Below, piece after piece: positions 1 through 64,000 of a stretch of 64,000 nt of DNA. Made by a program: the position numbers and the translations under genes. The stretch spans positions 1 to 64,000 of the forward strand of contig NZ_JAQZAL010000002.1 in assembly GCF_028737205.1 (NCBI RefSeq). Direction: 5' to 3'. The notes beneath the pieces are model-generated. The model was given only the letters and a program-made list of their open reading frames with translations, was not told the origin of the DNA and did not search any database. The DNA is from Actinomycetospora lutea. Its GTDB lineage: Bacteria > Actinomycetota > Actinomycetes > Mycobacteriales > Pseudonocardiaceae. Within the stretch, counting starts at the first letter, position 1. Every line of letters starts with the position of its first letter.

Positions 1-80
1 AGCCCCAGCCCCGAGCACCCGCTCCGACACCCCACTTTCTTCAGCACTCTCCTAGCGGTCCGGGGCGCGCTCGACCCCGC

Positions 81-134
81 GGAGCGAGGGAGTCCCTGGC
101 TGCCCGGGAGGCAGCGAGGGACGCCCTCGCTGCC
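81..134. repeat. Intergenic hairpin repeat, copy A (likely terminator of the TauE/SafE gene)
   Basis: A perfect 11-bp inverted repeat occupies 110-120 and 124-134 with the 3-base loop acg. It lies just past the stop of the minus-strand permease gene, where a transcription terminator would sit. The wider segment from 81 resembles a segment after gcvP at 12669-12721 (shared words ggagcgaggga, ggcagc). No T-tract follows, as is usual for actinobacterial terminators. Bases 1-80 show no gene that I can support. Confidence 0.6.
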
Positions 135-150
135 CCGAGACCGCGGCCAC

Positions 151-894
151 CTACAGCGCGCGGGCCATCAGGACGCCGGCGAGCACGAGGCCCGCGACGG
201 CGATCCCGATCCGCAGCACCGTGGTCGGGAGGCGCCGGGCGATCGCCGGGCCGCAGTAGTTGCCGACGAGCAGGCCGGCGGTCAGCGGGAGCGCCGCGGA
301 CCACGAGACCTCGCCGAGCACGGCGAACCCGACCGCCGCCACGGCGTTCGACGCCCCGAGCAGCACGTTCTTCACGGCGTTGACGCGCACGAGGCTGTCG
401 GCGAGTGCCCGGGTCAGCAGGGCCATCATCACCACGCCCGCGGCGGCGCCGAAGTAGCCGCTGTACACGCCGACGAGCAGGACGCCCACCACCGTCGCCG
501 CCTGCCCGGCCCGCGAGGTCACCGGCTTCGCGTCCGCCGGCCGGGGCAGCAGCAGGACCACCGACGCGCCGGCCACGAGGAACGGCACGATCAGCGCGAA
601 GGCGTCGGACGGGGTGACGAGCACGAGGCCCGCCCCGATCGCCCCGCCGACGAGGGTGAGCGGCAGCAGGCGCAGCACCCGCGGGGCCTGGCCGCGCAGC
701 TCCGGGCGGGACCCGAGCACCGAGCCGACGCTCGCCACCGCCAGCGCGATCGTGTTGGTCTGGTTGGCCGCCACGGGGGAGAGGCCGACCGCGAGCAGTG
801 CCGGGTACGAGAACAGCGACGCCAGTCCGGCCATCGAGCCCGACAGCCCGGCGGCGAACCCGGCGACGACGAGCAGCGCGACCATCGGCGCCAT
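151..894 (-). CDS. TauE/SafE family sulfite/anion exporter-like permease
   Basis: A 247-residue, almost entirely hydrophobic protein with about eight predicted membrane segments. The N-terminal half reads GLSGSMAGLASLFSYPALLA and then NQTNTIAL; the C-terminal half repeats the pattern with YSGYFGAAAGVVMM and RVNAVKNVLLG. This two-fold internal repeat is typical of TauE/SafE (formerly DUF81) permeases, which move sulfite, sulfoacetate, thiosulfate or other small anions across the cytoplasmic membrane. The substrate cannot be read from the sequence. The gene is transcribed away from the S4-domain gene, with 56 bases between the two starts. The ATG at 894 gives the usual family length; a second ATG three codons downstream is also possible. 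Confidence 0.85.
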   Translation of the reverse strand: MAPMVALLVVAGFAAGLSGSMAGLASLFSYPALLAVGLSPVAANQTNTIALAVASVGSVLGSRPELRGQAPRVLRLLPLTLVGGAIGAGLVLVTPSDAFALIVPFLVAGASVVLLLPRPADAKPVTSRAGQAATVVGVLLVGVYSGYFGAAAGVVMMALLTRALADSLVRVNAVKNVLLGASNAVAAVGFAVLGEVSWSAALPLTAGLLVGNYCGPAIARRLPTTVLRIGIAVAGLVLAGVLMARAL

Positions 895-950
895 CCCACC
901 ACCGGCGGACCCCGCCCGCCCGGGAGCGAGGCGCGGGGCACACTCGGCCC

Positions 951-1202
951 GTGGAGCACCGCGCGCCCGACGGCAGGAACCGGATCCGGGACGTCGGGAT
1001 CCGCGACGAGACGATCCGGCTGGGCCAGCTGCTCAAGCTCGCGGGCCTCGTCGAGCACGGCGCCGCCGCCCGCGAGGTCCTCGAGGCCGGGGAGGTCACC
1101 GTCAACGGCCGCGGCGAGACGCGCCGGGGTCGCCAGGTCGTCCCGGGCGACGTCGTGGCCCTGGCCGGGGAGCGGATCCGCGTGCAGCGAGCCGCGAGTT
1201 GA
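951..1202 (+). CDS. S4-domain RNA-binding protein (YbcJ/YaaA-like)
   Basis: An 83-residue basic protein consisting of one S4 domain. The signature runs from the RLGQLLKLAGLVEHG helix through EVLEAGEVTVNGRGETRRGR to the V-PGDVVALAGERI strand, as in the stand-alone S4 proteins YbcJ and YaaA and in heat-shock protein 15. S4 domains bind structured RNA, usually rRNA or tRNA, so a role in ribosome assembly or recycling is plausible but not shown. The start was taken at GTG 951 because the similarity to S4 proteins begins soon after it; the longer in-frame extension upstream is low-complexity and overlaps the divergent gene. Its TGA stop overlaps a following ATG (TGATG). Confidence 0.8.
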   Translation: MEHRAPDGRNRIRDVGIRDETIRLGQLLKLAGLVEHGAAAREVLEAGEVTVNGRGETRRGRQVVPGDVVALAGERIRVQRAAS

Positions 1203-1315
1203 TGTGTACATGCAACGAGACCCGGGGTCGCCGTCCCGGCGAACCGGGTGGAACGACGACGACCCCGAGCCTCGGTGGGAAAAGCCCCACGGAGAGAGGT
1301 CCGAGATGGGGCTGA
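1202..1315 (+). CDS. Possible 37-residue small protein coupled to the S4 gene
   Basis: An ATG at 1202 overlaps the TGA stop of the S4-domain gene as TGATG, the classic arrangement for translational coupling. It opens a 37-codon frame that begins MCTCNETRGRRPG and ends in TGA at 1315. A perfect hairpin follows 15 bases later. I do not recognise the peptide. Two cysteines close to the N-terminus and several Arg/Gly residues are its only notable features. In DNA this GC-rich a frame of this length can occur by chance, so the call rests on the overlap and the hairpin alone. Confidence 0.3.
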   Translation: MCTCNETRGRRPGEPGGTTTTPSLGGKSPTERGPRWG

Positions 1316-1330
1316 GAAGAAGCCTAGCCC

Positions 1331-1356
1331 TCCGGCGGCGGGGCGTCGCCGCCGGA
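1331..1356 (+). terminator. Perfect 10-bp hairpin, probable terminator
   Basis: tccggcggcg at 1331-1340 is followed by the loop gggcgt and the exact reverse complement at 1347-1356. It lies downstream of the S4 gene and the small frame at 1202-1315, and upstream of the DUF742-selD unit, so it probably ends the first transcript. There is no T-run. Confidence 0.55.
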
Positions 1357-1406
1357 CACGGCCTCCGATCCGGTCGCAACCGTGTCGTCCCGGGCGCGTG
1401 ATCCTG

Positions 1407-1487
1407 CCGTCACACAGTAACGACGGTGTGACCGTCCGTCACAGTCGTCACGTCACCCCGATCGGGGTCGGCGGGACCGTGTGACGG
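1407..1487 (+). promoter_or_regulatory. Cluster of GTGTGAC/GTCACAC half-sites upstream of DUF742-selD
   Basis: Between the hairpin at 1331 and the DUF742 start at 1608 the sequence carries five TGTGAC-like half-sites. CCGTCACAC (1407-1415) is repeated inverted as GTGTGACGG (1479-1487). TGTGAC-N5-GTCACA at 1427-1443 is a perfect 6-5-6 palindrome, and a doubled GTCAC lies at 1447-1456. CRP/FNR-family regulators recognise TGTGA-N6-TCACA, and the central site differs from that only in spacing. Regulation of the downstream pair by a CRP-like protein is an inference. The rest of 1203-1607 shows nothing else that I can name. Confidence 0.4.
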
Positions 1488-1607
1488 AACCGAGACCTAC
1501 TCTATCGTGTCGATCGCTCCCGTTCGTCCGGTCGCCGTCACGGCCCGGCGCGGGCGGGATCGCACCGATCGCATCCACCGATCGTGACCACCGGGAGGAC
1601 GCGGAGC

Positions 1608-2315
1608 GTGAGCGACGGGGAGGGTGCGACCGGCGCGGCCGGCGGCCACCGCCGGCGCGCGCGCGTCGGGCGCACCGGCGCCCGCTTCCCGCGTGCCCTC
1701 GCCGACGAGGAGCAGACCGACCCCGGCGCGGAGATCGACCCGACGGCGGTGGCCCCGGCCGCGGAAGGGCCCGACGAGGACGCGTCGGGTCCGCTGCCGC
1801 TCACCGGCGCCCGGTTCGGCTCCCGGGGCCGCCGCACGCGCCGGGAGGCCGCGCGGGCGAAGGCCGAGGACGCCGCCGTCCCGCTGCAGGCCTCGCCCGT
1901 CGCGGCACCGGCCCGCCCCGGGCCCGAGGCCGACGACCCGCCCACCCTGCCCCTGTACCTCACCGCCGACCCGCCGCCGGAGAGCACGCGCACCCGCGTG
2001 CGGCCCTACGTCCGCACCCGGGGGCGCACCCGGACGCGGGCGGACCTCGCGGTCGAGACGCTGGTGTCGATCCCGTCGCCGCGCCCGCCGCTCGAGGACC
2101 CCGAGCACGTCGCCCTGGGCGACGTCGTGGGCGACCCGCGGTCCGTGGCCGAGGTCGCGGCACTGCTCTCGGTGCCGCTGGGCGTCGCCCGGGTGATCAT
2201 CGACGACATGGCGGGCGCCGGGCTGCTGGTCGTCCACCCGCGCGCGGTGGCGGCCACCGGCGCCCCGTCGCGCGACATCATGCAGCGCGTGCTGGACGGC
2301 CTGCACAGGCTGTAG
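1608..2315 (+). CDS. DUF742 domain protein, orphan of the conservon type
   Basis: A 235-residue protein. The first 150 residues are charged and low in complexity. The C-terminal ~80 residues hold the DUF742 winged-helix-like domain: ALGDVVGDPRSVAEVAALLS, PLGVARVIIDDMAGAGLLVV, then the ending RDIMQRVLDGLHRL. In Streptomyces and relatives DUF742 proteins (CvnC) sit with a sensor kinase, a roadblock protein and a small GTPase in 'conservons' that signal at the membrane. None of those partners is nearby, so this copy is an orphan and its role is unknown. The GTG at 1608 was chosen because GGGAGG lies about 9 bases before it; a GTG at 1584 is in frame. selD follows after 9 bases, suggesting co-transcription. 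Confidence 0.7.
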   Translation: MSDGEGATGAAGGHRRRARVGRTGARFPRALADEEQTDPGAEIDPTAVAPAAEGPDEDASGPLPLTGARFGSRGRRTRREAARAKAEDAAVPLQASPVAAPARPGPEADDPPTLPLYLTADPPPESTRTRVRPYVRTRGRTRTRADLAVETLVSIPSPRPPLEDPEHVALGDVVGDPRSVAEVAALLSVPLGVARVIIDDMAGAGLLVVHPRAVAATGAPSRDIMQRVLDGLHRL

Positions 2316-2324
2316 AACGGGCTC

Positions 2325-3326
2325 ATGACGGCCACGCGACCACGTCTGACGAGCTACGCCCACGGCGGCGGCTGCGCCTGCAAGATCCCGCCCGGGGAGC
2401 TCGAGGACGTGGTGCGCGGGCTGGTGCCGTCCCCGTCGACCGCGCGGGAGGGCGAGCTGCTCGTCGGGCTGGACGACGGCGACGACGCGGCCGCGGTGCG
2501 CATCCGCGACGGGCTGGCGCTGATCGCCACCACCGACTTCTTCACGCCCGTGGTCGACGACCCCTACGACTGGGGGCGCATCGCCGCCACCAACGCGCTC
2601 TCGGACGTCTACGCCATGGGCGGGCGCCCGGTGATCGCGCTGAACCTGCTGTGCTGGCCGCGCGAGGTGCTGCCCTACGAGCTGGCCGCCGAGGTGCTGC
2701 GCGGCGGGCTCGCCGTCGCCGACGACGCCGGCTGCCACGTCGCGGGCGGGCACTCGGTCGACGACCCGGAGCCCAAGTACGGCATGGCGGTCACGGGCAC
2801 CGCCGACCCCGACGCGCTCATCCGCAACGACGCCGCGCGCCCGGGCACCCCGCTGACGCTGACCAAGCCGCTCGGGCTCGGCGTGCTCAACAACCGGCAC
2901 AAGGCCACCGGGGAGTCGTTCGACGAGGCCGTCGCGGTGATGACGACGCTGAACGCCGAGGCCTCCCGTGCGGCGGTCGCGGCCGGCGTCCGGGCGGGCA
3001 CCGACATCACCGGCTTCGGGCTGCTCGGGCACACGCACAAGATGGCCCGCGCGTCGGGGGTCACCGCGGTGATCGACAGCGCGGCGGTGCCCTTCCTCGA
3101 CGGCGCGCGCGAGGCCGCCCGCGACGGCTACGTGCCCGGCGGGTCGCGGCGCAACCTCGACTGGGTGCGCCCGCACGCCCGCCTCGACGTCGACGAGACC
3201 ATGGCCCTGCTGCTCGCCGACGCCCAGACCTCCGGCGGCCTCCTGCTCGCCGGCGAGATCCCCGGCCACCCGGTGATCGGCGAGATCGTGGCGCCCGAGG
3301 ACGGGGTCACCCTGCGGGTGCGCTGA
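2325..3326 (+). CDS. selD: Selenide, water dikinase (selenophosphate synthetase)
   Basis: A 333-residue member of the PurM/AIR-synthetase fold family. It makes selenophosphate from selenide and ATP, the selenium donor for selenocysteine (and for 2-selenouridine in tRNA). The N-terminus SYAHGGGCACKIPPGEL places the catalytic Cys17 and Lys20 exactly as in E. coli SelD; this form uses Cys where some organisms have Sec. LVGLDDGDDAAAVRI and TTDFFTPVVDDPYDWGRIAA are the nucleotide- and metal-binding segments, and DITGFGLLGH marks the C-terminal domain. No selA, selB or tRNA-Sec is visible in this window. A UGSC-family selenoprotein gene lies at 48083-48601. The 3' end overlaps the convergent glycosyltransferase gene by 20 bases. 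Confidence 0.93.
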   Translation: MTATRPRLTSYAHGGGCACKIPPGELEDVVRGLVPSPSTAREGELLVGLDDGDDAAAVRIRDGLALIATTDFFTPVVDDPYDWGRIAATNALSDVYAMGGRPVIALNLLCWPREVLPYELAAEVLRGGLAVADDAGCHVAGGHSVDDPEPKYGMAVTGTADPDALIRNDAARPGTPLTLTKPLGLGVLNNRHKATGESFDEAVAVMTTLNAEASRAAVAAGVRAGTDITGFGLLGHTHKMARASGVTAVIDSAAVPFLDGAREAARDGYVPGGSRRNLDWVRPHARLDVDETMALLLADAQTSGGLLLAGEIPGHPVIGEIVAPEDGVTLRVR

Positions 3327-4428
3327 GAGCCTGGCCCCACAGGTCCTGCGCGGCCTCGCGGACCTCCGCCACGTCGACGTCGTGGGTGGCGCTCTCCTCG
3401 TGCCCGCACCAGCCGTCGAGCACCCGCCGCCCGCACACCCGGCAGCCGCCGTGCCAGGACACGAGCACGCGGTGCCACACGCGGGTCAGCGGGGCGACGT
3501 CGGCGAGGTTGGCGTAGGTGAACACCGCGACCGTCGGCGTCCCGACCGCGCCCGCGAGGTGCCGCGGGCCCGAGTCGTTGCCCAGCATCACCGTGGCCCG
3601 CGACAGCAGCCCGAGCAGCGCGGGCAGGTCCAGCGTGCCCACCGCCGTCTCCGGCGGCGTACGCATCCCCGCGGCCACGCGCTCGACGCGGGCGGCGTCC
3701 CCGGCCCCGCCGGCGACGACCACGCGGGCGCCGCCGTCGGCGAGGTCCTGGGCCACGGCGCCCAGGCGCTCCTCGGGGTAGCAGCGGCGGGCGTCGGTGG
3801 CGCCCGGGTGCACGACGAGCAGCGGGGCGTCACCGGGCGGGACGACGGCGTACGAGGCGGCGAGGTCCTCGTCACGCACCTCCACCCGCGGCTCGACACG
3901 CCGGCCCGCCGCGCCGGCGGCCGCGGCGACCTCCAGCCAGCGGATGGTGTCGTGCTGGTAGGGCCAGTACGGCACCCAGCGGTCGGGGCGCGGCGCGTCG
4001 GGGGTGGCGGAGCCGACCGTGACGCGGGCGCCGAGGCGCAGCAGCAGCGCGTTGGAGTTGCGCCCGCCGCCGTGCATCTGGACGGCGAGGTCGTAGCCGT
4101 GGGCGCGCTGCTCGGCGCACCAGGCGTCGACCTCCTCTGCGCTCGCGTCGGGCTCGGGGCCGACGCGCACGCCGGTCATGAGGGGCACGGTGACGACGCG
4201 GTCCACCGGCGAGCGGCGGCCCTCGAGCAGTGCGGCGTGGTGGGGCTGGCCGAGCAGGGTGATCTCGGCGTCGGGGTAGGCGTGGCGCAGCGCGGCGAGG
4301 GCCGGCTCGGAGACGACGTAGTCGCCGAGCCCGTTCGCGCGCAGCACCGCGAGCCGGCGGACGTCGGGCACCGGGGGAGCGGGAGCGGCTGGCAGGCCGA
4401 GTGCCGGGGCGACCCGCGGAACGATCAC
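3307..4428 (-). CDS. Glycosyltransferase family 9 (heptosyltransferase-like)
   Basis: A 373-residue protein with the two Rossmann domains of family GT9. LAVLRANGLGDYVVSEPALA opens the first domain; VVHPGATDARRCYPEERLGA and TVMLGNDSGPRHLAGAVGTP in the second form the nucleotide-sugar site. Family members transfer heptose or other sugars from an activated donor to an acceptor in the cell envelope. Actinobacteria lack LPS, so the acceptor is probably another glycoconjugate; this is not determined by the sequence. A Cys-rich segment near the C-terminus (HGGCRVCGRRVLDGWCGHEE) is unusual and could bind a metal. The GTG at 4428 leaves 24 bases to the divergent SDR gene; a GTG at 4371, closer to the domain start, is an alternative. 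Confidence 0.8.
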   Translation of the reverse strand: MIVPRVAPALGLPAAPAPPVPDVRRLAVLRANGLGDYVVSEPALAALRHAYPDAEITLLGQPHHAALLEGRRSPVDRVVTVPLMTGVRVGPEPDASAEEVDAWCAEQRAHGYDLAVQMHGGGRNSNALLLRLGARVTVGSATPDAPRPDRWVPYWPYQHDTIRWLEVAAAAGAAGRRVEPRVEVRDEDLAASYAVVPPGDAPLLVVHPGATDARRCYPEERLGAVAQDLADGGARVVVAGGAGDAARVERVAAGMRTPPETAVGTLDLPALLGLLSRATVMLGNDSGPRHLAGAVGTPTVAVFTYANLADVAPLTRVWHRVLVSWHGGCRVCGRRVLDGWCGHEESATHDVDVAEVREAAQDLWGQALSAPAG

Positions 4429-4452
4429 GGCGGAAGAGCTTACGGTCGGGGC

Positions 4453-5217
4453 ATGGCGAACGAGCAGCGAGCAGCGTTGGTGACCGGATCGGGCAGCGGG
4501 ATCGGCCGGGCGATCGTCGACCGTCTGCACGGCGACGGCTGGTCGGTCCTCGGGGTGGACCTCAAGGCGCCCGAAGGAGATCTGGCTGAGACGCTCCCCG
4601 GGCCCTCCCTGGGCGCCGACCTCACGACCCGCGAGGGCAACCGCGCCGCGGTCGACGCCGCGCTCGAGCACTTCGGGCGCCTCGACCTCGTCGTCGCCAA
4701 CGCCGGGTTCCAGCACGTCTCCCCGGTGGCCGACTTCGACGAGGACCGCTGGGACGCCCTGCTCGCCATCCTCCTGACCAGCCCGTTCCTGCTCGCCAAG
4801 TACGCGTGGGAGGCCCTGCGCGCGGCCCCCGAGGGCGGGCGCTTCGTGGCGATCGCGTCGGCGCACGCGCTGGCCGCCTCGCCGTTCAAGGCGGGCTACG
4901 TCTCGGCGAAGCACGGCGTGCTCGGCCTGGTGAAGACGCTCGCGCTCGAGGGCGCCCCGGACGGGATCACCGCCACCGCGGTCTGCCCGGGCTACGTGCG
5001 CACCCCGCTCGTCGAGCGCCAGATCGCCGACCAGGCGAAGGCCCACGGCATCAGCGAGGACCGGGTGCTCGAAGAGGTGATCCTCACACCGCACGCGCTC
5101 AAGCGGCTCATCGAGCCCTCCGAGGTCGCCGACGTCGTCGCGTTCCTGCAGACCAGCGCGGGCGGGGCGTTCACCGGGTCGCCGGTCACGATGGACCTCG
5201 GCTGGACGGCTCGCTGA
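4453..5217 (+). CDS. 3-hydroxybutyrate dehydrogenase-type short-chain dehydrogenase
   Basis: A 254-residue classical SDR. The cofactor motif TGSGSGIGRA lies near residue 12 and the NAG-type motif reads VVANAGFQ. The catalytic Ser is in FVAIASAHAL and the Tyr-Lys pair in AGYVSAKHG. The stretch AVCPGYVRTPLVERQI followed by KAHGISEDRVLEEV and KRLIEPSEVADVV closely resembles D-3-hydroxybutyrate dehydrogenases, which oxidise 3-hydroxybutyrate to acetoacetate with NAD+. That would fit with the polyhydroxyalkanoate depolymerase at 50544-51563. The substrate is inferred from family resemblance only. The gene is divergent from the glycosyltransferase, and the phosphatidyltransferase gene follows 25 bases downstream. 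Confidence 0.75.
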   Translation: MANEQRAALVTGSGSGIGRAIVDRLHGDGWSVLGVDLKAPEGDLAETLPGPSLGADLTTREGNRAAVDAALEHFGRLDLVVANAGFQHVSPVADFDEDRWDALLAILLTSPFLLAKYAWEALRAAPEGGRFVAIASAHALAASPFKAGYVSAKHGVLGLVKTLALEGAPDGITATAVCPGYVRTPLVERQIADQAKAHGISEDRVLEEVILTPHALKRLIEPSEVADVVAFLQTSAGGAFTGSPVTMDLGWTAR

Positions 5218-5242
5218 CCCGGTCGTTGCGATACTGCGGCCC

Positions 5243-5833
5243 GTGACCCTCCGGGAGCTCGCCCACGAGCGCTGGCTCACCGTCCCCAACGCGCTGAGCG
5301 TCGTGCGCCTGGCCGGTGTGCCGCTGTTCCTGTGGCTGCTGCTGGGGCCGCGCGCCGACGGGTGGGCCCTGGTGGTGCTGGTCGCGAGCGGGATCACCGA
5401 CTGGCTCGACGGCCGCATCGCCCGCGCGCTCGACCAGTACAGCCGGCTCGGCGAGATGCTCGACCCGCTCGCCGACCGGCTCTACACCGTGGCCACGCTC
5501 GTGGCGTTCCTCATCCGCGGGATCGTGCCGTGGTGGGTGCTCGCGCTGATCATCGGACGCGACGTCGTCGTCTCGCTCGCGCTGCCGCTGCTGCGGCGCA
5601 AGGGCTACCTCGCCTTCCCGGTGCTCTACATCGGCAAGGCGGCGACGCTGAACCTGCTCTACGCGTTCCCGCTGCTGCTGCTCGCCCAGATGGACTGGGC
5701 GGGCGCCGACGTCGCGCGGCCGTTCGCCTACGCCTTCACGGCCTGGGGCATCGCCCTGCACCTGTGGTCGGGGACGCTCTACCTGGTGCAGCTGGTGCGG
5801 ACCGAGCCGGCCCCGCCGCCCGGGCGGGCGTGA
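5243..5833 (+). CDS. CDP-alcohol phosphatidyltransferase family protein
   Basis: A 196-residue integral membrane enzyme with about five or six hydrophobic segments. It carries the family signature D-x2-DG-x2-AR-x8-G-x3-D-x3-D as DWLDGRIARALDQYSRLG, then EMLDPLADRL, near residues 53-80; the aspartates bind the metal and the CDP-alcohol. Family members displace CMP from CDP-diacylglycerol to make phosphatidylglycerol phosphate, cardiolipin or phosphatidylinositol phosphate. Its place just before gcvH-garA corresponds to mycobacterial pgsA2 (Rv1822), whose exact product is not settled, so no specific activity is assigned. The start is GTG. Confidence 0.85.
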   Translation: MTLRELAHERWLTVPNALSVVRLAGVPLFLWLLLGPRADGWALVVLVASGITDWLDGRIARALDQYSRLGEMLDPLADRLYTVATLVAFLIRGIVPWWVLALIIGRDVVVSLALPLLRRKGYLAFPVLYIGKAATLNLLYAFPLLLLAQMDWAGADVARPFAYAFTAWGIALHLWSGTLYLVQLVRTEPAPPPGRA

Positions 5834-5927
5834 CGCGCGCCCCGGTGCGGTTGGCCCCCGCGCGCCGGGGCCTCTAGCCTGCCGCGGCCCGACCGAACCG
5901 AGCAGCACACGGACAGAGGAGGCGCCG

Positions 5928-6317
5928 GTGGTCCCCGAGGGCCTGCGCTACACCGCCGAGCACGAGTGGATCACCGCGACCGAGGGGGACGCGACCATCG
6001 TCCGCATCGGCATCACGGACTACGCCCAGGACCAGCTGGGTGACGTCGTGTACGTCGCGCTGCCGAGCGTCGGCGCGGCCGTCTCGTCCGGCGAGTCCGT
6101 GGCCGAGGTGGAGTCGACGAAGTCGGTCTCGGAGATCTACGCGCCGCTCGACGGCGAGGTCACCGCGGTCAACGACGCGCTCGCCGAGACGCCGGAGCTC
6201 ATCAACTCCGACCCCTACGGCTCCGGCTGGATGATGGAGCTGCGGGTGCCGAGCGCGCGCGCCATCGACGAGCTGCTCGACGCGGAGGGCTACCAGGCCG
6301 TCATCGACGGCTCCTGA
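5928..6317 (+). CDS. gcvH: Glycine cleavage system H protein
   Basis: A 129-residue lipoyl carrier protein. It shuttles the aminomethyl group from glycine decarboxylase (GcvP) to GcvT and is re-oxidised by lipoamide dehydrogenase. RYTAEHEWI opens the fold, and the lipoylation site is Lys65 in VESTKSVSEIYAPLDG. The C-terminal MMELRVP strand is also conserved. The GTG start at 5928 is preceded by an AGAGGAGG ribosome-binding site and gives the normal family length. gcvP lies 3.4 kb downstream; no gcvT is visible in this window. Confidence 0.95.
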   Translation: MVPEGLRYTAEHEWITATEGDATIVRIGITDYAQDQLGDVVYVALPSVGAAVSSGESVAEVESTKSVSEIYAPLDGEVTAVNDALAETPELINSDPYGSGWMMELRVPSARAIDELLDAEGYQAVIDGS

Positions 6318-6543
6318 GGCTCCGACGAGGGGTCTTCTCCCTACGCTCCGCCACAGCACGCGGATGCGCGCTCACGGTGGGTGGGGAGGGACTCGACCCC
6401 GTGACGGGGACCGGTACCGTGACGGCCACCTCGCGACGATCCGTCACCGAGCCCGCACCGACGCCCTCGCCGAGGGGGCGCCGCGAGGGCCCGCCGGGAC
6501 GGGCGGGACGACCTGGACGAGCACGACACGACGGAGGAGCACG

Positions 6544-7011
6544 GTGAGCACAGGCGGTCCCCCGGTCCCCCCCGAGCGTCAGGGCGAGACGACGTCGGTC
6601 TTCCGGGCCGACTTCCTGGCCGAGCCCGAGGCCGAGTCGCGCAGCGCGCCGGTCTCCGGCGTCGACTCCCTGCCGGCGGGTTCGGCCCTGCTGGTGGTCA
6701 AGCGCGGTCCCAACGCGGGCTCGCGCTTCCTGCTCGACCGCGACACGACGAGCGCGGGGCGCCACCCCGACAGCGACATCTTCCTCGACGACGTCACCGT
6801 CTCCCGTCGCCACGCGGAGTTCCGCCGTGACGGGGCCGAGTTCGTCGTGGTCGACGTCGGCAGCCTCAACGGCACCTACGTCAACCGCGAGCCGGTCGAC
6901 ACGGCCGTGCTCGCCAACGGCGACGAGGTCCAGATCGGCAAGTTCCGGCTCGTCTTCCTCACCGGCCCTCGCGACGGCGGGTCGGCCGGGGCGGGGGCGG
7001 GGCTGGAGTGA
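6544..7011 (+). CDS. garA: FHA-domain regulator GarA (OdhI homologue)
   Basis: A 155-residue cytoplasmic regulator. The N-terminal ETTSVF motif (residues 15-20) carries the threonines phosphorylated by PknB and PknG in mycobacteria. Residues from about 50 onward form an FHA phospho-threonine binding domain: SAGRHPDSDIFLDDVTVSRR and SLNGTYVN. Unphosphorylated GarA/OdhI binds and inhibits 2-oxoglutarate dehydrogenase and glutamate dehydrogenase and stimulates glutamate synthase; phosphorylation makes the FHA domain bind its own tail and releases the targets. The start is fixed by GGAGGAG just before GTG 6544. TACCGT at 6415-6420, with a weak CTCGAC 17 bases upstream of it, could be its promoter. 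The stop overlaps the next start as GTGA. Confidence 0.93.
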   Translation: MSTGGPPVPPERQGETTSVFRADFLAEPEAESRSAPVSGVDSLPAGSALLVVKRGPNAGSRFLLDRDTTSAGRHPDSDIFLDDVTVSRRHAEFRRDGAEFVVVDVGSLNGTYVNREPVDTAVLANGDEVQIGKFRLVFLTGPRDGGSAGAGAGLE

Positions 7012-7901
7012 CCGCCGCCGGGCTGCCCGAGCCGGGGGGAGCCCCCCTCTCGATCGGTTCGGTCCTGGACGCGCTGCGGGCGGAGTTCCCGGAGATCACG
7101 ATCTCCAAGATCCGCTTCCTCGAGTCCGAGGGGTTGATCCGCCCCGCCCGTACCCCGGCGGGGTACCGGCAGTTCTCGCACGACGACGTGGTGCGGCTGC
7201 GCTTCGTCCTGTCGGCGCAGCGGGACCACTACCTCCCGCTCAAGGTCATCCGCTCGCGGCTCGAGGAGTTCGACCGCAACCCGGTGCCCGGCGGGCCGTC
7301 GTTGCCCGGTGACACGGTCACCGGCGGCGAGGTCGCGCTCGCCGGCGCGCCGGGTGTCGAGACTGGTGGGCCCGGCGGGCCGGGTGGCCCCGGGGGCCCG
7401 GGCGGGCCGCGCGGGTCCGGTCCGGTCCTGACGGGCACCGGCGCGTCCGCGCAGCTGCGCAGCCTCGCGTCGGTGGCCGACCGCGCCGAGCCCGACGAGG
7501 ACCCCGACGGGCTCGCCGGCGTGGGGCGGGGCGACTCGGTGGGCCGCGACGTGCTGCTCGCCGAGGACGGGGTCGACGCCGCCCTGCTCGACGGCCTCGA
7601 GCACCACGGGATCCTGCGCGCCGACCCCGACGGTCGCTACGAGCCCGAGGACGTCCTCGTGGCGCGGACCGCGGGGGCGCTCGCGCGCCTCGGCGTCGAG
7701 CCGCGCCTGCTGCGCTCGGCGCGGGCCAGCGCGGACCGCGAGGTCGGCCTGCTGACCCAGCTCGTCACCCCGGTGGCGCGCAGCCGCGGACCCGAGGCGG
7801 CGCGGCGGGCCGAGGAGCTGTCGTCCGAGCTCGCGGCCCTCTCCGGGCGCCTGCACGCCCTGCTCGTGGGCGCGGGTCTGCGTCACGGCCTGCGCCGCTG
7901 A
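7008..7901 (+). CDS. ftsR: MerR-family regulator FtsR (Rv1828 homologue)
   Basis: A 297-residue protein with an N-terminal winged MerR DNA-binding domain at residues ~13-90 (SIGSVLDALRAEFPEITISK, FLESEGLIRPARTPAGYRQF). The C-terminal half is shared with Rv1828 and Corynebacterium FtsR, which activates ftsZ. Between them lies a low-complexity linker, residues ~120-136, made of five repeats of Gly-Gly-Pro and a final Arg; it looks like a lineage-specific insertion. No metal-binding cysteines of classical MerR proteins are present. The gene is coupled to garA by a 4-base overlap and ends before a hairpin at 7936-7954. Confidence 0.88.
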   Translation: MTAAGLPEPGGAPLSIGSVLDALRAEFPEITISKIRFLESEGLIRPARTPAGYRQFSHDDVVRLRFVLSAQRDHYLPLKVIRSRLEEFDRNPVPGGPSLPGDTVTGGEVALAGAPGVETGGPGGPGGPGGPGGPRGSGPVLTGTGASAQLRSLASVADRAEPDEDPDGLAGVGRGDSVGRDVLLAEDGVDAALLDGLEHHGILRADPDGRYEPEDVLVARTAGALARLGVEPRLLRSARASADREVGLLTQLVTPVARSRGPEAARRAEELSSELAALSGRLHALLVGAGLRHGLRR

Positions 7902-7935
7902 CACCCCCGTCGCCGGGGCGTCACACGCCCGTCAC

Positions 7936-7954
7936 GAGGCCCTCCGCGGGCCTC
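7936..7954 (+). terminator. Hairpin after ftsR
   Basis: GAGGCCC (7936-7942), loop tccgc, GGGCCTC (7948-7954): a perfect 7-bp stem 35 bases past the ftsR stop. It probably ends the gcvH-garA-ftsR transcript. The rest of 7902-8105 includes TAGCGT at 8021-8026, a possible -10 for the DUF151 gene. Confidence 0.5.
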
Positions 7955-8105
7955 CTGATCCGCTCGGCGACGCAACCCCCGACGCGTCCTCGGACGCGCG
8001 CGCGGGGGTGCCCGAGCGTGTAGCGTCACGGGTCGTCGACCGGTGACCGGGGAGACGGAGCCCAGGGCTCTCGAGGGCTCGATCCATTCGAGGAGGGCGA
8101 GTCGC

Positions 8106-8579
8106 ATGAGTGAGATGCGTGTCGTGGGGGTTCGGGTCGAGCTCCCCGCGAACCAGCCGATCCTCCTGCTGCGCGAGGCCGAGGGCGACCGGTACCTGCC
8201 GATCTGGATCGGCTCGGTCGAGGCCACCGCGATCGCCCTCGAGCAGCAGGGCGTCAAGCCGGCCCGGCCCCTGACCCACGACCTCCTCAAGGACGTCCTC
8301 GGCGCGCTCGACCGCCGCCTCGAGCAGGTGCGGATCATCGACCTGCAGGAGGGCACCTTCTACGCGGAGCTCGTCTTCGACGGCGACGTCCGCGTCTCGG
8401 CCCGTCCCAGCGACTCGGTGGCCCTCGCCCTGCGCGTCGGCGTCCCGATCCACGCCGAGGAGGGCGTCCTCTCCGAGGCCGGGCTCGTCATCCCCGACGA
8501 GCAGGAGGACGAGGTCGAGAAGTTCCGCGAGTTCCTCGACTCCGTGTCCCCCGAGGACTTCCGGGGGGCCGACACGTAG
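8106..8579 (+). CDS. Bifunctional nuclease family protein (DUF151)
   Basis: A 157-residue protein that is DUF151 throughout: MRVVGVRVELPANQPILLLR, then LPIWIGSVEATAIALEQQG and RPSDSVALALRVGVPI. DUF151 proteins are described as nucleases acting on DNA and RNA in some systems; the mycobacterial homologue Rv1829 is of unknown function. A plain statement is that a conserved actinobacterial housekeeping gene sits here in its usual place between two MerR genes. The ATG at 8106 has AGGAGGG upstream; longer in-frame extensions are not conserved. Confidence 0.88.
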   Translation: MSEMRVVGVRVELPANQPILLLREAEGDRYLPIWIGSVEATAIALEQQGVKPARPLTHDLLKDVLGALDRRLEQVRIIDLQEGTFYAELVFDGDVRVSARPSDSVALALRVGVPIHAEEGVLSEAGLVIPDEQEDEVEKFREFLDSVSPEDFRGADT

Positions 8580-8609
8580 GTGCGCGGCCCTCGCTATCCT
8601 CACCCTCAA

Positions 8610-8667
8610 CTCGAGGTCGAGAGTCGCCGCGCGTCGCGTTGACCCCCGTCTCCGCCGCTCGTACCGT
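8610..8667 (+). promoter_or_regulatory. Promoter and palindrome upstream of the second MerR gene
   Basis: TTGACC at 8639-8644 and TACCGT at 8662-8667 are separated by exactly 17 bases, a good match to a housekeeping sigma promoter. Transcription would begin near 8674, about 26 bases before the GTG at 8700. Just upstream, CTCGA-GG-TCGAG at 8610-8621 is a perfect palindrome and could be a MerR operator; that is inference. Confidence 0.55.
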
Positions 8668-8699
8668 CGGCGTCACCACGGGACGAGGGAGGCACATCG

Positions 8700-9320
8700 G
8701 TGAGCGGTGGTCAGGACGGCGGTCCCGCCGGCCCCGAGCTCGAGCCCCTCGGCCCGGAGGGTGAGCAGGGTCTGCTGTTCGCGGACGAGCTGTTCGGCGA
8801 CGACGGTGTGCCGGGCAACGGCGAGGTCCTCGGGTACCGCGGTCCGGCCGCCTGCCAGATCGTCGGCATCACCTACCGCCAGCTCGACTACTGGGCGCGC
8901 ACGAAGCTCGTGGTGCCGAGCATCCGCACGGCCACGGGGTCGGGCTCGCAGCGGCTGTACTCGTTCAAGGACCTCGCGGTGCTCAAGGTGGTCAAGAACC
9001 TCCTCGACACCGGCGTCTCGCTGAACAACATCCGCGTCGCCGTCGAGCAGCTGCGCCGCCACGGCGTCCGCGACCTCGCGCGCATCACCCTCTTCTCCGA
9101 CGGCGTCACCGTCTACGAGTGCACCTCGCCGGAAGAGGTCGTCGACCTGCTGCAGGGTGGCCAGGGCGTGTTCGGCATCGCCGTCGGCGGCGCCATGCGC
9201 GAGATCTCCGGCAGCATCTCGCGGTTCCCGGCCGAGCGCGCCGACGCCGCCGCCGTCGAGCACGCGCCCGAGGACGAACTGGCCTCGCGTCGCAACCGGG
9301 GCGCCCGCTCCGCGGGCTGA
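8700..9320 (+). CDS. MerR-family transcriptional regulator (Rv1830 homologue)
   Basis: A 206-residue regulator. A MerR-type DNA-binding domain occupies residues ~45-115: YRGPAACQIVGITYRQLDYW, ARTKLVVPSIRTATGSGSQR, LYSFKDLAVLKVVKNLLDTG. The C-terminal part (RITLFSDGVTVYECTSPEEV) is the conserved effector half of the Rv1830 group, thought to influence growth and the glycine cleavage gene that follows. The GTG start at 8700 has GGGAGG 8 bases upstream, and a sigma70-like promoter lies at 8639-8667. The gene is followed by the glycine riboswitch and gcvP, as in mycobacteria. Confidence 0.88.
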   Translation: MSGGQDGGPAGPELEPLGPEGEQGLLFADELFGDDGVPGNGEVLGYRGPAACQIVGITYRQLDYWARTKLVVPSIRTATGSGSQRLYSFKDLAVLKVVKNLLDTGVSLNNIRVAVEQLRRHGVRDLARITLFSDGVTVYECTSPEEVVDLLQGGQGVFGIAVGGAMREISGSISRFPAERADAAAVEHAPEDELASRRNRGARSAG

Positions 9321-9422
9321 CGGGCCCGCCCGCATCCGCGGGCGGCGAGGCTGGTGACGCGGGCCACGCTGGTCCTGGGGTCCCCGCGCCATCTGCGGTA
9401 CCCTCCACGCGTCGTTCTTGGA

Positions 9423-9640
9423 CACCGCGCGGGAGAGACCTGCAGACAGAAGCCTCTGGGTGCAGGCGCCGAAGGAGCAACTCCTCCCCGGAACCTCTCA
9501 GGCACCCCGACCGCGCGGAGGAGACGACCTCTGGAAAGAGGTGTGCGGTCCGGGTCCTGCCGGGATCGTCCACCCGCCGATGGTGCAAGCCGAGGGTGAG
9601 CCCACCCCACCGGCGAAGCTCTCAGGCGCTCGCAGCGAAG
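9423..9640 (+). ncRNA. Tandem glycine riboswitch controlling gcvP
   Basis: The 406-base leader between the MerR stop and gcvP holds two consecutive glycine aptamers. Aptamer 1 is closed by ccgcgc (9425-9430) pairing with gcgcgg (9513-9518) and contains gcgccgaaggagcaa (9466-9480) and cctctcaggca (9494-9504). Aptamer 2 begins at about 9519 with ggagacgacctctgg, continues through ccgatggtgcaa (9577-9588) and ends around gctctcaggcg (9618-9628). These are the conserved core words of the gcvT-type RNA. Glycine binding normally turns on glycine cleavage. About 85 bases of linker rich in GGGGGAGG and GGAG lead into the start codon. Confidence 0.92.
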
Positions 9641-9726
9641 CGGGCAGCGGCAGAGGGGGAGGCCGCGTTCCGGACGGAGACGTCCGCAGCGCGAGGCCCC
9701 AGTTCGCCCTGCCGCCGGAGGCGTCG

Positions 9727-12660
<2,934 letters not shown>

Positions 12661-12668
12661 CGTCCCCG

Positions 12669-12721
12669 GGAGCGAGGGACGCCCTGACTGCGTGCCAGGC
12701 AGCCGGGGCGTCCTTCGCTGC
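12669..12721 (+). terminator. Long imperfect hairpin after gcvP (repeat copy B)
   Basis: The 21 bases at 12671-12691 pair with 12699-12719 with only three mismatches, around a 7-base loop. This is a strong candidate terminator 10 bases beyond the gcvP stop. It shares its sequence with the segment after the TauE/SafE gene at 81-134, so both belong to one intergenic hairpin-repeat family. The remaining bases to 12876 carry only GTGTC-N7-GACAC (12833-12849), a possible site upstream of the small membrane protein. Confidence 0.65.
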
Positions 12722-12876
12722 TCATCACGGGGCCGGCGCCGAGGGTGCGAGGGTCGCTCTCGCCGCCGCCCCGCGGCCCGGCTTCCTCGGCGGCGACCCC
12801 GGGTACGCGGCGTGTCGGTCTCACTCGATCGTGTGTCCAGAGGTGACACTGTGGCCCACGAGATCAGGGGGTCCAC

Positions 12877-13092
12877 GTGGGCGTGCTCATGGCCGCAGGC
12901 ATCGTCGTCGGTATCACCGTGGGTTTCATCGTCGGCCGACGCTGGGCCGAGTACTTCCGTGCGAGGCGGGACGCCAGCAACGTCTTCAACAGCCGCAAGG
13001 TCTATCGGGGGAAGAGCGACCTCGCGTTCGTGCTCGGCGGCCTGCTCATCCTCGGCGTCGCGATCTTCTTCGCCAACAGCGCGACCTACTGA
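12877..13092 (+). CDS. Small two-helix membrane protein of unknown function
   Basis: A 71-residue protein with two hydrophobic helices. The first (GVLMAAGIVVGITVGFIVG) is at residues ~2-20 and the second (LAFVLGGLLILGVAIFFA) at residues ~49-66. They are joined by a basic, Arg-rich loop (RRWAEYFRARRDASNVFNSR), so both ends are probably outside or both inside. I do not recognise the family. The GTG start has AGGGGGT upstream. The gene stands alone, convergent with the ClpN gene, whose stop is 5 bases away. Confidence 0.55.
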   Translation: MGVLMAAGIVVGITVGFIVGRRWAEYFRARRDASNVFNSRKVYRGKSDLAFVLGGLLILGVAIFFANSATY

Positions 13093-13097
13093 GGCGC

Positions 13098-13670
13098 TCA
13101 CCCGCTCGCGGCCCCGGGCTCGTCCAGCGCCGCACGCATCCGCTCCAGCGTGACGCCCCGCGCGGCGAGCAGGGGCATCGCACGTCCGGTCTCGGAGTGC
13201 AGCATCCCGAGCAGGACGTGCTCGGTGCCGATCGAGCGGTCGCCACGCCGGATCGCCTCGCGCAGGGCGAGCTCGAGGACCTTCTTGGCGGCGCGGTCGA
13301 ACGGGATGTGACCCCAGCGCCGACCGCGGCTCCCGGCGGCCCGCGTGCTCTCCAGGGCGCCGGGGCCGAACGCGTCCTCGACGCGCTCGCGGACCTCGTC
13401 GAGGTCGATCCCGACGCTCGCGAGCGCGGCCTTGTCGGGGAGGTCGGGCTGGTCGGGCCGCTCGGTCGGCCCGGCCGCGCCCAGGTCGGCCTCGACGACC
13501 GCGCGCGTCACGCCGCGCGCCGCGAGCAGTGTCGCCGCGCGCGTGTCGGTCGCCCGGCACAGGCCGAGCAGCAGGTGCTCGCTGCGGATCCGGTCGGCGG
13601 CGCGCTCGCGGGCGTCCTGCTGCGCGAGCACCACCACCCGCCGCGCCGGCTCGGTGAATCGTTCGAACAC
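13098..13670 (-). CDS. Stand-alone Clp N-terminal (Clp R) domain protein
   Basis: A 190-residue protein with two Clp_N repeats and no ATPase domain. The first, residues ~1-60, reads MFERFTEPARRVVVLAQQDA and HLLLGLCRATDTRAATLLAA; the second, residues ~115-180, reads FDRAAKKVLELALREAIRRG and HVLLGMLHSETGRAMPLLAA. In ClpC and ClpA this region binds adaptors and substrates. Isolated versions in actinobacteria may act as adaptors or decoys for ClpC1; that is inference. The gene lies 24 bases after the small HTH gene and is almost certainly transcribed with it from the promoter at 13917-13945. Confidence 0.85.
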   Translation of the reverse strand: MFERFTEPARRVVVLAQQDARERAADRIRSEHLLLGLCRATDTRAATLLAARGVTRAVVEADLGAAGPTERPDQPDLPDKAALASVGIDLDEVRERVEDAFGPGALESTRAAGSRGRRWGHIPFDRAAKKVLELALREAIRRGDRSIGTEHVLLGMLHSETGRAMPLLAARGVTLERMRAALDEPGAASG

Positions 13671-13694
13671 GTCGGCCTCCCGCCGGTCGATCCG

Positions 13695-13910
13695 TCAGTC
13701 GATGTGGCGGCGGTACTTCTTGTGCACCGCCTGCCGGCTGACCGACAGTCCCGCGGCGATCTGCTGCCAGGACCATCCCTGGTCGCGCGCGTTGCGGACC
13801 TGCAGCTCCTCGAGGGACTCGAGGAGCGTCCGCAACGACGCGACCGCCGCGAGGCCCGTCGCCGGGTCCCGCGAGGACGCCGCGGCCGCCACCGCCGTCG
13901 CATCAGCCAT
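13695..13910 (-). CDS. Small helix-turn-helix regulator of the ClpN operon
   Basis: A 71-residue protein. The first 40 residues form a helix rich in Ala and Leu; the last 30 (GWSWQQIAAGLSVSRQAVHK, then KYRRHID) are a clear helix-turn-helix of the sigma-70 region 4/HTH type. Actinobacterial genomes often pair such a protein with a stand-alone ClpN gene. The ATG at 13910 is about 7 bases from the -10 of a promoter covered by two palindromes, so the mRNA is probably leaderless and the protein probably represses itself. Confidence 0.8.
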   Translation of the reverse strand: MADATAVAAAASSRDPATGLAAVASLRTLLESLEELQVRNARDQGWSWQQIAAGLSVSRQAVHKKYRRHID

Positions 13911-13913
13911 GCC

Positions 13914-13956
13914 GTCAATCTAGGTTGACACGCGAGAGCTGTCAACCGACGTTGAC
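13914..13956 (-). promoter_or_regulatory. Leaderless promoter overlapped by two GTCAA-N6-TTGAC operators
   Basis: On the minus strand TTGACA (13945-13940) and TAGATT (13922-13917) are separated by exactly 17 bases, and transcription would begin at about 13910, the A of the HTH start codon. Two 16-base palindromes of form GTCAA-N6-TTGAC cover these elements: 13914-13929 over the -10 and 13941-13956 over the -35 (the second extends to GTCAAC-N4-GTTGAC). They start 27 bases apart. Binding there by the encoded HTH protein would shut off its own operon. Confidence 0.75.
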
Positions 13957-13975
13957 ACGACGGCGGCGCCGCTGC

Positions 13976-14842
13976 TCAGACCGTGATCGCCTCGGTGGGC
14001 GCGTCCGGAGCCGGCACGATCGGCGGCGGGGTCGTGGCGTGGCGCAGCGCCCAGGCCAGGACGTAGTCCGCGATCTCCTCCCAGCCCGGGGCGGCGGGCA
14101 GGAGGTGCGGCTTGCTCCCGAACTCGACGACCTCGGTGATCGTCTTCTCCGCCTTGTAGTGCGCGGCGTTCGACCACTGCACCTTCGGCGGCATGATGTT
14201 GTCGCAGCTCCCGCCGACGAACAGCAGCGGCGCCCGGTCCTCGTTGTGGTAGTCCACCCAGGTGCCCTGGTGGCCGGGCGTGAGGTTCGCGAGCGCGCTC
14301 TCGAACAGGATGCTGCCCGAGACGGGCACGGCGTAGCGCTCGTAGAGGGCGCGGGCCTGCTCCTCGGGGAAGGTGTTGGTGAACGCGTAGTTCCAGTGCT
14401 CGAAGTCGTAGCGGATCGCGCGGTGGCGGTTCGCCGGGTTCTTCAGCACCGGGAACGTGGCCTTGACCTGCGACAGCGGGATCACCGGCACGCCCTCGGT
14501 CGGCGCCGAGTTCAGCGCGACGCCGGCCGCGCCGAAGCCGTGGTCGAGCAGGATCTGGGTGAACGCCCCGCCCGCGGAGTGGCCGATGATGATCGGCGGC
14601 GAGGAGAGCCCGCGCAGGATCTCCTCGAGGTGCTCGACGATCGCGGGGACGGTGAGCGCCTCCACGGGGGAGGGGTCGGCGTTGAGCGACTCGACCTCGA
14701 CCTCGAAGCCGGGGTAGGCCGGGGCGATCACCCGGTACCCCTGCGCCTCGTAGTGGGCGACCCACTGCTCCCACGAGCGCGGGGTCACCCAGAAGCCGTG
14801 GACGAGGACGATGGTGTCGGGCGTACGCGGCGCGCTGGTCAT
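13976..14842 (-). CDS. Alpha/beta hydrolase
   Basis: A 288-residue alpha/beta-hydrolase. IVLVHGFWVTPRSWEQWV carries the oxyanion-hole HG, and IIIGHSAGGAFTQILL the nucleophile elbow G-H-S-A-G with Ser near residue 89. The Asp/His of the triad are probably in VGGSCDNIMPP and FGSKPHLLP. The closest impression is the group that includes esterases and haloalkane-dehalogenase-like hydrolases of actinobacteria and rhizobia; the substrate is unknown. It is divergent from an AraC regulator, and a perfect palindrome (14863-14884) lies 20 bases upstream of its start, so the regulator probably controls it. Confidence 0.8.
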   Translation of the reverse strand: MTSAPRTPDTIVLVHGFWVTPRSWEQWVAHYEAQGYRVIAPAYPGFEVEVESLNADPSPVEALTVPAIVEHLEEILRGLSSPPIIIGHSAGGAFTQILLDHGFGAAGVALNSAPTEGVPVIPLSQVKATFPVLKNPANRHRAIRYDFEHWNYAFTNTFPEEQARALYERYAVPVSGSILFESALANLTPGHQGTWVDYHNEDRAPLLFVGGSCDNIMPPKVQWSNAAHYKAEKTITEVVEFGSKPHLLPAAPGWEEIADYVLAWALRHATTPPPIVPAPDAPTEAITV

Positions 14843-14862
14843 GCTCGTGACTCCTCGATCGG

Positions 14863-14884
14863 CCTACGGTGTGATCACCGTAGG
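14863..14884. promoter_or_regulatory. Palindromic operator between the hydrolase and AraC genes
   Basis: CCTACGGTG at 14863-14871, spacer tgat, CACCGTAGG at 14876-14884: a perfect 9-bp inverted repeat in the 143-base divergent intergenic region. It is the only strong symmetric element there. AraC proteins more often bind direct repeats, so another regulator is possible. Confidence 0.5.
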
Positions 14885-14985
14885 TAGACCTTCAGTGCCG
14901 GAGTTGCCCGAGAGTGCGCGGTTCTTGCCCCAGGATGCAATCGCAGGCTTGGTATCACCGCGCGATTTCTCTACGCTGAGTCACC

Positions 14986-15936
14986 ATGCTGGTGCTCGAC
15001 TCCCGGGACGCCCCGGCCGCCGAGCGCGCCGAGCTCGTCACGACCCTCATGGCCGAGACGAGCGCCGCCACCGTCACGCTCGCGCCGCACGCCGACCTCC
15101 ACGCGCGCATGGAGCTCTGGCAGCTCGGCCGGCTCCCGCTGTTCCGGAGCGAGTCGTCGGGGATGGCGATGTCCCGCGACGTGCGCCGGGCCCGCCGCGA
15201 CGAGGCGCCGATCGTGGCGCTCGCGGTGCAGGAGCGCAGCTCCGCCCGTCACGAGCAGTTCGGCCACCAGCAGACCGTCGCCCCCGGCCGGCTGATGCTG
15301 GTCGACCTGACCGCCCCCTTCGCGTTCTCGTGGGCGACCTCCGGTGCGTCGCGGGCGCTGCAGGTGCCGTTCGACGCGCTCGGTCTCCCGATGGAGGTGG
15401 TCCGCGCCGCCGCGCCGCACCTCGAGGCCAGCCCGCTCGCGGCCCTGGTCAGCCGCCACGTCGTCGACCTGTTCGGGGCGGCCGACCGGCTCGAGGCCGG
15501 CGAGCAGGCCGCGGCGATCGGGGCGGCGAGCATCGACCTCGTGCGCGCCCTGCTCGCCTCGACGACCCGCGCCCCGCTCGCCCGTGGCGTGCACCACGAG
15601 ACCCTGCTCGCGCGGATCCACGAGTACGTGCGCCAGCGCCTGCGCGACCCCGACCTCGGCGCGGACGAGATCGCGGCGGTGCACAACATCTCCCGCCGCC
15701 AGCTCTACGCGCTGTTCGCCCGCGCGGGCAGCAGCCTCGAGCAGACGATTATCACGCGGCGCCTCGAGGGGGCCCACGACGAGCTCGGCCGGCCCGGCGC
15801 GCGGCACAAGGCGATCGCCACCGTCGCCCACGAGTGGGGCTTCCGGGATGCCGCGCACTTCACCCGCCGGTTCAAGGACGCCTTCGGGATGACGCCGCGG
15901 GAGCGGCGCGCGGCCGGGGACGAGGGCGGGCCCTAG
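14986..15936 (+). CDS. AraC-family transcriptional regulator (AraC-binding-like N-terminus)
   Basis: A 316-residue regulator. Residues ~1-190 form the AraC-binding-like domain of FeaR/NitR-type proteins (SRDVRRARRDEAPIVALAVQ, APGRLMLVDLTAPF). The C-terminal 100 residues hold two helix-turn-helix motifs: LGADEIAAVHNISRRQLYAL and IATVAHEWGFRDAAHFTRRF with the conserved KDAFGMTPRERR end. Such regulators usually switch on a neighbouring catabolic gene in response to its substrate; here the divergent hydrolase is the likely target. The ATG at 14986 gives the normal length. Its stop overlaps the convergent USP gene by 4 bases. Confidence 0.85.
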   Translation: MLVLDSRDAPAAERAELVTTLMAETSAATVTLAPHADLHARMELWQLGRLPLFRSESSGMAMSRDVRRARRDEAPIVALAVQERSSARHEQFGHQQTVAPGRLMLVDLTAPFAFSWATSGASRALQVPFDALGLPMEVVRAAAPHLEASPLAALVSRHVVDLFGAADRLEAGEQAAAIGAASIDLVRALLASTTRAPLARGVHHETLLARIHEYVRQRLRDPDLGADEIAAVHNISRRQLYALFARAGSSLEQTIITRRLEGAHDELGRPGARHKAIATVAHEWGFRDAAHFTRRFKDAFGMTPRERRAAGDEGGP

Positions 15937-16739
15937 GACAGGGTCGTCGTCCCCGGCGTGAGCACGACCGGCACGGGGGCGCCGCGGACGATCGCGCCGC
16001 CGGGGTCGCCGAGCAGGACCCGGGTGGCCGTGCCGGCCGCGTTGGCGCCGACCACGAGGACCTCGCCGTCGTCCCAGCCGATGCCCGCCACCGCCTCCTC
16101 GACGCTGGCCCCGGCGGCGGCGAGGGTCTCGGCGTCGCCGACCCCGAGCTCGGCGAGCCCCGCCCGCTGGGCGGCGACCATCTGCTCGCGCCACTGCTCG
16201 ACGACGACCTCCTCGGCGTGCAGACCCGCCTCAGGTGGCACGGTCGGCCCGCGCTGGGGGCCGAACGACGCGACGCGCAGCGAGGCGCCGGTGCGCCGCG
16301 CGAGGTCGACGGCCGTGGCGAGCACCCTGGCGGCGTGCCGGCCGCCGCCCCAGGCGCAGGTCACGCGGGTGACGGGGCCGTCGTGGACCGCGGTGTCGCC
16401 GGCCAGCGCGACGGGGACGTCGGCGGAGCGGGCGAGGCGGGCCCCCACCGAGCCCGGCCCGGGCGGCGCGTCGCCGAGCACGATCACCGCGGCCTGCCGG
16501 GCGTGGGCCGCGCGCGCGAGGCCGCCGGGGACCGAGCGGTCCTCGACCACGGTCGTCTCGACCTCGACGCCGTCCACGGCGGGGGTGGCGTCCCCGGGGT
16601 CCGCGGGCGCCTCCTCTCCGGGCGAGGTCACCGTGCACACCACGAGCGGACCCCCGAGCGCGCGGGTCAGGCGGGCGCCGAACACGAGGGCCCCGCGCCC
16701 CGGCTCCCTGCCGGGCACGCGGCCGACCAGGACGGTCAC
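15933..16739 (-). CDS. Universal stress protein-like, tandem-domain
   Basis: A 268-residue protein with two USP-like alpha/beta domains, residues ~1-125 and ~130-268. The second ends in VLVVGANAAGTATRVLLGDP and GGAIVRGAPVPVVLTPG, the usual phosphate-loop region where G-x2-G-x9-G(S/T) binds ATP; here the final part is altered, so nucleotide binding is uncertain. The GTG start overlaps the stop of the amino acid permease by 4 bases (GTGA). USP domains are often linked to APC permeases, either fused or adjacent, and may sense energy state to modulate transport. That link is inference. Confidence 0.8.
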   Translation of the reverse strand: MTVLVGRVPGREPGRGALVFGARLTRALGGPLVVCTVTSPGEEAPADPGDATPAVDGVEVETTVVEDRSVPGGLARAAHARQAAVIVLGDAPPGPGSVGARLARSADVPVALAGDTAVHDGPVTRVTCAWGGGRHAARVLATAVDLARRTGASLRVASFGPQRGPTVPPEAGLHAEEVVVEQWREQMVAAQRAGLAELGVGDAETLAAAGASVEEAVAGIGWDDGEVLVVGANAAGTATRVLLGDPGGAIVRGAPVPVVLTPGTTTLS

Positions 16740-18181
16740 GACGCCTCCTCCGCGGTCGATGTGGCCAGCCGCGAGTGCCGGGCGCCGTAGAACCGCCAGA
16801 ACACGAGCGCGACGCCGAGCCAGAGCACGAACACCAGCAGCGTGATCCACTGCAGCCCGGAGACCAGGTAGACACAGGCGGCGATCGAGAGGACCGGGGT
16901 CACCGGGTAGCCCGGCACCCTGAAGCCGCGCGGCAGGTCGGGCGCGGTGCGGCGCAGCACCATCACGCCGACCGAGACCACCGCGAACGCCACCAGCGTC
17001 CCCACGCTGACCAGGTCGGCGAGCACGTCGAGCGGGATCAGCCCGGCGAGGACCGCCACGGCGACGCCGACCATGATCGTGGTGGGGACCGGGGTCAGCG
17101 TCCGCGGGTTCACCCGCGAGAGCAGGGGCGGGAGCATGCCGTCGCGGCTCATCGAGAACAGGATGCGCGACTGGGCGTACATCGTCACCAGCGTGACGCT
17201 GAAGATCGAGATGACGGCGCCCGCGGCCACGACGATGCCCGGCCACGCGGAGCCGGTGACCTCGCCCATGATCGCGGCGAGGCCGGCCTGCTGGCCCTCG
17301 AACTCGGTCCAGGGCTGGGCGCCGACCGCCGAGACCGCCACGAGCAGGTAGATCGCGGTGACCGTGACGAGCGCGAGCATGAGGGCGCGCGGCAGGCTGC
17401 GCCGGGGGTCGCGGACCTCCTCGCCCGCCGTCGACACCGCGTCGAGGCCGATGAACGAGAAGAACACCGTGCCCGCCGCGGCGCCCACGCCGCTGAACCC
17501 GAGCGGGGTGAACTCCGCGAAGTTGTCGATCGAGAACGCCGTGAAGGCGATGCCGACGAACAGCAGCAGCACGCCGAGCTTGATCACCACCATGACCGCG
17601 TTGACCGTCGCGGACTCGCTGACGCCGCGGATCAGCAGCAGCGTGCAGAGCACCACGAGGATCACGGCGGGCAGGTTGAACGCCCCGCCCGCGCCCGGCG
17701 CGCCGGACAGCGCATCGGGGAAGCGGAGGCCGACCGTGGCCTCGAGAAGGGCGTTGAGGTACTCCGACCAGCCCACCGCCACCGCGGCCGACGACACGAG
17801 GTACTCGAGGATCAGGCACGCCGCCACGGCCATCGCCGCGGCCTCGCCGAGCGTGGCGTAGGCGTAGGAGTACGACGAGCCCGACACCGGCACCGCCGAC
17901 GCGAGCTCGGCGTAGCAGAGCGCGGTGAGCCCGGCGGTGATGGCGGCGATGACGAAGGACAGGACGACGGCGGGCCCGGCCTCCGGGGTGGCCTCGGAGA
18001 GCACGAAGAAGATGCCGGTGCCGACCGTGGACCCGATGCCGATGGCCGCGAGCTGACCGAGGCCCATCGAGCGCCTGAGGTCGCCGCCCTCGTGCCCCCC
18101 GCTCGCGTCCGCGCCGGTCTCGGCGGCCATCGCGGTGACCGGTTTGCGCCGCAGCCACGCGGAGCGGTCGGGTCCGGGCAC
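16736..18181 (-). CDS. APC-superfamily amino acid permease (CAT-like)
   Basis: A 481-residue cytoplasmic-membrane transporter with twelve predicted helices. The first helix carries the substrate-binding GIGSTVGTGIFFVLSEATPE; PVSGSSYSYAYATLGE and SFIGLDAVSTAGEEVRDPRR are hallmarks of the cationic amino acid transporter (CAT/YfnA) branch. It probably imports amino acids with protons; the exact substrate is not evident. It is the first gene of a two-gene unit with the USP protein. A dispersed-repeat copy lies in its 5' region at 18234-18258. Confidence 0.85.
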   Translation of the reverse strand: MPGPDRSAWLRRKPVTAMAAETGADASGGHEGGDLRRSMGLGQLAAIGIGSTVGTGIFFVLSEATPEAGPAVVLSFVIAAITAGLTALCYAELASAVPVSGSSYSYAYATLGEAAAMAVAACLILEYLVSSAAVAVGWSEYLNALLEATVGLRFPDALSGAPGAGGAFNLPAVILVVLCTLLLIRGVSESATVNAVMVVIKLGVLLLFVGIAFTAFSIDNFAEFTPLGFSGVGAAAGTVFFSFIGLDAVSTAGEEVRDPRRSLPRALMLALVTVTAIYLLVAVSAVGAQPWTEFEGQQAGLAAIMGEVTGSAWPGIVVAAGAVISIFSVTLVTMYAQSRILFSMSRDGMLPPLLSRVNPRTLTPVPTTIMVGVAVAVLAGLIPLDVLADLVSVGTLVAFAVVSVGVMVLRRTAPDLPRGFRVPGYPVTPVLSIAACVYLVSGLQWITLLVFVLWLGVALVFWRFYGARHSRLATSTAEEAS

Positions 18182-18233
18182 GGGTCCCCCCTCGAGGTTG
18201 CTGCGACCACACCCCGACGGCCTCGAGTCGATG

Positions 18234-18258
18234 GTCGAGCTCCGCAGGCTCCCGCTCC
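18234..18258. repeat. Dispersed GTCGAGCTCCGC repeat, intergenic copy
   Basis: gtcgagctccgcaggctccc lies between the MFS stop (18277) and the APC start (18181). It matches the first 17 bases of the copy in the DUF2071 gene at 30140 (gtcgagctccgcaggct) and, with substitutions, the tandem units at 21814-21997. It is the only copy in this window outside a coding region. Confidence 0.5.
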
Positions 18259-18276
18259 GGGCGGGTGATCGAGAGC

Positions 18277-19659
18277 CTAACCTCCGGTACGGATCACGGC
18301 GGCTTCACTCGTCCGGCGCCCGACCGAGAGCGCGACGATGGCCGCGACGACCGTCACGATGCCGACGACCCACAGCCCGGCGCGCTGGCTGCCGGTGAGG
18401 TCGGCGAGCCCGCCGGTGACGTAGGGGGCGGCGAACCCGGAGATGTTGCCCAGCGAGTTGATCAGCGCGATGCCCCCGGCCGCGGCCGCGCCGGTCAGGA
18501 ACTGCGAGGGCAGCGGCCAGAACGTCGGCAGGGCGGCGCAGGTGCCGACGGCGCACACGGTCACCGCGGCCATCGCCGAGTACGGGTCCTCGAGGTAGAG
18601 CGCGACGGGGATCGCGACCCCGCCGAGGATCATCGGCAGCGCGAGCCACCAGCGCCGGCCGCCCTCGCCGGCGAGGAAGCCGCCCTCGGCGCGGGCGGCG
18701 GCCCGGTCGGCGGCGCGGCTCCACACGACCATCCCGATCGCCGCGACCGCGTAGGGGATCGAGGTGACCAGGCCCTTCTCGATCGTGTCGAGCTTGGTGC
18801 CGAACTGCTGCTCGAAGTCCGACACGATCGTCGGCAGGAAGAACCCGAGCGCGTAGAGCCCGTAGGTGACCCCGAAGTAGACGAACGCGAGGGCGAGGAT
18901 GCGCGGCGCGGTGAGCGCGCGGCGCAGCGGCCAGTGGCCGGACGCCTCCACCTCGGCGGCCTCGGCGTCGAGGCGCCGGCGCAGCCAGGAGCGTTCGTCC
19001 TCGGCGAGCCAGCGGGCCTGCTCGGGCCGGTCGGTGAGCGCGAAGAAGGTCACGACGCCGAGCAGGATCGCCGGGATCCCCTCGAACAGGAACATGACCC
19101 GCCAGCCCGACAGGCCGAACAGCCCGTCGCCCGCGGAGATGATCAGCGCGCTCACCGTCGAGCCGACCGCCGTGGAGATCGGCACCGCGACCATGAACCA
19201 GCCGACCGCCCGCGCCCGGTACTCGGCCGGGAACCAGAAGGTCAGGTACAGGATGATCCCGGGGAAGAACCCGGCCTCGGCCACGCCGAGCAGGAACCGC
19301 AGGATGATCAGCACGGTGGCGTTCGGGGCGAACGCCATGACCGAGGCGACGATCCCCCAGGACACGAGGATTCGGGTGATCCACCGGCGCGCGCCGAAGC
19401 GGTGCAGCGCGAGGTTGCTGGGCACCTCGAGCAGCAGGTAGCCGATGAAGAAGATGCCCGAGGCGAGCCCGAACACCGTCGCCGTCATGCCCAGCTCGCG
19501 GTTCATGCCGTTGGGCCCGGCGAAACCGATGTTGACGCGGTCGAGGTAGTTGACGAAGTACAGCACCCCGAGCAGGGGCATCAAGCGCCAGGCGACCTTG
19601 CGGAGCGCCCGGCGCCCGACGTCACTGTCCGTGCTCGATCCGCTCGTCTCCGTGGACAC
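18277..19659 (-). CDS. MFS transporter, anion:cation symporter family
   Basis: A 460-residue major facilitator with twelve helices. LGVLYFVNYLDRVNIGFAGP at residues ~30-50 and the G-x3-D-R/K-x-G-R-R-like loop (VPSNLALHRFGARRWITRIL) place it in the ACS family, which imports organic anions such as tartrate, glucarate, phthalate or hydroxylated aromatic acids with protons. LRFLLGVAEAGFFPGIILYL is the typical helix 4. Nothing beside it indicates the substrate. It is transcribed in the same direction as the APC-USP pair but 95 bases before it, so it may be separate. Confidence 0.85.
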   Translation of the reverse strand: MSTETSGSSTDSDVGRRALRKVAWRLMPLLGVLYFVNYLDRVNIGFAGPNGMNRELGMTATVFGLASGIFFIGYLLLEVPSNLALHRFGARRWITRILVSWGIVASVMAFAPNATVLIILRFLLGVAEAGFFPGIILYLTFWFPAEYRARAVGWFMVAVPISTAVGSTVSALIISAGDGLFGLSGWRVMFLFEGIPAILLGVVTFFALTDRPEQARWLAEDERSWLRRRLDAEAAEVEASGHWPLRRALTAPRILALAFVYFGVTYGLYALGFFLPTIVSDFEQQFGTKLDTIEKGLVTSIPYAVAAIGMVVWSRAADRAAARAEGGFLAGEGGRRWWLALPMILGGVAIPVALYLEDPYSAMAAVTVCAVGTCAALPTFWPLPSQFLTGAAAAGGIALINSLGNISGFAAPYVTGGLADLTGSQRAGLWVVGIVTVVAAIVALSVGRRTSEAAVIRTGG

Positions 19660-19713
19660 CCGTTCAGTGGACCAGGTGGGTGAGGTCCCTGTGAAGTGCT
19701 CCGGACGCGTGTG

Positions 19714-20565
19714 TCAGCCGCAGCTGCGCAGCGCCGACACGTCCGGCGAGCCCCCGCGGTCGAACGAGATGTGCACGTGGTCCTCGTGGTTGGCCGTGGC
19801 GCCGCCGCGGTCCTCCATGCCCTCCCACCCGGAACCGGTGTTGATCCGCTGGTCCCAGATCACGTACGAGACGCCGAGGTCGTCCTTGTTCTCGATGACG
19901 CAGTCGGCGATCGTGTCGCCGTCGGTGGTCATGAAGTCGAGGGCGTAGCCGCCGGGGTGGTCGGACTGGCCGCCGCGGCTGCCGACACCGAGGACGTCGT
20001 GGCCGGGGAAGACGCACTCCATCGCGTTGCCGACCTCCTGCACGGAGTCGGCCACGCCGCCGTACGAGCTCGAGGCACCGCAGCCCGTGATCGAGGCGGT
20101 GCGCTCCTGCTCGGCGGCCGCCTCCTGGGCGCGCTGCTGCTCGGCCTGGCGGGCCTGGGCCTGCCGCGCCGTCGCGGCGTCGGCGGCGCGGTCGCGCTCG
20201 GTGGCCTTGATCAGGTCGGCCGAGGCGGCGCTCGTGCCGGGCCCGCTGACCGGGGCCACGGCCGCCTGCGTCCCGCCGCTGCTCGGGGTGGCCGCGAGGG
20301 CCGCGCCCTGCGCCGAGAGCTCGAGGGTCGCCGCGGCGTCCTGCGTGTCCTGGTCGGGCAGGGCGATGACCGCCGGCCCGACCAGCGCGAGCGCGCTGCC
20401 CGTCAGGCCAGCGGCCACGGCACCGTGCCGGATCGCGGCGCGACCGGGGGAGCGGTGCCGGGACGCGCCGCGGACGGCGCCCTCGGGCATGACGAACGGG
20501 ACGGTACGGGGCTCGCGCTGTCCTGCGTGCGCGTCACGGCCCCAGGGGGAGCGTTGCCGTGTCAC
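19714..20565 (-). CDS. Exported protein with metallopeptidase-like C-terminal domain (ARB-07466-like)
   Basis: A 283-residue protein. One transmembrane or signal segment (VAAGLTGSALALVGPAVIAL) is at residues ~50-70. Next comes an Ala/Gln-rich coiled region (residues ~110-160), then a C-terminal domain after CGASSSYGGVADSVQ. SDHPGGYALDFMTTDGD and NHEDHVHISF resemble the metal-binding H-x-x-G-x-A-x-D ... H-x-H layout of D-Ala-D-Ala carboxypeptidase-type folds, suggesting a role at the cell wall. Activity is unproven. The GTG at 20565 was chosen because GGAAGG lies 6 bases upstream. GTGAC repeats before it suggest its promoter region. Confidence 0.7.
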   Translation of the reverse strand: MTRQRSPWGRDAHAGQREPRTVPFVMPEGAVRGASRHRSPGRAAIRHGAVAAGLTGSALALVGPAVIALPDQDTQDAAATLELSAQGAALAATPSSGGTQAAVAPVSGPGTSAASADLIKATERDRAADAATARQAQARQAEQQRAQEAAAEQERTASITGCGASSSYGGVADSVQEVGNAMECVFPGHDVLGVGSRGGQSDHPGGYALDFMTTDGDTIADCVIENKDDLGVSYVIWDQRINTGSGWEGMEDRGGATANHEDHVHISFDRGGSPDVSALRSCG

Positions 20566-20768
20566 GTGCTGCCTTCCGGTCACGGAACGGCCTGGCGACG
20601 CCGTCGGGGTCGGTCGTCGCCGCGGGGAGGGAGCTGATCACCGGTGGGGGAGCCGTGACCAACTCGTGACCGTTCCGTGAGCGACAGTAGACGAACCGGA
20701 CGCCGAGATCAGGTCGGGTTGCCCGCGTGACGCCGGGCGGGACGTGCGGCGCGGTCGGCGGTCACGAC

Positions 20769-20792
20769 CCGGTCACGCACCGCGGTGACCGG
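20769..20792 (-). terminator. Hairpin after the FAD oxidoreductase gene
   Basis: CCGGTCAC (20769-20776), an 8-base loop, GTGACCGG (20785-20792): a perfect 8-bp stem 15 bases past the stop of the minus-strand gene. It probably terminates the three-gene operon that starts at 24534. Confidence 0.45.
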
Positions 20793-20807
20793 TACCCGGC
20801 GGACCGC

Positions 20808-22001
20808 TCAGCACACGACCCGGGCGGCGATCGCGCGGCCGAGCAGGGTGCCCGAGCGCCACGCCGTCTCGACCTTCGGGCTGCCCCAGCCGTCGCCGCA
20901 CAGCCCGACGAGGTCGTCGGTGAGCACGAACTCCTCCTCGTGCGGCCGGGCCGGGCTGGCGTAGGTCCAGCGGTGCGCGTGCGTCCACGCCGGCGCGTCG
21001 TCCAGGTCGAGCAGCCCGGTGACGGCGGCGACGACGGGCGGGACCGCCCCCTCGGGGTCGTCGAGGTGGCGCCGGGCCCGCTCGGCGGTGGTGTGGGCGA
21101 CGAGCACCGGGGCGTGGTCACCGCGCCGGTCGCCGTCGTCGGCGAGGAGGTCGACGTCGGGGTGCCCGTTGACGAACGCCGCCCGGAGACGCAGCGGAGC
21201 GGAGCTCGACCCCGGAATCGGAAGGCGCTCCCAGCTGCGGTGCCCGTAGCCCAGGGCCACCGAGACGACGGGGTTCCACTCCCGGCCGGCGACCAGGGCG
21301 CCGGCGCGCAGCGCGGGGTGCAGCAGGCGCGCGGCCTGCGGGTCGGGCATGGCCAGCACCACGGCGCACGCGGGGATGCCGTCGACCGCGGGGCCGGGCT
21401 CGACGGCGGTCACCGTGTGGCCGGTGCTGACCGGCACGTCCTCGGCGAGGTCGGCGACCAGCGAGCGCAGCCCGCCGGGCGCGCACCACCGCTCGGGGCC
21501 GGCCTTCGACGACCAGCTGCCGTCGGCCTCCCGGCTGGCCAGCGTGTCCGTCCACGGCACGGCGAGGCCGCGCCCGCGCCAGCCCTCGACGACGCCGGCG
21601 AACTCGTCGTCGCGCACGGTGAAGTAGGCGGCGCCCAGGTCGACGAGGTGCACGCCGCCCTCGGGCAGGGGGCGGCTCGCCATGCGACCGCCGACGCGGT
21701 GCGAGCGCTCGAACACCCGCACGGGCACCCCGGCGGCGACCAGGGCCCGCGCGCACGCGATCCCGCTGATGCCGCCGCCCACGACGAGCACCTCGGTGCG
21801 GACGGCGTCGACGGTCGAGCTCCGCTGCGCTCCGTCTCCCGCGGTGTCCATGGTCGAGCTCCGCTGCGCTCCGTCTCCCGCCGTGTCCATGGTCGAGCTC
21901 CGCTGCGCTCCGTCTCCCGTGGTGTCCATGGTCGAGCTCCGCTGCGCTCCGTCTCCCGCGGTGTCCATGGTCGAGCTCGGCTGCGCTCCGTCTCCCGTCA
22001 T
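20808..22001 (-). CDS. FAD-dependent amine-oxidase/renalase-like oxidoreductase with repeated N-terminus
   Basis: A 397-residue protein. Residues ~63-397 are a renalase-like flavoprotein: VLVVGGGISGIACARALVAA binds the FAD ADP moiety, VFERSHRVGGRMASRPL is the second nucleotide segment, and VGLCGDGWGSPKVETAWRSG closes the FAD site. The first ~62 residues are five copies of a 13-residue unit (consensus MDTAGDGAQRSST) encoded by a 39-bp tandem DNA repeat. The ATG at 22001 overlaps the stop of the CNNM gene (ATGA); an ATG in the last unit (21851) would give a normal-length enzyme without the repeats. Homologues oxidise reduced nicotinamide isomers or amines; the substrate here is unknown. Confidence 0.78.
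   Translation of the reverse strand: MTGDGAQPSSTMDTAGDGAQRSSTMDTTGDGAQRSSTMDTAGDGAQRSSTMDTAGDGAQRSSTVDAVRTEVLVVGGGISGIACARALVAAGVPVRVFERSHRVGGRMASRPLPEGGVHLVDLGAAYFTVRDDEFAGVVEGWRGRGLAVPWTDTLASREADGSWSSKAGPERWCAPGGLRSLVADLAEDVPVSTGHTVTAVEPGPAVDGIPACAVVLAMPDPQAARLLHPALRAGALVAGREWNPVVSVALGYGHRSWERLPIPGSSSAPLRLRAAFVNGHPDVDLLADDGDRRGDHAPVLVAHTTAERARRHLDDPEGAVPPVVAAVTGLLDLDDAPAWTHAHRWTYASPARPHEEEFVLTDDLVGLCGDGWGSPKVETAWRSGTLLGRAIAARVVC
21185..21211 (-). repeat. Dispersed repeat copy inside the FAD oxidoreductase gene
   Basis: On the minus strand this reads ggtcgagctccgctccgctg then cgtctcc, the same element as in the tandem array 600 bases upstream but in the opposite orientation relative to the gene. 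It is translated here as GSSSAPLRLR rather than as GDGAQRSST. Confidence 0.5.
21814..21997. repeat. Five tandem copies of a 39-bp repeat
   Basis: Units start at 21814, 21853, 21892, 21931 and 21970, exactly 39 bases apart. Each begins gtcgagctccgctgcgctcc and continues gtctcccg, then gtgtccatg. They differ at only a few positions (gcg, ccg, gtg, gcg after the tctccc; ctcggctg in the last unit). The unit length is a multiple of three, so the oxidoreductase frame stays open. No variable spacer separates them, so this is not a CRISPR array. Confidence 0.9.
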
Positions 22002-23182
22002 GCCCGCGACCGCGTCACGTGCGTGCTGTCGCGGACCGTGCCGACGTACTCCTCGACGAGGTCCTCGAGGGCCACGAGCCCGACCGTCGTGCCGTGGTCG
22101 TCGACGGCCCGGGCGAGGTGCGAGCCCTCGCGGCGCATGGCCGCGAGCGCCTCGTCGACGGGCGCGGACAGCGCCAGCTCCGGCAGCGTGCGGACCCGCT
22201 CGGCGGGCACCGGGCGGTCGGCGGCCACGTCGTCGGACTGCCCGTCACCGTCGCCGTCGCCCAGGTCGAGGACGTCCTTGACGTGCAGGTAGCCGTCGAA
22301 CGCGACCACCGGCGCGTGCTCGGACCGCGCCCCGTCGCCGTTGCCGGGGCTGATGGGCGTCGTGCCGGGCTCGAGCGGGCGGGTGTCCAGGCGCGGGTGG
22401 GCGTCGGGTGCCTGGGGCGCCTGCACGGGGAACCGGGAGAAGCCGGTCCGCGCGACGGCCTCCTCGACCGCTCCGACCGTGGGGTGCGGCGGGAGCACGG
22501 TGACCCGGTCCAGGGGGATCGTCACGTCGGCGACCGTGTGCTCGGCGGAGCTGAGCGCCTGGGTCAGCCGGCGGGTCTGCGAGGCGTCGAGCAGCCCCTC
22601 GCGCCGCGACTCCGAGAGCATCTCGGCGATCTCCTGCGGCGTGTAGGCCGCCTCCCGCTCGTCGACGGGCGTCACCCCGAACAGCCGCAGGACGTGGTTG
22701 GCGCACCAGTTCAGCACCGTGATGACCGGGCGCGTGACCTTGAGGAACGCCACCAGCGCCGGCACGAGCCATAGCGAGGTGCGCTCGGGCCCGGCGATGG
22801 CGATGTTCTTGGGCACCATCTCGCCGATGACGATGTGCAGGATCGTCACGATCGTCAGCGCGACCACGAAGGCGATCGGGTGGATGAGCACCGACGGCAC
22901 GCCGAGCGGCTCCAGGACGCCCTCGAGCTGGTGGGCCACCGCGGGCTCGCCGAGCGAGCCGAGGGCCAGCGAGCAGATCGTGATGCCCAGCTGGGCGGCC
23001 GCCAGCATCATCGAGAGGTGCTCGGAGGCCCGCAGCACCGTGGCGGCCCCCGCGGTGCCCTCGGCCTGCAGGGCCTCGAGGCGGTCGCGGCGGGCCGTGA
23101 TCAGCGAGAACTCGGCGCCGACGAAGAACGCGTTGGCGAACAGCAGCGCGATCATCAGCAGCAGGGCGACGGTGTCGCTCAT
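21998..23182 (-). CDS. CNNM/CBS membrane protein (hemolysin C/CorB family), short form
   Basis: A 394-residue protein with an N-terminal CNNM (DUF21) membrane domain, residues ~1-190 (FANAFFVGAEFSLITARRDR, IGEMVPKNIAIAGPERTSLW), and a CBS pair from ~210 (TRLTQALSSAEHTVADVTIP, ALEDLVEEYVGTVRD). The C-terminal CorC domain of the longer homologue is absent. An acidic Asp/Gly stretch (LGDGDGDGQSDDVAADR) interrupts the CBS region. Family members (CorB, CNNM, YtfL) transport or sense Mg2+ and are often wrongly called hemolysins. It overlaps both neighbours by 4 bases and is a paralogue of the upstream gene. Confidence 0.85.
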   Translation of the reverse strand: MSDTVALLLMIALLFANAFFVGAEFSLITARRDRLEALQAEGTAGAATVLRASEHLSMMLAAAQLGITICSLALGSLGEPAVAHQLEGVLEPLGVPSVLIHPIAFVVALTIVTILHIVIGEMVPKNIAIAGPERTSLWLVPALVAFLKVTRPVITVLNWCANHVLRLFGVTPVDEREAAYTPQEIAEMLSESRREGLLDASQTRRLTQALSSAEHTVADVTIPLDRVTVLPPHPTVGAVEEAVARTGFSRFPVQAPQAPDAHPRLDTRPLEPGTTPISPGNGDGARSEHAPVVAFDGYLHVKDVLDLGDGDGDGQSDDVAADRPVPAERVRTLPELALSAPVDEALAAMRREGSHLARAVDDHGTTVGLVALEDLVEEYVGTVRDSTHVTRSRA

Positions 23183-24534
23183 GCGGGGGCCTCCGTCCCG
23201 TCGGTCGTGACCGCGGCCGGGACCTTCGGCGGTCGCACCACCCGGACCTCGGCGATCCGGCGGTGGTCCACCCGCGTGACGATCAGCTGCCAGTCGTCGC
23301 AGGTCACGGCGTCACCGACGTGGGCGAGGCGCTGCAGCTCCGCGACGATGTAGCCCGCGAGCGTCTCGTAGACCTCGCTCTCGGGGAACGACCAGCCGAC
23401 CTCCTCGGCGAGCTCGTCGGGGCGCAGCATCCCCGAGACGATCCAGCTGTCCTCGCCCTCGCTGTGCACCCGCATGCCCTCGCCGCGGTCGTGCTCGTCG
23501 CGGACGTCGCCGACGATCTCCTCGACGAGGTCCTCCAGGGTGACGATGCCCGCGGTGCCGCCGTACTCGTCGACCACGAGCGCCATCTGGAGCCCGGCGC
23601 CGCGCAGGCGGTCGAGCAGCTCGTCGCCGTCGAGGGAGTCGGGCACCGTGGTGGCGGTGCGCATGAGGTTGCGCAGCTTGGTGGTGGGGCGCCGTGATCG
23701 CGGCTCGGAGAACGCCTGCTTGACGTGCACGACGCCGCGGATGTCGTCGAGGTCGCGGTCGACCACCGGGAACCGCGAGAACCCGGTGCGCACGGTGGCG
23801 GCGAGCAGGTCGTCGACGGTGTCGTCCTGGGACAGCGACTCCACCCGCACGCGGGGGGTCATCAGCTCGTCGGCGCGGCGGTCGCCGACCCGCAGCGAGC
23901 GCGCCATCACCTCGGCGGTGCCCTCGTCGAGCGTGCCCTGCTGGGCGCTCGTGGCCACCAGCGAGCCGAGCTCCTGGGGCGAGCGCGCCGAGCGCAGCTC
24001 CTCGGCCGGCTCGATGCCGAGGCGCCGCACGATCCAGTTCGCCGACCCGTTGAGCCCCTTGATGAAGAAGGAGAGCACCTTCGAGAAGCCGGCCTGGATG
24101 CCCGCGACCATCCGGGCGGTGCCCATCGGGCGGGCGATCGCGAGGTTCTTGGGCACCAGCTCGCCGAAGGTCATCGACAGCGCGGTGGCGACGATCAGCG
24201 CGATGACCGACGCGGTGCCGCCGGCCGCGCCCGCGGGCAGGCCCAGGTCCTCGAGCAGCGGGGAGATCAGCGTCGCGATCGCGGGCTCGGAGAGGTAGCC
24301 GGTGATCAGCGTCGTGATCGTGATGCCCAGCTGGGCGCCGGAGAGCTCGAACGAGAGGTTGCGGTGCGCGCGCTGGACGATCTTCGACCGGCGGTCGCCG
24401 ACCTCGGCGACGTGGTTGTCGATCTGGCTGCGCTCGAGGCTGGTCAGGGAGAACTCGGCCGCCACGAAGAGGGCGGTGCCGAAGGTGACGGCGACGAACC
24501 CGACGAGTCCGAGCGCCGACAGCAGGAATTCCAC
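23179..24534 (-). CDS. CNNM/CBS/CorC membrane protein (CorB-like Mg2+ transporter family), full-length
   Basis: A 451-residue protein in three parts: a CNNM membrane domain (residues ~1-200, ALFVAAEFSLTSLERSQIDN, FGELVPKNLAIARPMGTARM), two CBS motifs (~215-340, DRRADELMTPRVRVESLSQD, VVDEYGGTAGIVTLEDLVEE) and a C-terminal CorC_HlyC domain (~355-440, WIVSGMLRPDELAEEVGWSF). This is the layout of CorB/CNNM magnesium exporters. The two tandem genes probably form a heteromeric pair, as in other actinobacteria; that is inference. It is the first gene of the operon with the short form and the FAD protein. The next gene upstream on this strand starts beyond 24554. Confidence 0.88.
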   Translation of the reverse strand: MEFLLSALGLVGFVAVTFGTALFVAAEFSLTSLERSQIDNHVAEVGDRRSKIVQRAHRNLSFELSGAQLGITITTLITGYLSEPAIATLISPLLEDLGLPAGAAGGTASVIALIVATALSMTFGELVPKNLAIARPMGTARMVAGIQAGFSKVLSFFIKGLNGSANWIVRRLGIEPAEELRSARSPQELGSLVATSAQQGTLDEGTAEVMARSLRVGDRRADELMTPRVRVESLSQDDTVDDLLAATVRTGFSRFPVVDRDLDDIRGVVHVKQAFSEPRSRRPTTKLRNLMRTATTVPDSLDGDELLDRLRGAGLQMALVVDEYGGTAGIVTLEDLVEEIVGDVRDEHDRGEGMRVHSEGEDSWIVSGMLRPDELAEEVGWSFPESEVYETLAGYIVAELQRLAHVGDAVTCDDWQLIVTRVDHRRIAEVRVVRPPKVPAAVTTDGTEAPA

Positions 24535-24553
24535 GATCGACCGAGTCCCCGCC

Positions 24554-25018
24554 TCAGCCCGAGGCCAACCGGGCCGGGAAGCCGCCGGTGGCGATCGGCC
24601 CCCAGCGCTCCACCGACAGGCGGATCAACGACTTGCCCTGGCGCGCCATCGCCTCGCGGTACTCGTCCCAGTCGGGGTGCTCGCCGGAGATCGAGCGGAA
24701 GTAGTCGCACAGCGGGTCGAGCGCGTCGGGGAGGTCGAGGACCTCGGCGGTGCCCTCGACGTGCACCCACGGGCCGTCGAAGTCGTCGGAGAGCACGCAC
24801 ATCGCCACGCGCGGGTCGCGGCGGACGTTGGTGACCTTGGCGCGCTCGGGGTAGGTGGACACGAGCAGGCGTCCCTGCGCGTCGATGCCGAGGGTGACCG
24901 GCGAGGTCTGGTCGCCGCCGTCGGTGCGCCGCGTCACGACGATCGCCTTGTGCCGCGTACGCAGGAACGCGTCGAGCTCCTCGCGTCCCACGCGGTCGTT
25001 GGTCGCCACGTTCACCAT
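24554..25018 (-). CDS. PPOX-class F420-dependent oxidoreductase
   Basis: A 154-residue split-barrel flavin/deazaflavin enzyme. FLRTRHKAIVVTRRTDGGDQ, LLVSTYPERAKVTNVRRDPR and GTAEVLDLP are the conserved strands of the Rv1155-type family, in which the cofactor phosphate is held by the K-x-x-N-x-R-R-D segment. Homologues use F420H2 to reduce small molecules or biliverdin; the substrate is not inferable. The start at 25018 is ATG. The gene is divergent from the SDR gene, with 50 bases between the starts. Confidence 0.85.
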   Translation of the reverse strand: MVNVATNDRVGREELDAFLRTRHKAIVVTRRTDGGDQTSPVTLGIDAQGRLLVSTYPERAKVTNVRRDPRVAMCVLSDDFDGPWVHVEGTAEVLDLPDALDPLCDYFRSISGEHPDWDEYREAMARQGKSLIRLSVERWGPIATGGFPARLASG

Positions 25019-25068
25019 GGCGACGAGCGTAGCCGCGGGGGAGGCCCCGCCCCTCTACGGTGATCACC

Positions 25069-25803
25069 ATGGGGTCGCTGGACGGTCGTCGTGTGGTGGT
25101 GACGGGCGCGTCCTCGGGCATCGGGGCCGCCGTGGCGCGGGCGGCGGCCGCCGCGGGGGCCCGGGTGGGGCTGCTGGCCCGGCGGGCGGACCGGCTCGCG
25201 GCGCTCGCCGACGAGGTGGGCGGGCACGCCGCCGTCGCGGACGTCACCGATGCGACGGCGGTCACCCGGGGGGTCGACGAGCTCGCCGGCGCCCTCGGCG
25301 GGCTCGACGCCGTGGTCGCCGCGGCCGGGACGATGCACCTCGGCGCGGTGGGCGAGACCGACCCGCAGCGGTGGCGCGAGGTGTTCGACGTGAATGTCGG
25401 GGGCCTGCTCGCCACCGCCCACGCCGCCCTGCCGCACCTGGGCGAGGGCGCGAGCTGGGTGACGATCTCCTCGATGTCGGGGCGGCGGGTGCCCACGGCC
25501 GCGGGCGGGGTCTACGCGGCCAGCAAGCACGCCGCCCACGCGGTCGACGAGACGCTGCGGCGCGAGGCCGGCGCCCGCGGGGTGCGCGTCACCACGGTCG
25601 CGCCGGGGTTCGTGGCCACCGACCTCATGGCCGCCGACGAGGCGGGGCGCGAGGACGTCGCGGCCTTCCGCGGGCGGATGCACGCGCTGGGCCTGACGCC
25701 CGAGCACGTGGCCGCCGCCGTGGTGCACGTGCTCGGCCTCCCGCCCGAGGTGTGCGTGGTGGAGTACGCGCTGGTCGCGAGCGCCCAGCAGCGGGAGACG
25801 TAG
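25069..25803 (+). CDS. Short-chain dehydrogenase/reductase
   Basis: A 244-residue SDR. VVVTGASSGIGAAVARAAAA is the NAD(P) glycine motif, AAAGTMHLG replaces the usual NNAG, Ser is in TISSMSGRR and the catalytic Tyr-Lys pair is in VYAASKHAAH. The R in LLARRADRL favours NADP. It resembles the broad YdfG/oxidoreductase group; the substrate is unknown. The ATG at 25069 was chosen over an in-frame GTG 9 bases upstream. TACGGT at 25056-25061 sits 8 bases before the ATG, so the message may be leaderless. Confidence 0.8.
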   Translation: MGSLDGRRVVVTGASSGIGAAVARAAAAAGARVGLLARRADRLAALADEVGGHAAVADVTDATAVTRGVDELAGALGGLDAVVAAAGTMHLGAVGETDPQRWREVFDVNVGGLLATAHAALPHLGEGASWVTISSMSGRRVPTAAGGVYAASKHAAHAVDETLRREAGARGVRVTTVAPGFVATDLMAADEAGREDVAAFRGRMHALGLTPEHVAAAVVHVLGLPPEVCVVEYALVASAQQRET

Positions 25804-25927
25804 CGGGCGGACCTGCACCCGTCGGCCGGGAGTGAGGTGACCTGCGCCGCAGCCGCTGGCGGGGCACCCCGTGTCCCCGACGACAATGTCCCGCCATGTG
25901 CGAGGGAGCCCGGGCGATGGACGGCTC

Positions 25928-26860
25928 GTGAGCGGCAGCCCGTTCGTCGACTTCGACCGCGGGTCGTGGGCGCAGCTGCGTGACACCAGCGCCGTCCCGC
26001 TGACCGCCGAGGAGCTCGAGGAGCTCCGCTCGCTGGGCGACCCGGTCGACCTCGACGAGGTCCGTGACGTCTACCTGCCGGTCTCGCGCCTGCTGGACCT
26101 GCACGTCCGGGCCAACGCCGGCCTGCTCGACGCCTACCGGCGGTTCCTGCGCCAGGACGAGGAGGCGACGCCGTTCGTCATCGGCATCGCCGGGTCGGTG
26201 TCGGTCGGCAAGTCGACGACCGCCCGGCTGCTGCGCCTGCTGCTGGCCCGCTGGGACGACCACCCCGACGTCGCGCTGGTGACCACCGACGGGTTCCTGC
26301 ACCCCAACGCCGAGCTGGAGCGCCGCGGCCTCATGCGCCGCAAGGGGTTCCCCGAGTCCTACGACCGGCGCGCGCTGCTGCGCTTCGTCGCCGACATCAA
26401 GGCCGGCAAGCCCGAGGTGCCGGTCCCGATGTACTCGCACCTCGTCTACGACGTGCTCGAGGAGCAGCGGATCGTGTCCCGCCCGGACATCCTCGTGCTC
26501 GAGGGCCTCAACGTGCTCCAGCCGGCGCCGCAGACCGGGGAGCGGGCCAGCGCGCTGGCCGTCTCCGACCTGATCGACTTCTCCGTCTACGTCGACGCCC
26601 ACCCCAGCGACGTGCGCCGCTGGTACGTCGAGCGCTTCCTGGCCCTGCGCGAGACCGCCTTCCGCGATCCCGCCTCGTACTTCCGCCGCTACGCCGAGAT
26701 GGACGAGGACGCGGCCCGCGCCCAGGCCGCGCGCCTGTGGGACGAGATCAACGGACCGAACCTGCGGGAGAACATCGCGCCGACGCGCTCGCGGGCCGGG
26801 CTGGTGCTCACCAAGGGCGGCGACCACACGGTCAGGCGCATCCGCCTGCGCAAGCTCTGA
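25928..26860 (+). CDS. coaA: Type I pantothenate kinase
   Basis: A 310-residue P-loop kinase that phosphorylates pantothenate, the first committed step of coenzyme A synthesis. The Walker A loop is [17 protein letters not shown], followed by [20 protein letters not shown] and [13 protein letters not shown], the diagnostic blocks of Coa[21 protein letters not shown] and the final [19 protein letters not shown] bind CoA and pantothenate. The GTG at 25928 gives the ~310-residue length of mycobacterial CoaA; in-frame starts at 25871 and 25886 add an unconserved tail. Feedback inhibition by CoA is a family property. Confidence 0.95.
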
Positions 26861-26906
26861 CATCGTGCTCTGACCTCGTCGTCACGGCCGCGTGGGACCA
26901 TGAGCT

Positions 26907-27374
26907 ATGTCCACTTCCGCCACCGGGACGCAGGCCGGCCCGTCCGGTGGGTCCGGATCGTCCGATCCCGACCTGCCGTCGCGCCTGCGACTGGCCATCG
27001 GCCGGCTCAACCGCCGCATCCGTGTCGACTCCGCGGCCGCCCTGCCGCCCCTGCAGACGTCGGTGCTGGCCACCCTCGAGGACCACGCCCCGCTGCGCCT
27101 CTCGGAGCTCGCGCGCCGGGAGGCGGTCACACCGCCCACGATGAGCCGCGTGCTGGCGGCCCTCGACGACGCGGGGCTGCTGGTCCGCACGCCGGACCCC
27201 CAGGACGCGCGGTCCGCACTGATCCACCTCTCCGACGAGGGGCACGCCGCCATCCGGCGCATCCGCACGGAACGCACGGCGTCGCTCGCGCAGCGGCTCG
27301 ACCGGCTGGACGCCGAGCAGCGGGCGGCCCTCGAGGCGGCCCTGCCGGCCCTCGAGGTCCTCGTCGAGGAGTGA
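26907..27374 (+). CDS. MarR-family transcriptional regulator
   Basis: A 155-residue regulator with a Ser/Gly-rich N-terminal ~25 residues and a winged helix: LRLSELARREAVTPPTMSRV (recognition helix at residues ~70-90), LDDAGLLVRTPDPQDARSAL (the wing), and a C-terminal dimerisation helix. MarR proteins usually repress efflux or stress genes until a small ligand binds. The only near neighbour in the same direction is the DinB-like gene 59 bases downstream, a possible target. The ATG at 26907 lies only 46 bases after coaA. Confidence 0.85.
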   Translation: MSTSATGTQAGPSGGSGSSDPDLPSRLRLAIGRLNRRIRVDSAAALPPLQTSVLATLEDHAPLRLSELARREAVTPPTMSRVLAALDDAGLLVRTPDPQDARSALIHLSDEGHAAIRRIRTERTASLAQRLDRLDAEQRAALEAALPALEVLVEE

Positions 27375-27433
27375 CGGATCTCCCGCGCGGTGTAACGTTC
27401 CGCGGTCGGCTGACGACGGACGGTGTGTCAGGT

Positions 27434-28012
27434 GTGAGCGATACGACTCCGGGAGAGCCGGTGCTGTTCCAGGCGCCCCTGCAACGCCGCCCGTCCCCAC
27501 CCGAGGTGGCCGACGAGCGCGAGGCGCTCGAGGGCTGGCTCGACTACTTCCGCGCCCTCGTCGTGCACGCCCTCGACGGGCTGGACGAGGAGACCCTGCG
27601 CCGGCGCGTGCCCGACGCCGACGGCCCCAGCCTGCTGGCGATCGTCAAGCACCTCGCCGAGCTCGAGCGCACGTGGCTCGTCGAGCGCTGGGGCGGTCGC
27701 GGAGGCCGCCACGTGCCGAGCTACGTCGACGAGGACGTACCCGAGTTCCGGCTCGCGGACATCGAGTCCCCGCACGACGTCGTCGGCAACTACCTCGAGG
27801 TCTGTGAGAAGGGCCGTGACGCCCTGGCCGGCGCGGAGTCCCTCGACGACGCCGTGCGCGACGACCGGCGCGGGCACATCGAGCTGCGCTGGATCCTCCT
27901 GCACCTCATCACCGAGACCGCCCGGTACGCGGGACAGGCGCAGGTGCTGCGCGACGCCGCGGCCTCGCTCACCGGCGCGCACCCCGAGCCCCGGGACGAC
28001 GACCCCTCCTGA
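27434..28012 (+). CDS. DinB/DUF664-family protein with altered metal site
   Basis: A 192-residue four-helix-bundle protein of the DinB-like DUF664 group: EALEGWLDYFRALVVHALDG, then LLAIVKHLAELERTWLVERW, then ELRWILLHLITETARYAGQA. DUF664 members normally end with E-T-A-R-H-x-G-H, whose two His complete a metal site used by thiol-dependent S-transferases. Here both are replaced (Tyr and Gln), leaving the His of IVKHL and LLHLI. The protein may bind metal differently or have lost activity. The GTG at 27434 was used; an in-frame GTG 12 bases upstream is possible. Confidence 0.7.
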   Translation: MSDTTPGEPVLFQAPLQRRPSPPEVADEREALEGWLDYFRALVVHALDGLDEETLRRRVPDADGPSLLAIVKHLAELERTWLVERWGGRGGRHVPSYVDEDVPEFRLADIESPHDVVGNYLEVCEKGRDALAGAESLDDAVRDDRRGHIELRWILLHLITETARYAGQAQVLRDAAASLTGAHPEPRDDDPS

Positions 28013-28810
28013 TCAGAAGGTGACGTCCGCGGTGACCACCAGGTCGTCGTGGGCGAAGCTCAGCAGCCCCTCGATGGCGCGCGACTCGTCGGTCGGCGTG
28101 TCGTACGACCACGCGGCGTCGTCGAGCAGGCGCCCGTCGGGCAGCCGGACCGACCAGTAGGTCGCGTGGCCCTTGTACGGGCACACCGTGCGCTTCTCCG
28201 AGGGCTCGAGCGTGGCCGAGACGGAGGCGCGCGGGATGTAGAGGCGGTCGACCAGGCCGGTCTCGCCGAGCAGCACCCCACCCGACGCGTCGGCCACGGG
28301 CACGCCGTCGGTGGTGGTGATGGTGACGTGGCGGCTGGTGTTGCGCAGGTTCACGCGGTGGTAGGGGTCGGGCAGGCGCCCGATGATCTCGTCGTCCTCG
28401 TCGAACCAGCGGTCGGCGGCCTCCGGGGCCAGCACCGCGAGCCCGGCGAGCCACGACGACTCCGCGATCGGCTCCGGGTAGGCCCACACCGCGTCGGGCA
28501 CCACGCGGTCGCCCACCCGCAGGCTGCGGTAGGTCGCGTCGCCCTTGAACGGGCAGTGGGTGCTGGTGTCGCTGGGCTCGAGCAGGTCGGCGCGCAGGTC
28601 CTCCTCGGGCACGTAGAGCTGCGGGGGCAGTCCGGTCTCGTGGAGCAGTGCGCCGCGTGTCGTGTCGAGCACCGTGACCCCGTCGACCTCCGCGCGCACG
28701 CGCCGCGTGAACGGCTCGAGCAGCAGCGAGTGGGCGGGGCCCTCGACGGTGAACGTCCGCGTCTCGGGCACGCGGCGCGACAGCGGGCCACCGAACATGG
28801 TCAGGGCCAC
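28013..28810 (-). CDS. Tandem DUF427 protein
   Basis: A 265-residue protein with two DUF427 domains, residues ~20-125 and ~150-260. Each has the layout of a short beta-barrel: a x-G-V/ADT-x-x-GALLHETGLP segment, a YVPEEDLRADLLEPSDTSTH / YIPRASVSATLEPSEKRTVC strand pair, CPFKGDATYRSLRVG / CPYKGHATYWSVRLP, and WAYPEPIAES / WSYDTPTDES. The function of DUF427 is not established; in a few fused proteins it accompanies nucleotide-related enzymes. Its stop abuts the convergent DinB-like gene without a gap. Confidence 0.85.
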   Translation of the reverse strand: MALTMFGGPLSRRVPETRTFTVEGPAHSLLLEPFTRRVRAEVDGVTVLDTTRGALLHETGLPPQLYVPEEDLRADLLEPSDTSTHCPFKGDATYRSLRVGDRVVPDAVWAYPEPIAESSWLAGLAVLAPEAADRWFDEDDEIIGRLPDPYHRVNLRNTSRHVTITTTDGVPVADASGGVLLGETGLVDRLYIPRASVSATLEPSEKRTVCPYKGHATYWSVRLPDGRLLDDAAWSYDTPTDESRAIEGLLSFAHDDLVVTADVTF

Positions 28811-28893
28811 GACGACCTCCAGTTACCGGGGACTGCACCTGGCCCGTGCAACCCGGCCCGCGGCGGCGTGCATTCCCGGCCGGGGCGCGCGGC

Positions 28894-29544
28894 TCAGGTG
28901 GACGCGGCCACCGCGCCGGCGCTCGCGGCCGCTGCCACGGCGGCGTGGACGTCGGCGATCGCGCGGCGCACGGCCTCGCCGGCCCACTCGCCCTCGGCGA
29001 TCACCTTGCTGCGGTCGCGCAGCGCGCGCTTCGGGGCGTCGAGCACCTTGTGCTCGGCCCGGACCGCGCGCAGCAGGGCGACCAGCGCGGCGTCGTCGGT
29101 GCTGGGCGCGGCCCCGTCGACGAGCACCGAGCGCAGGCGGGCGACGACCGCGTCGCGGCGGCGGCGGTCGGCGGCCGGGTAGCGCGGCGAGCGGGCCATG
29201 CCGAGGACCGTGCGCTCCTCGCGGCGCACGGAGCCGTCGTGCACCAGCCCGGCCAGGAGCGGGTCGCGCACGCGGCTCTGGAGCTTCTCGATCGCGGCCT
29301 TCGGGGTGGGCTCGGCGGGCAGGCGCTCGAGCGCGAGGTCGAGCACGTGGTCGCCGGTGGCCGAGCGGTCGCCGATCACCATGACGGTCCTCCACCGGCG
29401 CTCCTCGAGCCGGGCGCGGTCGTCGAGCACGAGCTGGAGGACCACGGCGCCGGCGAGGGCGCGCGGCAGGGACGTCGAGTCCACCAGGGGCGCGCCCGTG
29501 TCGGGGTCGTGCAGGAGCAGGGCCAGGTCCTCGGCGGTGCGCAT
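28894..29544 (-). CDS. GPP34 (Golgi phosphoprotein 3-like) family protein
   Basis: A 216-residue mostly alpha-helical protein: RTAEDLALLLHDPDTGAPLV at the start, a short ALAGAVVLQLVLDDRA segment, then RDPLLAGLVHDGSVRREERT and a C-terminal helix rich in alanine. This is the GPP34 fold. In eukaryotes GOLPH3 binds phosphatidylinositol-4-phosphate; the bacterial members are common in actinobacteria, sometimes in many copies, and their role is unknown. The ATG start is 92 bases from the divergent DUF2071 gene. Confidence 0.85.
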   Translation of the reverse strand: MRTAEDLALLLHDPDTGAPLVDSTSLPRALAGAVVLQLVLDDRARLEERRWRTVMVIGDRSATGDHVLDLALERLPAEPTPKAAIEKLQSRVRDPLLAGLVHDGSVRREERTVLGMARSPRYPAADRRRRDAVVARLRSVLVDGAAPSTDDAALVALLRAVRAEHKVLDAPKRALRDRSKVIAEGEWAGEAVRRAIADVHAAVAAAASAGAVAAST

Positions 29545-29636
29545 GGGGTCATCGTGGCGGGCCCGGCGCCCGGGCCGCCTCCTCCTCGTGGCGGAGATCG
29601 TGTGTCGGGGACGTCCGTACGGGGGAGGACCGGGGT

Positions 29637-30395
29637 GTGACCGAGCCCGTGACCGAGCCCGTGACCAGGGAGGCCCCCGGCTACGCGGGGGCGACGATGA
29701 TGACCCAGCGCTGGTGCGACGTGGCGTTCCTGCACTGGGCGGTCGACCCGGCGGTGGTGGCGCCCCTGCTGCCGCCGGGCGTGCGGCCCGACGTCCACGG
29801 GGGCGTGACCTGGGTCGGGCTCGTCCCGTTCCGCATGGTCGGGGCCGGGGTGCTGCGGGGGCCGTCGGTGCCGTGGCTCGGGACGTTCGCCGAGACCAAC
29901 GTCCGCTGCTACACCGTCGACGAGCGCGGGGTGCGCGGGATCGTCTTCCGCAGCCTCGACGCCACCCGCCTCGCCGTCGTCGCCGGCGCGCGGGCGGCGT
30001 TCGGGCTGCCGTACCGCTGGGCCTCGATGGGCATCTCCGGCGAGGCCGGCGAGCGCACCTACGTCACCCGCCGGCCGCACCCGAGCCGTGTCGGCGTCCG
30101 GATCGGCGCGCCCCGGGTCGCCGGCGAGCTGCCACCCGGGTCGAGCTCCGCAGGCTCCGTCTCCCTGGAGGACTTCCTCACCGCCCGCTGGGGCCTGCAC
30201 GAGCGCCACGCGCGCCGCGACTGGTACGTGCCGAACGTCCACGAGCCCTGGCCGCTGCACGACGCCGAGGTGCTCGACCTCGACGACACGCTGCTGGCCG
30301 CCGCGGGGTTCCCGGACCTCGCGTCCCGCCCGCCCGACCACGTGATGTGGTCGCCCGGGGTGTCGGTGCGCTTCGGGTTCCCGCGGCGGCGCTGA
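29637..30395 (+). CDS. DUF2071 (YqjF-like) family protein
   Basis: A 252-residue protein of the YqjF/DUF2071 family, a beta-barrel related to acetoacetate decarboxylase: TQRWCDVAFLHWAVDPAVVA, LLPPGVRPDVHGGVTWVGLV, PFRMVGAGVLRGPSVPWLG, FAETNVRCYTVDERGVRGIV. No enzymatic activity is established. The GTG at 29637 is preceded by GGGGGAGGA; its first codons repeat gtgaccgagccc. A dispersed-repeat copy at 30140-30165 lies in the coding region and is read as GSSSAGSVSL. Confidence 0.85.
   Translation: MTEPVTEPVTREAPGYAGATMMTQRWCDVAFLHWAVDPAVVAPLLPPGVRPDVHGGVTWVGLVPFRMVGAGVLRGPSVPWLGTFAETNVRCYTVDERGVRGIVFRSLDATRLAVVAGARAAFGLPYRWASMGISGEAGERTYVTRRPHPSRVGVRIGAPRVAGELPPGSSSAGSVSLEDFLTARWGLHERHARRDWYVPNVHEPWPLHDAEVLDLDDTLLAAAGFPDLASRPPDHVMWSPGVSVRFGFPRRR
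30140..30165 (+). repeat. Dispersed repeat copy inside the DUF2071 gene
   Basis: gtcgagctccgcaggctccg followed by tctccc; it differs from the tandem-array unit by agg in place of tgcg. It encodes GSSSAGSVSL in a region between family blocks, so it looks like an insertion tolerated in frame. Confidence 0.55.
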
Positions 30396-30406
30396 GCGTC
30401 CGGCCC

Positions 30407-30817
30407 TCAGGAGCGGCGCAGGCCCGTGGCCCACTGCAGGTCGGCGAACACCGCGACCGCCGCGGCCTGCGCGAGGACGACGACCGCGCCGAGCACGGTC
30501 AGCTGGTCCCAGGCCCCGACGACCAGGCCCAGGCTCATCAGCACCCAGGCGCTGTTGCCGAGCACGACCACCCAGGTCGCGGGCCGCGGGATCGCCGGGC
30601 GGCCGGCCAGCAGGACGAGCCCGGTGGCGTAGACGACGAGGAAGACGCCGACGCCGAGCAGCAGCGGGGTGGACAGGCCGAGCAGCGTGTCGAGCACGCC
30701 GGCGCCGGCCGCGGCGGCGACGCCCAGGGCCCCGGAGGCGGCGGCGTCGAGGCGCAGGACGCCGCGCAGGGTGCGCTGTGTGTCGGCGGCGGTGGTGGCG
30801 GTGGTCGTGGTGCTCAT
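30407..30817 (-). CDS. Four-helix membrane protein of unknown function
   Basis: A 136-residue integral membrane protein. After a Thr-rich N-terminus (MSTTTTATTAADTQ) come four hydrophobic segments at residues ~27-46, ~51-70, ~79-100 and ~103-122. I do not recognise a named family, but small membrane proteins of this type sit next to XRE regulators in many actinobacteria and may be their target. The ATG at 30817 was chosen because GAGGAGG lies just upstream; a longer frame to 30895 has no ribosome-binding site. It is divergent from the XRE gene, with 113 bases between the starts. Confidence 0.65.
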   Translation of the reverse strand: MSTTTTATTAADTQRTLRGVLRLDAAASGALGVAAAAGAGVLDTLLGLSTPLLLGVGVFLVVYATGLVLLAGRPAIPRPATWVVVLGNSAWVLMSLGLVVGAWDQLTVLGAVVVLAQAAAVAVFADLQWATGLRRS

Positions 30818-30872
30818 GGGGTCCTCCTCGGTCGGGGCTGTCGACGAGAACCCTGCGGCGACGGGGGTAAGC

Positions 30873-30893
30873 AGGTCGATGACCTCGTAGGTC
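30873..30893. promoter_or_regulatory. Alternating AGGTC/GACCT operator between the membrane protein and XRE gene
   Basis: AGGTC-N3-GACCT-N3-AGGTC at 30873-30893 gives two overlapping palindromes with 3-base spacers in the divergent intergenic region. It is suited to binding of a dimeric HTH protein such as the XRE regulator. TAGCGT 8 bases before the XRE GTG suggests a leaderless transcript on that side. Confidence 0.45.
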
Positions 30894-30930
30894 ATGGCCG
30901 CCGACCGCGGCGCGCCCTAGCGTCGGGTCC

Positions 30931-31725
30931 GTGACGACGCTCGAGTCCCGACCCGCCCCCGGGGACCTGCTGCGCGGCTGGCGCACCCGCCGCCGGCGCA
31001 GCCAGATGGACCTCGCCCTCGACGTCGGCGTCTCCACCCGCCACCTGAGCTTCGTCGAGACCGGCCGCGCCCGGGCCAGCCGCGAGCTGCTCGTCGACCT
31101 CTGCGAGCACCTCGAGGTCCCGCTGCGCGAGCGGAACACCCTGCTCCTCGCGGCGGGCTTCGCCCCGACCTACAGCGAGTCGCGGCTCGACGCGTCGGCC
31201 CTCGACGCCGTCCGGGGCGCCCTGCAGCACCTGCTCACCGGCCACGAGCCGTTCCCGGCGCTCGTCGTGGACCGGTGCGGCGACGTCGTCATGGCCAACC
31301 GCGCGGTGAGTGCCCTGCTGGCGCTGCTCGACCCCGCGCTGCTCGAGCCGCCCGTGAACGTCTACCGCCTGAGCCTGCACCCCGACGGGCTCGCGCCCCA
31401 CGTGCGCAACCTCCCGGAGTGGGCGGGGCACCTGCTGCACCGCCTCGAGCGCCTCAGCGACCTCACCGGGGACCCGCGGCTCGTGGCCCTGCGCGAGGAG
31501 CTCGCCGGCTACGCCCCGCCCGCCCCGACCGGCGCGGCGGCGCGGGCCGCGCACGTGATGCTGCCGCTGCACATCGCCCACCCCGACGGCGACCTGCGCC
31601 TGTACTCGACGATCACGCACTTCGGCGCGGCGTGGGACGTCACGCTCGACGAGCTGTCGCTCGAATCGTTCGTGCCCGCCGACGACGCGACCCGCGCGGT
31701 GCTGGAGCGTCTCGTCGGGGAGTAG
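30931..31725 (+). CDS. XRE-family regulator with MmyB-like C-terminus
   Basis: A 264-residue regulator. The N-terminal HTH is at residues ~12-65 (LLRGWRTRRRRSQMDLALDV, GVSTRHLSFVETGRARASRE). The C-terminal part is the MmyB-like ligand domain (FPALVVDRCGDVVMANRAVS, YRLSLHPDGLAPHVRNLPEW), which is PAS-like and may bind a fatty acid or other hydrophobic ligand. The likely targets are the divergent four-helix membrane protein and itself. The GTG at 30931 gives the standard length. Confidence 0.85.
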   Translation: MTTLESRPAPGDLLRGWRTRRRRSQMDLALDVGVSTRHLSFVETGRARASRELLVDLCEHLEVPLRERNTLLLAAGFAPTYSESRLDASALDAVRGALQHLLTGHEPFPALVVDRCGDVVMANRAVSALLALLDPALLEPPVNVYRLSLHPDGLAPHVRNLPEWAGHLLHRLERLSDLTGDPRLVALREELAGYAPPAPTGAAARAAHVMLPLHIAHPDGDLRLYSTITHFGAAWDVTLDELSLESFVPADDATRAVLERLVGE

Positions 31726-31756
31726 GGCGGACCGGAGCGCTCAGGTCGCGGGAACG

Positions 31757-32359
31757 TCAGCGGCGCCGCGCGTGCACCGCGATCACCGGGTCGTCGGTGG
31801 ACTCCCGGCGCTGCGCGACCGGTTCGTCGAACGCGCCCGCGTCGTGCAGGTAGGTCGCGACGATGGCCGCGCGCTGCCCGTCGTCGGCGGCCAGCCAGCC
31901 GCGGATCGCCTTGGTGGGGAAGCAGCGGTTCGAGAACGTCAGCGCGAAGGTCCCGCCGGGGCGCAGGACCCGGCCGACCTCGGCGCACACGGCGACCGGC
32001 CGCACCAGGTAGTCGATCGACACCGTGCAGACGACCGTGTCGAAGGTCGCGTCCGGGAAGGGGAGCGCGGGGTCGGCGTTGAGGTCGCGCACCACGCGCT
32101 GGTCGGCCATCGGGTTGGCGTCGAGCTCGGCGGCGTTCATCCCGAGCACCGTGAGGTGCCGCGGCCGGGTGCGCAGGTGCGAGACCCACGAGCTCATGAG
32201 GTCCAGCACGTCGCCCTCGACGCCGATCTCGTCGTAGAACGCGCCGACCGCGGCGATCGCGCCGTCGTCGATGTGCTGCACCAGGCGGGGCGGGCCGTAG
32301 AAGCCCGCGTCGTCGCCGTCGTCGGCGCGGTCGAAGAACCCGGGAGGGAAGTCGGTCAC
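31757..32359 (-). CDS. Class I SAM-dependent methyltransferase
   Basis: A 200-residue methyltransferase. The SAM-binding region starts at VLDLMSSWVSHL (a degenerate motif I without the usual GxGxG), the acidic loop is GMNAAELDANPMADQRVVRD, and VVCTVSIDYLVRPVAVCAEV and VGRVLRPGGTFALTFSNRCF are motifs II and III. The D-L-M-S-S-W variant is seen in a small actinobacterial and plant group. The substrate is unknown. It is convergent with the XRE gene (31 bases between the stops). Confidence 0.8.
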   Translation of the reverse strand: MTDFPPGFFDRADDGDDAGFYGPPRLVQHIDDGAIAAVGAFYDEIGVEGDVLDLMSSWVSHLRTRPRHLTVLGMNAAELDANPMADQRVVRDLNADPALPFPDATFDTVVCTVSIDYLVRPVAVCAEVGRVLRPGGTFALTFSNRCFPTKAIRGWLAADDGQRAAIVATYLHDAGAFDEPVAQRRESTDDPVIAVHARRR

Positions 32360-32447
32360 GGGGCGCGGGTATCCCGCGGTGCACTGTCACATGTGATCCG
32401 GTCGGCGACCGCGGGACGCGCCGGTCACCGTCGTCGACCATGGCGCC

Positions 32448-33347
32448 ATGGCCGACCACGCCCCGGTCCTGTCCGCCGGGCCCTCCCTGGCCCCGTCGCC
32501 GGACCAGGACGGTGGCCGGCTCACCGATCCGTCCGCGTTCCCGGTGCGGCGCCCGATGGCTCCGCGCTACGCCGACCTGGGCGGCGACGGCCGCGTGACG
32601 ACGGTGGCGCTGGGGCGCTGGTTCGAGGAGGCGCGGATCGGCGCGGCGCTGCCCCGCTTCCGCCGCCGGGCGCGGGACGGCGGGTCCGCGCGCGCCGGGT
32701 TCCGGGTCCTGCTCGCCGCCCAGCGCCTCCGCGTCCTCGCGCCCCTGCCCTTCGACGGCGACTACACCGTCGGCACCGGGGTGCGGCGCATCGGCGGGTC
32801 GTCCTACTCCTGGGGCCACGGCGTGTTCCGGGGCGAGCGGTGCGTCGCCGTCGCGGACTCGGTGACCGTGCTCGCCACGGCCGCGGGCCCGAGCACGTTG
32901 CCCGACGAGCTGCGGGCCGACCTCGCCGCGATGGTCATCGACGAGCCCGGCGGCGCACCGGCGCGCCCCGAGGCCGCCCGGCACGACCGCGGCGGCTACC
33001 CCTTCGGCCACACGATCACCACGCGCATCGGCGACGTCGACACCAACCGCCACGTCAACAACGTCGCGGTCCTGTCCTGGTACGCCGACGCCGTCGCGAC
33101 CTGGCAGGCGGCGCAGCTCGGCGCGGTGGACGGCGGCCCGCCCGAGGCGCTCGCGCCGAGCGCCTGGGAGGTGCAGTACGTCGACGAGGTGGCGCACCCG
33201 CGCACCTACGACGTGGCCCTCGCCGTCGACGACGCCCCCGACGGCCTGCACTACCGCGCGGGGATCTTCGCGGGGGAGCGGTGCGTCGGTCTCGCCGACG
33301 GGTTCGGTCCGGCCGTCGCGGAACGCGGCGCGCGATCGCCACGTTGA
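32448..33347 (+). CDS. Double-hotdog acyl-CoA/acyl-ACP thioesterase family protein
   Basis: A 299-residue protein with two hotdog domains, residues ~35-145 and ~180-285. The first carries YADLGGDGRVTTVALGRWFE and FDGDYTVGTGVRRIGGSSYS; the second has TTRIGDVDTNRHVNNVAVLS, the D-x-N-x-H-V-N-N signature of 4-hydroxybenzoyl-CoA-type thioesterases with the catalytic Asp. It probably hydrolyses an acyl-CoA; chain length is unknown. The second domain looks catalytic, the first structural. It lies 7 bases before the DUF998 gene. Confidence 0.8.
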   Translation: MADHAPVLSAGPSLAPSPDQDGGRLTDPSAFPVRRPMAPRYADLGGDGRVTTVALGRWFEEARIGAALPRFRRRARDGGSARAGFRVLLAAQRLRVLAPLPFDGDYTVGTGVRRIGGSSYSWGHGVFRGERCVAVADSVTVLATAAGPSTLPDELRADLAAMVIDEPGGAPARPEAARHDRGGYPFGHTITTRIGDVDTNRHVNNVAVLSWYADAVATWQAAQLGAVDGGPPEALAPSAWEVQYVDEVAHPRTYDVALAVDDAPDGLHYRAGIFAGERCVGLADGFGPAVAERGARSPR

Positions 33348-33354
33348 CCCGGTC

Positions 33355-34065
33355 GTGACGACTCCCGAGGTGACCGCTGCCCGCGGCGTCGCGCCGGGCG
33401 CGCGGATCGGGCTCGCCGGCGTGCTGCTCGCGCTCGTGGTGATCGGTGCGATGCACCTCGTCGGGCCCTCGTCGCGCGTCGACCCCGTCCGGCGCACGAT
33501 CAGCGAGTACGCGCTGCTGCCGGGCGGCTGGGTGTTCGACGTCGCGGTGGTCGGGCTGGCGGTCGGGTCCGCGGGGGTGATCGCGGCACTGGTGGCCGCG
33601 GGGCTGGCGCGGGCGCGGTCGCTGCCGGTGGTGCTGCTCGGCGCGTGGTGCGTCGGGCTGCTGCTGGTGGTCGCGTTCGAGAAGACCAACTGGTCGATCG
33701 GGCCGAGCGTCTCGGGCTACATCCACCGGTACGCGAGCCTCGTCGCGTTCATCGCCCTGCCGCTCGGGTCGCTGCTGCTCGCGCGGCGGCACCGCCACGA
33801 CGCGGCCGCGCGGCCCTTCCGGATCGGCGCGCGGGTGGGGTCGTGGCTCGCGCTGGCCTCGTTCGTGCCGATCGTCGGGGCCATCGCCCTGCGCGGGATC
33901 ACCGGCGTGCCGTGGTGGCGCGCGGTCCCGCTGGGCCTGCTCGAGCGAGGGCTCGCCCTCGCCGAGGTGGTCGTGGTGGCCCTGCTGGGCGCGTGGGCGC
34001 TGGCCCACGCCCGTCGGTCGGCGCCGGCGCTCGAGGACGAGCCCGAGGAGCAGGCGGCCGCGTAG
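33355..34065 (+). CDS. DUF998 membrane protein
   Basis: A 236-residue protein with about six transmembrane helices, matching DUF998: RIGLAGVLLALVVIGAMHLV, VDPVRRTISEYALLPGGWVF, then GYIHRYASLVAFIALPLGSL. The conserved I-S-E-Y/D-x-x-x segment after helix 1 is present. Function is unknown. It ends with a Glu/Ala tail. The GTG start lies 7 bases after the thioesterase stop, and the decarboxylase gene starts 11 bases after its stop, so the three form a likely operon. Confidence 0.8.
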   Translation: MTTPEVTAARGVAPGARIGLAGVLLALVVIGAMHLVGPSSRVDPVRRTISEYALLPGGWVFDVAVVGLAVGSAGVIAALVAAGLARARSLPVVLLGAWCVGLLLVVAFEKTNWSIGPSVSGYIHRYASLVAFIALPLGSLLLARRHRHDAAARPFRIGARVGSWLALASFVPIVGAIALRGITGVPWWRAVPLGLLERGLALAEVVVVALLGAWALAHARRSAPALEDEPEEQAAA

Positions 34066-34076
34066 CGTCCGTCGGC

Positions 34077-35420
34077 GTGTGGGACGAGACGCTCGACCGG
34101 GCCCGGCGGCTCGCGGGGGACTGGCTCGCGTCGCTGCCCGAGCGCCCGGTGGGTCGTCCCGTGGACGAGCCCCTCGCCCTCGACGACCGGCTGCCCGAGC
34201 ACGGCACCCCGGCGCCGCAGGTCCTCTCCGAGCTGGCCGCGGCGCTCGAGCCGGGCCTCGTGGCCACGCCGGGACCGCGCTACTTCGGGTTCGTCACCGG
34301 CGGCTCGCTGCCGGTCGCGCTGGGCGCCGACTGGATGGTGTCGGCGACCGACCAGAACGTCGCCGCGCGGGTGATGTCGCCGGCGATGGCCACCCTGGAG
34401 GAGATCACCGGGCGGTGGGTGTGCGACCTGCTCGGGCTCCCCGCCGACAGCGCCGTCGGCTTCGTCACCGGCGCCCAGATGGCCAACGTCGTCGGCCTCG
34501 CCGCGGCGCGGCACGCCCTGCTTGCCGGGGCCGGGTGGGACGTGGGCACCGACGGGCTGGCCGGCGCGCCGGTCCCGACCGTGGTGATCGGCGAGCAGGC
34601 GCACTCGACGATCCTGCAGGCCCTGCGCCTGCTCGGCCTCGGGTCCGGGCGGGCCGTGCGCGTCCCGGCCGACGACCAGGGGCGGATGCGTGCCGACGTC
34701 CTGCGCGACCTGCTCGCCGCGATCGACGGTCCCGTGCTCGTGTGCGCCCAGGCGGGTCAGGTCGACACCGGCGCGTCCGACCCGCTCGACGACATCGCCG
34801 CGGTGGTGGCGGGGCGTGAGCAGCGCTGGCTGCACGTCGACGGGGCGTTCGGTCTCTGGGCCGCGTCGGCGCCGGCCCGGCGGCACCTCGTCACCGGCGC
34901 CGCGCACGCCGACTCCTGGACCGTCGACGGGCACAAGTGGCTCAACGTCCCCTACGACTGCGGCATGGCGATCGTCCGCGACCCCGCGGCGGTGACCGCG
35001 GCGATGAGCCTCTCGGCGGCCTACCTGCCGATGGGGGTCGCCGATCCGTCCAGCCGCGTGCCGGAGAGCTCGCGGCGGGCCCGGGCACTGCCGGTGCACG
35101 CCGCCCTGCGCAGCCTGGGCCGCGAGGGCGTCGCCGACCTCGTCGAGCGCTGCTGCACGCTGGCCCGCCAGGCCGCCGACGAGCTCGGCGCGCACCCCGA
35201 GATCGAGATCCTCAACGACGTGGTGCTCAACCAGGTCCTGTTCCGGCCGCGCGGGGACGACGCCCGCGAGCTCGCCGCCGCCGTCGCGCGCGACGGCACC
35301 TGCTGGGTCGGCACCACGGTGTGGCGGGGCCGCCCGGCGGTGCGGCTGTCGGTGTCGAACTGGTCGACGACCCCGGAGGACGTCCGGCGCTCGACCACCG
35401 CCATCCGCCGGCTGCTGTGA
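34077..35420 (+). CDS. PLP-dependent group II decarboxylase-like enzyme
   Basis: A 447-residue aminotransferase-fold enzyme of the aromatic-amino-acid/glutamate decarboxylase family. TPGPRYFGFVTGGSLPVALG opens the core; GFVTGAQMANVVGLAAARHA, then VIGEQAHSTI; WLHVDGAFGLWAA carries the Asp that binds the PLP ring; and DSWTVDGHKWLNVPYDCGMA carries the Schiff-base lysine. Whether it decarboxylates, and which amino acid, is not determined. The GTG at 34077 is at the start of similarity and suits the operon spacing. Its stop touches the stop of the convergent methyltransferase gene. Confidence 0.85.
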   Translation: MWDETLDRARRLAGDWLASLPERPVGRPVDEPLALDDRLPEHGTPAPQVLSELAAALEPGLVATPGPRYFGFVTGGSLPVALGADWMVSATDQNVAARVMSPAMATLEEITGRWVCDLLGLPADSAVGFVTGAQMANVVGLAAARHALLAGAGWDVGTDGLAGAPVPTVVIGEQAHSTILQALRLLGLGSGRAVRVPADDQGRMRADVLRDLLAAIDGPVLVCAQAGQVDTGASDPLDDIAAVVAGREQRWLHVDGAFGLWAASAPARRHLVTGAAHADSWTVDGHKWLNVPYDCGMAIVRDPAAVTAAMSLSAAYLPMGVADPSSRVPESSRRARALPVHAALRSLGREGVADLVERCCTLARQAADELGAHPEIEILNDVVLNQVLFRPRGDDARELAAAVARDGTCWVGTTVWRGRPAVRLSVSNWSTTPEDVRRSTTAIRRLL

Positions 35421-36146
35421 TCAGGCCGGGACGAGCGCGCGGTACGACGCGAGCGTCCCGAACACCCACCGGCGCCGCTCGACGACCCCGGCGTCGACGA
35501 AGCCGGCCTCGGTGAGCAGGATGACGACGTCCGCGGCCGGGGAGAGCTGCGGGCGCAGGTCCTGGTCGTGCCCGCCGTGACCGTGCCCGTGACCGTGCCC
35601 CTCGCTCCTCTTCGCTCGGCTGATCGCGTGCATCGCTGCCCCGGTCGCCCGGGCGACGGGGCCGGTCGACCGGTCGCCCTCCATGTCGACGACGTGCACC
35701 GAGCCGCCCGGGCGCAGCACGCGCCGGACCTCGCGCAGCACGCCGGGCCTGTCGTCGGGGGGCAGGTGGTGGAACATCAGCGACGAGAGCACCCGGTCGA
35801 CGTGGGCGTCGGGCAGCGGCAGCGCGTCGGCGAAGCCCTGCTCGAGGCGGACGCCGTCGCCGAGCTTCGTGCGGGCGCGGGCCAGGGCCGCCGGGTCGGG
35901 GTCGAGGCCGATCAGCTCGACGTCGGGGCGGCTCCGGGCCATCGTGGCGAGGACGTTGCCGGTGCCGCAGCCGATCTCGAGCACCCGCCCGCCCGGCGGC
36001 GGGGCGGCCTGCGTGACGAGGCGCCGGTGCGACGGGCCGGCGCCGAGCAGGCGGCTCATCACGTCGTACAGGACCTGAGGCGCCTCGCGGGGCATGCCGG
36101 GCAGGTAGGCCCGGCCCGCGGTGCTGGCGCGCTCCGGCTCCGTCAT
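35421..36146 (-). CDS. Class I SAM-dependent methyltransferase with His-rich loop
   Basis: A 241-residue methyltransferase: motif I is RVLEIGCGTGNVLATMARSR (residues ~54-73), the acidic residue is in ELIGLDPDPA, motif II is HVDRVLSSLMFHHLPPDDRP and motif III is VLRPGGSVHVVDMEG. Near residue 185 it carries an unusual EGHGHGHGHGGHDQD insertion that looks able to bind Ni2+, Zn2+ or Cu2+; the DNA there is a gtgaccgtgccc repeat. The best guess for the family is a ubiquinone/menaquinone-type or small-molecule methyltransferase. The ATG at 36146 has GAGGAG upstream. It is divergent from an AraC gene. Confidence 0.83.
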   Translation of the reverse strand: MTEPERASTAGRAYLPGMPREAPQVLYDVMSRLLGAGPSHRRLVTQAAPPPGGRVLEIGCGTGNVLATMARSRPDVELIGLDPDPAALARARTKLGDGVRLEQGFADALPLPDAHVDRVLSSLMFHHLPPDDRPGVLREVRRVLRPGGSVHVVDMEGDRSTGPVARATGAAMHAISRAKRSEGHGHGHGHGGHDQDLRPQLSPAADVVILLTEAGFVDAGVVERRRWVFGTLASYRALVPA

Positions 36147-36235
36147 GCTGGACTCTCCTCGTGGGACGGGATTCGGTGTCGCGGTCCACGATCGGCGCGG
36201 CTCCACCAGGCGACAAGGGACCGGGCTCGGTCGTG

Positions 36236-37132
36236 ATGAGACGTTCTTCGGACGTCCCGGTCGTCGACTACCCACGCTCCCCGGACGGGCTCGACGTCAC
36301 CGTGCGGCACCGTCGCGGTGGCGCGGCGCTCCCGGCCGCCGGCCTGCCCGTCGCGGGGCCGCACGCGCACGACTTCCTGGTGCTCCTGCTGGTGGAGGGC
36401 GGCCGCGGCGCGATGCGGGTGGACGACCGCGAGGTCCCGCTGGCGCCGGGGGACGTGCTGGTGCTCGCACCCGGGACGGTCGTGGCCCCGCACGACGGGC
36501 ACGTCGACGCCGACGCCGAGGTGTGGATGGTCTTCTTCCCGGCCGACGTCGTCGACCCGGCGACCACGGACTCGTTGGTCTCGTGGCGGTCGCACCCGCT
36601 GCTCGCCCCGCTGGTCGGCCACGGGCAGGTGGGCTCCCAGCGGTTCGCGGTGCCCGATGCGGAGCGCGCGCGGTGGCGCGAGCACCTGCGGGCCCTCGAC
36701 ACCGAGCTCCGCGAGCGCCGCGACGGGGCCGGGGCCGCGGTGCGGGCGTACCTCACGCTGCTGCTGGTGGGGCTCACGCGGCTCGACGCCGTGGTCACCG
36801 ACGAGCTCCGCGACCGGGACGAGCCCCTGCTCGCCGCGGTGTTCGACGTCGTCGAGCGCCGGTTCACCGAGCCGCTGTCGCTGCGCGACGTGGCCGCCGA
36901 GGTCGGGCTGACCCCGGGCCACGTGACCACCGTGGTGCGCCGGCGCACCGGGCGCACGGTCCAGCAGTGGATCACCGAGCGCCGCCTGCGCGAGGCCCGC
37001 CGCCTGCTGCACGGCACCGACCTGACCGTGAACGCCGTCGCCGCCCGGGTGGGGTTCCGCGACGCCGGCTACTTCGTGCGTCGCTTCCGTGCCGAGCACG
37101 GTGTCCCGCCCGGGCGGTGGCGCGCCGCCTGA
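36236..37132 (+). CDS. AraC-family transcriptional regulator (cupin N-terminus)
   Basis: A 298-residue regulator. The N-terminal cupin, residues ~30-120, reads PHAHDFLVLLLVEGGRGAMR, EVPLAPGDVLVLAPGTVV; the C-terminal AraC DNA-binding domain (~205-298) reads LSLRDVAAEVGLTPGHVTTV and VNAVAARVGFRDAGYFVRRF. Such regulators sense a small ligand in the cupin. Candidate targets are the divergent His-rich methyltransferase and the convergent MFS transporter (2 bases between the stops). The ATG at 36236 was chosen; an in-frame GTG lies 3 bases before. Confidence 0.85.
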   Translation: MRRSSDVPVVDYPRSPDGLDVTVRHRRGGAALPAAGLPVAGPHAHDFLVLLLVEGGRGAMRVDDREVPLAPGDVLVLAPGTVVAPHDGHVDADAEVWMVFFPADVVDPATTDSLVSWRSHPLLAPLVGHGQVGSQRFAVPDAERARWREHLRALDTELRERRDGAGAAVRAYLTLLLVGLTRLDAVVTDELRDRDEPLLAAVFDVVERRFTEPLSLRDVAAEVGLTPGHVTTVVRRRTGRTVQQWITERRLREARRLLHGTDLTVNAVAARVGFRDAGYFVRRFRAEHGVPPGRWRAA

Positions 37133-37134
37133 CC

Positions 37135-38619
37135 TCACGCCGCGACCGGCTCCGGCGCCGGTGCCCCGGCCGGCGTCGCGGGCACGTGCCCCAGGGTGGC
37201 CACGACCAGCGCGGACACGACGAGCAGGACGACGGCCGCGACGGCCGCGGTGACGGTGACCGCGCCGGTGAACGCCTCGCGGGCCGGGGCGACGACCCCG
37301 GGGTCGCCCGTCGTGACGGCCCCGGCGAGGCCCTCGCGGGCGGCCGCCGACACCTCGTCGGGCAGCAGCGCCCGGTAGACCGCGACCGCGAGGCTGCCCA
37401 TCCCCGCGAGCCCGACCGCCATGCCCAGCTCCTGGCCGGTCTCGGAGAGCGAGGACGCCGACCCGGCCTGCGCCGGCGGTGCCGACCCGACCACGAGGCC
37501 CACGCCGAGCCCGCCGGGCAGGCCCATGCCGAACAGGGCGACGGTGAACGCGGTGATCATCGGCGCGGTGCCGCCGGGGGCGGCGAGGGCCACGCCGGCG
37601 AGCCCGAGGGCCGCGAGCGTCGTGCCGCCGGCCATCACCCACGCCGGGCGGACCCGCCGGGCGAGGTAGGGGCCGGCGATGACCCCGACCAGCATCGCGA
37701 CGGTGCCGGGCAGCGTCGCGAGACCGGCGGCGAGCGGGTCGAGTCCCGCCACCAGCTGGAGGTCCTGGGTGATCACGAGGAACATCCCGCCCATCACCAC
37801 GCCGCCGAGCAGCATGGTGGCCAGCGCGCCGCGCAGCGCGGGGTGCGCGAGCAGGCGCAGGTCGAGCAGGGGGTGCTCGAGGCGGCGCTGGCGGCGCACG
37901 AACGCGACGCCCGCCGCGACCCCGACGACGAGCGCGGCGACGGTCGGCACGCCGGCGTCGCCGCGGGCCAGCGCCTTCACCCCGTGCACCACCGGCAGCA
38001 GGGCGAGCAGCGACAGCGCGACGCTCGCGGGGTCGAGCCGCCCGACGCCCGTCCCCGCGCCCTCGGGCAGCAGGCGCGGGCCGACCGCGAGCAGCAGCAC
38101 CATCACCGCGACCCCGGGCAGGAACACCGCGCCCCACCAGAAGTGCTGGAGCAGCAGCCCGCCCAGCGCCGGCCCGAGGGCGCCGCCGACCATGATCGCC
38201 GAGAAGACGGTCGCGATCGCCACGCCCTGCCGGCGCGGGTCGGTGTACAGGCTCGTGACCAGCGCCAGCGTCGAGGGCATGAGCGTGGCGCCGGCGATCC
38301 CGAGCGCCGCGCGGGCGGCGATGAGCAGCTCCGGGGTGGGCGCGGACGCCGCCGCCAGCGACGCCGCCCCGAACGTCGCGGCGCCGATGAGCAGCAGCCG
38401 GCGGCGTCCGATGCGGTCGCCGAGGGTGCCCATGGTCACGAGGAACCCGGCGACGAGGAAGCCGTAGACGTCGGTGATCCAGAGTTGTCGGGCCGCGTCG
38501 GCGTGCAGGTCCTCGGCGAGGCGCGGCAGGGCCACGAGCAGCACCGACAGGTCGAGCGCGACGAGCAGGGCGGGCAGGGTCAGGACGGCGAGCGCGAGCC
38601 GTGTGCGTGCCGCGGTCAT
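37135..38619 (-). CDS. MFS multidrug transporter, DHA2 (14-helix) family
   Basis: A 494-residue exporter with about fourteen helices. LTLPALLVALDLSVLLVALP is the first helix; WITDVYGFLVAGFLVTMGTL, then GDRIGRRRLLLIGA (motif A), and GIAGATLMPSTLALVTSLYT, then SAIMVGGALGPALGGLLLQH (motif C) are typical of DHA2 drug:proton antiporters. It is likely to expel hydrophobic compounds; no substrate is indicated. Its ATG overlaps the stop of the SRPBCC gene (ATGA), so it is the third gene of an operon led by a winged-helix regulator. Confidence 0.88.
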   Translation of the reverse strand: MTAARTRLALAVLTLPALLVALDLSVLLVALPRLAEDLHADAARQLWITDVYGFLVAGFLVTMGTLGDRIGRRRLLLIGAATFGAASLAAASAPTPELLIAARAALGIAGATLMPSTLALVTSLYTDPRRQGVAIATVFSAIMVGGALGPALGGLLLQHFWWGAVFLPGVAVMVLLLAVGPRLLPEGAGTGVGRLDPASVALSLLALLPVVHGVKALARGDAGVPTVAALVVGVAAGVAFVRRQRRLEHPLLDLRLLAHPALRGALATMLLGGVVMGGMFLVITQDLQLVAGLDPLAAGLATLPGTVAMLVGVIAGPYLARRVRPAWVMAGGTTLAALGLAGVALAAPGGTAPMITAFTVALFGMGLPGGLGVGLVVGSAPPAQAGSASSLSETGQELGMAVGLAGMGSLAVAVYRALLPDEVSAAAREGLAGAVTTGDPGVVAPAREAFTGAVTVTAAVAAVVLLVVSALVVATLGHVPATPAGAPAPEPVAA

Positions 38620-39443
38620 CGGAGCTCCTCGAGCCAGGTGCGCCAGCGGGGGCGCTCGCGGTCGGCGACGGCGGCGGCGTCGGTGTCCGGGTCGTCGAAG
38701 AGGGTCAGGTGGACGCTCGCGTGGGCGTCCCGGCCGGCGGTGGCGAGGTCGCCGACGCCCGGCGCGGGCGCGTCGAGGAGCAGGACGACGTCGCTGCGGT
38801 GCTCGCCGGGGGAGAGCACCGCGACCGTCCCGGCCAGCTCCGGGGTGCCGCCGAGCGCCACGCGGTCGCCCACGCGGGCGTCGGCGAGCCCGGTGGCCGC
38901 GAGCAGCGTCTCCCATGCGGCGGGCTGCGGGCCGCCGATCCGGGTGCCCGCGCTGACCGTCGACGGGCGGCGCCCGGCGAAGTCGGTGAGGTAGAGGCGC
39001 AGCGTCTCCAGCGCGACGGCCATGCCCTCGCGCAGGGCGTCGATCTCGTCGTCCCAGTCGTCGCCGGTCCCGAAGCCGCTCATGACCATGCGCACGACGC
39101 ACGTGCCCTCGTCGCGGGTGGACACCAGCCACTCGGTGGCGAGCGTCGTGGTCTCGGTGCTCCCGGAGCCGGCGGTCCAGGTCGCCTCGGTCGCGAAGCG
39201 CTCCGGGGCGTCGTACGCGGTGACGGTGCCCTGTGGACGGGTCGAGCTCCGCTGCGCTTCGTCTCCCACGTCGCCGTCGCCGCCGCCCATGTCGAAGGCG
39301 AACTCGCCGCCGACGTGCTCGCCGACGCGGGTGGGGTGCAGCCAGGAGCTGATGCCCGGGCCGGTCGCGATCGCGTCCCAGACCTGCTCGGGGGTGCCGG
39401 GCACCGTGACCTCGAGATCCACGGTGCGCTCGTCCTCGCTCAT
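38616..39443 (-). CDS. SRPBCC (AHSA1-like) domain protein
   Basis: A 275-residue protein. Residues ~5-150 are an AHSA1-type START-like ligand-binding domain: VDLEVTVPGTPEQVWDAIAT, GEFAFDMGG, ERFATEATWTAGSG and WDDEIDALREGMAVALETLR. Its C-terminal ~110 residues (WETLLAATGLADARVGDRVA) form a second domain I do not recognise. It sits between a winged-helix regulator and a drug exporter, each overlapping it by 4 bases; such trios may respond to hydrophobic compounds. A dispersed-repeat copy at 39241-39266 encodes GDEAQRSST in the first domain. Confidence 0.8.
   Translation of the reverse strand: MSEDERTVDLEVTVPGTPEQVWDAIATGPGISSWLHPTRVGEHVGGEFAFDMGGGDGDVGDEAQRSSTRPQGTVTAYDAPERFATEATWTAGSGSTETTTLATEWLVSTRDEGTCVVRMVMSGFGTGDDWDDEIDALREGMAVALETLRLYLTDFAGRRPSTVSAGTRIGGPQPAAWETLLAATGLADARVGDRVALGGTPELAGTVAVLSPGEHRSDVVLLLDAPAPGVGDLATAGRDAHASVHLTLFDDPDTDAAAVADRERPRWRTWLEELR
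39241..39266. repeat. Dispersed repeat copy inside the SRPBCC gene
   Basis: gtcgagctccgctgcgcttc followed by gtctcc: identical to the tandem-array unit except for a t in place of c. As in the FAD protein it is read on the minus strand, in the same frame, giving GDEAQRSST. Confidence 0.6.
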
Positions 39444-40030
39444 GACTCGTCCTCCTCGGTCGGGGCCGGCACGGGGTGCGCGCCGACGATCAGGCGGTGG
39501 GGGCGGCCGTCCGGCGCGTGGTACCGGGCGGCGAGGTCGCGGACGGCGGCGCCGAGCTCCTCGGCGAACGCGGCCCGCTCGGCGGCCGAGGCGAAGGCGA
39601 TCTCGGTGTCGATCGCCAGGGTCGCCAGGCGCTTGTCCTGGGCGTCGGCGCGGCGGGCGAGGTCGCCCACCTCGCGCACCACCCGGCCGGCGAGGGCGAG
39701 CAGGTAGCGCGCCGAGAGCCGGTCGGAGACCCGCTCGGGGGCGCTCGCGGCCTCGCCCAGCGCGGCGGGGGAGACCAGGTAGGAGGCGGCCGAGGCCTCC
39801 AGCACCCGCTCGGTGAGCCCCCGCTTCGGGCGCTGGGCGACCTCGCGGACCAGGCCGTGCGCCTCGAGGGTCCGCAGGTGGTAGTTGACCTTCTGTCGGG
39901 TCAGGCCGACCCGTCCGGCCAGCGTGGAGGCCGATCCGGGCTCGGCGAGCGCGGCCAGCAGGCGCGCGCGCAACGGGTCGAGGGCCGCCGCGGCGGCGGC
40001 CGGTTCGTCGATCACGTCCACGTCGAGCAC
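39440..40030 (-). CDS. Winged-helix (ArsR-like) transcriptional regulator
   Basis: A 196-residue regulator. Residues ~14-70 are an ArsR-type winged helix: LDPLRARLLAALAEPGSAST, LAGRVGLTRQKVNYHLRTLE, AHGLVREVAQRPKRGLTERV. The rest is a helical ligand or dimerisation domain. No metal-binding cysteines are present, so it is not a metal sensor. It leads an operon with the SRPBCC and MFS genes (4-base overlaps). The GTG at 40030 was chosen; it lies 16 bases from a strong palindrome (40046-40065), the likely operator, and may be a leaderless start. Confidence 0.82.
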   Translation of the reverse strand: MLDVDVIDEPAAAAAALDPLRARLLAALAEPGSASTLAGRVGLTRQKVNYHLRTLEAHGLVREVAQRPKRGLTERVLEASAASYLVSPAALGEAASAPERVSDRLSARYLLALAGRVVREVGDLARRADAQDKRLATLAIDTEIAFASAAERAAFAEELGAAVRDLAARYHAPDGRPHRLIVGAHPVPAPTEEDES

Positions 40031-40045
40031 GGACCCACGAGAACA

Positions 40046-40065
40046 TTGACAAGAAAATTTGTCAA
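40046..40065. promoter_or_regulatory. TTGACAA-N6-TTGTCAA operator between the winged-helix and cyclo-ligase genes
   Basis: TTGACAA at 40046-40052 and TTGTCAA at 40059-40065 form a perfect 7-bp palindrome around gaaaat, an AT-rich island in GC-rich DNA. It contains a -35-like TTGACA on both strands. On the plus strand TTGTCA (40059-40064) is 16 bases from TACGGT (40081-40086), which would start transcription at the GTG of 40093. The winged-helix protein probably binds here and controls both directions. Confidence 0.65.
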
Positions 40066-40092
40066 ATGGGGGAGAGGCCCTACGGTGGGGGC

Positions 40093-40863
40093 GTGGCACG
40101 GACCCCCGGACGGCACGACGCGGACGCGGGCGGCCCGGCGGAGGTGAACGAGGCGAAGGCGGCGATCCGGCAGCGCGTGTGGGACGCCCTCAGGGACGGG
40201 CAGCTCGCGCGGTTCCCGGGCGCGCACGGGCGCATCCCGAACGTCAGCGGCGCCGAGGCCGCGGCCGAGCGCCTGCGCGGGACCGACGTGTGGCGCCGGG
40301 CCCGCACGCTGAAGTGCAACCCGGACGCCGCGCAGTGGCCGGTGCGCCAGCGCGCGCTGCAGGACGGCAAGACCGTCTACATGGCCGTGCCGCGCCTCGC
40401 CGAGGAGGCGCCGTTCTTCCTGCTCGACCCCGAGCACCTCGCCGACACCCCGCGCAAGGCGTCGTCGATCAAGGGGGCCTCGCGCTCGGCGCGGACGGTG
40501 GCCGTCGAGGACCTCGAGCCCGTCGACCTCGTCGTCACCGGGTGCGTGGCCGTCGCCGAGGACGGCGCGCGGCTGGGCAAGGGCGGCGGGTTCAGCGACC
40601 TCGAGTTCGCGGTGGCCAGCGAGGCCGGGCTCGTCGCGCCGGACACCCCGGTGGTTACGACCGTGCACGAGCAGCAGGTCGTCCCGGTCGGCGAGATCCC
40701 GGTGACCGGCCACGACGTGCGCCTCGACCTCCTCGTCACCGCCGACCGGGTCATCACCTGTACGCGGGAGGCGCGCCATCCGGGCCGGATCGCGTGGGAC
40801 GAGCTGACCGAGGAGAAGATCGCCGCGATCCCGCTGCTGCAGCGGCTGCGGCCGGGATCGTGA
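40093..40863 (+). CDS. 5-formyltetrahydrofolate cyclo-ligase family protein
   Basis: A 256-residue protein of the MTHFS superfamily, nearer to the MTHFSD branch. IRQRVWDALRD opens the domain, and GARLGKGGGFSDLEFAVASE is the equivalent of the catalytic/ATP loop G-x-G-x-G-x-x-D. The cyclo-ligase recycles 5-formyl-THF to methenyl-THF with ATP, but this branch is less studied and the Tyr-Tyr-Asp-Arg of true MTHFS reads Phe-Ser-Asp-Leu here, so the activity is uncertain. GTG 40093 lies 6 bases beyond a -10-like TACGGT (leaderless); a GTG at 40144 is a shorter option. Confidence 0.75.
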   Translation: MARTPGRHDADAGGPAEVNEAKAAIRQRVWDALRDGQLARFPGAHGRIPNVSGAEAAAERLRGTDVWRRARTLKCNPDAAQWPVRQRALQDGKTVYMAVPRLAEEAPFFLLDPEHLADTPRKASSIKGASRSARTVAVEDLEPVDLVVTGCVAVAEDGARLGKGGGFSDLEFAVASEAGLVAPDTPVVTTVHEQQVVPVGEIPVTGHDVRLDLLVTADRVITCTREARHPGRIAWDELTEEKIAAIPLLQRLRPGS

Positions 40864-40869
40864 GGGGGT

Positions 40870-41949
40870 TCAGCCGCGCCGCCCGACGATCCGGGCGAGC
40901 AGGGGGGCGACGAGCAGCATCAGCAGGACGCGCAGCACCTGGACCGCGACCACGGAGGTGACGTCGACGCCCGAGGAGATCGCGGTGGCCAGGACGGCGT
41001 AGATGCCGCCCGGGGTCGTCGCGAGGTAGCCCTCGAGCGGGGTCATCCCGGTGGTCCACGAGAGCAGCAGGCCCAGCCCGGCGCAGACCGCGATCACCGC
41101 GAGGATCAGCGCCGTGGCCAGCGGCAGCACGCGCACGACGGTCGCCAGCGCCTCGCGCGTGAACTTCAGCCCGGCCTGCCAGCCGATCACCGCGTAGGCG
41201 ACGTCGACGAGCAGGGTCGGCACGCTCGCCCCGACCACCAGACCGGACATGCCCAGACCGGACATGCTCAGCGCGGCCGCGAGCACCATCGGTCCGAGCA
41301 GGGCGCCCGCCGGCACGTGCAGGGCCCGGGCGAGCGGGGCGCCGACCGCGGTGCACGCGACGAGCAGGAGGACGCCGACCCACCAGGGCGCCGAGGGGCC
41401 CCCGGTCGGCGGTCCGGCGGTCCCGGCGTGCGCGGCGCCGTAGAAGGCGATCGCGACCACGGGCATCGTCACGGTCACCAGGCCGACCCGCAGGTACTGC
41501 ACGACCGAGACGATCCGCTCGTCGCCACCGAGCTCGTGGCTCATGGCGACGAGGCCGGAGGCGCCGCCGGCGGTCTGCGCGAGCATGCCCGTCAGCGGCG
41601 ACATCCCGCGCTGCAGGCCCATCACCAGGCCCGCGGCCATGCTCGCCAGCAGCGTCCCCAGGCTGATCAGCAGGACCGGGAGCCACTCGGCGGCGACCGC
41701 GCCCAGCATCTCGGGGCGGGCCAGCAGGCCGATCACGACGCCGATGACGGCCTGGCCGGCGGTCGAGGCGCGCCGCGGGACCGCGCGCGGGCCCCATCCG
41801 GCCAGGGCGACGACCGTCGCCACCACGAGCCCGGCGAACAGCGCCGCCGACGGCACCGCGAGCGCACCGAACCCCAGGGTCGCGGCGACCGTCAGCACCG
41901 CCAGCACCGCCCACCGGGTGCCGGTGCCCTCGATGCGATCTGCCACCAC
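40870..41949 (-). CDS. AbrB-family membrane protein (AmoA-like, PF05145)
   Basis: A 359-residue integral membrane protein with about ten helices arranged as two similar halves. The first contains VPSAALFAGLVVATVVALAG, RRASTAGQAVIGVVIGLLAR and QTAGGASGLVAMSHELGGDE; the second VPAGALLGPMVLAAALSMSG, AYAVIGWQAGLKFTREALAT and ATTPGGIYAVLATAISSGVD. It belongs to the family misnamed AbrB/ammonia monooxygenase, probably a transporter or regulator. The substrate is unknown. It is convergent with the cyclo-ligase gene, with 6 bases between the stops. Confidence 0.82.
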   Translation of the reverse strand: MVADRIEGTGTRWAVLAVLTVAATLGFGALAVPSAALFAGLVVATVVALAGWGPRAVPRRASTAGQAVIGVVIGLLARPEMLGAVAAEWLPVLLISLGTLLASMAAGLVMGLQRGMSPLTGMLAQTAGGASGLVAMSHELGGDERIVSVVQYLRVGLVTVTMPVVAIAFYGAAHAGTAGPPTGGPSAPWWVGVLLLVACTAVGAPLARALHVPAGALLGPMVLAAALSMSGLGMSGLVVGASVPTLLVDVAYAVIGWQAGLKFTREALATVVRVLPLATALILAVIAVCAGLGLLLSWTTGMTPLEGYLATTPGGIYAVLATAISSGVDVTSVVAVQVLRVLLMLLVAPLLARIVGRRG

Positions 41950-42176
41950 GCCCGAGCCTAGGCCGCAGGGACCGGCACCGGGGGAGTCGCACAGGTGTTC
42001 GAGTCACCGCCGAGCGGCACGTTCCGCAGGCGCCGAGCCCTGGAGATCCTGCGAGCCGTGCCTCTCGCGCCCCGACGGTTCCGGCGCAGGGCGCCCGCCG
42101 CCGGTCTCTCCGCGCGAAGGGACCTTTCGCTCAGGTCCTGGTCGCGACGGGGAGAGGGCCCTCCTGACGAAGTGAC

Positions 42177-42190
42177 ATAATGTCGATTAT
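42177..42190. promoter_or_regulatory. AT-rich palindrome overlapping a stop codon
   Basis: ATAAT-gtcg-ATTAT in otherwise GC-rich DNA overlaps the stop of the minus-strand membrane protein gene at 42187. It could be a protein-binding site or part of a terminator. The rest of 41950-42186 shows only a 61-codon open frame that I do not consider a gene. Confidence 0.3.
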
Positions 42191-42684
42191 CGGATCGAGT
42201 GAGTGATGCGGGACGTCGCGACGAGCAGCGCCGCGGTGCTCGCCGTCAGCGCCAGCGACCGCACCAGGTTCGCGTCGAGCAGGCTGTCGATGGTCGCCGC
42301 CGACCGACCGAGCCGGTCGAGCCGGTCGTGCATCGGGATCGCCCAGGCCACCGTGGACACGAGCGACACCAGCCCGCCGGCCGCGGCGACGGCCGCGAGA
42401 CGGCGCGACACCTCGGCCGGCCGCGTCCACGGGAACGCCGCACAGGCGAGGAACGTCAGGAACCCGGGTGCGATCACCACGAGCGGGATCGCCGCGTTGT
42501 ACTGGGCGTGGTACGCGAGGAAGTCCTCGGCCGGCACCGCCCGGTACAGCGGGTACGAGACGGCCTGCGCCTGCCAGCCGATGCCCGTCGAGTACGCCGT
42601 CAGGGCCGTGAGCCCGACGAGGTGGGCCCGGCGCCACGACGGCCGGGTGGTGCGGACCGTCCGCTCGATGAGGTCGGTGCTCAT
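42187..42684 (-). CDS. Small integral membrane protein (DUF1772-like)
   Basis: A 165-residue protein with four hydrophobic segments at residues ~22-41, ~68-89, ~103-124 and ~143-161. The signature YSTGIGWQAQAVSYPLYRAV, PAEDFLAYHAQYNAAIPLVV and WAIPMHDRL resembles DUF1772-type small membrane proteins, some of which are called anthrone oxygenases. The assignment is tentative. The ATG at 42684 has AGGGGAG upstream. It is divergent from a TetR gene by 69 bases; GAGT-N7-ACTC at 42716-42730 in that gap may be the TetR site. Confidence 0.6.
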   Translation of the reverse strand: MSTDLIERTVRTTRPSWRRAHLVGLTALTAYSTGIGWQAQAVSYPLYRAVPAEDFLAYHAQYNAAIPLVVIAPGFLTFLACAAFPWTRPAEVSRRLAAVAAAGGLVSLVSTVAWAIPMHDRLDRLGRSAATIDSLLDANLVRSLALTASTAALLVATSRITHSIR

Positions 42685-42753
42685 GCGGGTCTCCCCTGGT
42701 GCCACGTATTCGGTAGAGTGAGACTAACTCGATTTGGGCAGGAGTCAAACGGA

Positions 42754-43407
42754 ATGTCGGCACGCCGTCGGTACGACGCCTCCGGGCGCGAGCGCCAGGC
42801 CGCCCTCACGCGCCGGCAGATCGCGATGGCGGCCGTCGAGCAGTTCGTGGTCCAGGGGTACGCGACGACCACCGTGGCGTCGGTGGCCACGGCCGCGGGC
42901 GTGTCCGCGCAGACCGTCTACAACGGGTTCGGGACCAAGGCCGCGCTGCTCAAGGAGGGCTACGACCTCCTCATGGTCGGCGACGGCGAGGCCGTGCCGC
43001 TCGCGGAGCGCCCCGACGTGCGCGCGCTCTACGCCGAGCCCGACCCCGTCGCCTTCCTGCACGGCTACGCGCGGCTGGGCCGCGAGCTGCTCGACCGCCT
43101 CGGCCCGCTCGCGATGCAGATCGGCGCCGGCGCGCTCGCCGGCGACCCGGACCTCGTGGAGCTGCGCGCGACCACCGACCGCGAGCGGCTCGTGGGCACC
43201 GGCATGGTCGTGGGACGGCTGGTCGAGCTCGACGCCCTCTCCCCCGGACTCGACGCCGACGCCGCCCGCGACCGGCTGTGGACGCTGAACAGCACCGAGG
43301 TCTGGCACCTCCTCACCGCGACCCGGGGCTGGACCGGCGAGCAGTACGAGGAGTGGGTCGGGGAGGCCATGACCGCGGCCGTGCTGCGTGCCGACCTGCT
43401 GCGGTGA
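42754..43407 (+). CDS. TetR-family transcriptional regulator
   Basis: A 217-residue repressor. The N-terminal HTH (residues ~17-65) reads TRRQIAMAAVEQFVVQGYAT, TTVASVATAAGVSAQTVYNG; the C-terminal ligand domain is variable and includes RELLDRLGPLAMQIGAGALA. The usual mode is repression of a divergent gene, here the small membrane protein at 42187-42684, released by a small ligand. The ATG at 42754 has GGAG upstream. Confidence 0.88.
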   Translation: MSARRRYDASGRERQAALTRRQIAMAAVEQFVVQGYATTTVASVATAAGVSAQTVYNGFGTKAALLKEGYDLLMVGDGEAVPLAERPDVRALYAEPDPVAFLHGYARLGRELLDRLGPLAMQIGAGALAGDPDLVELRATTDRERLVGTGMVVGRLVELDALSPGLDADAARDRLWTLNSTEVWHLLTATRGWTGEQYEEWVGEAMTAAVLRADLLR

Positions 43408-43693
43408 TCGAGATCCGCTCGCCGAGGCGCGGCGACCGGTGAGGCGGTCCGATCGGGTGAAGACGTTGAATGGCACACGATCGATCGACCGTCTGGCGGA
43501 CGGTCGCACCGCCGACCGCGCGCCTCCTTCCCACCGCCCACCCGATCGAGCACGGTGAGGTCACGACCGGGTCGCACACCGCGACTTTCATGTCCGTCGC
43601 GTGACGACCCGCTCACGATCAGTGCCCGGCGAGGACCCGGGCGTGCTCGGGGGGAACCGTGACGACAGGAGCAGGACACCGGCGGGGGCGCCG
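43408..43693 (+). promoter_or_regulatory. 286-base upstream region of the sigma factor gene
   Basis: The region contains one inverted repeat, ACCGTC-N5-GACGGT (43488-43504), and the word cgatcgatcg at 43478-43487. I find no convincing -10/-35 pair. The sequence from 43601 is open in frame with the sigma factor but has no ribosome-binding site, so it is treated as leader. Confidence 0.3.
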
Positions 43694-44347
43694 GTGACCG
43701 ACGAATCCGACGAGATCGACCGGCTGGTCGCCGCCGTCGTGGCGGGCGACCGCAGGGCGCTCAACCAGCTGCTCATGATCCTGCGGCCCCTGGTCGTGCG
43801 CTACTGCCGCTCGCGCCTGGGCACCGAGCGGGCCTGCGTGGCTGCCGACGACGTCGCCCAGGAGGTCTGCCTGGCGGTCCTGAAGTCGCTGCCGACCTAC
43901 ACCGACCAGGGCAAGCCCTTCCTCGCGTTCGTGTACGGCATCGCCGCCCACAAGGTCGTCGACGCCCACCGGCACGCCGGCCGCGACCGCTCCGAGCCCA
44001 CCGACGACGTGCCCGAGGGCTTCACCGACGCCGTGGGTCCCGAGCAGGCGGCGCTCGAGATGTCCGCCAGCGCGGAGATGCGCGCGCTGCTCGCCCAGCT
44101 GCCCGCCAAGCAGCGCGAGATCCTCGTACTGCGCGTCGTCGTCGGGCTCTCCGCCGAGGAGACCGCGATCGCGGTCGGCTCGACGCCCGGCGCGGTGCGG
44201 GTCGCCCAGCACCGCGCCGTCGCCAAGCTCCGCACCGTCATGGGCGAGGCCGACGACGACCGCGGCCCCGACGACACCCCGCCCCGCGGGCTGCTCAGTA
44301 CGCGGGCCGGAGCGGGAACCCGGACCGGGCGTCGGGGCCGAGCTTGA
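43694..44347 (+). CDS. RNA polymerase sigma factor ShbA/SigD (ECF type)
   Basis: A 217-residue sigma-70 family factor with regions 2 and 4 only. Region 2, residues ~12-95: LNQLLMILRPLVVRYCRSRL, DDVAQEVCLAVLKSLPTYTD and FLAFVYGIAAHKVVDAHRHA. Region 4, residues ~135-185: LPAKQREILVLRVVVGLSAE, ETAIAVGSTPGAVRVAQHRA. It matches SigD of mycobacteria and ShbA of Streptomyces, which feeds hrdB transcription and starvation responses. No anti-sigma gene follows, unlike mycobacterial sigD (rsdA). The GTG at 43694 follows AGGAGCAGG; a longer frame from 43601 is open. The 3' end overlaps the convergent tmsA gene by 53 bases. Confidence 0.85.
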   Translation: MTDESDEIDRLVAAVVAGDRRALNQLLMILRPLVVRYCRSRLGTERACVAADDVAQEVCLAVLKSLPTYTDQGKPFLAFVYGIAAHKVVDAHRHAGRDRSEPTDDVPEGFTDAVGPEQAALEMSASAEMRALLAQLPAKQREILVLRVVVGLSAEETAIAVGSTPGAVRVAQHRAVAKLRTVMGEADDDRGPDDTPPRGLLSTRAGAGTRTGRRGRA

Positions 44348-45533
44348 CCCCCAGCACCTGGTGGAGCTGGATGTTGTTCAGGTCGAAGCCGACCTGGCAC
44401 GCGGGCATGTAGAGCCGCCACACACGGGCGCGGCCCTCGCCGGCCTCGGCGACGCACTCGTCCCAGTTCGCCTCGAGGTTGGCCGACCACCCGGCGAGCG
44501 TCCTCGCGTAGTGCTCGCGCAGGTTCTCCTCGTGCCGGATCTCGAACCCGGCGGCGTTCATCCGCGAGATGAGCCACCCGATCGGCAGGAGCTCGCCGTC
44601 CGGGAAGACGTAGCGGTCGATGAACGGGTCGGCGTGGGCCCGGTGGTGCGCGTCGGGCCGGGTGATGCAGTGGTTGAGCAGGCGCCCCCCGGTGCGCAGC
44701 CTGCCGTGGAGGAAGCGGAAGTAGCCCGGGATGTTGCGCCGCCCGATGTGCTCGGTGAGCCCGATCGAGCTGACGGCGTCGAACTCCCCCTCGGTGACGT
44801 CGCGGTAGTCGCCGTGACGGATCTCGACGAGGTCGCCGAGCCCGCGGCGGGCGACCTCCTTCTGCGCCCAGGTGGCCTGGTCGCGCGAGAGCGTCACGCC
44901 GAGCGCGCGCACCCCGTGGTGCTCGGCGGCGTGCATCGCCATCTGGCCCCAGCCGCAGCCCACGTCGAGCAGCCGCATGCCCGGCTCCAGGCGGAGCTTC
45001 TCGGCCACCAGCGCGTGCTTGGTGAACTGGGCGTCCTCGAGCGTCGCGGTCTCGGACGGGTAGACGGCGCACGTGTAGGCCATCGAGGGCCCGAGGACCA
45101 TCTCGTAGAAGCGGTTCGACACGTCGTAGTGGTGCTCGATCGCGTCGGAGTCGCGGTCCTTGGAGTGCCGCCGGCCGTGCTGGCGGTGCTCCTCGGGCGG
45201 GGGTGCGACGCGGTGCTTGAAGCGCAGCGGCGCCAGGCGCGCGGCCATGCGCACGAGCGTCGCCGGCGTGACGTCGGAGACGGTCAGCTCGCCCAGGGCG
45301 GTGAGTGCGGTGTAGATGTCGCCGTCGACGTCGAGGTGCCCGGAGACGTACGCCCGCGCGAGGCCCAGGGAGTTGGGCGAGCTCGCGAGGTAGGCGAGCG
45401 CGGTCTCGCTGCGCACGTCGACGGTGGCGACGGGGGGCGCCCCGCCCGGGGACGACCGACTCCCGTCGTAGGCGCGGATGGCGACGGGGGCCTGCTCCCC
45501 CAGCACCGGTCGGAACATCTCGGCGACCTGCAC
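44295..45533 (-). CDS. tmsA: Cyclopropane/10-methyl fatty acid synthase-type methyltransferase (TmsA/BfaA)
   Basis: A 412-residue SAM-dependent methyltransferase of the cyclopropane-fatty-acid synthase family. The N-terminal ~115 residues are the domain typical of longer CFA synthases (SPNSLGLARAYVSGHLDVDG). The SAM core begins at HYDVSNRFYEMVLGPSMAYT; motif I is MRLLDVGCGWGQMAMHAAEH, and GLTEHIGRRNIPGYFRFLHG is the active-site region. In Mycobacterium the homologue Rv3720 (BfaA/TmsA) methylates the oleoyl double bond of phospholipids to give 10-methylene stearate. The GTG at 45533 has GGAGGGA upstream and lies 12 bases after tmsB. The product is probably a branched membrane lipid such as tuberculostearic acid. 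Confidence 0.8.
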   Translation of the reverse strand: MQVAEMFRPVLGEQAPVAIRAYDGSRSSPGGAPPVATVDVRSETALAYLASSPNSLGLARAYVSGHLDVDGDIYTALTALGELTVSDVTPATLVRMAARLAPLRFKHRVAPPPEEHRQHGRRHSKDRDSDAIEHHYDVSNRFYEMVLGPSMAYTCAVYPSETATLEDAQFTKHALVAEKLRLEPGMRLLDVGCGWGQMAMHAAEHHGVRALGVTLSRDQATWAQKEVARRGLGDLVEIRHGDYRDVTEGEFDAVSSIGLTEHIGRRNIPGYFRFLHGRLRTGGRLLNHCITRPDAHHRAHADPFIDRYVFPDGELLPIGWLISRMNAAGFEIRHEENLREHYARTLAGWSANLEANWDECVAEAGEGRARVWRLYMPACQVGFDLNNIQLHQVLGVKLGPDARSGFPLRPAY

Positions 45534-45545
45534 GACGATCCCTCC

Positions 45546-46904
45546 TCAGCCCGTCACGGTCTTGGTGTAGAGGTCGGGGAGGCGGCCGTCCGGGTCGTAG
45601 CGAGCCTTGAGCTCCCGGTAGGTCGCCCCTCCGTACAACGCGTCGAACTCGGTGCGCGTGTAGCTGGCCGTCGAGTACAGCGACTTGTGCCCGTCCAGCC
45701 CCATGAGCACCTGCTCGATGCGCCGGTTGTGGTGGTCCGGCGCCTGGCCCTCCGCGAGCGGGGCGTCCGACCAGAACCCGATGTTGACGTAGGTCGTGTC
45801 CGGGTCCAGGGGGTAGAGCGGCCATGCCCGGCGATCACGCTGACGGAGCGGGCACAGCCAGACCGGGCTGATCCCGATCTCCTCGTGGAAGAACGCGAGG
45901 AACTCCGGCAGACGGTCCACCGGCACCTCGACGTCCTGGATGATCGGCTCGACGCCGGTCACGCCGCGGCGGCGCGCCAGGGCCTGCGACAGCCCGGTGC
46001 GCCGGTCGAGCGCGACGATGCGGCGGTAGACGTCGGAGCGGCGGTAGCGCGACGGCCAGAGCCGCCGGACCACCGGGTGCTGGACGCCGAGCGCCCGCGA
46101 GCACCAGAACCAGTCGGTGTCCCAGCGCCACAGGTAGTCGTGGATCGACAGGAAGTCGGTCTCCCGGTGCTGGATCGACCGGTAGTAGATGCCCTGCCCG
46201 GTGTAGTCGGAGAGGTACGGCGCGGTGTCGACCATCTCGCCGACGGTCATGTAGTGCTCGCGCGCGGAGAACACGACGCCGTCGCAGAAGTCGACCCGCT
46301 CCCCCGCCCACGCCCGGGTCGCCGACACCTCGGCGAGCGCCCGCGTGACCTCCTCCGCGGTGTCGAAGCGGACGTGGCGCAGGCGCACGAACGGGCGGAC
46401 CGGTGCGAGCTCGATGCGCAGCCGCAGCGCGTAGCCCAGCGTCCCGTAGGAGTTCGGCAGGCCCGACAGGAGGTCGGGGTGGTCCGTGGTGGACAGGATG
46501 TCGCCGGTCCCGGTGAGCACGTCGGCCTCGAGCACCGACTCGTGCGGGAGCCCGTCGCGGAACGACGACGACTCGATGCCCAGCCCCACGACCGCGCCGC
46601 CCAGGGTGATCGTCTTGAGCTGCGGGACGACGAGCGGCATGAGCCCGTGCGGCAGGGTCGCCGCGACGAGGTCCTCGTAGGTGGTCATCCCCGCGACGTC
46701 GGCGGTGCGCGCCTCGGGGTCGACCGCGAGCACGCGGTCGAGTCCCTCGACGGTGAGCCCGCCCGCGCCGTCGCGGAAGCGGAACAGGTTGGAGGTCTTC
46801 TTGCGCAGCCGGACCGGGGCGTTCGGCGGCAGCGCCGCGAGCCCCTCCCGCACCGCGTCCACCGCCCGGCGGTGGGCGGTCCCGGCGTCCGTCGTGGTGG
46901 TCAT
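45546..46904 (-). CDS. tmsB: FAD-binding oxidoreductase (TmsB/BfaB)
   Basis: A 452-residue flavoprotein of the FAD_binding_4 (PCMH/BBE) superfamily. LPPNAPVRLRKKTSNLFRFR leads into the FAD domain; LMPLVVPQLKTITLGGAVVG and GLGIESSSFRDGLPHESVLE are the FAD-binding loops. The C-terminal substrate domain includes KHILPF-like segments such as FHEEIGISPVWLCPL and YVNIGFWSDAP. The mycobacterial homologue Rv3719 (BfaB/TmsB) reduces 10-methylene stearate to 10-methylstearate with NADPH. It precedes tmsA by 12 bases, so together they make a complete branched-lipid module. A separate TmsC, fused or free in some species, is not seen. Confidence 0.8.
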   Translation of the reverse strand: MTTTTDAGTAHRRAVDAVREGLAALPPNAPVRLRKKTSNLFRFRDGAGGLTVEGLDRVLAVDPEARTADVAGMTTYEDLVAATLPHGLMPLVVPQLKTITLGGAVVGLGIESSSFRDGLPHESVLEADVLTGTGDILSTTDHPDLLSGLPNSYGTLGYALRLRIELAPVRPFVRLRHVRFDTAEEVTRALAEVSATRAWAGERVDFCDGVVFSAREHYMTVGEMVDTAPYLSDYTGQGIYYRSIQHRETDFLSIHDYLWRWDTDWFWCSRALGVQHPVVRRLWPSRYRRSDVYRRIVALDRRTGLSQALARRRGVTGVEPIIQDVEVPVDRLPEFLAFFHEEIGISPVWLCPLRQRDRRAWPLYPLDPDTTYVNIGFWSDAPLAEGQAPDHHNRRIEQVLMGLDGHKSLYSTASYTRTEFDALYGGATYRELKARYDPDGRLPDLYTKTVTG

Positions 46905-47068
46905 GAGCCGACCGTCATCTGGGTGCCTCCTCCCGGATCACGGGCGAGCGTATGCCCGGTGTGAACCCTGAAGCACCGGATCTCAGATGTTCTGTGCGCC
47001 ACCCGAGCGGACGCTCGACGGACCGTGTCCGGTGTGCCACCCGGCGTGTCGGTTCGGTGCGGCGACGG

Positions 47069-47089
47069 CGTGGCCACGGCGTGGCCACG
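47069..47089 (-). promoter_or_regulatory. Two tandem CGTGGCCACG palindromes upstream of tmsB
   Basis: CGTGGCCACG occurs at 47069-47078 and 47080-47089, so the two perfect 10-base palindromes are one helical turn apart (11 bases). They lie 165 bases upstream of tmsB and 14 bases after the end of the BrkB-like gene. A regulator of tmsBA could bind here. The rest of 46905-47102 shows nothing else. Confidence 0.35.
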
Positions 47090-47102
47090 GTGGGCCGGGC
47101 CG

Positions 47103-48038
47103 TCACCCGACCAGGTCGGCCACCAGTTCGATCCCCCCGCGGGCGGTCTCGCCGCGGTCGGCCACGGCGTCCGGGGCCCGTGTCCCGGTCCAGACGGTCA
47201 CGAGGAACAGCCAGCGGACGACGAGATAGACGATCAGGAGGAAGCCGACCAGGGCGCCCAGGGCGGTCACCGCGGGCGAGCTCCCGACCAGCCGGAAGTA
47301 CAGGCCGCCGATCTGCTGCAGGACGACGAGGCCCACCGCGGCCACGGCCGCCGCGGGCAGCAGCGGGCGCAGGGACCGCGTCGGGCGCGGGAGGTGGGCC
47401 AGGCACCACGCGACGACCAGCCAGTTGGCGGCGAGCCCGACGACGAGGGAGCCGACCGCCAGCACCGCCCGCGCGCCGCCCGTGCTCGTCAGCCCCAGGA
47501 GGTCGAGCACCCACCTCCCGAGCACACCGGTCAGCGTCGCCAGCGCGAACGAGACGGCCAGCGCGAGGCCGACGCCCACCAGCGCCGTGACGTCGGAGAC
47601 CGCGGAGCGCACCCGGCGCTCCGGGCAGGGCAGCCCGAGCAGCGCGGTCACCGCGTCGCGCAGGTGGCTGATCCAGCTCCACCCGGAGACCGCGGCGGCC
47701 GCCAGCCCGAGCACCCCGAGGGTGCCGCGCTCGGCCACCACGACGTGGACGACGTGGACGACCTCCGTGCCCACCGGCTGGGGCAGCGCCGCCGCGAGGA
47801 GTCCCTCCACCTCGGCGAACACGCTCTGGCTGGAGGACAGCACGAACCCGACCGCGGACACCGCCAGCATCAGCAGCGGCACCAGGGCGAGCACGGTGAA
47901 GAACGTGACGGCGGCGGCGAGGTGGTCACCGTGACGGGCGCGGTAGAGCCGCCGGCTCTCGCGCAGGCGCCGCCACCAGGGTCCCCTACGCGCGGACGTC
48001 GGCCACCCGATGCGCCCGAGCCGCCCCGCCGGTGCCAT
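47103..48038 (-). CDS. YihY/virulence factor BrkB family membrane protein
   Basis: A 311-residue protein with six helices: DHLAAAVTFFTVLALVPLLM (residues ~41-60), ERGTLGVLGLAAAAVSGWSW, DVTALVGVGLALAVSFALAT and VGFLLIVYLVVRWLFLVTVW. The pattern A-A-x-x-T/S-F-x-x-x-A-L-x-P-L after a basic N-terminus is diagnostic of the BrkB/YihY family, whose function is uncertain; it was once wrongly called RNase BN. The ATG at 48038 was preferred over a TTG four codons upstream. Confidence 0.8.
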   Translation of the reverse strand: MAPAGRLGRIGWPTSARRGPWWRRLRESRRLYRARHGDHLAAAVTFFTVLALVPLLMLAVSAVGFVLSSSQSVFAEVEGLLAAALPQPVGTEVVHVVHVVVAERGTLGVLGLAAAAVSGWSWISHLRDAVTALLGLPCPERRVRSAVSDVTALVGVGLALAVSFALATLTGVLGRWVLDLLGLTSTGGARAVLAVGSLVVGLAANWLVVAWCLAHLPRPTRSLRPLLPAAAVAAVGLVVLQQIGGLYFRLVGSSPAVTALGALVGFLLIVYLVVRWLFLVTVWTGTRAPDAVADRGETARGGIELVADLVG

Positions 48039-48082
48039 CCGCCCAGGCAACCACGCCGGGTCCCGGCGCCCTCACCGGGGGT

Positions 48083-48601
48083 TCACGTCCGGGTGACCGC
48101 CGCCAGGACCCGCGGCAACGACTCGTCGGCGAGGGCGGCCATCTCGTCGTCGGTCCGGTCCTGGATCGGGTGCGCGACGTAGACGGCGGGCACGGACGCG
48201 AAGCCCAGCGCGCGGGCCTGGACGTCGGTGGCGGTCACGAACTCCGTCGACGCGACGAAGGTGGCGGTGACGCCGTCGGCCTCGAGGGCGGCGAGGTCGT
48301 GCACACTGCACGACGTGCACGAGCCTCAATCGGCGAGTGCCTCGATCACCACGTCGCACTCGGCGGCGATCTCCGCGCGCAGGTCCGCGGGCAGCGGCTT
48401 GGTGAAGGTCGGCTTGGCGTAGCGGCGGACCGTCGCGCCGCGCTCACCGAGCAGCGACTCGAGCCGGTCGAGGAAGACGTCGCCGCGCGGCTTGGCGATG
48501 TCGAGCAGCCCCACGGTCCGGCCGGCGAGGTCGTCGGGACGCGCCCCGACGGTGCGCGACGACGGCCGGGACTCGTCGGTGGGGTCCAGCACGGTCACCA
48601 T
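48083..48601 (-). CDS. UGSC-family selenoprotein (TGA at 48326-48328 read as selenocysteine)
   Basis: Read through the in-frame TGA at 48328-48326, the gene encodes 172 residues with Sec at position 92 in ALADU-GSCTSCSVHDLAAL. Sec replaces Cys in the UGSC motif that names this family; the T-S-C that follows gives a likely redox centre (U92, C95, C98). The N-terminal region carries GLLDIAKPRGDVFLDRLESL and the C-terminal region PAVYVAHPIQDRTDDEMAAL. A hairpin begins 5 bases after the TGA, as a bacterial SECIS requires. Without readthrough there would be two fragments (91 and 73 codons). The gene starts immediately after the TGA of the upstream thioredoxin-like gene. A redox role is inferred; the substrate is unknown. 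Confidence 0.85.
48298..48328 (-). promoter_or_regulatory. Bacterial SECIS-like hairpin following the Sec TGA
   Basis: Downstream of the TGA (48328-48326) the minus strand reads gctcgtgcacgtcgtgcagt, then gtgcacgac. CGTGCAC (48321-48315) pairs with GTGCACG (48304-48298) around a 10-base loop. An alternative 8-bp stem, GTCGTGCA/TGCACGAC, covers 48314-48296. Bacterial SECIS elements are short stem-loops within about 40 bases of the UGA that bind SelB, which fits this layout. Confidence 0.65.
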
Positions 48602-50038
48602 TCAGGCCTCCTCGATGACGCGGGTGACGGGATCGCTGCCGCCGGGTCCGCCGACCCAGCCGCCGATGACGGTGGAGAACTTCCCCGCTCCCCCGCCGGC
48701 CACGGCGACCAGCAGACCGCCGGGCCGGAACTTGGGTCGCGCGCCCAGAGGTCGGCCCAGCGGCGCGGGCAGGCCCTCCTCGATGCCGTCGGCGCCCCGG
48801 GCGAGCTCCTCGGGCGGGATCAGGAGCAGCTCGTCGAGCGCCGCGGTGAAGCGCGCGCGGTCCCACCCCGCCCCGGCGAACACCGCGACGTGCTCGGGCG
48901 CCAGCACGAGCGTGGCGTCGAAGCCGCCGGCGAGCTTGGGGTGGGCGACCCCGCGCAGCGCGCCCGCCAGCGAGCGGGCCAGCGAGTCCGGGGTGCGCGA
49001 GATCTGGTCGACGACACCGCGGGCGCCCTCGGCGGCGAACACCGTGACCGCCGACGCCCCGGCCGGCACCCCGCGCGACACCGACAGCGGCTCCCACGGC
49101 GAGCCGTCCTCGTCCTCGGCGAAACAGAGCCCGACCTTGCCGGGCTGGCCGAGCGTGGCCCGGTCGACCTCGCCGGGCCGCCCGCCGCCGACGTTGCGGA
49201 TCACCAGCTGCAGCGCGCGCCCGATCGTCGAGTTCGCCCGCGTGCCCTGCCCGAGCGCGTTGCCGCCGGCGTGCACCCCGATCCGGCGGGCCACCGGGCC
49301 GTGGACGAGGACCGCCGGCGCCGCGCCCCAGGTGGTCGCGAGCAGGCCGTGGGCGTTGAACGCGTCGTCGCAGGCGGCCTCGACGGCGGCGAGCACCACC
49401 GGGAGGTATTCGGGGCGGCAGCCCGCGAGGACGGCGTTGATCGCGACCTTCTCGACGGTCGCGGGCACGAGGTTCGGCGGGACGACGGCGACGACCTCGT
49501 CGGGCGCCCGCGTGGTGCCCGCGAGCATCCGCAGCACGCGCGGCGGGGTCGGCGCGACCACGGGCAGCCCGTCGGTCCAGCCCCGGTCGTAGAGCGCCTC
49601 GGCCTCGTCCTCGAGGCCCGCGAGCTCGACGCGCCGGGCGGCGAGCTCGTGGCCCCGGGCGCGCAGGAGCATCTCGTCGGCGACCGCGGGGTCGTGGGTG
49701 CGCGACCCGCAGCCGGGCTTCCACTCCGGCAGCTCGGCGCCGAGGTCGGCGACCCCGGCGAGCTCGCGCCACCGCTCGCGGTCCCAGCCCTCGGTGCGCG
49801 CGGTCTCGCGCCCGCCCTCCCGGCGCAGCAGGGTCGGCACGACGTCGATGCCCAGCGCCACGCTGGCGTCGAGCGCGGTGTCGTCGCGGACCTCGATGCC
49901 GGGCGGGAAGGCGGGGTCGTCCTGGCTGAAGACGGTCGCGTCGAGGACGTCGAGGACCGGCGCCACCAGGCGGCACGTCGGGCAGTCCTGCTTGAGCACC
50001 ACCACGAGACCGTCTTCCGGCACGCCCACCCTCGGCAC
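48602..50038 (-). CDS. Thioredoxin-like fusion protein, partner of the UGSC selenoprotein
   Basis: A 478-residue protein. Residues 1-~100 look like a thioredoxin fold with the active-site motif DCPTCR (Cys19 and Cys22) and the cis-Pro loop DVVPTLLR near residue 67. Residues ~110-478 form a domain I do not recognise. It begins DRGWTDGLPVVAPTPPRVLR, contains FNAHGLLATTWGAAPAVLVH and HAGGNALGQGTRANSTIGRA, and ends in a Gly-rich KFSTVIGGWVGGPGGSDP. My impression is that this domain travels with UGSC proteins in several phyla. It is immediately upstream of the UGSC gene (its TGA touches the ATG), so the two are co-translated. A redox relay between CPTC and UGSC is plausible. The start is GTG. Confidence 0.65.
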   Translation of the reverse strand: MPRVGVPEDGLVVVLKQDCPTCRLVAPVLDVLDATVFSQDDPAFPPGIEVRDDTALDASVALGIDVVPTLLRREGGRETARTEGWDRERWRELAGVADLGAELPEWKPGCGSRTHDPAVADEMLLRARGHELAARRVELAGLEDEAEALYDRGWTDGLPVVAPTPPRVLRMLAGTTRAPDEVVAVVPPNLVPATVEKVAINAVLAGCRPEYLPVVLAAVEAACDDAFNAHGLLATTWGAAPAVLVHGPVARRIGVHAGGNALGQGTRANSTIGRALQLVIRNVGGGRPGEVDRATLGQPGKVGLCFAEDEDGSPWEPLSVSRGVPAGASAVTVFAAEGARGVVDQISRTPDSLARSLAGALRGVAHPKLAGGFDATLVLAPEHVAVFAGAGWDRARFTAALDELLLIPPEELARGADGIEEGLPAPLGRPLGARPKFRPGGLLVAVAGGGAGKFSTVIGGWVGGPGGSDPVTRVIEEA

Positions 50039-50083
50039 GTTACCGGCCGGGCCATCCCTTGCGCACCGCGGACCTTCCGTGCA

Positions 50084-50099
50084 CCATCCATGTGGATGG
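50084..50099 (+). promoter_or_regulatory. CCATCC-ATGT-GGATGG operator upstream of the RHH gene
   Basis: A perfect 6-4-6 palindrome lies 16 bases before the RHH start codon and 46 bases from the divergent thioredoxin-like gene. RHH proteins commonly bind such short palindromes to repress themselves. It could also influence the selenoprotein operon. Confidence 0.5.
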
Positions 50100-50114
50100 C
50101 GGACGGAGGATCAC

Positions 50115-50513
50115 ATGGCCGGTGAGCCGGAGCGGACCGAGAAGATCACGATCAATCTCGGTCCGGTCGACCTCGGGCGCATCGACCTGCTCGTGCAGGA
50201 GGGGTTCTTCACCACCCGCACGGACTTCATCCGCACCGCCGTCCGCAACCAGCTCGCCACCAGCGAACGCGCGATCGAGCAGACCGTCGCGCGCCGCACC
50301 CTGGTGCTGGGGACCCAGCACTTCTCCCGGCGCGACCTCGAGACCCTGCGCGACGCCGGCGAGCAGGTGCACATCCGTGTGCTCGGGCTCGCCACCGTCG
50401 CCGAGGACGTCCCGCCGGAGCTCGCGACGGCCACGATCGCCTCGGTCGAGGTACTCGGGGCCTTCCGGGCCAGCCGTGCGGTGAAGGCCGCACTGGGTCC
50501 CCGCATCGTCTGA
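50115..50513 (+). CDS. Ribbon-helix-helix (CopG-type) regulator of the PHA depolymerase gene
   Basis: A 132-residue protein. Residues ~9-55 are a ribbon-helix-helix domain: EKITINLGPVDLGRIDLLVQ then FFTTRTDFIRTAVRNQLATS. The C-terminal part (RTLVLGTQHFSRRDLETLRD, HIRVLGLATVAEDVPPELAT) is a conserved extension of unknown role. It sits 30 bases before the polyhydroxyalkanoate depolymerase, a pair also seen in proteobacteria, so control of PHB/PHA use is likely. The ATG has GGAGGA upstream, and a palindrome lies between this ribosome-binding site and the divergent gene. Confidence 0.8.
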   Translation: MAGEPERTEKITINLGPVDLGRIDLLVQEGFFTTRTDFIRTAVRNQLATSERAIEQTVARRTLVLGTQHFSRRDLETLRDAGEQVHIRVLGLATVAEDVPPELATATIASVEVLGAFRASRAVKAALGPRIV

Positions 50514-50543
50514 CGACCCCCCGGGGGTCAGCAGGAGGACGCC

Positions 50544-51563
50544 GTGTTCCGCAGGATGAACGACGCCACCCGCCTCGTCCGCCAGGGCCGTCTGCTCGAC
50601 GCGACGGCCAGGATCCAGGAGCACCTGGGCGGCGGTCTGCCCGCGATGGCGTCCCCGGCGCCCTACTCGCCCCCCGGGCGGACCGGCCGGTCGCGGGCCG
50701 GGGGCACCGTCACCCGCGGCGCGGCGTCCGCGCACGGCGACCGGCGCGCCTACCGCCTCTGCGTCCCCGCGGGCCTCGCGCCGGGCGCGCCGCTGATGGT
50801 GATGCTGCACGGCGGCACGCAGGACGCCGACGGGTTCGCCGCGTGCACCGGCATGGACGAGGCGGCCGAGCGCGCCGGCGTCGCGGTCGTCTACCCGGAG
50901 CAGTCGCGGGCCGCCAACGCGATGGGCTACTGGAACTGGTTCCGCCCCGGCGACCAGACCCGCGACGCCGGGGAGCCGGCGATCATCGCGGCGATCACCC
51001 GGTCGGTGGCCTCGGAGCTGGGCACCGACCCGGCGCGGGTGGCCGTGGCCGGCTTCTCCGCCGGCGCGGCGATGGCCGCGGTCATGGCCGCCACCCATCC
51101 CGACCTCTACTGCGGGGCCGGTGTGCACTCGGGCCTGCCCCACCGCGCCGCGCGTGACGTCGGCTCGGCGTTCGCGGCGATGTCCAGCCCGCCCGCGACT
51201 GTCGCCGACGCCGGGCCCGTCCCGCTCGTCGTCGTGCACGGCGACGCGGACCGCACCGTGGCGCCCGGCAACGGCGAGGCGGTGGTGCGCTCGGCGCTGG
51301 TCGGGGCCGGCGGGGTGGCGCGCGAGCGGACGTCGGGGCGCGCCGAGGGGGGACGCGGCTGGACCCGGGAGCGGGTCACCGAGCCCGGCGGGCGGGTGCT
51401 GGCCGAGTCGTGGACCGTGCACGGCCTGGGGCACGCCTGGTCCGGCGGGCGCGCGGGCGTCCAGTACGCCGATCCGTCGGGACCCGACGCCGCCGGCGCG
51501 ATGCTCGCCTTCTTCGGGTTCACGGGCGCGGCGGGGGTGCAGCCGGACCGCGCGGTCGGGTAG
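50544..51563 (+). CDS. Extracellular-type PHB/PHA depolymerase (type 1 catalytic domain)
   Basis: A 339-residue alpha/beta-hydrolase of the short-chain-length polyhydroxyalkanoate depolymerase family. MFRRMNDATRLVRQGRLLDA, then TARIQEHLGG is the N-terminal family block. YRLCVPAGLAPGAPLMVMLH, then GGTQDADGFA carries the oxyanion region; the lipase box is GFSAG with Ser172; VVVHGDADRTVAPGNG holds the Asp and LGHAWSGG the His. No secretion signal is visible, so despite its family name it may act on internal granules. Its product 3-hydroxybutyrate could be oxidised by the SDR at 4453. It overlaps no neighbour. Confidence 0.85.
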   Translation: MFRRMNDATRLVRQGRLLDATARIQEHLGGGLPAMASPAPYSPPGRTGRSRAGGTVTRGAASAHGDRRAYRLCVPAGLAPGAPLMVMLHGGTQDADGFAACTGMDEAAERAGVAVVYPEQSRAANAMGYWNWFRPGDQTRDAGEPAIIAAITRSVASELGTDPARVAVAGFSAGAAMAAVMAATHPDLYCGAGVHSGLPHRAARDVGSAFAAMSSPPATVADAGPVPLVVVHGDADRTVAPGNGEAVVRSALVGAGGVARERTSGRAEGGRGWTRERVTEPGGRVLAESWTVHGLGHAWSGGRAGVQYADPSGPDAAGAMLAFFGFTGAAGVQPDRAVG

Positions 51564-51573
51564 ACCAGCTCCC

Positions 51574-53001
51574 GTGCCCGACCTCTCCGAGTACAACGCC
51601 AAGCGGGATCCGGCGCGCACGCCGGAGCCGTTCGGGCGGGTCGACGACGCGGCGCCGACCGGCGACCGCTTCGTCGTGCAGGAGCACCACGCGCGGCGCC
51701 TGCACTACGACGTGCGCTTCGAGCGCGACGGCGTGCTCGTGTCCTTCGCGGTGCCCCGGGGTCTGCCGGACGAGCCGGGCGCGCCGCGCCTCGCGGTCCA
51801 CACCGAGGACCACCCGCTGGAGTACCTGGACTTCCACGGCGAGATCCCCGCCGGCGAGTACGGCGGCGGGTCGATGACGATCTGGGACTCGGGGCGCTAC
51901 GAGACCGAGAAGTGGTCCGACCGCGAGGTCGCGGTGACGCTGCACGGCGAGCGGGTCTCGGGCCGGTTCGTGTTCTTCCGGCCCGACCGCGACGACCAGC
52001 AGGAGAAGGACTGGCTGGTCCAGCGCCGGAAGAGCGACACCCCCGCCCCGGCGCGGGACACGTCGGCGCAGTCGCCGCGGGTCGTGGTCGGCGGGCGCGG
52101 GCTGCGGCTGTCGAACCTCGACAAGGAGCTCTACCCCGACGTCCCCAAGGCGTCGGTGATCGACTACTACGCCCGCGTCGCCGACACCCTGCTCCCCCAC
52201 CTCGCCGGCCGGCCCCTGACGCTGCGCCGCTTCCCCGACGGCATCTCCGCGCCCTCGTTCTACGAGAAGAACGCCGGTGCGAAGGCCCCGGAGTGGCTGC
52301 GCAGCGTCACCGTGCCGACCCCGGGCAGCAGCCGGGGGTCGGCGACGGCGAACTTCGTGGTCGTCGAGGAGCTCGCGACGCTCGTGTACCTGGCCAACCT
52401 CGCGGTGCTCGAGCTCCACGTGCCGCAGTGGCGGGTGGACGACGACGACACCCCGCAGCCGCCCGACGAGCTCGTCTTCGACCTCGACCCGGGCGAGGGC
52501 ACCACGGTCGTCGACTGCGCGCGGATCGCCCGGCGCGTGCGCGACGTCCTGCGCGCCGACGGGCTCGAGCCCTGCCCGAAGACCAGCGGCAGCAAGGGCA
52601 TGCAGGTCAGCGCGGCGGTGCGCGTCGAGGACCCCGCCCGGACGTCGGCGTACGCGAAGGGCGTCGCCGAGCTCCTGGCCCGCGAGACCCCGCGGTCGGT
52701 CACGGCGATCATGGCCAAGGAGCGGCGTCGCGGGAAGATCTTCGTCGACTGGAGCCAGAACAACACGGCGAAGACCACCGTCGCGCCCTACTCGCTGCGG
52801 GCGCGGGCGGCCCACGGCGCGCCGACCGTGTCCACGCCGCTGACCTGGGACGAGGTGGAGGCGGCGCAGGAGGTCCGGGAGCTGACGTTCTCCCCCGCCG
52901 ACGTGCTCGCCCGCATCGAGACGCACGGTGACCTCTACGCCGCGGCGCTGGGCGAGGGCGTCACACGACCCGACCTGCCCGAGGCGCCGGCGGCCGGCTG
53001 A
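51574..53001 (+). CDS. ligD: LigD-type protein with PE and polymerase domains, no ligase domain
   Basis: A 475-residue protein. Residues ~1-150 are the 3'-phosphoesterase domain (FVVQEHHARRLHYDVRFERD, GEIPAGEYGGGSMTIWDSGR) and ~170-475 the primase/polymerase domain (LSNLDKELYPDVPKASVIDY, ELVFDLDPGEGTTVVDCARI, SGSKGMQVSAAVRVEDPART). Together they trim and fill broken ends in non-homologous end joining. The ATP-dependent ligase domain, present in mycobacterial LigD (order Pol-PE-Lig), is absent and no ku gene is in this window, so a separate LigD ligase and Ku must be elsewhere. The GTG at 51574 was chosen at the start of the PE domain. Confidence 0.88.
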   Translation: MPDLSEYNAKRDPARTPEPFGRVDDAAPTGDRFVVQEHHARRLHYDVRFERDGVLVSFAVPRGLPDEPGAPRLAVHTEDHPLEYLDFHGEIPAGEYGGGSMTIWDSGRYETEKWSDREVAVTLHGERVSGRFVFFRPDRDDQQEKDWLVQRRKSDTPAPARDTSAQSPRVVVGGRGLRLSNLDKELYPDVPKASVIDYYARVADTLLPHLAGRPLTLRRFPDGISAPSFYEKNAGAKAPEWLRSVTVPTPGSSRGSATANFVVVEELATLVYLANLAVLELHVPQWRVDDDDTPQPPDELVFDLDPGEGTTVVDCARIARRVRDVLRADGLEPCPKTSGSKGMQVSAAVRVEDPARTSAYAKGVAELLARETPRSVTAIMAKERRRGKIFVDWSQNNTAKTTVAPYSLRARAAHGAPTVSTPLTWDEVEAAQEVRELTFSPADVLARIETHGDLYAAALGEGVTRPDLPEAPAAG

Positions 53002-53166
53002 CCGCTCTCCGGATCGATCTCCCGGGAGTGTCGTGGGAGTCGTCGGTCCGGCCGTGATCGGCCGGCCGCCACCGGACGGGCGGTGGGTGCCCGCGGGCGC
53101 ACAGCACCAGCGGCACCGTCGGGAGATCGTTCTGGCGAGCGACCGGCGGTCCGGGGCGGGCCCGGC

Positions 53167-54036
53167 TCAGCCGGTCAGGCCGTTGACGGTGCGGCCCACG
53201 CCGCCGACCACACCGTTGACGGTGTTGCCGAGCCCGCCGACCAGACCGTCGCCGCCGCGGGACCCGGACCCACCGGACCCACCGGAGCCGCCCGAGCCAC
53301 CGGACCCGCCCGAGCCCCCGGACCCGCCGCCGGACGAGCCCGACCCGCCGGACGATCCGCCGGAGCCCCCGGACCCGCCCGAGCCCCCGGACCCACCGCC
53401 GGACCCGTCGTCGTCACCGTCGTCGTCACCGTCGCCCCGGGTCGTCGGGGTCGAGGTCTCGTCGTCCTCGTCGTCCGCGCTGGAGCTGCCGGTGCTCGGG
53501 CGGGTGGTCGCGCGCGAGGTGGTCTCGTCGTCGCGAGCGAGGGCGCGCGGGGTGACGGTCGCGGACCGCGGGGGCTGGGCGATCGCCACGCCCGGGTCGT
53601 CCAGCGGCGGGAGCACGGAGGCGTCGGCGGGGGCGCCCGGGTCCTGCGTCGACGAGCCCGGGGCCGTCAGGGTGCCCGGCGCGGCGCCCTGGCCCGGCAG
53701 GTCGCCCGGCGCGACGACCGGGAAGGTGCCCACGCGCGGCAGGGCGGTGTTCTCCCCGTCGTGGGCGAGGGTCGAGATCGCGGCGGGCACCACGGCGGCC
53801 GCGGCCGCGACCGAGGCGGCGGCCAGCCCCCAGCCCCGCAGGCGACCGCCGGCGCCGGCGCCGGCGGCCGCGGCGGCACGGCGGCGTCGGCGGTGGCGGC
53901 CCGGGTCGGTGACCGGCGCGGAGGGCGTGAGCTCGGTGGGCGACTCCTCGAGGCCGCGACGCGCCCAGGACGGGAGCTCGGCGGGCACGTCGCCCGACGA
54001 CCACCAGGAGGGCTCACCCCCCGACCCCTTGGGCAT
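53167..54036 (-). CDS. Membrane-anchored protein with long Gly/Ser-rich tail
   Basis: A 289-residue protein in four parts: a charged N-terminus with an Arg cluster (GRHRRRRRAAAAAG), one hydrophobic segment (LAAASVAAAAAVVPAAIS, residues ~71-88), a Pro/Thr-rich spacer that turns very acidic (ADDEDDETSTPTTRGDGDDD), then ~65 residues of GGSGGSG repeats. The last 25 residues carry two related motifs, GGLGNTVNGVVGG and GVGRTVNGLTG. The topology is N-in, C-out. It reads like a cell-surface linker or stalk; I do not recognise a family. The Gly-Ser DNA repeat may be length-variable. Confidence 0.6.
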   Translation of the reverse strand: MPKGSGGEPSWWSSGDVPAELPSWARRGLEESPTELTPSAPVTDPGRHRRRRRAAAAAGAGAGGRLRGWGLAAASVAAAAAVVPAAISTLAHDGENTALPRVGTFPVVAPGDLPGQGAAPGTLTAPGSSTQDPGAPADASVLPPLDDPGVAIAQPPRSATVTPRALARDDETTSRATTRPSTGSSSADDEDDETSTPTTRGDGDDDGDDDGSGGGSGGSGGSGGSGGSSGGSGSSGGGSGGSGGSGGSGGSGGSGGSGSRGGDGLVGGLGNTVNGVVGGVGRTVNGLTG

Positions 54037-54201
54037 CCTGCGCTCCCCTCAGCCCAGTGTGATCGCCGAGACTACTGCACGTACATGTGCGCCCCCAAGG
54101 TGGTCCGGCGATTCCCCGAAACGTGCGAAGGACCACGGCTGTGTGCAGCAACAACGTCCGACCCGCGCGCCGATCCCGCGGACCGGGCAGACTCGGGGCC
54201 C

Positions 54202-55038
54202 GTGACCCGGGCCCAGCACCCGAACACCCCGCATCCGTTCCTCGCCGGCCGGACCCCGCGGGCGTTCGCGCACCGCGGCTGGCACATCGGTGAGCTCGAG
54301 GGCCTGGAGAACTCGCTCCTGGCGTTCCGCCGGGCGGTCGAGGAGGGCTACACCTATCTCGAGACCGACGTGCACGCGACCGCCGACGGTGTGCTCGTCG
54401 TGCACCACGACGCCACCCTGCGCCGCGTGGCCGGGCACCCGGGGGTCCTGCGCTCCATGCCCTGGGCCGACCTGGCCGGCGTGCGCCTGCGCGGGCGAGA
54501 GCCGCTCCCCCGCCTCGAGGAGGTGCTCGAGGCCCTCCCCGACACGCGGTTCAACGTCGACCTCAAGGCACCCGGCACGCTCGGGCCCATGCTGCAGCTG
54601 CTCGAGCGCGACGACGTCGCCGAGCGCGTCGCCGTGGCGAGCATGGACGAGCGGCGCGTGCAGGCGGTGCGCGCACGGTTCGGCGACCGGGTGATCACGG
54701 GCATCGCGGCGCGCTCGGCGGTGCGCCTGCGGGCACGCGCCGCGTCGCCGGGCCCGTTGCGCCGCGCGCTGCCGGTGCGCGGCGACCTCGCCCAGCTGCC
54801 CGTGCGCTTCGGCGCGCTGTCGGTGGTCGAGCCGACGCTCATCGCCGCGGCCCACGAGCTCGGCGTCGAGGTCCACGCCTGGACGGTCGACCGCACCTCC
54901 GAGATGCACCGCCTGCTCGACCTCGGGGTCGACGGCATCATGACCGACCGCCCCGACCTGCTGCGGGACGTCCTCGTCACGCGCGGGGCCTGGCCCGGGC
55001 ACAACCGGCGTCGTGTGGGCGTTGACGAGGACGGGTAA
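54202..55038 (+). CDS. Glycerophosphodiester phosphodiesterase family protein
   Basis: A 278-residue TIM-barrel enzyme. FAHRGWHIGELEGLENSLLA (residues ~17-36) carries the catalytic His and Glu of the H-R-G-x...E-N block, YLETDVHATADGVLVVHHDA the metal-binding Glu/Asp and the second catalytic His, and ALSVVEPTLIAAAHELGVEV with VDGIMTDRPDLL the C-terminal block. It hydrolyses glycerophosphodiesters to glycerol-3-phosphate and an alcohol. No signal peptide is seen. The GTG at 54202 is the first start near the domain; the longer upstream frame runs through the preceding gene region. Confidence 0.85.
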   Translation: MTRAQHPNTPHPFLAGRTPRAFAHRGWHIGELEGLENSLLAFRRAVEEGYTYLETDVHATADGVLVVHHDATLRRVAGHPGVLRSMPWADLAGVRLRGREPLPRLEEVLEALPDTRFNVDLKAPGTLGPMLQLLERDDVAERVAVASMDERRVQAVRARFGDRVITGIAARSAVRLRARAASPGPLRRALPVRGDLAQLPVRFGALSVVEPTLIAAAHELGVEVHAWTVDRTSEMHRLLDLGVDGIMTDRPDLLRDVLVTRGAWPGHNRRRVGVDEDG

Positions 55039-55101
55039 TCACCCCGTGTGCGCCCGGACCGGTGAGTCGGGTCACGGAACGGGTGAACGACGGGCACGGC
55101 G

Positions 55102-55127
55102 GGAACGAACTGCGGTGGTCCGGCGTT
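55102..55127 (+). promoter_or_regulatory. SigR/SigH-type promoter of rbpA
   Basis: GGAAC (55102-55106), exactly 18 bases, GTT (55125-55127): the -35/-10 pair recognised by the thiol-oxidative-stress ECF sigma factors SigR of Streptomyces and SigH of mycobacteria (consensus GGAAT/C-N18-GTT). Transcription would start near 55134, about 60 bases before the rbpA ATG. rbpA is a known SigR target in Streptomyces. Confidence 0.8.
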
Positions 55128-55193
55128 GACCACCCCGTGCCCGGCGCCCCGCGCGTCTGCGGGTGCACTCGCAGTCGAGGAAAGGACACCATC

Positions 55194-55538
55194 ATGGCCG
55201 ACCGCGTCCTCCGTGGTAGCCGTCTCGGGGCCGTGAGCTACGAGACCGACCGCGACCACGACCTCGCCCCCCGCCGTTCCTTCGCCTACCGCTGCCCCAA
55301 GGGCCACGACTTCGAGGTGCCGTTCTCCGACGACGCCGAGGCGCCGGTGACCTGGGAGTGCCGTCTGCACGGCGACGAGGGCAAGCGGATCGACGGCACC
55401 GAGCCCGAGCAGAAGAAGGCCAAGCCGCCGCGGACCCACTGGGACATGCTGCTCGAGCGCCGGTCCGTCCCCGAGCTGGAGGAGCTGCTCGACGAGCGGC
55501 TCGGCCTGCTCAAGGAGCGCCGCTCCGAGAGCGCCTGA
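55194..55538 (+). CDS. rbpA: RNA polymerase-binding protein RbpA
   Basis: A 114-residue actinobacterial transcription factor that binds the principal sigma factor and RNA polymerase beta' and stabilises the promoter open complex; it also raises tolerance to rifampicin in some species. MADRVLRGSRLGAVSYETDR is the N-terminal tail, YRCPKGHDFEVPFSDDAEAP, then VTWECRLHG the core domain, and THWDMLLERRSVPELEELLD the sigma-interacting helix. One Cys of each Zn ligand pair is replaced, as is common. The ATG at 55194 has AGGAAAGGA upstream. The promoter at 55102 and the terminator at 55557 make it a single-gene unit. Confidence 0.95.
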   Translation: MADRVLRGSRLGAVSYETDRDHDLAPRRSFAYRCPKGHDFEVPFSDDAEAPVTWECRLHGDEGKRIDGTEPEQKKAKPPRTHWDMLLERRSVPELEELLDERLGLLKERRSESA

Positions 55539-55556
55539 GCGCGCGGCACACGAACC

Positions 55557-55586
55557 AGGGCCGTCCCGGAGAGCCGGGGCGGCCCT
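55557..55586. terminator. Bidirectional hairpin between rbpA and ppm
   Basis: A 13-base arm (55557-55569), loop agag, and its complement (55574-55586) with a single G-T pair. It lies 18 bases after the rbpA stop and 27 bases from the end of the convergent ppm gene, so it may serve both. Confidence 0.6.
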
Positions 55587-55613
55587 CGCGTGTGTCCGGA
55601 GGCGATCCCGGGG

Positions 55614-56393
55614 TCAGCTCCGGGCCGGGCGCGCGCGGTGGCGCCGGACCCGGTCGCGCACGGCCCACGAGGTGATGCGCCAGAGCGCCTCGCGCACCAC
55701 GGCTCCGCTCATCTTGGACAGGCCGTGCTCGCGCTCGACGAACGTGATCGGCACCTCGCGGGCGCGCAGCCCCGCGCGGTCCACCCGGAACGCGACGTCG
55801 ACCTGGAAGCAGTAGCCCTCCGAGGCCACCGTCGCCATCCCGAGCTCGGCCAGCGCCGCGCGGCGGAAGCAGCGGTACCCGCCGGTGACGTCGTGCAGCC
55901 GCAGGCGCAGCGCCCGCCGCGAGTACACGTTGCCCGCGCGGGAGAGCAGCCGGCGGTGCCACGCCCAGCCCGCCGTCGCGCCGCCGGGCACGTAGCGCGA
56001 GCCGAGCACGACGTCGGCGTCCGCGGCCGCCGCGAGCAGGCGCGGCAGCTCCTCCGGGGCGTGCGACCCGTCGGCGTCCATCTGCACGATCCACCCGACG
56101 CCGCGCGCGAACCCGTCGCAGCACCCGTCGAGGATCAGCGAGAACGCGTCGACGTACGCGGCGCCGAGGCCGGCGCGGGGCGCGTGGTGGTGCACCCGCA
56201 CGCGGGGGTCGGCGTCGGCGATCGCGTCGGCGAGCGCGCCGGTGCCGTCCGGGCTGCCGTCGTCGACGACGAGGATCCGCAGCCCGGGCAGGGTGGCGTG
56301 GAGCCGGGTCACGAGCCGCGGCAGGCTCTCGCGCTCGTTGTAGGTCGGGACGGTCACCAGCACGTCCGACCCGTCGGCGGCCGGACCGGTCAC
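55614..56393 (-). CDS. ppm1: Polyprenol monophosphomannose synthase
   Basis: A 259-residue GT2 glycosyltransferase. It transfers mannose from GDP-mannose to polyprenyl phosphate, giving the donor for lipoarabinomannan, lipomannan and protein O-mannosylation. VLVTVPTYNERESLPRLVTR starts the domain; LRILVVDDGSPDGTGALADA and IVQMDADGSHAPEELP hold the D-x-D-type metal site. VTGGYRCFRRAALAEL and KMSGAVVREALWRIT are DPM-type acceptor loops. In M. tuberculosis the homologue is one polypeptide (Rv2051c) fused to Lnt; here it is separate and overlaps lnt by 4 bases (GTGA). There is no C-terminal membrane domain. Confidence 0.88.
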   Translation of the reverse strand: MTGPAADGSDVLVTVPTYNERESLPRLVTRLHATLPGLRILVVDDGSPDGTGALADAIADADPRVRVHHHAPRAGLGAAYVDAFSLILDGCCDGFARGVGWIVQMDADGSHAPEELPRLLAAAADADVVLGSRYVPGGATAGWAWHRRLLSRAGNVYSRRALRLRLHDVTGGYRCFRRAALAELGMATVASEGYCFQVDVAFRVDRAGLRAREVPITFVEREHGLSKMSGAVVREALWRITSWAVRDRVRRHRARPARS

Positions 56394-57985
56394 GCGCGCC
56401 CCCGCGGGCGGCGCGCGACCCCGACGACGAGCGCGCCCAGCGCGAGGGCGACGAGCGCCCACTCCGGCGCCGGCCCGAGGCGCGTCGCGAGCGTCGTCGT
56501 GGTGCGCAGCGGCACCTGCTCGACGAGCACGCCGGGGGTGAACAGCGCCCCGGTGCGCGCGACCAGGGACCCGTCCGGGGCGATCACCGCGCTCTGCCCG
56601 CTGGTCGCGGCGATCACCACGGCGCGGTCGTGCTCGATCGCGCGCAGCCGCGACATGCCCTGCTGCTGGTAGGTCATGTCGCTGTAGCCGAACGTCGCGT
56701 TGTTCGTCGGCACGGTGAGCAGGTCGGCGCCGCCCGCCACGGCGTCGCGGACCGCGTCGTCGAAGACGACCTCGTAGCAGGTCGCGACGCCGAGGCGCAC
56801 CGGGCCGGCCGGCAGCACCCCGGAGCCGGTGCCCGGTTCGAAGTCGGTGACGCGGTCGACGAGCGGCGAGACCGCGCGCGCGACGGGGCGCAGCGGGATG
56901 TACTCGCCGAACGGCAGGATGTGGCGCTTCGTGTAGGTCCCGGTCGGGCCGGTGCCCGGCACCCAGACGATGGCGGTGTTCCGCGGGCCCTGGACGAGGG
57001 TGCCGTCGGGGCCGCGGGTGCCCGACAGCACGGCGCCGACCACCACGGGCACGCCGATCTCGTCGGTGACCGCCTGGATCTCCGCGCCGGCGTCGGCGTT
57101 GCGGATCGGGTCGATGTCCGAGGCGTTCTCGGGCCAGATCACGAGGTCGGGGCGCGGGGTGCGGCCGGCGCGGACGTCGTCGGCGAGCCGGCGTGTCTCC
57201 GCCACGTGGTTGTCGAGCACCGCGCGGCGCTGCGCGTTGAAGTCGAGACCCGCGCGCGGCACGTTGCCCTGCACGGCGGCGACGACGGCGGTCGGGCCGG
57301 GCGGGCTCGCGGCGACCGCGGGCCACGCGGCCAGGCCGGCCACCGGACCGAGCAGCACGGCGACCAGCGCGCCCGCGACGGCGCGGGCCCGGCGCGGGGG
57401 CCGCAGCGCGCGGACCAGCGCCCAGAGCCCGGCGCCGCACAGCGCGACCGCGGCACCGACCAGCGGTGCCCCGCCCAGCGAGGCCAGCGACGCGAACGGG
57501 CCGCCGGGCTGCCCGAACGCGAGCTTGGCCCAGGGGAAGCCGTCGAACGGGGCCCGCTCGATGACCGCCTCGCCGGCGACCCACAGGCACGCGACCCACA
57601 GCGGCGCGCCGGGCAGCCGCGTCACCAGCGGCAGCAGACCGATCGGCACCGCCACGACCACGGTCAGGGCCGCGAGCAGCAGGAACCACACGCCGCCGAC
57701 GTACTCGCCGGTCCAGTGCAGCAGCGGCCACTGGTAGGCCACGCCCACCAGCAGCCCGAGCCCGAACGCGGCGCGCAGCCGGCGCCCGTCGACGACCGTG
57801 ACGGCCAGCGCGATCCCCAGCGGCGCGGCCCACCAGGCCCCGAGCGGGGGGAACGCGACGTAGAGCAGGAGCCCGGCGACCACGGCGCCGGCGACGCGCG
57901 ACCACGATCCGGGCGAAGGGCCCCGTCGCTCGGACAGATCGCGCGACGGGGCCCGACGCTGCGATCCGGGGTCGGTCGTCAGCAC
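56390..57985 (-). CDS. lnt: Apolipoprotein N-acyltransferase
   Basis: A 531-residue integral membrane enzyme that adds the third acyl chain to the N-terminal Cys of lipoproteins. Six or more helices precede a nitrilase-type domain (from ~235) and one helix follows. The catalytic triad is intact: Glu286 in VIWPENASD, Lys353 in YTKRHILPFGEYIPLR and Cys403 in ATCYEVVFDD. The GTG at 57985 overlaps the stop of the M24 gene by 7 bases. Its first ~30 codons are unconserved and include a perfect 12-bp hairpin (57918-57954), so the true start may lie downstream (GTG 57883). Confidence 0.88.
   Translation of the reverse strand: MLTTDPGSQRRAPSRDLSERRGPSPGSWSRVAGAVVAGLLLYVAFPPLGAWWAAPLGIALAVTVVDGRRLRAAFGLGLLVGVAYQWPLLHWTGEYVGGVWFLLLAALTVVVAVPIGLLPLVTRLPGAPLWVACLWVAGEAVIERAPFDGFPWAKLAFGQPGGPFASLASLGGAPLVGAAVALCGAGLWALVRALRPPRRARAVAGALVAVLLGPVAGLAAWPAVAASPPGPTAVVAAVQGNVPRAGLDFNAQRRAVLDNHVAETRRLADDVRAGRTPRPDLVIWPENASDIDPIRNADAGAEIQAVTDEIGVPVVVGAVLSGTRGPDGTLVQGPRNTAIVWVPGTGPTGTYTKRHILPFGEYIPLRPVARAVSPLVDRVTDFEPGTGSGVLPAGPVRLGVATCYEVVFDDAVRDAVAGGADLLTVPTNNATFGYSDMTYQQQGMSRLRAIEHDRAVVIAATSGQSAVIAPDGSLVARTGALFTPGVLVEQVPLRTTTTLATRLGPAPEWALVALALGALVVGVARRPRGRA
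57918..57954 (-). other. Perfect 12-bp inverted repeat at the start of lnt
   Basis: GGGCCCCGTCGC (57918-57929), a 13-base loop and GCGACGGGGCCC (57943-57954). On the minus strand it begins 25 bases past the stop of the M24 gene. It could be a terminator for that gene, an attenuator, or simply coding sequence for the lnt N-terminus; the choice depends on the true lnt start. Confidence 0.6.
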
Positions 57986-59085
57986 GGGTGCAGGTCGTGG
58001 GGGCGCCGGTTCACCGACTCGCCGCCGGACTCGGTGACGACCACGATGTCCTCGATGCGGGCGCCCCACCGGCCGGGGAAGTAGATGCCCGGCTCGACGC
58101 TGAAGGCCATGCCCGGCTCGAGCGGGAGGTCGTTGCCGTCGACGATGTAGGGCTCCTCGTGCACCTCGAGGCCGATGCCGTGGCCGGTGCGGTGCACGAA
58201 GTACTCGCCGTACCCGGCGTCGCGGATGATCGCGCGGGCGGCCTCGTCGATGCTCGCGGCCGTGGCGCCGGGGCGCACCGCGTCGACCGCGGCAGCCTGG
58301 GCGCGCTGGAGCACCGCGTAGACCTCGCGCACCTCGGCGTCGGGCTCCCCCACCACGTAGGTGCGGGTGGAGTCGGAGTTGTAGCCGTCGGGCAGCGGGC
58401 CGCCGATGTCCACGACGACGACGTCGCCGGTCTGCAGGACACGGTCGGACAGCTCGTGGTGCGGGCTCGCGCCGTTGGGTCCCGAACCGACGATGACGAA
58501 CGCGGCCTCGGCGTGCCCGGTCTCGAGGATGGCGCGGGTGATGTCGGCGCCGACCTCGGCCTCGGTCCGCCCCGCGACGAGCCACCCGGGCACGCGCGCG
58601 TGGACGTCGTCGATGGCGGCCCCGGCCGTGCGCAGCGAGGCGATCTCCTCGGCGTCCTTGCGCATCCGCAGCTGCCGCAGGATCGGGGTGGCGAGCTCGA
58701 GGGTCGCGCCGGGCAGCGCGTCGCGCAGGCCCAGGACGTGCAGGGCCGGCATGTCCGCGGCCACCGCGACCCGCCGGACGTCTCCGAGCGCCGAGGCGGC
58801 GAGCGCGTGCGGGTCGACCCCGTCGGTCCAGGTCAGCACGTCCATGGCCTCGACCGCCGACCCGTCCAGACCGGGGCGCTCGAGCGTCGGGACGACGAAC
58901 GCGGGCGCACCCTGCGCGGGCAGCAGCAGCGCCGAGAGGCGCTCGTGGGAGTGCTTGACGACGCCGGTGAGGTACTGCAGATCGGGCCCGGGGGTCACGA
59001 CCAGGGCGTCCACCCCGGCCTGCCGGGCGGCGGCGCGGGCCCGCTCGAGCCGGGCGGTGACGTGGTCGGGCGCGGTGCCGCTCAT
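57979..59085 (-). CDS. Xaa-Pro peptidase-like M24 metallopeptidase
   Basis: A 368-residue protein with a creatinase N-terminal domain (residues ~1-130) and a pita-bread M24 domain. The five metal ligands are present: Asp in DVVVVDIGG, Asp in YNSDSTRTYVVG, His in TGHGIGLEVHE, Glu in FSVEPGIYFPG and Glu in GARIEDIVVVT. Such enzymes remove N-terminal residues before proline, with Mn2+ or Co2+. The ATG start is followed by the first helix RLERARAAARQAGVDALVVT. It leads the probable M24-lnt-ppm operon; the hairpin at 59108 isolates it from the small HhH gene. Confidence 0.9.
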   Translation of the reverse strand: MSGTAPDHVTARLERARAAARQAGVDALVVTPGPDLQYLTGVVKHSHERLSALLLPAQGAPAFVVPTLERPGLDGSAVEAMDVLTWTDGVDPHALAASALGDVRRVAVAADMPALHVLGLRDALPGATLELATPILRQLRMRKDAEEIASLRTAGAAIDDVHARVPGWLVAGRTEAEVGADITRAILETGHAEAAFVIVGSGPNGASPHHELSDRVLQTGDVVVVDIGGPLPDGYNSDSTRTYVVGEPDAEVREVYAVLQRAQAAAVDAVRPGATAASIDEAARAIIRDAGYGEYFVHRTGHGIGLEVHEEPYIVDGNDLPLEPGMAFSVEPGIYFPGRWGARIEDIVVVTESGGESVNRRPHDLHPC

Positions 59086-59107
59086 GGTCGCCGAGCCTAG
59101 GTCAGAC

Positions 59108-59139
59108 GGGCGCGCCCCGGGGTGGCCCGGGGCGCGCCC
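59108..59139 (-). terminator. Perfect 14-bp hairpin after the small HhH gene
   Basis: GGGCGCGCCCCGGG (59108-59121), loop gtgg, and its exact complement (59126-59139), between the stop of the small HhH gene (59158) and the start of the M24 gene (59085). It is the most stable hairpin I noticed in the window. Confidence 0.6.
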
Positions 59140-59157
59140 TGCCGCATCACCCGGCTG

Positions 59158-59364
59158 TCACTCGGCGAGCTTGGCGAAGGCCTGCGCCCAGAGGAAGTAC
59201 TTGTTCGTGCCCAGGTCGCGCACGGTCTTGATGTTGAACGCCTCCTTGAGCTTCTCCGCGTCGCTCTCGCTGACGCCCTGCAGCGCGGCGACCGGCGCGT
59301 CGGCGATCTCCTGCGCGCTCTTGGTCTCGTACTCCTTGTCGAGCTTGGACGCGATGTCGCCCAT
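59158..59364 (-). CDS. Small helix-hairpin-helix-like protein
   Basis: A 68-residue acidic/Lys-rich protein. APVAALQGVSESDAEKLKEA followed by FNIKTVRDLGTNK resembles the helix-hairpin-helix of DUF4332 and of the small proteins in which it occurs, which can bind DNA non-specifically. The ending KYFLWAQAFAKLAE is an amphipathic helix. The function is unknown. The ATG has AGGGGAGA upstream. It is a single-gene unit, divergent from the DUF2339 gene by 144 bases; GTGTGG and GGACAC words occur there but no clear promoter. Confidence 0.7.
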   Translation of the reverse strand: MGDIASKLDKEYETKSAQEIADAPVAALQGVSESDAEKLKEAFNIKTVRDLGTNKYFLWAQAFAKLAE

Positions 59365-59508
59365 GGTCGTGTCTCCCCTCGCGTGTGGTCCCGGACACGA
59401 TCGTGCCCGCCGACGGTCCTCTTCCCCGTCGACCGCCCGGTCACGCGGCGGCGCGGTTGAGTAGATGTCCCCTGGGTGCGGCGGGCTCCCTCCGGGAGGC
59501 TCGCCGGT

Positions 59509-61521
59509 ATGAGCAGCCCGGTGCCGCAGGACGCGCTCCTCGCCCGCCTCGACGACGACCTCGCCGGCCTCTCCCGCGAGGTCGACCGCATCCGCGCGGA
59601 CCTGCGGACGCTGCGCCCGAGCGAGAGCCCGGCCCCGGCGCCGCGCCCCGGGCCGGTCCCCGCGCCCGTCCCGCCGCCCCCGCCCCCGGCGTGGACGCCG
59701 GCCGGCGCCTGGGCGCCCCCGGCGGCCTGGGCCCCGCGTCCCGGTCCTCCCCCGCGCGGGGTGCCGGCCTTCCCTCCCGGTGGCCGCGGCCCCGCCCGTC
59801 CGCCCCGCCCGCCGCGCCCACCCCGCCCGCCCCGGACCCCGCGCGTGGCCTGGACCCCCGCGCGCCTGTTGGCCGTCACCGGCGGCGCGACCACCGTCCT
59901 CGGCGTGGTGATGCTGCTCGTCCTCGCCGCGGGGCGCGGGTGGTTCGGCCCCGAGGCCCGCGTGGTCGGCGGCGCGGTGCTGGGCCTCGCGCTCGTCGGG
60001 ATCGGGGTCCGGGTGCGCCGCCGGGCCGGCGCGTCGGAGGCGCCCGCGGGTGCCGTGGCCCTCGTCGCCACCGGCGTCGCCGCGCTCTTCCTCGCCGACG
60101 TCGCCGCGGTGGCGCTCTTCGACCTGCTGCCGCTCGCGGTCGCGGCCCCGCTCGCCCTGGCCGTCACGGCGGGCGGGCTCGCGCTCGCCGACCGCTGGCG
60201 CCACCGGGGCCTCGCGCTCGGGGTCCTGGTCGCCGCGGCCCTCGCCGCGCCGCTCGTGGTGGGTGCGCCGACGCCGACGCTCGTCACCGTCCTGCTCGCC
60301 TCGCAGGTGGCCGCCGTGGTCGTGGCCCGCCGCCGGGCGTGGCCGCTCGTCGCCGCCGTGGCGTCGGTCGCGAGCACGCTGGCCGCGCTGGGCGCGGCGA
60401 TCCGGTTCCTCGCCGGCGGGACGTTCTCCGACCTGCCCACCACGCTCGCCGTGCTCGCGGTCCTCGCGGCCGGTGCCGCCACGGCCGTGGCCGTCGGGGC
60501 CCCGGGCCGGGCCGTGGCGACGTCACTGCTGGGCCTGCCGGTGCTCCCGGTCCTGCTCGTCGCGCCGGGCCTGGCCCGCGTGCCCGGCGCGCTGGTCGCC
60601 GGCGGTGTCGCGGTGGCCCTGCTGCTCGCCGTCGTGGCCCTCGACCGCGACCCGGCACACCGCCCGCTCGCGCTCGTCGCCGGCACCGCCGGGACCGTCT
60701 CCCTGCTCGTCGCGACCCTGATCGCCGTCGACTCCGGCCCGGTCTCCGTGCCGCTGCTCGCCGAGGCCGCGGTGCTCGCGGTCACCGCGGCCGCCGCCCG
60801 CCGCGTCGGGCCGCTGGTCGCCGGGGGCGCGCTCGCCCTCGTCGGCGGGGCCACCGCGCTGGCCGTCGACGCGCCGCCCGCGCTGGTCGCGGACTTCCCC
60901 ACCCGCCCGTTCGTCCTGACCGCGCCCGGCGGCACGGCCACGACCGCGGTCGTCGGCGAGCTCGTCGGCGCGCTCGCGACGTCGCTGCTACTCGTCGCGG
61001 TCGCCGCGGCGGCCCTCGCCGCGCTCACCCGCCTCGAGGCCCTGCGGGACCGCACCAACGCCGCGGTCGCGGTTGCCGGGCTCGGCCTGGTCGGGCTCTA
61101 CGGCGCGACCGGCACGGTGGTGACGACCGCGCTGCTCGTCTCCCCCACCCGCGGCGCCTTCCTCGTCGGCCACGTCCTCGTGACGATCTCCTGGACCGCG
61201 ATCGCCCTGGTGCTGCTGGTGCGCGGGCTGCAGTCGTCGCTGCCGCGGATCCTCGGGGGCGTGCTCGTCGCGGCGGCCGTGGCGAAGCTGCTGCTCTTCG
61301 ACCTCACCGCCCTCGACGGGCTCGCGCGGGTCGCGGCGTTCCTCGGCGCCGGCCTGGTGCTGCTCGCGGCGGGGACCGGCTACGCGCGGGCCGTCGCCGG
61401 GGCGGCCGGCGCGACCGACGGTGGGGCGGGCACGCCCGGCCCCACCGCCGCGCCCACCAGCCCGGCCAGCTCGTCGACGGTCGGCCCCTCGGCGACCGGC
61501 GGCCGCCAGCCGGAGGCGTAG
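59509..61521 (+). CDS. DUF2339 polytopic membrane protein
   Basis: A 670-residue membrane protein. Residues ~1-45 form an acidic/basic coil (LARLDDDLAGLSREVDRIRA), then ~70 residues of Pro/Ala-rich sequence, then roughly twenty transmembrane helices from ~residue 120 to 640. The DUF2339 block is FLAVTGGATT-like early (LLAVTGGATTVLGVVMLLVL) and VRGLQSSLPRILGGVLVAAA, then VAKLLLFDLTALDG near the end; the K-L-x-x-x-D-L segment is conserved in the family. No function is known. The ATG at 59509 has GGGAGG upstream. Its 3' end overlaps the convergent FAD gene by 142 bases. Confidence 0.8.
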   Translation: MSSPVPQDALLARLDDDLAGLSREVDRIRADLRTLRPSESPAPAPRPGPVPAPVPPPPPPAWTPAGAWAPPAAWAPRPGPPPRGVPAFPPGGRGPARPPRPPRPPRPPRTPRVAWTPARLLAVTGGATTVLGVVMLLVLAAGRGWFGPEARVVGGAVLGLALVGIGVRVRRRAGASEAPAGAVALVATGVAALFLADVAAVALFDLLPLAVAAPLALAVTAGGLALADRWRHRGLALGVLVAAALAAPLVVGAPTPTLVTVLLASQVAAVVVARRRAWPLVAAVASVASTLAALGAAIRFLAGGTFSDLPTTLAVLAVLAAGAATAVAVGAPGRAVATSLLGLPVLPVLLVAPGLARVPGALVAGGVAVALLLAVVALDRDPAHRPLALVAGTAGTVSLLVATLIAVDSGPVSVPLLAEAAVLAVTAAAARRVGPLVAGGALALVGGATALAVDAPPALVADFPTRPFVLTAPGGTATTAVVGELVGALATSLLLVAVAAAALAALTRLEALRDRTNAAVAVAGLGLVGLYGATGTVVTTALLVSPTRGAFLVGHVLVTISWTAIALVLLVRGLQSSLPRILGGVLVAAAVAKLLLFDLTALDGLARVAAFLGAGLVLLAAGTGYARAVAGAAGATDGGAGTPGPTAAPTSPASSSTVGPSATGGRQPEA

Positions 61522-62774
61522 ATCTCCCGGACCCGCGGGTGCAACGCGACCAGCGAGTCGGGCAGCGCGCGCATGGTGAGGTACGGCCCGACCACGGCCA
61601 TCAGCGAGCGGTCGACCTCGGTCGCGGAGACGACGAGGTCGGACGTCGGGGGCCGGGTCGGGTCGACGTCCTCGCCGGCCCAGCGCGCGGTCTGGGCGGC
61701 GTCGGTGGCGAGGTGGTCGAGGAACCAGGGCCGGATCCACGCGTGGCACCAGGCGTCCTGGACGAGCGCGAGGGCCTCCGGGTCGGCCCCGCCGCCGTCG
61801 TCGAGGAGCGCGAGCAGGTGCTCGACCTGCAGCAGCGACGTGGACACCCCGCGGCCCGCGGTCGGGTTGGTGGTGCACACGCTGTCGCCGACGTACACGA
61901 CGCCCGGCAGCGGCACCCTCCCGCGGTCGTCGAGCTGGCCGCGGTAGGTGTTGTGCAGCCGCCCGCCCGGCAGGACCGGCGAGATCGGCGCCGCCCGGGC
62001 CGGGTCGCACCAGGTGGCGAGCAGCGGGACGGCGGCGACCGCGGCGGCCCAGGCGGCCTCGTGGCGCAGGTCGGCGAGGCGGCGGTCGGCGCTCGGGCGG
62101 GCGATCAGCGTCGAGAAGGTGCCCGCGTCGTGGGCGAAGACGATGACGACGTAGCCGGCGTGCAGCGCGACCGCCCCGAGCGGCGAGTTCACCGGCCCCG
62201 GCTCCGCCCCGGGGAGCAGGCGGTACTGGCGCGAGACGTAGGCGAGGCCGCAGTCGGTGGCGTCGGCGGGCGCCCGCCGGTCGTCGGCGAGACCCGCCGT
62301 GCGTCCCGTCGCGACGAGGACCAGGTCGGCGTCGACCGCACCGTCGCGCAGCCGCACCCCGGTCGCCCGGCCGCACTCGCCCTGGACGGCCTCCGCCCGC
62401 GCCCGGATCCACGTCACCCCGGGCTCGGCCTCGGCGACGCGGCGCAGCTCGCGCTCGACGACCATCCGCCGGCACCGCAGGCCCGAGCCCGGCGGGACCT
62501 CGTCGCCCGCGACCGCGCCGTCCGGCCCGAACGGCTCGGCACCGTGGGCGAGCAGGGCGTCGAACGCCTCGGGCATCACCGCCCGGATGACGTCGACCGC
62601 CTGGGGTCGGAAGCCGTGCGGGTGGTGGAACTGCATGACCCCGCGCCGCGACCAGTGCTCGGCGTCGGCGGGGCCCGGGTCGTTGTCGACCAGCGCCACG
62701 CGGTGTCCCCGGCGGGCCAGGGCGACCGCACCCACGAGCCCGGTGGGTCCTGCGCCGACGACGACGGTGTCCAT
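61380..62774 (-). CDS. FAD-dependent monooxygenase-like oxidoreductase
   Basis: A 464-residue flavoprotein of the PHBH/geranylgeranyl-reductase fold. VVVGAGPTGLVGAVALARRG and VALVDNDPGPADAEHWSRRG bind FAD; the middle motif is VLVATGRTAGL, and VVYVGDSVCTTNPTAGRGVS is the GD motif that contacts the ribityl chain. Unusual is an early QFHHPHGFRPQAVDVIRAVM block, also seen in some actinobacterial oxidoreductases. The substrate is unknown. The ATG at 62774 has GGGAG upstream. The C-terminal 47 codons overlap the DUF2339 gene tail to tail. Confidence 0.82.
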   Translation of the reverse strand: MDTVVVGAGPTGLVGAVALARRGHRVALVDNDPGPADAEHWSRRGVMQFHHPHGFRPQAVDVIRAVMPEAFDALLAHGAEPFGPDGAVAGDEVPPGSGLRCRRMVVERELRRVAEAEPGVTWIRARAEAVQGECGRATGVRLRDGAVDADLVLVATGRTAGLADDRRAPADATDCGLAYVSRQYRLLPGAEPGPVNSPLGAVALHAGYVVIVFAHDAGTFSTLIARPSADRRLADLRHEAAWAAAVAAVPLLATWCDPARAAPISPVLPGGRLHNTYRGQLDDRGRVPLPGVVYVGDSVCTTNPTAGRGVSTSLLQVEHLLALLDDGGGADPEALALVQDAWCHAWIRPWFLDHLATDAAQTARWAGEDVDPTRPPTSDLVVSATEVDRSLMAVVGPYLTMRALPDSLVALHPRVREIYASGWRPPVAEGPTVDELAGLVGAAVGPGVPAPPSVAPAAPATARA

Positions 62775-62887
62775 GGCCGCTCCCGGGATCGATGCCCTCT
62801 GACCAGCGCACTCCTCCGCCGGCGCGTCCGTCAAGCACGGTGACCGTCGGCGTCGGGGCGAGCCCGGAGCGTGGGAAGCTGCCCGGT

Positions 62888-63868
62888 ATGGACGCGCCCG
62901 TGATGCTCCTCGACTCGGCCAGCCTGTGGTTCCGGGCCTTCTACGGGGTGCCGGCGACGCTGACCGCCGAGGACGGCACGCCGGTGAACGCCGCGCGGGG
63001 GTTCTGCGACATGGTCGCCCGCCTCGTGCGCGGCCGTCAGCCCGGCGCGGTGATCGCCTGCCTCGACCGCGACTGGCGCCCGGCGTTCCGGGTCCGCGCG
63101 ATCCCGTCGTACAAGGCGCACCGCGTCGACCCGTCGATGGGCGACCCGTCCTCCCCCGTCGGCGGCGCGCCCGACGCCGAGGCCGCCCCGCCCGAGCTCG
63201 GGCCGCAGGTGGAGATCATCCTCGAGGTCCTCGCCGCCGCCGGGATCCCGACCGCCGGCGCCGAGGGCTACGAGGCCGACGACGTCATCGGCACCCTGTG
63301 CGCCACCGAGACGACCGACGCGATCGAGGTCGTCAGCGGCGACCGCGACCTGCTCCAGCTCGTGCGCGACGAGCCCGCCCCGGTGCGGATCGTCTACATC
63401 GCCCGCGGCGTGTCGAAGTACGAGCTCTACGGCCCCGAGGACGTCGCGGCGCGCTACGGGGTGCCGGTCGCCCGCGCCGGCGACGGTTACGCCGAGATGG
63501 CGATGCTGCGCGGCGACCCCTCCGACGGGCTGCCGGGCGTCGCCGGCATCGGCGAGAAGACCGCGGCGCAGGTCGTGTCGAAGTTCGGCTCCTGGAACGA
63601 GATGATCAACGCGGTCCTCGACCGGTCCGACACCCGGATGTCCTCGGCCGTGCGCGCCAAGATGGCGAAGGCCGGCGAGTACCTCGTCAAGGCCCCGGAG
63701 GTCGTGCGCGTCGCCCCCGACGCGCCCCTCGACTGGACCGGCGAGCGCCGCAGCCTGCCCCACGGCCCGGTGGACACCGACAAGCTCGCCGAGCTCGCCG
63801 AGCGCTGGAACCTCACCGGCTCGGTCGACCGGCTGGTCGCGGCGCTCAGGGGCGAGGACGCGCCCTAG
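62888..63868 (+). CDS. 5'-3' exonuclease (FEN-like, DNA polymerase I N-terminal domain type)
   Basis: A 326-residue stand-alone 5' nuclease. MLLDSASLWFRAFYGVPATL holds the first metal Asp, IACLDRDWRPAFRVRAIPSY, then KAHR the arch, EGYEADDVIGTLC the E-A-D-D cluster, VVSGDRDLLQLV the G-D-x-D motif, and LRGDPSDGLPGVAGIGEKTA the helix-hairpin-helix that binds DNA. It removes RNA primers and flaps. It resembles the exonuclease next to rRNA helicase in mycobacteria (Rv2090-like). The ATG at 62888 has GGGAAG about 12 bases upstream. Confidence 0.9.
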   Translation: MDAPVMLLDSASLWFRAFYGVPATLTAEDGTPVNAARGFCDMVARLVRGRQPGAVIACLDRDWRPAFRVRAIPSYKAHRVDPSMGDPSSPVGGAPDAEAAPPELGPQVEIILEVLAAAGIPTAGAEGYEADDVIGTLCATETTDAIEVVSGDRDLLQLVRDEPAPVRIVYIARGVSKYELYGPEDVAARYGVPVARAGDGYAEMAMLRGDPSDGLPGVAGIGEKTAAQVVSKFGSWNEMINAVLDRSDTRMSSAVRAKMAKAGEYLVKAPEVVRVAPDAPLDWTGERRSLPHGPVDTDKLAELAERWNLTGSVDRLVAALRGEDAP

Positions 63869-63880
63869 TCGTTGCCGCGC

Positions 63881-64000
63881 CTAGCGATCCTGCTCGGCGA
63901 GCCAGGCCGCCGCGACCGTCTTGGGCGCGCGCTGCAGCCAGGCCTCCTCGACGAGCTCGCGCAGCTCGTCGGCGCCGATCCGCTCGAGCCGCACGAGCAC
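63881..64000 (-). CDS. MmcQ/YjbR-family protein, C-terminal fragment cut by the window edge
   Basis: The last 39 codons and a TAG stop of a minus-strand gene that continues beyond 64000: VLVRLERIGADELRELVEEA then WLQRAPKTVAAAWLAEQDR. The pattern R-L-x-x-I-x-x-x-E-L-x-E-L-x-x-x-A-W-x-x-x-A-P-K is the C-terminal helix of MmcQ/YjbR proteins, a CyaY-like fold with suspected DNA binding. It is convergent with the exonuclease gene, with 12 bases between the stops. Confidence 0.7.
   Translation of the reverse strand: MLVRLERIGADELRELVEEAWLQRAPKTVAAAWLAEQDR

Follow-up and report, generated by a model that had tools for sequence, protein, structure and literature searches.

UGSC proteins have been described as a family, together with their Sec-containing form (PMC2398784, PMC13188914, PMC9312934, PMC5029168), and the GOS study, where it treats them, ranks them among the most abundant selenoproteins of aquatic metagenomes (PMC2398784). 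The group under which a 2026 review lists UGSC is characterised there as having largely uncharacterised functions (PMC13188914), and UAG decoding in Geodermatophilaceae with UGSC-motif selenoproteins has already been published (PMC5330540, section 17, citing its reference 56). No obligate partner of UGSC and no link between UGSC and GrdB is described in the passages on UGSC consulted here from the selenium literature. The locus considered here lies within a stretch of 64,000 nucleotides from Actinomycetospora lutea, hereafter the window, and its features are collected in Table 1. The near-obligate partner of UGSC, and the partnership between the two proteins, is what the present analysis adds to the known family.

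Table 1. Features of the UGSC locus and of the window, with the basis of each assignment.
Feature	Positions	Strand	Basis or details
UGSC-family selenoprotein gene	48083..48601	-	172 codons plus stop, Sec at codon 92
UGA almost certainly read as Sec, motif UGSCTSC = UxxCxxC	48326..48328	-	TGA, TAG or Cys codons aligned in relatives; tRNA-Sec anticodon tracks codon
Partner gene, 478 aa: thioredoxin-like N-terminal domain (CPTC) and C-terminal GWTDGLP domain	48602..50038	-	Co-occurrence, profiles, model
Conserved 8-bp hairpin with GUG loop, bacterial SECIS element	48296..48314	-	Conservation and bSECIS rules
selD, selenophosphate synthetase	2343..3254	+	TIGR00476, 403.5 bits, cut-off 125

The earlier note had read this region, from the letters alone, as a continuous 172-codon frame broken only by a TGA and continuing into G-S-C-T-S-C, and had assigned it to the UGSC family with U or C at the motif. 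Both statements are borne out, as translation gives a single 172-residue frame with TGA at codon 92 and again as the end codon, and the product is matched above cut-off by NCBIfam NF041046, 'UGSC family (seleno)protein' (153.9 bits, cut-off 125, E 2.9e-45), and by Pfam PF24696 (158.9 bits, cut-off 25, E 1.7e-46). The length of the frame was dropped as evidence, the G+C-rich DNA of the window holding many longer, overlapping spurious ORFs; the frame is judged to be more than chance because the homology to NF041046 and PF24696 extends over residues both before and after the TGA. Across 32 aligned UGSC rows, U/C92, G93 and C95 were invariant. Read with translation table 11, the gene ends at 91 amino acids and loses the Sec along with the 80 residues beyond it. 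Among the differences from eight relatives in the stretch after the TGA, the third codon position leads in all eight comparisons; the excess is clear for L010 (4/3/17 at positions 1/2/3), L011 (3/3/17) and L017 (4/2/14), and likewise for L013 and L015, and the lead is slim for L018 (3/0/4), L025 (8/2/9) and L014 (16/14/19). Homologues do not end at the position of the TGA, as relatives continue through it with a TGA, TAG or Cys codon, and alignment with Cys-containing homologues places Cys at the Sec position in L052, L066, L069 and L070, to which 80 loci (80 of 194 relatives) were added by a pattern that selects Cys forms. That the frame is a true UGSC-family selenoprotein gene is regarded as practically certain.

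A search of the genome confirmed that it holds what is needed to make selenocysteine, since selA, selB, selD and a tRNA-Sec with anticodon UCA were all found. The selD gene lies within the window, as the earlier note had stated (Table 1). The tRNA-Sec (G000:C30:9413-9504, 73.3 bits; called tRNA-SeC with anticodon tca by ARAGORN) is followed on the same contig by selA (TIGR00474, 384.9 bits, cut-off 267.9) and selB (TIGR00475, 253.0 bits, cut-off 242.25). Between the tRNA-Sec and selA lies a molybdopterin oxidoreductase gene (PF00384, PF01568; L042:10237-12792 (+), G000:C30), which may encode a formate dehydrogenase and could therefore be one more selenoprotein gene.

A PF24696 search of 61 genomes, including that of the window, gave matches in 16, and every copy listed had one in-frame TGA except in G051, where both UGSC copies carry TAG and the tRNA-Sec carries CUA. 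At the loci L009-L038, translations placed a stop at the UGSC motif in 29 of 30, L024 being cut by the contig end. A tRNA-Sec above cut-off was present in 23 of 25 genomes chosen from the UGSC-positive ones (the weak matches G194, G254 and G328 were left out, as were the other congeners), comprising all 22 genomes whose UGSC match contains an in-frame stop, with G244 counted from the match table and its TGA's place in the motif unconfirmed (L071), and one of the three without a stop. Among these last three, G208 and G160 lack a tRNA-Sec and G351 has one; a second, partial UGSC match in G160 was left out of the translation. Within the genus, tRNA-Sec matches were found in 18 genomes. The anticodon is UCA in 22 of 23 aligned tRNA-Sec genes and CUA in the remaining one, from G051; the alignment held 25 sequences, with L101 and L102 being lower-scoring second matches that were not counted as tRNA-Sec. 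The Rfam library search, which took in four tRNA loci only, identified the CUA tRNA of G051 (L098) as tRNA-Sec at 64.2 bits. The same gene is labelled tRNA-Pyl, anticodon cta, by ARAGORN, a trap for annotation. The Sec codon and the tRNA-Sec anticodon thus change together, and G051 serves as a natural control for decoding of the UGSC Sec codon.

The earlier note had also proposed a stem-loop beginning five bases downstream of the TGA. A conserved hairpin is indeed present, but its stem begins 11 nt past the UGA, with the loop 19 nt past it. In its section on bSECIS elements, the 2026 review gives a loop of 3-9 nt, a stem of 4-16 bp, a G in loop positions 1-2 and a UGA-to-loop distance of 16-37 nt (PMC13188914); the window hairpin, with its 3-nt GUG loop, 8 bp and 19 nt, agrees with these rules in loop, stem and spacing. 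Among 28 distinct Sec-form sequences, all eight pairs were retained in 19 and at least seven in 21, against 0.35 sequences expected with all eight under synonymous-codon sampling at window usage, a comparison that is not to be read as a probability because related sequences are not independent. Neither eight nor at least seven pairs were found in any of the four Cys forms. The count left out the loci of the window's own genome (L016, L039, L040, L041, L051), took identical 36-base stretches once and admitted only loci matching the motif pattern. Fewer than seven of the eight pairs were found in seven of the 28 (L009, L031, L032, L062, L068, L077, L079), which confines the hairpin in its exact register to the main subfamilies. 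Of the eight pairs, one reads C-G in 23 of the Sec sequences and G-C in the other five. Where a Ser codon stands at the loop it is AGT in 24 of 24 Sec sequences, the other four having a different residue, and TCG in three of three Cys forms; in eight ORFs of the window, AGT accounts for two of 145 Ser codons. The lowest-energy fold of the window sequence alone is a longer alternative adjoining the TGA (-21.2 kcal/mol in 41 nt), the conserved hairpin on its own reaching -10.9 kcal/mol, and minimum free energy proved a weak test of the stem-loop (42/400 under the synonymous-codon null for the window) and was replaced by the count of conserved pairs. Gene, machinery and hairpin are all in place, and UGA-92 is decoded as Sec with near certainty; SelB bound to the hairpin (48314-48296) would bring Sec-tRNA-Sec (UCA) to this codon.

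The partner gene adjoins the UGSC gene directly upstream, its TGA occupying 48604-48602 and the UGSC ATG starting at 48601. A homologue of the partner was found within the 1.5-kb flanks at 30 of 30 loci in L009-L038 and 26 of 28 in L052-L079 (56 of 58 together), the two partner-free loci, L073 and L074, both being sub-cut-off UGSC matches, and a partner match was also present at 77 of the 80 Cys-form loci. At L198 no partner match was found, but the UGSC gene there lies at a contig end. Two Microbacterium loci (L151 and L167; Microbacterium lacus SDZm4 and Microbacterium sp. BR1) have a Cys-form UGSC and no partner match in 16.5 kb. Across 296 Actinomycetota genomes, UGSC was above cut-off in 22, the partner in 23 and both in 22, counts in which partners living without UGSC may be under-represented because the partner profile (A2) derives from neighbours of UGSC, including some in the 296 genomes, and may miss other partner kinds. 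One genome, G241, has four partner-domain matches on a single contig (G241:C272) and no UGSC match, perhaps because its UGSC is divergent or because it uses the partner independently. The two proteins are fused at L031, L032, L033, L036, L037 and L038, and also in the window's own genome. At L014:2007-2842 (-), in the draft genome G033, the partner homologue is matched piecewise in two frames, as if frameshifted or misassembled. UGSC and its partner co-occur, adjoin one another and are joined in fusions; they very probably form one functional unit, and physical contact between them is to be expected.

No Pfam or NCBIfam family matched the window's partner protein at E 0.001, no Pfam family matched it at E 10, and a sequence search of the PDB gave no meaningful match. 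The thioredoxin-like character of the N-terminal domain is indicated by TIGR01068 (thioredoxin), which matches 15 of 31 partner rows (best E 3.4e-4), and by a structural model (mean pLDDT 87.3) for which Foldseek returned thioredoxins (top E 2.7e-3). For the window protein itself Pfam gave no thioredoxin domain and TIGR01068 was weak (E 0.025). All 17 of the 31 rows of A2 that include the N-terminal region share a CxTC motif together with a V-P-T segment; the remaining rows cannot inform on the domain because they are cut at the match start. In the C-terminal domain, D156, G157, N269, R274 and E308 are invariant in the 31 rows, and Foldseek on the whole partner model, this domain included, gave no match at E <0.001.

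Two further UGSC genes, both with TGA, are present on contig C84 of the same genome. One is a UGSC-partner fusion, with a major facilitator superfamily transporter upstream, and two partner homologues come after the other; between the two UGSC genes lies a thioredoxin-reductase-related flavoprotein with a CATC motif, which scores 133.9 bits with TIGR01292, less than the cut-off of 343. The whole row (L051:6340-12702 (-), G000:C84) thus runs from the transporter through the fusion, the reductase-like flavoprotein and the second UGSC selenoprotein to the two partner homologues. Close to this row lie genes for a histidine kinase, a response regulator, a GntR/FCD regulator and a protein resembling acyl-CoA ligases. 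A pair of UGSC genes spaced by about 2 kb occurs in eight of 18 searched genomes of the genus, and thioredoxin-reductase-like genes also occur at L027 and at ten Cys-form loci; the 1.5-kb flanks of UGSC in the window (L016) showed none. The neighbours of the 80 Cys-form loci include SDR proteins (19), IclR regulators (24), NMT1 binding proteins (13), AMP-binding ligases (11), two clusters of Zn alcohol dehydrogenases (15 and 12 loci) and parts of ABC transporters, as clustered from ORFs filtered by codon-position G+C (867 of 2858 retained), with one representative named per cluster. Judged by these gene assignments, the neighbourhoods appear to point to catabolism, with the substrate unnamed, and they belong to subfamilies other than that of the window.

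Among the groups in which the 80 Cys-form loci occur are actinobacteria, Alcaligenaceae, Sphingomonadales and haloarchaea. On a tree built from 28 Sec and 84 Cys rows (112 in all), nine changes between Sec and Cys labels were required, which is a parsimony count only, with four forced by well-supported branches, because the tree has flagged long branches and some placements are unsure. Its rows were cut to at most 180 residues for those from the 80 Cys loci and to at most 190 for those from alignment A5. Both forms occur together in G341, where a Cys-form and a TGA-form UGSC (L066, L076) each have their own partner. Sequence search of the PDB with UGSC gave no meaningful relative, and no viral homologue was confirmed by sequence, a viral fold search giving generic alpha/beta matches only.

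The model of the UGSC protein (pLDDT 91.6) has five strands and five helices in alternation, Sec92 falling after strand 84-90 and before helix 93-108, and its best solved match by Foldseek is a flavodoxin (E 1.8e-4, TM 0.42-0.47), so that the predicted fold is alpha/beta and not thioredoxin-like. A thioredoxin fold for UGSC itself was accordingly set aside. Profile comparison of UGSC with six GrdB proteins by hhalign aligned Sec on Sec, with P 1.1e-4 and 56% probability, and a repeat run of the same program gave P 4.5e-5 and 69%, values somewhat flattered because GrdB was chosen for its motif resemblance; the score of 37 was reached by none of 60 column shuffles. Among the controls, P was 0.37 for the reversed profile and 0.26 for the alignment of the partner, and it was 7.4e-4 once the seven motif columns had been masked. 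Single-sequence Pfam scans of 32 UGSC members gave no match to the GRDB HMM (PF07355) at E up to 1, and the idea that short PF07355 proteins are UGSC relatives found no support. On the strength of the profiles, UGSC may be a distant relative of GrdB, the link being a weak one.

A possible explanation for these observations, and the one favoured here as moderately likely when taken as a whole, is that a true UGSC selenoprotein works as a unit with its partner as a thioredoxin-fed, GrdB-like reductase. Its product would be a 172-residue protein of predicted alpha/beta fold, with the selenol at a strand-to-helix turn within UxxCxxC, functioning as a single unit with its neighbouring partner. Electrons would pass from thioredoxin reductase to the thioredoxin-like domain of the partner (CPTC) and from there to the Sec/Cys pair, and the selenol, with the C-terminal domain of the partner, could then reduce or reductively cleave a small organic substrate by analogy with GrdB. 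The redox role suggested for the Sec in the earlier note is likely, and gains weight from the partner's thioredoxin-like domain and from the thioredoxin-reductase-like neighbour of the paralogues. That the unit is fed by thioredoxin is considered probable, and a thioredoxin-fed selenol reductase would be the best model; GrdB-like chemistry is a tentative proposal, held at somewhat less than an even chance. More speculative still is the view that UGSC and its partner each contribute one half of the enzyme in a so far undescribed class of Sec/Cys reductases that depend on thioredoxin; these distant kin of GrdB would reductively cleave small organic compounds in actinobacteria, proteobacteria and haloarchaea, with the window's genome also encoding a larger version with its own reductase, a transporter and two selenoproteins.

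The strongest alternative, itself unlikely, is that UGSC and the partner form a general antioxidant or repair pair that is not tied to any specific metabolic substrate, such as a thiol peroxidase or disulfide reductase. A Sec/Cys redox motif beside a thioredoxin domain would suit the reduction of peroxides or disulfides, and the review, in the part that lists UGSC, groups it with Prx/Trx/Grx-like proteins (PMC13188914); however, the UGSC model is five-stranded alpha/beta and has no thioredoxin fold, such work does not obviously call for a partner domain some 350 residues long, and the genes beside many Cys forms look catabolic, in subfamilies other than the window's. Considerably less probable is a maturation or carrier system, handling for example selenium, sulfur or metal, in place of a catabolic reductase. 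Conserved Cys/Sec motifs are known in carriers too, which counts in favour of such a system, but the diverse catabolic-looking neighbours of the Cys forms speak against it, and the lack of tRNA-Sec in two of the three genomes without a stop in UGSC makes a role tied to Sec use unlikely. That the TGA is a true stop, in a truncated gene, a pseudogene or a sequencing error that leaves a 91-aa protein, agrees with the table-11 reading and is otherwise scarcely credible, given that the TGA is kept in congeners and distant genomes, the Sec machinery is complete, third-position changes are the most frequent after the TGA in most pairs, the hairpin is conserved at the synonymous level and G051 pairs TAG with a CUA tRNA-Sec. 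The near-obligate partner, the fusion to a thioredoxin-domain protein and the row that includes a reductase make UGSC function testable with two to three co-expressed proteins.

Set against the systems already described, the window protein is a full-length match to the UGSC family (NF041046/PF24696) above curated cut-offs, with Sec at the defining motif. The UAG-decoding tRNA-Sec described for Geodermatophilaceae in the relevant section of PMC5330540 corresponds to the situation in G051, where the UGSC Sec codon is TAG and the tRNA-Sec has anticodon CUA, whereas the window organism has the standard UGA/UCA pair. The GOS study, in its account of UGSC, supposes a Trx-like fold, and the model obtained here is instead predicted to be Rossmann/flavodoxin-like; the same study records a 'UGSC/Unknown_1' fusion, in which a UGSC protein is joined to a conserved unknown domain as in the fusions found here, and Unknown_1 may be the partner (PMC2398784). 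With GrdB (PF07355), the window protein shares the alignment of Sec on Sec and the UxxCxxC motif, which is the motif given for GrdB where the review treats it (PMC13188914), and a thioredoxin-linked redox route, known for GrdB and proposed for UGSC. It differs in that the six GrdB rows read UGTGTRC, with Cys at +6 and not at +3, and the aligned stretch spans only 84 columns in a profile comparison at 56 to 69%. What was known is thus a selenoprotein family, and what is added is its pairing with a partner as a useful functional lead.
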